Origin: Planctomycetaceae bacterium
Lineage (GTDB): Bacteria > Planctomycetota > Planctomycetia > Pirellulales > Pirellulaceae
DNA: 10,397 bases
Assembly: GCA_002685655.1 (NCBI GenBank)
Contig: NYXM01000078.1
Span: forward strand, 1-10,397
Reading direction: 5' to 3'
The position numbers and the translations under genes were made by a program. Shown here in pieces: positions 1 to 10,397 of the stretch. The notes beneath the pieces were generated by a model. It did not search any database. It saw only the letters and a list, made by a program, of their open reading frames with translations, and had not been told where the DNA came from. Each line of letters begins with the position of its first letter. Position 1 is the stretch's first letter.

Positions 1-1
1 A

Positions 2-1030
2 AGGCGGAGTGAGCGGACGATTGGACACATGATGAAGGACGCGGGGTATCGGACCGCCATCGCCGGCAAATGGCAATTGCTGGGGACCGATCATTACCCG
101 GAACAAACTCGAGGTAAGGGGTCGTGGCCCCAGGATACAGGTTTCCAGCGTCATTGCCTGTGGCAGGTCGACAAGGGCGGACCGCGTTTCTGGGGGCCGG
201 TCATCACCATCGATGGCAAGACTCAACAATTTGAAAAGGATGTCTTTGGGCCCGACATCTATTGTCAGTTCCTGTTGGATCGCATGGACGAGTACCAGGA
301 CGAGCCGTTCTTTCTCTACTATCCAATGGCGCTGGTTCATTGGGAACACGATTCAACGAAGCAAGACCCGAATCAGTTCATCCCCACTCCCCACAGCGCG
401 GACCGAAACAATACAAACCAACAGGAAAACTTCGCCGACATGGTTTCCTACATGGATTCGATTATCGGTCGAATTGTCAACAAGACAGTTGAGCTGGGAA
501 TCGCAGAGCGCACCTTGATCCTTGTTACGGGAGACAACGGAACGTACAGGTCGATCAAGTCCAGAATCGGCGACAAGGTGATCGTGGGCGGCAAAGGCAG
601 GCCTACCGACGCTGACACTCACGTCGCATTGATCGCCTATCAGCCAGGCACAGTTGCAGCCGATCGGGTTTGCAAGTCCGTCGTCGACTTCTCCGACTTT
701 GCGCCAACAATTGCCGAAGCAACCGGCACCGAACCACTGTCTCCCACCGATGGGCGCAGTTTCTTTCCGCAGCTATTGGGCCGTAAGGGGAACCCGAGGG
801 AAAACATCTTCATCTACTACTGCCCCAATCCCGAGAGAAGTAAGCCGCTGCGATTTGTTCGCAATGAGCGCTGGAAGTTATATGGAAATAGCCGCCTGTT
901 CGACGTCGCCAATGACGTTTTGGAGAAGAAACCAGTCACGGGGCCGGCGTCGGAGGGAATTCGCAAACAACTTCAGGCAGCGCTCGACCAGATGCCAAGT
1001 GAAGGTCAGTCGTTGATGAAGTTCGATTAG
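2..1030 (+). CDS. Sulfatase (alkaline phosphatase superfamily), C-terminal part, 5' end cut by the window
   Basis: This is the C-terminal two thirds of a sulfatase that hydrolyses sulfate esters, probably outside the cytoplasm. The frame is open from base 2, and the residues before the first in-frame ATG at 29 (…SERTIGHMMKDAGYRTAIAGKW) read as normal sulfatase sequence. The true start is therefore upstream, and the ATG at 29 is internal. Visible core elements are G-K-W-Q-L (Lys codon at 68), a substrate-site His in L-V-H-W (codon 338), the metal-binding G-D-N-G (Asp codon 533) and the G-G-K-G lysine (codon 593). The formylglycine Cys motif must lie off the left edge. Two oddities are visible. 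The usual P-H-x-P-F-x-P-T-P-D-S stretch is changed to L-V-H-W-E-H and lengthened before F-I-P-T-P-H-S. The GKxH His is Gln. It differs clearly from genes 2, 4 and 6. The substrate is unknown. It ends 69 bases before the next gene. Confidence 0.9.
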   Translation, partial: RRSERTIGHMMKDAGYRTAIAGKWQLLGTDHYPEQTRGKGSWPQDTGFQRHCLWQVDKGGPRFWGPVITIDGKTQQFEKDVFGPDIYCQFLLDRMDEYQDEPFFLYYPMALVHWEHDSTKQDPNQFIPTPHSADRNNTNQQENFADMVSYMDSIIGRIVNKTVELGIAERTLILVTGDNGTYRSIKSRIGDKVIVGGKGRPTDADTHVALIAYQPGTVAADRVCKSVVDFSDFAPTIAEATGTEPLSPTDGRSFFPQLLGRKGNPRENIFIYYCPNPERSKPLRFVRNERWKLYGNSRLFDVANDVLEKKPVTGPASEGIRKQLQAALDQMPSEGQSLMKFD

Positions 1031-1099
1031 GGACAACTGCCTGGAGTATTAGATCGAAGTATCACTTCCGCCACCCATTACACGCACCATGGAAATCAC

Positions 1100-2623
1100 A
1101 TGGACCCAATATTCAGTCGCATAATCTGTCTGGTCATCTGCACACTGGTTTCGAATTCGGCCTTTGCACAGCAGCGCCGGCCCAATGTCGTCATTCTGCT
1201 GGCTGATGATCTCGGATCAGAGGATCTTGGTTGTTATGGCGGGCCGGTAAAGACACCGGTCCTCGATTCATTGGCGGAGCGTGGCGTCCGGTTCACCGAC
1301 TTCCATGCCGGCGCAGCGGTGTGTTCGCCGTCGCGGGCGACCCTCATTACCGGAAGGCAGAATCTTCGCACGGGCATTTACGGCGTCTTGCAGGATCACT
1401 GGCACAACATGCATCTACTCGAGCGTGAAGTGACAATTGCAGAAGTGCTCCAGCAGGCAGGATACGGGACAGCCCACTTCGGCAAGTGGCACATCGGCAT
1501 GACCTCCGGCAAGCGTAAGAAACCATCGCCAACCGAACACGGTTTTGACTACTGGTTCGGCCTCTCGAACGGAGCGAGCCCAAGTCACAAGAACCCGGTT
1601 AATTTTCGACGCAACGGCAAACCCGTTGGTCCGCTGAAAGGGTATTCATGCCAACTGGTCGTCGACGACGCGATCAGCTGGTTGGAAACGAAGGCAAATC
1701 CCGATCAGCCGTTCTTTATGAACATCTGGTTCAACGAGCCTCACTCCAAACTGGCGGCGCCGGACGAGATCGTGTCGATCTACGGAGACCTCAAGGATGA
1801 AGCCGCTATTTATTCCGCCACGGTCGACAACACCGATCGAGCCATTGGACGCCTCGTTGCAAAGCTCAAGAAAACAGGCCAGCTGAACAACACACTGATC
1901 ATCTACTCGTCTGACCATGGCAGCTACCGCTCTGATCGCAATGGCGGACTGAATGGTAACAAGGGGTCGAACTTTCAAGGCGGTTTGCGTTCGCCGGGGA
2001 TCTTCTTCTGGCCGAATGGCTTCCGGGGAGGACGAGTCGAGAACACGCCATCGGGATCGGTGGATTTTCTGCCGACCATCTGCGGCCTGGCCGGAATTGA
2101 TAAACCCAACGGCGTGCATCTCGATGGCGCCGACCTTTCGCCACTGCTGACTGAGAAAGGCACGTTTAAACGCGATCAACCATTGCTCTGGCTGTCACCC
2201 GCGTCGGGTCATCTGGCCACCTTGCGGGATGGGAATTACACGCTGATGGGTTACCGAGGCTACAAATTGCCTTCGGATCAGGCCAGGAAAAACGAATTGC
2301 TGCGGCAGATGGCAAAGATGGCGGGCATCGATCCGTCGACGCCCAATCTGGGCTCTCAAGTCACCAACACCACATTCTCCAGCCCGGAATACAATCGGCT
2401 GAAGGGCGAGTTCGTTCGTTTAAGAACCTTCCAGGAAGCGTGGATTCCGACGATCAAGGCAGGGGGATTCAGTCGGTTCGCTCTGTACGACTTGAGCACC
2501 GATCCGCTGCAAAAGAAGGACATTTCAAAACAGCGACCGAAAGTCACCGAGCGTCTCAAGAAGCAACTGCTGACGCTCTACAAGGATGTCATGGCCGACG
2601 CACCGGACTGGAACTTGAAATGA
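1100..2623 (+). CDS. Secreted arylsulfatase-like sulfatase, complete (507 aa)
   Basis: A type I formylglycine sulfatase predicted to release sulfate from a sulfated sugar in the periplasm or outside the cell. Residues 1-23 form a signal peptide (hydrophobic IICLVICTLVSNS, likely cleavage after A-F-A). The core follows directly: metal-binding D36-D37, catalytic C75-S-P-S-R79 (the Cys matured to formylglycine), G-K129-W-H131, an N-E-P-H substrate-site motif, metal-binding D272-H273 and K288 in G-N-K-G-S. The length of about 500 residues is normal. The ATG at 1100 is chosen because it puts the signal peptide at the N-terminus; GGAAA at 1091-1095 is only a weak ribosome-binding site. Its stop overlaps the next start (ATGA). 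It is a close paralogue of the sulfatase domain at 8251-9768 and a more distant one of 5339-6868, sharing the C-terminal F-x-E-x-W-I-P-x-I-K-A-G-G and V-M-A-D-x-P signatures. Family assignment is sure; substrate is not. Confidence 0.95.
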   Translation: MDPIFSRIICLVICTLVSNSAFAQQRRPNVVILLADDLGSEDLGCYGGPVKTPVLDSLAERGVRFTDFHAGAAVCSPSRATLITGRQNLRTGIYGVLQDHWHNMHLLEREVTIAEVLQQAGYGTAHFGKWHIGMTSGKRKKPSPTEHGFDYWFGLSNGASPSHKNPVNFRRNGKPVGPLKGYSCQLVVDDAISWLETKANPDQPFFMNIWFNEPHSKLAAPDEIVSIYGDLKDEAAIYSATVDNTDRAIGRLVAKLKKTGQLNNTLIIYSSDHGSYRSDRNGGLNGNKGSNFQGGLRSPGIFFWPNGFRGGRVENTPSGSVDFLPTICGLAGIDKPNGVHLDGADLSPLLTEKGTFKRDQPLLWLSPASGHLATLRDGNYTLMGYRGYKLPSDQARKNELLRQMAKMAGIDPSTPNLGSQVTNTTFSSPEYNRLKGEFVRLRTFQEAWIPTIKAGGFSRFALYDLSTDPLQKKDISKQRPKVTERLKKQLLTLYKDVMADAPDWNLK

Positions 2624-5337
2624 ACCGACGCAACACATGCTATTGCATCGCCATGGCTCTGCTCGCCTGCTTCACGGCAAGCCCGCTGATTGCCGAAGAT
2701 GAGAAAACAGCAGGCGTTTCCGACGGCAAATCGAAACGGCCTAATATCATTTTCTTTTTCACCGATGATCACGGCTGGCGGGATTCGGAGCCCTACGGCA
2801 ATCCGTATATTAAGACGCCGAACATGAAGCGGCTGGCGAAGGAGGCCATGCAGTTCATGCATGCCTATGCGGCCTCGCCTACGTGTTCCCCTTCGCGCTC
2901 GACGGTGGTGACCGGGTTGATGCCGCATCGCTGTGGCGCGGATTTCTTTGGCGCCCCGATCGCGCGCGACGTCAAAGTCATGTCGGGGTATTTCAATGAA
3001 GCGGGTTATCACACGGTAAGCGTGGGCAAGAGTGGGTACCTTCATGGGGGCTGGGGGCTCAGTCCGGCCGGGAGCAACCGATACACCCAAGGCATCGGGG
3101 ACGTCGACAGGGCGGATGAATACATCCGGAAATACAAGGGCGAAAAACCGCTCTTGATGTATATCGGCTGCGGAGAGCCGCACCAGCCGTGGCAGAAGAA
3201 TAAAATCTACGAACCTGAAAAGATCCCGGTGCCGCCAAACTTTGTCGATACGCCAGAGACGCGTCTGGCCATGGCGGATTACTACCAGGATGTGACCGTC
3301 ATGGATGAAAAGCTCGGCAAGGTGCTCGATGCGCTCGATGCCCGCGAGGACCTTAAGAAAAACACGCTCTTTGTGTTTTCCACTGATCAGGGCGCGCACC
3401 TGCCCTTTGGCAAGTGGAATCTTTACGACACCGGCCTACGCGTTCCGTTTATGGCGAGCTGGCCGGGCGTCATCGATCCGGGCAGCAAGACCGAGTCCAT
3501 GATCAACCTGGCAGATGTCCTGCCCACCTTTCTGGAAGCGGCTGGGGAGTCCATTCCTGACGGCCTGGATGGCAAGAGCTTCCTGCCCGTGCTGAAGGAC
3601 GGTTCGCAAAAGCATCGCGACATGGTTTTCGGCACGCACACCGGCAACAACAACGGGCCGCCAAGCAATCACAACAACAACCCGATGCGCACCATCCGCA
3701 CTCCCACGCATCGCTACATCTTTAATCTGGAACCCGACCGTCTGTTCAATACGAGCTGCCGTTTTCACATTCCACGTGTTAGCCCTGCGGCTTATTACGA
3801 AACTTGGCAGGAAACGGCAAAGACCTACGAATTCGCCAGGCGGATGATTCAGGCGTTTGAGCACCGCCCCGCCGATGAACTCTATGACCTGGAAGCGGAT
3901 CCGCATGAGATGAAGAATCTCGCCGACGACCCGAAGCATGCCGAGTTGCTCGAGTCGCTCAAAGCACAACTCACTGAGTGGTGCAGGACGCAGGACGACG
4001 TGGAGGCTTTGAAAAAACTGGAACCCAATCTCGCGCCGACTGCATCACAACAACCCAACATCGTTTTTATTCTGAGTGATGACCAGGCATGGACGGACTA
4101 CGGTTTCATGGGCCATCCCGATATCAAGACACCTCACCTCGACAAGCTGGCCAGCCGCAGTCTGGTTTTCGAGCGTGGGTATGTCGCCTCGCCACTGTGT
4201 CGGCCATCTCTTGCTTCGCTGGCAACGGGGCTGTATCCGTTTCAACACGGCATTACCGGCAACGATGTGGGGAGTGGCGGCAAAGATCGTGCGGCGCTGG
4301 ATGCGCCGATGAAGGCCGCATTTCACAGACATCCCAGTTTCATCAAGATGTTGCCGTCAAACGGCTACCTGGCACATCAGTCCGGCAAGTGGTGGGAGGG
4401 GTCGTTTGCAGATGGCGGGTTCACACACGGCATGACCCATGGCGATCCAAAACGCGGCGGCCGACACGGCGATGAGGGGTTGAAGATAGGGCGTTACCCC
4501 AAGGCCAAGCCGATGAAGCCGGTGACTGATTTCATTGATTTGGCCACGAAAGAAAAGAAGCCGTTCCTTCTGTGGTATGCACCGTTCCTGCCCCATACCC
4601 CTCACAATCCGCCCCGGCGTTTACTGGAAAAATACACCGTGCCCGGCCGCGCCGAGGATGTCGCAAAATATTACGCGATGTGTGAGTGGTTTGATGAGAC
4701 CTGCGGACAGTTACTCGGCTATCTGGATAAGAAGAACCTCACTGAAAACACGATGGTGATTTACATCTGCGACAACGGTTGGGCGGCGGCGAGCACGAAT
4801 GCAAGCGACCCGAATCAGAAGTCATGGAGAGGTTTTGCCCTACGTTCCAAGGGCTCTCCTTATGAAAATGGGATCCGCACTCCCATCATGATTTCCTGGC
4901 CGGGCCACGTTCGGCCGGGAAGCTCAGGGAGAGCGCCTGCTCATGCGATCGACATCTTTCCGACGATTGCTGCCGCTGCCGGCCTGAAGGCGCCAGAGAA
5001 TCTACAGGGCATTAATTTGCTCGACGCCGAGGCCCGTCGCAAGCGAAGGCTTGTATTCGGCGTTACGAATTCGATCCAGGATATGACACCGGGAGATCCC
5101 AACAGCACGCTGCAATATCTCTGGTGTATTGAAGACAATTGGAAGCTTCTGGTTCGCTATGACGGAAAGGACACCACGAGATACAAGAATGTGCACATCT
5201 GGGATACGGCGTTTGTGCGGTTGTACAACCTCAAAACCGATCCGCACGAGAAGAAGGATCTGGCCGGAGCGAATCCGGATGTCGTCAAACGGCTGAGAAG
5301 GAAGATCGAGGCCTGGCATTTGGTGAACAGGAAATAA
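2620..5337 (+). CDS. Double-domain sulfatase: sulfamidase-like domain fused to a second, noncanonical sulfatase domain (905 aa)
   Basis: Two complete sulfatase domains lie in one chain, about twice the usual length. A signal peptide covers residues 1-25 (ALLACFTASPLIA; the L-L-A-C could be read as a poor lipobox). Domain A, about residues 40-465, has D49-D50, canonical C89-S-P-S-R93, K137 in G-K-S-G-Y-L-H, P-H188-Q-P-W, D256-Q257 and G-K265-W-N-L-Y-D. This pattern resembles heparan N-sulfatase (N-sulfoglucosamine sulfohydrolase) relatives, though the substrate is inferred. Domain B, about 477-905, has D487-D488, C527-R-P-S-L531 where Arg is expected, G-K590-W-W-E-G, P-H659-T-P-H, D718-N719 and K744. 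No signal peptide lies between the domains, only a short linker around 466-478, so this is a genuine fusion in the sequence shown. The start at 2620 overlaps the previous stop as ATGA. An in-frame ATG at 2440 lies inside gene 2 and would hide the signal peptide, so it was not used. Confidence 0.93.
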   Translation: MNRRNTCYCIAMALLACFTASPLIAEDEKTAGVSDGKSKRPNIIFFFTDDHGWRDSEPYGNPYIKTPNMKRLAKEAMQFMHAYAASPTCSPSRSTVVTGLMPHRCGADFFGAPIARDVKVMSGYFNEAGYHTVSVGKSGYLHGGWGLSPAGSNRYTQGIGDVDRADEYIRKYKGEKPLLMYIGCGEPHQPWQKNKIYEPEKIPVPPNFVDTPETRLAMADYYQDVTVMDEKLGKVLDALDAREDLKKNTLFVFSTDQGAHLPFGKWNLYDTGLRVPFMASWPGVIDPGSKTESMINLADVLPTFLEAAGESIPDGLDGKSFLPVLKDGSQKHRDMVFGTHTGNNNGPPSNHNNNPMRTIRTPTHRYIFNLEPDRLFNTSCRFHIPRVSPAAYYETWQETAKTYEFARRMIQAFEHRPADELYDLEADPHEMKNLADDPKHAELLESLKAQLTEWCRTQDDVEALKKLEPNLAPTASQQPNIVFILSDDQAWTDYGFMGHPDIKTPHLDKLASRSLVFERGYVASPLCRPSLASLATGLYPFQHGITGNDVGSGGKDRAALDAPMKAAFHRHPSFIKMLPSNGYLAHQSGKWWEGSFADGGFTHGMTHGDPKRGGRHGDEGLKIGRYPKAKPMKPVTDFIDLATKEKKPFLLWYAPFLPHTPHNPPRRLLEKYTVPGRAEDVAKYYAMCEWFDETCGQLLGYLDKKNLTENTMVIYICDNGWAAASTNASDPNQKSWRGFALRSKGSPYENGIRTPIMISWPGHVRPGSSGRAPAHAIDIFPTIAAAAGLKAPENLQGINLLDAEARRKRRLVFGVTNSIQDMTPGDPNSTLQYLWCIEDNWKLLVRYDGKDTTRYKNVHIWDTAFVRLYNLKTDPHEKKDLAGANPDVVKRLRRKIEAWHLVNRK
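5329..5332 (+). promoter_or_regulatory. Shine-Dalgarno-like AGGA before the 5339 sulfatase
   Basis: AGGA (continuing as AGGAAA) lies six bases before the ATG at 5339, inside the last codons of the preceding double sulfatase. With only one base between that stop and this ATG, it supports 5339 as the start and suggests coupled translation. It is a short motif, so this is modest evidence. Confidence 0.45.
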
Positions 5338-5338
5338 C

Positions 5339-6868
5339 ATGAAAACCATCCTCACATTTCTTTTCTTCCTGTTGCTGGTTGGTCCCTGTTTTGCCAAGGA
5401 CAAACCGCCGAACGTCGTTGTCATGTACGTCGACGACCTGGGTTGGCAGGACATCGGCTGCTATGGCGGCCCGGTCAGAACGCCGACACTCGATAAACTC
5501 GCCGCAGACGGTGTCCGCTTTACCGACTTTCATTCGGGCTGCGGAGTCTGCTCGCCGTCGCGCGCAACAGTCATGACCGGTCGGCATCACATTCGCTCCG
5601 GCGTCTATCATGTGATCAGCGATCGCGATCACGCCATGCATCTGCTCGAAAGCGAAGTTACGATTGCGGAGGTCCTGAAACAAAACGGCTACGACACCGT
5701 TCATCTTGGGAAGTGGCATATAGGGCTGCCGTTCGGCGGCAGAAAAAAGCCGACGCCCTACGACCATGGCTTCGATTATTGGTTTGGAACAGAAAACACG
5801 GCCCACCCCAGCCACAAAGACCCGGTGAACTTCCATCGGCACGGCAAGCCGCTGGGAAAGATCGAAGGGTACGCCTGTCAGATCGTCGTTGACGAAGCCA
5901 TCTCTTGGCTGGAGAAGGAACGGCAAGCTGACAAGCCGTTCTTTCTCAACATCTGGTTCCACGAACCGCATGCACCCATCGCCGCGCCGGATGAAATCGT
6001 GTCGCAGTACGGGGATCTCCACGACCCGGCAGCCATCTACAGCGGCACAATCGAAAACACCGACCGCGCCATCGCCCGGTTGGTCGAGAAGCTGAAAGCC
6101 ATCGACGAGCTCGAGAACACAATCATCGTTTACGCGTCGGACAACGGCAGCTATCGCGCCGAACGCAACGGACCCCTGAATGGGTCGAAAGGTTCCAACT
6201 TCGAGGGCGGAATTCGAGTCCCCGGCATCATTTACTGGCCGAACGGAATCTCGGCCGGTCAGGTTGAGAAGGAACCGGCCGGCATGGTCGACCTGTTGCC
6301 GACGATCTGCGGTCTTGCCGAAATCGACAAGCCCGAGGGAGTTCACCTCGACGGCTCTGACCTCTCCCCATTGCTGACCGGTCGCCGCAACGAATTCCAA
6401 CGCCACATTCCATTGTTCTTCCTGCTGCCAACATCCAACCCGACAGCAACCGTCCGCGATAGCCGGTTCGCCCTGGTTGCCTGGCGCGACTACGAATTGC
6501 CCAAAGACTTGGAAGCCATGAACGGCTTGATGAATCGGGTCGAAGTGATTCTGAAGCGTGAAAACAGCCCTGAGCTTCGTGATGGTGGAAGACTCTGGAG
6601 CAAGATGTTCAACACGAAGTTTGCCAACAAGGAAGCTGAGAAGCTGCGAATTCAATTCCTGAAATTGAACCGCTTTAACGAGTCATGGATCCCGATCATC
6701 AAAGCCGGCGGCTACAAACGATTCGAACTGTATGACCTCGACGCGGATATCGGACAAACGACGGACATAGCGAAGCAGCATCCGAAAATCGTGAACAGAC
6801 TCAAACAGCAGCTACTCGACATCACCACCAGTGTGATGGCCGACGGCCCGGACTGGCATCGTCAGTAG
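5339..6868 (+). CDS. Secreted arylsulfatase-like sulfatase, complete (509 aa)
   Basis: A formylglycine sulfatase exported by a strong signal peptide (residues 1-19, TILTFLFFLLLVG then cleavage near C-F-A). Core residues are all present: metal-binding D32-D33, catalytic C71-S-P-S-R75, G-K125-W-H127-I-G, H-E-P-H, metal-binding D268-N269 and K284 in G-S-K-G-S. The architecture and C-terminal end (W-I-P-I-I-K-A-G-G, then V-M-A-D-G-P-D-W) match genes 2 and 6, but the middle and C-terminal third differ much more from those two than they differ from each other. It is therefore an older paralogue, perhaps acting on another sulfate position (inference). It uses Asn after the metal Asp where genes 2 and 6 use His. 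It begins one base after the double sulfatase and is followed by a 102-base gap. The long open frame on the opposite strand here is a shadow of this gene. Confidence 0.95.
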   Translation: MKTILTFLFFLLLVGPCFAKDKPPNVVVMYVDDLGWQDIGCYGGPVRTPTLDKLAADGVRFTDFHSGCGVCSPSRATVMTGRHHIRSGVYHVISDRDHAMHLLESEVTIAEVLKQNGYDTVHLGKWHIGLPFGGRKKPTPYDHGFDYWFGTENTAHPSHKDPVNFHRHGKPLGKIEGYACQIVVDEAISWLEKERQADKPFFLNIWFHEPHAPIAAPDEIVSQYGDLHDPAAIYSGTIENTDRAIARLVEKLKAIDELENTIIVYASDNGSYRAERNGPLNGSKGSNFEGGIRVPGIIYWPNGISAGQVEKEPAGMVDLLPTICGLAEIDKPEGVHLDGSDLSPLLTGRRNEFQRHIPLFFLLPTSNPTATVRDSRFALVAWRDYELPKDLEAMNGLMNRVEVILKRENSPELRDGGRLWSKMFNTKFANKEAEKLRIQFLKLNRFNESWIPIIKAGGYKRFELYDLDADIGQTTDIAKQHPKIVNRLKQQLLDITTSVMADGPDWHRQ

Positions 6869-6970
6869 TGCCAAAATCAAACTGTGTTTACGAGTTTGAA
6901 ATACACTCCTTCATTCACCCACTGGACCGACACCAGGTATTCCCCCAATCGAAGATCGAACTCCAAATCC
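6869..6970 (+). other. 102-base gap between the sulfatase and oxidoreductase genes
   Basis: This is the widest noncoding stretch in the window. It is less GC-rich than the flanking genes around 6871-6905. I see no convincing inverted repeat followed by T-rich sequence, so no terminator is called, and no promoter hexamers strong enough to name. A GTG at 6884 is in frame with the oxidoreductase and would add 29 residues with no signal-peptide character; it is disfavoured. The gap could hold an internal promoter or be a simple leader (inference). Confidence 0.5.
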
Positions 6971-8254
6971 ATGAACATGCACCGTCTCTCAGTCTCTCGT
7001 CGTTCCTTCCTGCAAACGGCTGCCGCAAGTGCCGTTGTCCCGACGATCATCACCAGCGATGCCTGGGCCAATAAGCCGAGCGAGACAATCAACATTGGCT
7101 TTGTCGGAGTCGGTAAACAAAGCGCGGGTCATTTGGGGTTCTTTCTGGGGCAAAAAGATTGCCGGGTCGTGAGTGTGGCTGAAGTCGCTCAAGTACGCCT
7201 CGACCACGCCATGAGTCGGGTAAGTCAAAAGTACGGGGCCAATCACGACTGCAAGGCCGAGGTCGATTTTCGTGAGACGCTTTCCGACGAACGCGTGGAT
7301 GCTGTTGTCATCGGCACTCCCGACCATTGGCATGCTATCCCCTCGATCATGGCCGCCGAGGCAAAGAAGGATGTGTACTGCGAAAAGCCGCTGACCGTCA
7401 CCATTCGCGCGGCCCTGGAAACCCTCAAGGCCGCCCGCAAAAACGACATTGTCTATCAGGTCGGCAGCCAGCAACGAACTGAGTTTCGTGGATACTTCCG
7501 GAAGGCGGTCGAATGCATCCGCAACGGACGGGTTGGCAAGGTGACCAAGATCAAGATTGGTGTCGGGACCGCCGGTGTTCCGTGTGATTTGCCCGCCGAA
7601 AAGAAACCTGAGGGAATTGACTGGGACATGTGGTTGGGGCCAGCTCCGATGCGTGAATTCAATTCAGTCCTCTGCCCGACGGATGTGCATCGGCATTTTC
7701 CCCAATGGCGTCGTTATCGGGAATATGCCGGTGGAGGCCTGAGTGATATGGGGGCTCACCACTACGACATTGCCAAGTGGGCCATGGATCTTGACGAAAC
7801 CGGCCCGGTAAAAATCATCCCTCCGGAGAGCGGAACCAGTGGCTTGAAAATGATCTATGCCGATGGCTTGGAGATCATCCATGAAAGCACTCAAGACCCC
7901 TTCAATGATGTCATCTTTTACGGAGACGAAGGAACGCTTTATGTCGACCGGCGTGGCATCACGGCCGACCCCAAGAGTGCCGTGGAGTCCCCTTTCGGCC
8001 CAAACGATTGGCGGTTACCTGACATCGGACCGAGCCATCACCGCAACTGGATCGATTGCATTCGCAGCCGGGAACGGCCGGTGGCGGATGTTTCCTTTGG
8101 CGCCCATACGAGCATCCTTTGCAGCCTGGCCAACCACGGCTACCAACTGGGTAGAGAAATGAACTGGGACCCAAACAAATACGAATTCCCAGGCGACAAA
8201 GAAGCGAACGCTCTGCTTAGTCGCCCGGGCCGCGGACCATGGAAGCTGGCATGA
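6971..8254 (+). CDS. Gfo/Idh/MocA-family oxidoreductase with Tat signal (427 aa)
   Basis: A predicted NAD(P)-dependent sugar or cyclitol oxidoreductase (or GH109-like hydrolase, which shares the fold) sent out of the cytoplasm folded by the Tat system. Residues 7-14 read S-V-S-R10-R11-S-F-L, a twin-arginine motif, followed by a weakly hydrophobic A-A-A-S-A-V-V stretch and D-A-W-A near residue 33. The Rossmann fold starts I-G-F-V-G-V-G-K (about 42-49). The family's catalytic Lys is in E138-K139-P140, and the C-terminal domain shows W-x-x-W-L-G-P-A-P and G-G-G-L-S-D259-M-G-A-H263-H264-Y-D266. ATG 6971 is chosen because it puts the twin-arginine motif near the N-terminus; ATG 6977 is equally possible. 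The last position of the usual G-x-G-x-x-G loop is Ser, a mild deviation. Its stop overlaps the next start (ATGA), coupling it to the fused sulfatase. Substrate unknown; oxidation of a desulfated sugar is a guess from context. Confidence 0.92.
   Translation: MNMHRLSVSRRSFLQTAAASAVVPTIITSDAWANKPSETINIGFVGVGKQSAGHLGFFLGQKDCRVVSVAEVAQVRLDHAMSRVSQKYGANHDCKAEVDFRETLSDERVDAVVIGTPDHWHAIPSIMAAEAKKDVYCEKPLTVTIRAALETLKAARKNDIVYQVGSQQRTEFRGYFRKAVECIRNGRVGKVTKIKIGVGTAGVPCDLPAEKKPEGIDWDMWLGPAPMREFNSVLCPTDVHRHFPQWRRYREYAGGGLSDMGAHHYDIAKWAMDLDETGPVKIIPPESGTSGLKMIYADGLEIIHESTQDPFNDVIFYGDEGTLYVDRRGITADPKSAVESPFGPNDWRLPDIGPSHHRNWIDCIRSRERPVADVSFGAHTSILCSLANHGYQLGREMNWDPNKYEFPGDKEANALLSRPGRGPWKLA
8241..8245 (+). 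promoter_or_regulatory. Shine-Dalgarno-like GGAAG before the 8251 fusion gene
   Basis: GGAAG ends five bases before ATG 8251, within the last codons of the oxidoreductase gene. It favours 8251 over the in-frame ATG at 8263, although both give a workable signal peptide. Together with the ATGA overlap it suggests translational coupling. Confidence 0.35.
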
Positions 8255-10397
8255 ATAAGATCATGAAATCAATCATCTACACAATCGTTATCTTCTGCGT
8301 TGTTCCGCCTGCGCTACAGGCGGCGGAACAACGGCCCAATGTCGTCATCCTGCTGGCTGATGATCTCGGCTCAAAAGACCTCGGTTGTTACGGCGGCCCC
8401 GTGAAGACTCCGGTGCTGGACGAACTAGCCGCGAAAGGCGTCCGTTTCACCGACTTCCACGCCGGGGCGGCAATCTGCTCGCCATCGCGGGCAACCCTCA
8501 TCACCGGGCGACAACACCTGCGAACGGGCATCTACGGCGTCCTTCAGGACCACATGCACAACATGCATCTGCTTGAGCGGGAGGTGACGATTCCGGAACT
8601 GCTCCAGCAGGCCGGATATGGCACGGCGCACTTTGGCAAGTGGCACATCGGGATGACTTCGGGCAAACGCAAGAAACCGTCGCCCAGCGAACACGGTTTC
8701 GACTACTGGTTCGGTCTGTCCAATGGCGCCCATCCCAGCCACAAGGATCCGGTTAACTTCCTACGTAACGGCAAGCGGGTTGGACTATTGGAAGGCTATT
8801 CGTGTCAACTGATCGTGGATGATGCGATCCGCTGGTTGGACGAGAAAGAGCATCCGGACCAACCGTTCTTTCTGAACCTCTGGTTCAACGAACCCCATGC
8901 CAAGATCGCGGCGCCCGCGGAGATCGTGTCGCTTTACGGTGACCTCAAAGACGAAGCCGCCATCTATTCCGCCACGATCGACAATACCGATCGAGCCATC
9001 GGACGCCTGGTTGCCAAACTCAAGGCGATGGGCAAACTCGATAACACATTGATCATCTATTCATCGGACCATGGCAGCTATCGAAAAGATCGCAATGGCG
9101 GACTGAATGGCAACAAGGGTTCGAATTTCCAGGGCGGTCTGCGTTCGCCCGGGATCATCTTCTGGCCGGATGGTATTCGCGGCGGACGAATTGAAGACAC
9201 TGCTTGCGGCTCAGTCGATTTGCTGCCAACCATCTGCGCTCTGACCGGCATTAATGAACCCGCGGGCGTCCATCTGGACGGCGCCGATCTCTCGCCCTTG
9301 TTGTTAGAGAAGGGGGCGCTTAAACGCGATCAGCCTCTGCTCTGGCTTGCGCCGTCCTCGGGACACCTGGCCACTTTGCGCGACGGGTCCTACACATTGA
9401 TGGGATATCATGGCTATCAACTGCCGTTTGATCGCGACCGATTCAACGCGATCCTGAAAAGGATGGCTGAGTTGGCGGGCATCGATCCGTCAGTCCCCAA
9501 CCTTATCCAGGCGGTGAGCAATACGACGTTTTCCAGTCCTGAATTCCAACGCCTGAACGCCGAGCGAGTGCGTTTGCAGACCTTCCAGGAAGCGTGGATT
9601 CCGGCGATCAAGGCGGGCGGGTTCAGTCGGTTTGCGCTGTATGACCTCAGCACCGACCCGTTGCAGAAGAACGATATTTCGCGGCAGCGCCCGGAGGTCA
9701 CTGAGCGGCTGAAGAAGAAACTACTGGACCTCTACAAGAACGTGATGGCCGACGCCCCCATTTGGAAGCCGGTGCCTGATGCCTACTCCACCAAGACCGC
9801 CGCGCCTCCTAACTCACCTAATGCCAAACTGCTGGCAAAGATCGATAAGAGAGATCCGCCAAAGGGCTATCGAGGTGGCAAGGATCATCAGAAATACGTC
9901 GATCAGCGGATGGCTAGGTTGAACTCCCAACAGCGGGCGCGCGTCGGGCAACTTTTTAAGGAGAAATGCCGGCTGGATCCCAACATGCCGAACGTCGGAC
10001 TGTCGTTCGTCAAGATCCTCGATTACGTGGCCGGCGAAGAAAAAGCTGATGTGGCAAAGGACAGCGGATCTCCTGAGGTGAATTGGCATCAGTGGCGAGG
10101 TCCGGAAGCAAACGGAGTCAGTCGCACGGCAAAGCCGCCACTCGAATGGAGCGAAGATCGCAACATCAAATGGAAGGTCGCGATCAAGGGCCAGGGTAAT
10201 GCGTCACCGATCGTCTGGGGCGACAAGGTTTTCGTGCTCACCGCGATCAACACGGGCCGCGTTGATCCGTCGCTGCCCAAACCGGAAGACCAGCCGAAAC
10301 GAGTCTTCGGTATCAAGCACCCAAATACGTTTTACAAATTCGAGGTCCTGTGCCTCGACCGCCAAACGGGCAAGGAGCTCTGGCGACAGACAGCCAG
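8251..10397 (+). CDS. Sulfatase fused to a PQQ-like (BamB-type) beta-propeller, 3' end cut by the window
   Basis: The frame from ATG 8251 has no stop up to the window edge (715 residues visible). Residues 1-24 are a signal peptide (SIIYTIVIFCVVPPALQA). Residues 26-505 are a full sulfatase: metal-binding D37-D38, catalytic C76-S-P-S-R, G-K-W-H-I-G, N-E-P-H, S-D-H-G and G-N-K-G-S, very close to gene 2 throughout. Where gene 2 stops after V-M-A-D-A-P-D-W-N-L-K, this protein has V-M-A-D-A-P-I-W-K and continues. Residues about 507-610 form a Lys/Arg-rich linker with a conserved-looking part (G-Y-R-G-G-K-D-H-Q, then D-P-N-M-P-N) that I cannot assign. From about 611, N-W-H-Q-W-R-G-P, then W-K-V-A-I-K-G-Q-G-N-A-S-P-I-V-W-G-D-K-V and later L-C-L-D-R-Q-T-G-K-E-L-W are typical PQQ-like propeller blades. 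No second signal peptide separates the parts. Both parts are normally extracytoplasmic. The propeller may bind a partner, substrate or cofactor; its role is unknown. Confidence 0.9.
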   Translation, partial: MNKIMKSIIYTIVIFCVVPPALQAAEQRPNVVILLADDLGSKDLGCYGGPVKTPVLDELAAKGVRFTDFHAGAAICSPSRATLITGRQHLRTGIYGVLQDHMHNMHLLEREVTIPELLQQAGYGTAHFGKWHIGMTSGKRKKPSPSEHGFDYWFGLSNGAHPSHKDPVNFLRNGKRVGLLEGYSCQLIVDDAIRWLDEKEHPDQPFFLNLWFNEPHAKIAAPAEIVSLYGDLKDEAAIYSATIDNTDRAIGRLVAKLKAMGKLDNTLIIYSSDHGSYRKDRNGGLNGNKGSNFQGGLRSPGIIFWPDGIRGGRIEDTACGSVDLLPTICALTGINEPAGVHLDGADLSPLLLEKGALKRDQPLLWLAPSSGHLATLRDGSYTLMGYHGYQLPFDRDRFNAILKRMAELAGIDPSVPNLIQAVSNTTFSSPEFQRLNAERVRLQTFQEAWIPAIKAGGFSRFALYDLSTDPLQKNDISRQRPEVTERLKKKLLDLYKNVMADAPIWKPVPDAYSTKTAAPPNSPNAKLLAKIDKRDPPKGYRGGKDHQKYVDQRMARLNSQQRARVGQLFKEKCRLDPNMPNVGLSFVKILDYVAGEEKADVAKDSGSPEVNWHQWRGPEANGVSRTAKPPLEWSEDRNIKWKVAIKGQGNASPIVWGDKVFVLTAINTGRVDPSLPKPEDQPKRVFGIKHPNTFYKFEVLCLDRQTGKELWRQTA

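Follow-up and report, generated by a model that had tools for sequence, protein, structure and literature searches.

An exported sulfatase whose reading frame runs on into propeller-type sequence raises two questions: is the fusion real, and what would it do? The window (the whole stretch of planctomycete DNA analysed, 10,397 nucleotides) contains the gene at 8251..10397 (plus strand, as are its parts). Starting at ATG 8251, the frame meets zero stops before the window ends (at 10397), which cuts it at residue 715 of 1,229: the translation is identical to the beginning of a 1,229-residue database protein, P0002, whose gene sits on a contig of 31,976 bases. P0002 is a complete protein and has the same join. 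The sulfatase-propeller fusion, proposed in the initial annotation as an in-frame join behind one N-terminal signal sequence, is confirmed on sequence grounds as real, and it is larger than the window shows.

P0002 begins with an FGly sulfatase (S) and a module designated L, continues with an eight-bladed BamB-like propeller (P), and ends in a domain that bears CxxCH (C). A signal sequence read by eye (8251..8322, residues 1-24) is followed by the Pfam sulfatase core PF00884 (8335..9252, residues 29-334), with the CSPSR formylglycine motif at 8476..8490 (residues 76-80), and by the sulfatase C-terminal part (9253..9765), which extends to residue 505, where the alignment with a paralogue stops. 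L, of ∼75 residues, occupies 9814..10050, and the start of P occupies 10081..10397. P corresponds to approximately residues 611-1023 of P0002; its remainder lies beyond the window, as does the whole of C (approximately residues 1036-1229, with CAACH at 1121). The propeller motifs reported earlier were all located in the translation: WHQWRGP at residue 612 (nucleotide 10084), GDKV at 657, and DRQTGKELW at 703. The paralogous sulfatase at 1100..2623 (plus strand), previously described as lacking the extension, is 80% identical over 505 residues, and its alignment indeed ends before L. S and P are joined as described, but the two-part description gives way to four modules: L separates S from P, and C follows past the end of the window. 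The gene product is one exported four-module protein, S-L-P-C, in which C resembles half of MauG or of a bacterial cytochrome c peroxidase; the fusion, the undamaged sulfatase motif, the P fold, the CxxCH motif, the shuffling of modules, and the gene neighbourhoods of relatives are drawn from sequence, model, or comparison.

An assembly artefact or a missed stop at the junction is a rival explanation for the window, where the junction is read from the assembled contig. We consider this highly improbable and set it aside because independent records show the same join, the architecture recurring in many of them. In addition, differences between the window gene and five relatives are most numerous at the third codon position in 15 of 15 comparisons, and this holds on both sides of the join. 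The third-position excess is clear after the join (residues 611-715) and smaller in the faster-changing stretch 505-610, where third positions account for 45 to 50% of differences.

The search for the same architecture elsewhere, suggested by the initial annotation, was successful: homologues do not always carry the two parts as separate genes, since S and P share one chain in 36 of 120 relatives (35 by simpler BLAST labelling), these being the 120 listed of 4508, with scoring limited to the 7995 candidates sharing most words. The combinations are S-L-P (13), S-L-P-C (13), P-S-L (4), S-P-L (3), S-P (2), and S-P-C (1); other listed relatives are S-S (32), S (26), S-L (13), S-L-S (7), and S-S-L (2), and a few bear C without P (S-C, 2; S-S-L-C, 1; S-L-C, 1). 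Standalone propellers, said earlier to be the usual form, also exist: 49 P proteins are unjoined to S, L, and C, most with a signal-peptide-like start as judged by eye. S-L-P-C occurs in 8 of 79 genome-contig loci (L001 to L008), one of which is cut by the contig start (L003) and one of which has its sulfatase split between frames (L006). These loci were picked by similarity to P plus C (the best 80 of 421 confirmed), and a second set was picked by L; because of this selection, neither set gives population frequencies. A reading of L006 as separate genes was rejected: it looks like frame errors because the downstream frame begins within the C-terminal end of a sulfatase and, upstream, the sulfatase sequence falls out of its frame.

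Family and motif support the prediction that S removes sulfate. PF00884 scores 214 bits against a cut-off of 25, and the C-x-P-x-R maturation motif is intact (CSPSR at residue 76). CSPSR or CSPAR is present in 41 of 46 S-L-P-C stretches, a count that includes redundant sequences; in the likewise redundant sets of S-C and S-P-L stretches, the motif was not detected in 9 of 50 and 3 of 4, respectively. S1 FGly sulfatases (PF00884), for example, arylsulfatase 3ed4 and carrageenan sulfatases, share the sulfatase core and CSPSR and are the best PDB sequence matches, but these matches span the sulfatase part only, and L, the propeller, and the haem domain are extra in P0002. Three related sulfatases carry other domains: P0080 and P0116 have a PF06439 match, and P0095 has an N-terminal YNCE-like propeller, below cut-off.

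Upstream of the fusion gene the window contains sulfatases and a Gfo/Idh/MocA oxidoreductase gene, not the sigma/FecR set. The oxidoreductase gene (6884..8254, plus strand) lies directly upstream and overlaps ATG 8251 by 4 bases. Its product may carry a TAT signal, which scores under the two curated cut-offs, and its nearest named family is the BT_2158 glycoside 3-dehydrogenase, a distant match far below cut-off. The region 2620-5337 encodes a tandem two-sulfatase protein, the second copy of which may not be matured because CRPSL replaces C-x-P-x-R.

The description of the propeller as PQQ-like holds at the level of family: PQQ_2 (PF13360) reaches 105.9 bits against a cut-off of 27.6 in P0002 (best stretch, 698-945) and only an E value of 0.049, under the cut-off, in the cut window protein. 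Within that family, P is nearer to BamB than to PQQ enzymes, and PQQ binding by P is not supported. Eight blades were counted by eye from repeats and model strands, fold matches were obtained from a relative's model, and the structure-search list for the L-P-C model was filled by propeller rows. The PQQ dehydrogenase model PF01011 gives 25.3 bits in P0002, under its cut-off of 26.7, and the BamB equivalog TIGR03300 gives 43.4 bits against 285.2. P is thus akin to the BamB/PQQ_2 propellers (PF13360) and YxaL, but it is fused inside an exported sulfatase and lies far under the BamB equivalog cut-off. The protein could also be conceived of as a quinohaemoprotein dehydrogenase, in which P would bind PQQ and oxidise the desulfated sugar and C would accept the resulting electrons, by analogy with type II alcohol dehydrogenases. 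Classical PQQ alcohol dehydrogenases have a disulfide between adjacent cysteines; such a pair of cysteines is present in only 3 of 180 P modules (redundant set). Together with the Pfam cut-off and the nearest folds, this rarity disfavours the PQQ-enzyme reading, which we regard as unlikely. Four residues of P in P0002 (His725, Asp738, Arg951, and Arg1013) are kept in 98 to 100% of 128 near relatives and 100% of 28 distant ones and may form a site.

Haem attachment to C is supported by the CxxCH motif and by the model. CAACH is the sole CxxCH in P0002; the motif is present in 62 of 62 aligned C domains and in 50 of 51 S-L-P-C stretches (redundant set). The Cytochrom_C match in P0002 (1120-1204) is 17.8 bits, below the cut-off of 21.3, and that in the relative P0031 is 26.9 bits, above it. 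The best structural rows for the C model are MauG and bacterial di-haem peroxidases, with weak Foldseek E values (best, 0.042). C differs from MauG and the di-haem cytochrome c peroxidases in that they have two haems on one chain and P0002 has one CxxCH, and also in its long invariant N-terminal motif. One interpretation is that C is the half of a peroxidase or maturase that would combine with the haems of the adjoining V-L-Y protein, itself provided with haem motifs, into a two-haem unit like that of MauG and would modify a protein partner. The structural rows and this adjacency are in its favour, but the single motif in P0002, the weak E values, and the lack of a candidate for the substrate protein make it improbable. 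In the C domain (L001:3262-3846), the N-terminal part is almost invariant across fusion partners in 62 aligned rows (His6, FDAFxYVNRxP, and RLANQEGR). His6 and Met61 of C are candidate haem ligands. C also has an esterase (P0153) and Kelch proteins (P0184, P0186, P0194, and P0209) as fusion partners; P0186 was scanned directly, and the others come from Pfam lists covering 120 of 148 proteins.

How the modules came together can be approached by comparing their divergence. Among 20 S-L-P-C and S-P-C proteins of >1,100 residues (two of which, L001 and P0064, are apparently one protein, and one of which, P0062, has its C cut), pairwise identities correlate for P versus C (r = 0.87) and hardly for S versus P (0.17) or S versus C (0.17). 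P0065, for example, has 98% of P in common with P0002 and ∼60% of S. Because P and C co-vary and S hardly follows P, the sulfatases look as if they had been swapped, as cassettes, on a common P-C chassis that stays together. In a quick tree of P, which covers the 156 modules left of 170 after thinning and has long branches and no bootstrap values, all 33 S-L-P-C modules fall in one 45-row group (SH-aLRT, 99) that also contains S-L-P, S-P-C, S-P, and possibly fragmentary rows. Other S-L-P, P-S-L, S-P-L, and S-P forms, several from Verrucomicrobiota, are placed elsewhere, and the fused-to-S state requires 11 changes, some unfused rows being fragments. Because fused forms scatter in this way, fusion of S and P appears to have happened repeatedly and in different orders.

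Such a pattern could also arise by neutral domain shuffling, in which neighbouring genes for exported proteins, duplicated and transcribed together in an unstable cluster, would keep being joined. P and C would then fold and function independently, and stoichiometry would be all that fusion contributes. The many module orders and partners, the 11 changes, the very low correlation of S with P identities, and a tandem sulfatase within the window speak for it. It does not readily account for the co-variation of P and C or for the distribution of L and the C-V adjacency described below, and we hold it to be a possible, though not a probable, explanation.

L has no Pfam match and forms four helices in a relative's model; its comparison with solved structures gave three matches (best E value, 0.58), which were taken as chance. 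It was found in at least 4 of 294 genomes of a Planctomycetota sample, at least 41 of 241 genomes of one family (two of the 41, G003 and G001, having loci that were already included), and at least 2 of 288 genomes of a Verrucomicrobiota sample (one being the centre G004); the counts are lower bounds because scoring was limited to at most 20 to 24 candidates in each genome. Two or more copies occur in 21 of the family's genomes, and in 16 of these, two copies are no more than 10 kb apart on the same contig (manual count). This clustering, and the small number of sampled genomes with L, are not what neutral shuffling would lead one to expect. Among the hosts of L are S, P, and V (a multi-haem protein with a Vgb propeller), as well as 3-keto-disaccharide hydrolases (PF06439), one protein similar to Gfo/Idh/MocA, and small proteins that have signal-like starts. 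The Gfo/Idh/MocA-like host (L143:1087-2343) matches an HMM of the window's oxidoreductase, and a partial frame ahead of it likewise ends in L. Two adjoining small proteins of 240 and 261 residues (L075:5393-6897) have signal-like starts, no Pfam match, and L at the end. L may be a new domain family, and it offers a means of tracing more parts of the system.

The neighbourhoods of relatives contain further haem-motif proteins. V-L-Y, in which a carboxypeptidase-regulatory domain and a CxxCH motif are combined with a Vgb-like propeller, with L, and with a haem domain of TIGR02603, is present in all eight S-L-P-C loci and directly downstream in 7 of 8. An X protein (PSD3/PSD5/PSD4/PSCyt3/PSD2) is also present in 8 of 8, DUF1552 in 5 of 8, ECF sigma and FecR in 5 of 8, and a formylglycine-generating-enzyme homologue in 4 of 8, some loci ending early and the Pfam names of neighbour clusters coming from one representative each. 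The association also extends beyond the four-module protein. Among 50 V proteins distinct by sequence (close relatives counted separately, 5 partial V proteins skipped), 42 have an upstream gene in view and 8 do not; the gene directly upstream carries C in 35 of the 42, often with PSD/PSCyt and DUF1552 genes beyond. These 35 are S-C (21), S-L-P-C (7), S-L-C (5), P-C (1), and C (1), and the other 7 are without C. Persistence of this adjacency across fusion forms argues against neutral shuffling. DUF1552 was considered as a sulfatase relative and kept as no more than a weak lead: one hhalign comparison over 74 columns gave 13% probability and an E value of 0.0022.

PSCyt/PSD domains were not detected in P0002 (Pfam, E up to 1) and occur instead in the X protein of relatives. 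PMC5615132 reports that nothing is known of the function of PSCyt/PSD genes and that they are often near sulfatase genes in some genomes of Verrucomicrobia and planctomycetes. As in those sets, haem proteins of unknown function are found near sulfatases; clusters of relatives contain PSD/PSCyt3 and DUF1552 genes. Unlike in the sets described there, one chain bears both the haem motif and the sulfatase, in company with V-L-Y, P, and L. The suggestion that the fusion tethers a sulfatase to a scaffold is incomplete because C bears a haem-attachment motif and adjoining genes of relatives encode more haem-motif proteins.

The best reading is that the fusion belongs to a system of planctomycetes and their relatives that would act on sulfated glycans outside the cytoplasm and be linked to electron transfer; its electron donor and activities are inferred. 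S would remove sulfate from a glycan outside the cytoplasm, P would hold the glycan or partner proteins, L could serve as an assembly tag common to the system, and C might relay electrons, with a partner dehydrogenase on one side and the haems of the adjacent V-L-Y and PSD/PSCyt proteins on the other, so that desulfation would be physically coupled to sugar oxidation. We infer electron transfer, L-based assembly, and this coupling from the fusion and the gene order. Oxidation at C3 of the sugar is a candidate because a Gfo/Idh/MocA gene precedes the fusion gene and L is fused to Gfo/Idh/MocA and 3-keto-disaccharide hydrolases. The C3 idea builds on PMC9007349, in which PF06439 proteins are proposed to act after periplasmic oxidation by LacABC. 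DUF1080/PF06439 hydrolases are common to that periplasmic 3-keto-glycoside pathway (LacABC plus DUF1080) and to the present loci, where some carry L, but the link to the S-L-P-C protein is indirect. For the explanation as a whole, a four-module protein that couples desulfation to sugar oxidation, we see the chances as about even.

A more ambitious proposal, which we advance tentatively and think rather doubtful, is an undescribed extracytoplasmic machine of planctomycetes and related bacteria in which exchangeable sulfatase cassettes on a common propeller-haem chassis would desulfate and oxidise the same sugar, electrons would leave via MauG-like, Vgb-haem, and PSCyt haems, and L would be the assembly tag common to sulfatase, propeller, cytochrome, oxidoreductase, and 3-keto-hydrolase parts. 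If true, it would supply a function for the PSCyt/PSD gene sets. That one chain holds both a sulfatase and a haem-motif domain, with such genes next to it in relatives, makes the association of PSCyt/PSD genes with sulfatases a testable physical link and leads to the prediction that sulfated-glycan breakdown in these bacteria can depend on electron acceptors. No description of a sulfatase-propeller-cytochrome fusion was found in the titles and abstract openings returned from the open-licence literature searched. S, P, and C are or resemble known kinds, and L matched none here; the new part is the combination of modules, the cassette exchange, and the C-V pairing.

Verrucomicrobiota-titled loci contain nine chains of 1,506 to 1,826 residues (some cut) in which P, L, V, and C are joined, often together with an additional domain, K; a sulfatase gene follows in 6 of 9. 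We take K to be a cupredoxin from its C-x2-H-x2-M motif; it matched no copper-protein Pfam family. One such protein of 1,826 residues (L073:7860-13340), with the order P-L-V-L-C-K, combines two propeller types, haem motifs, and the cupredoxin-like domain in a single chain.
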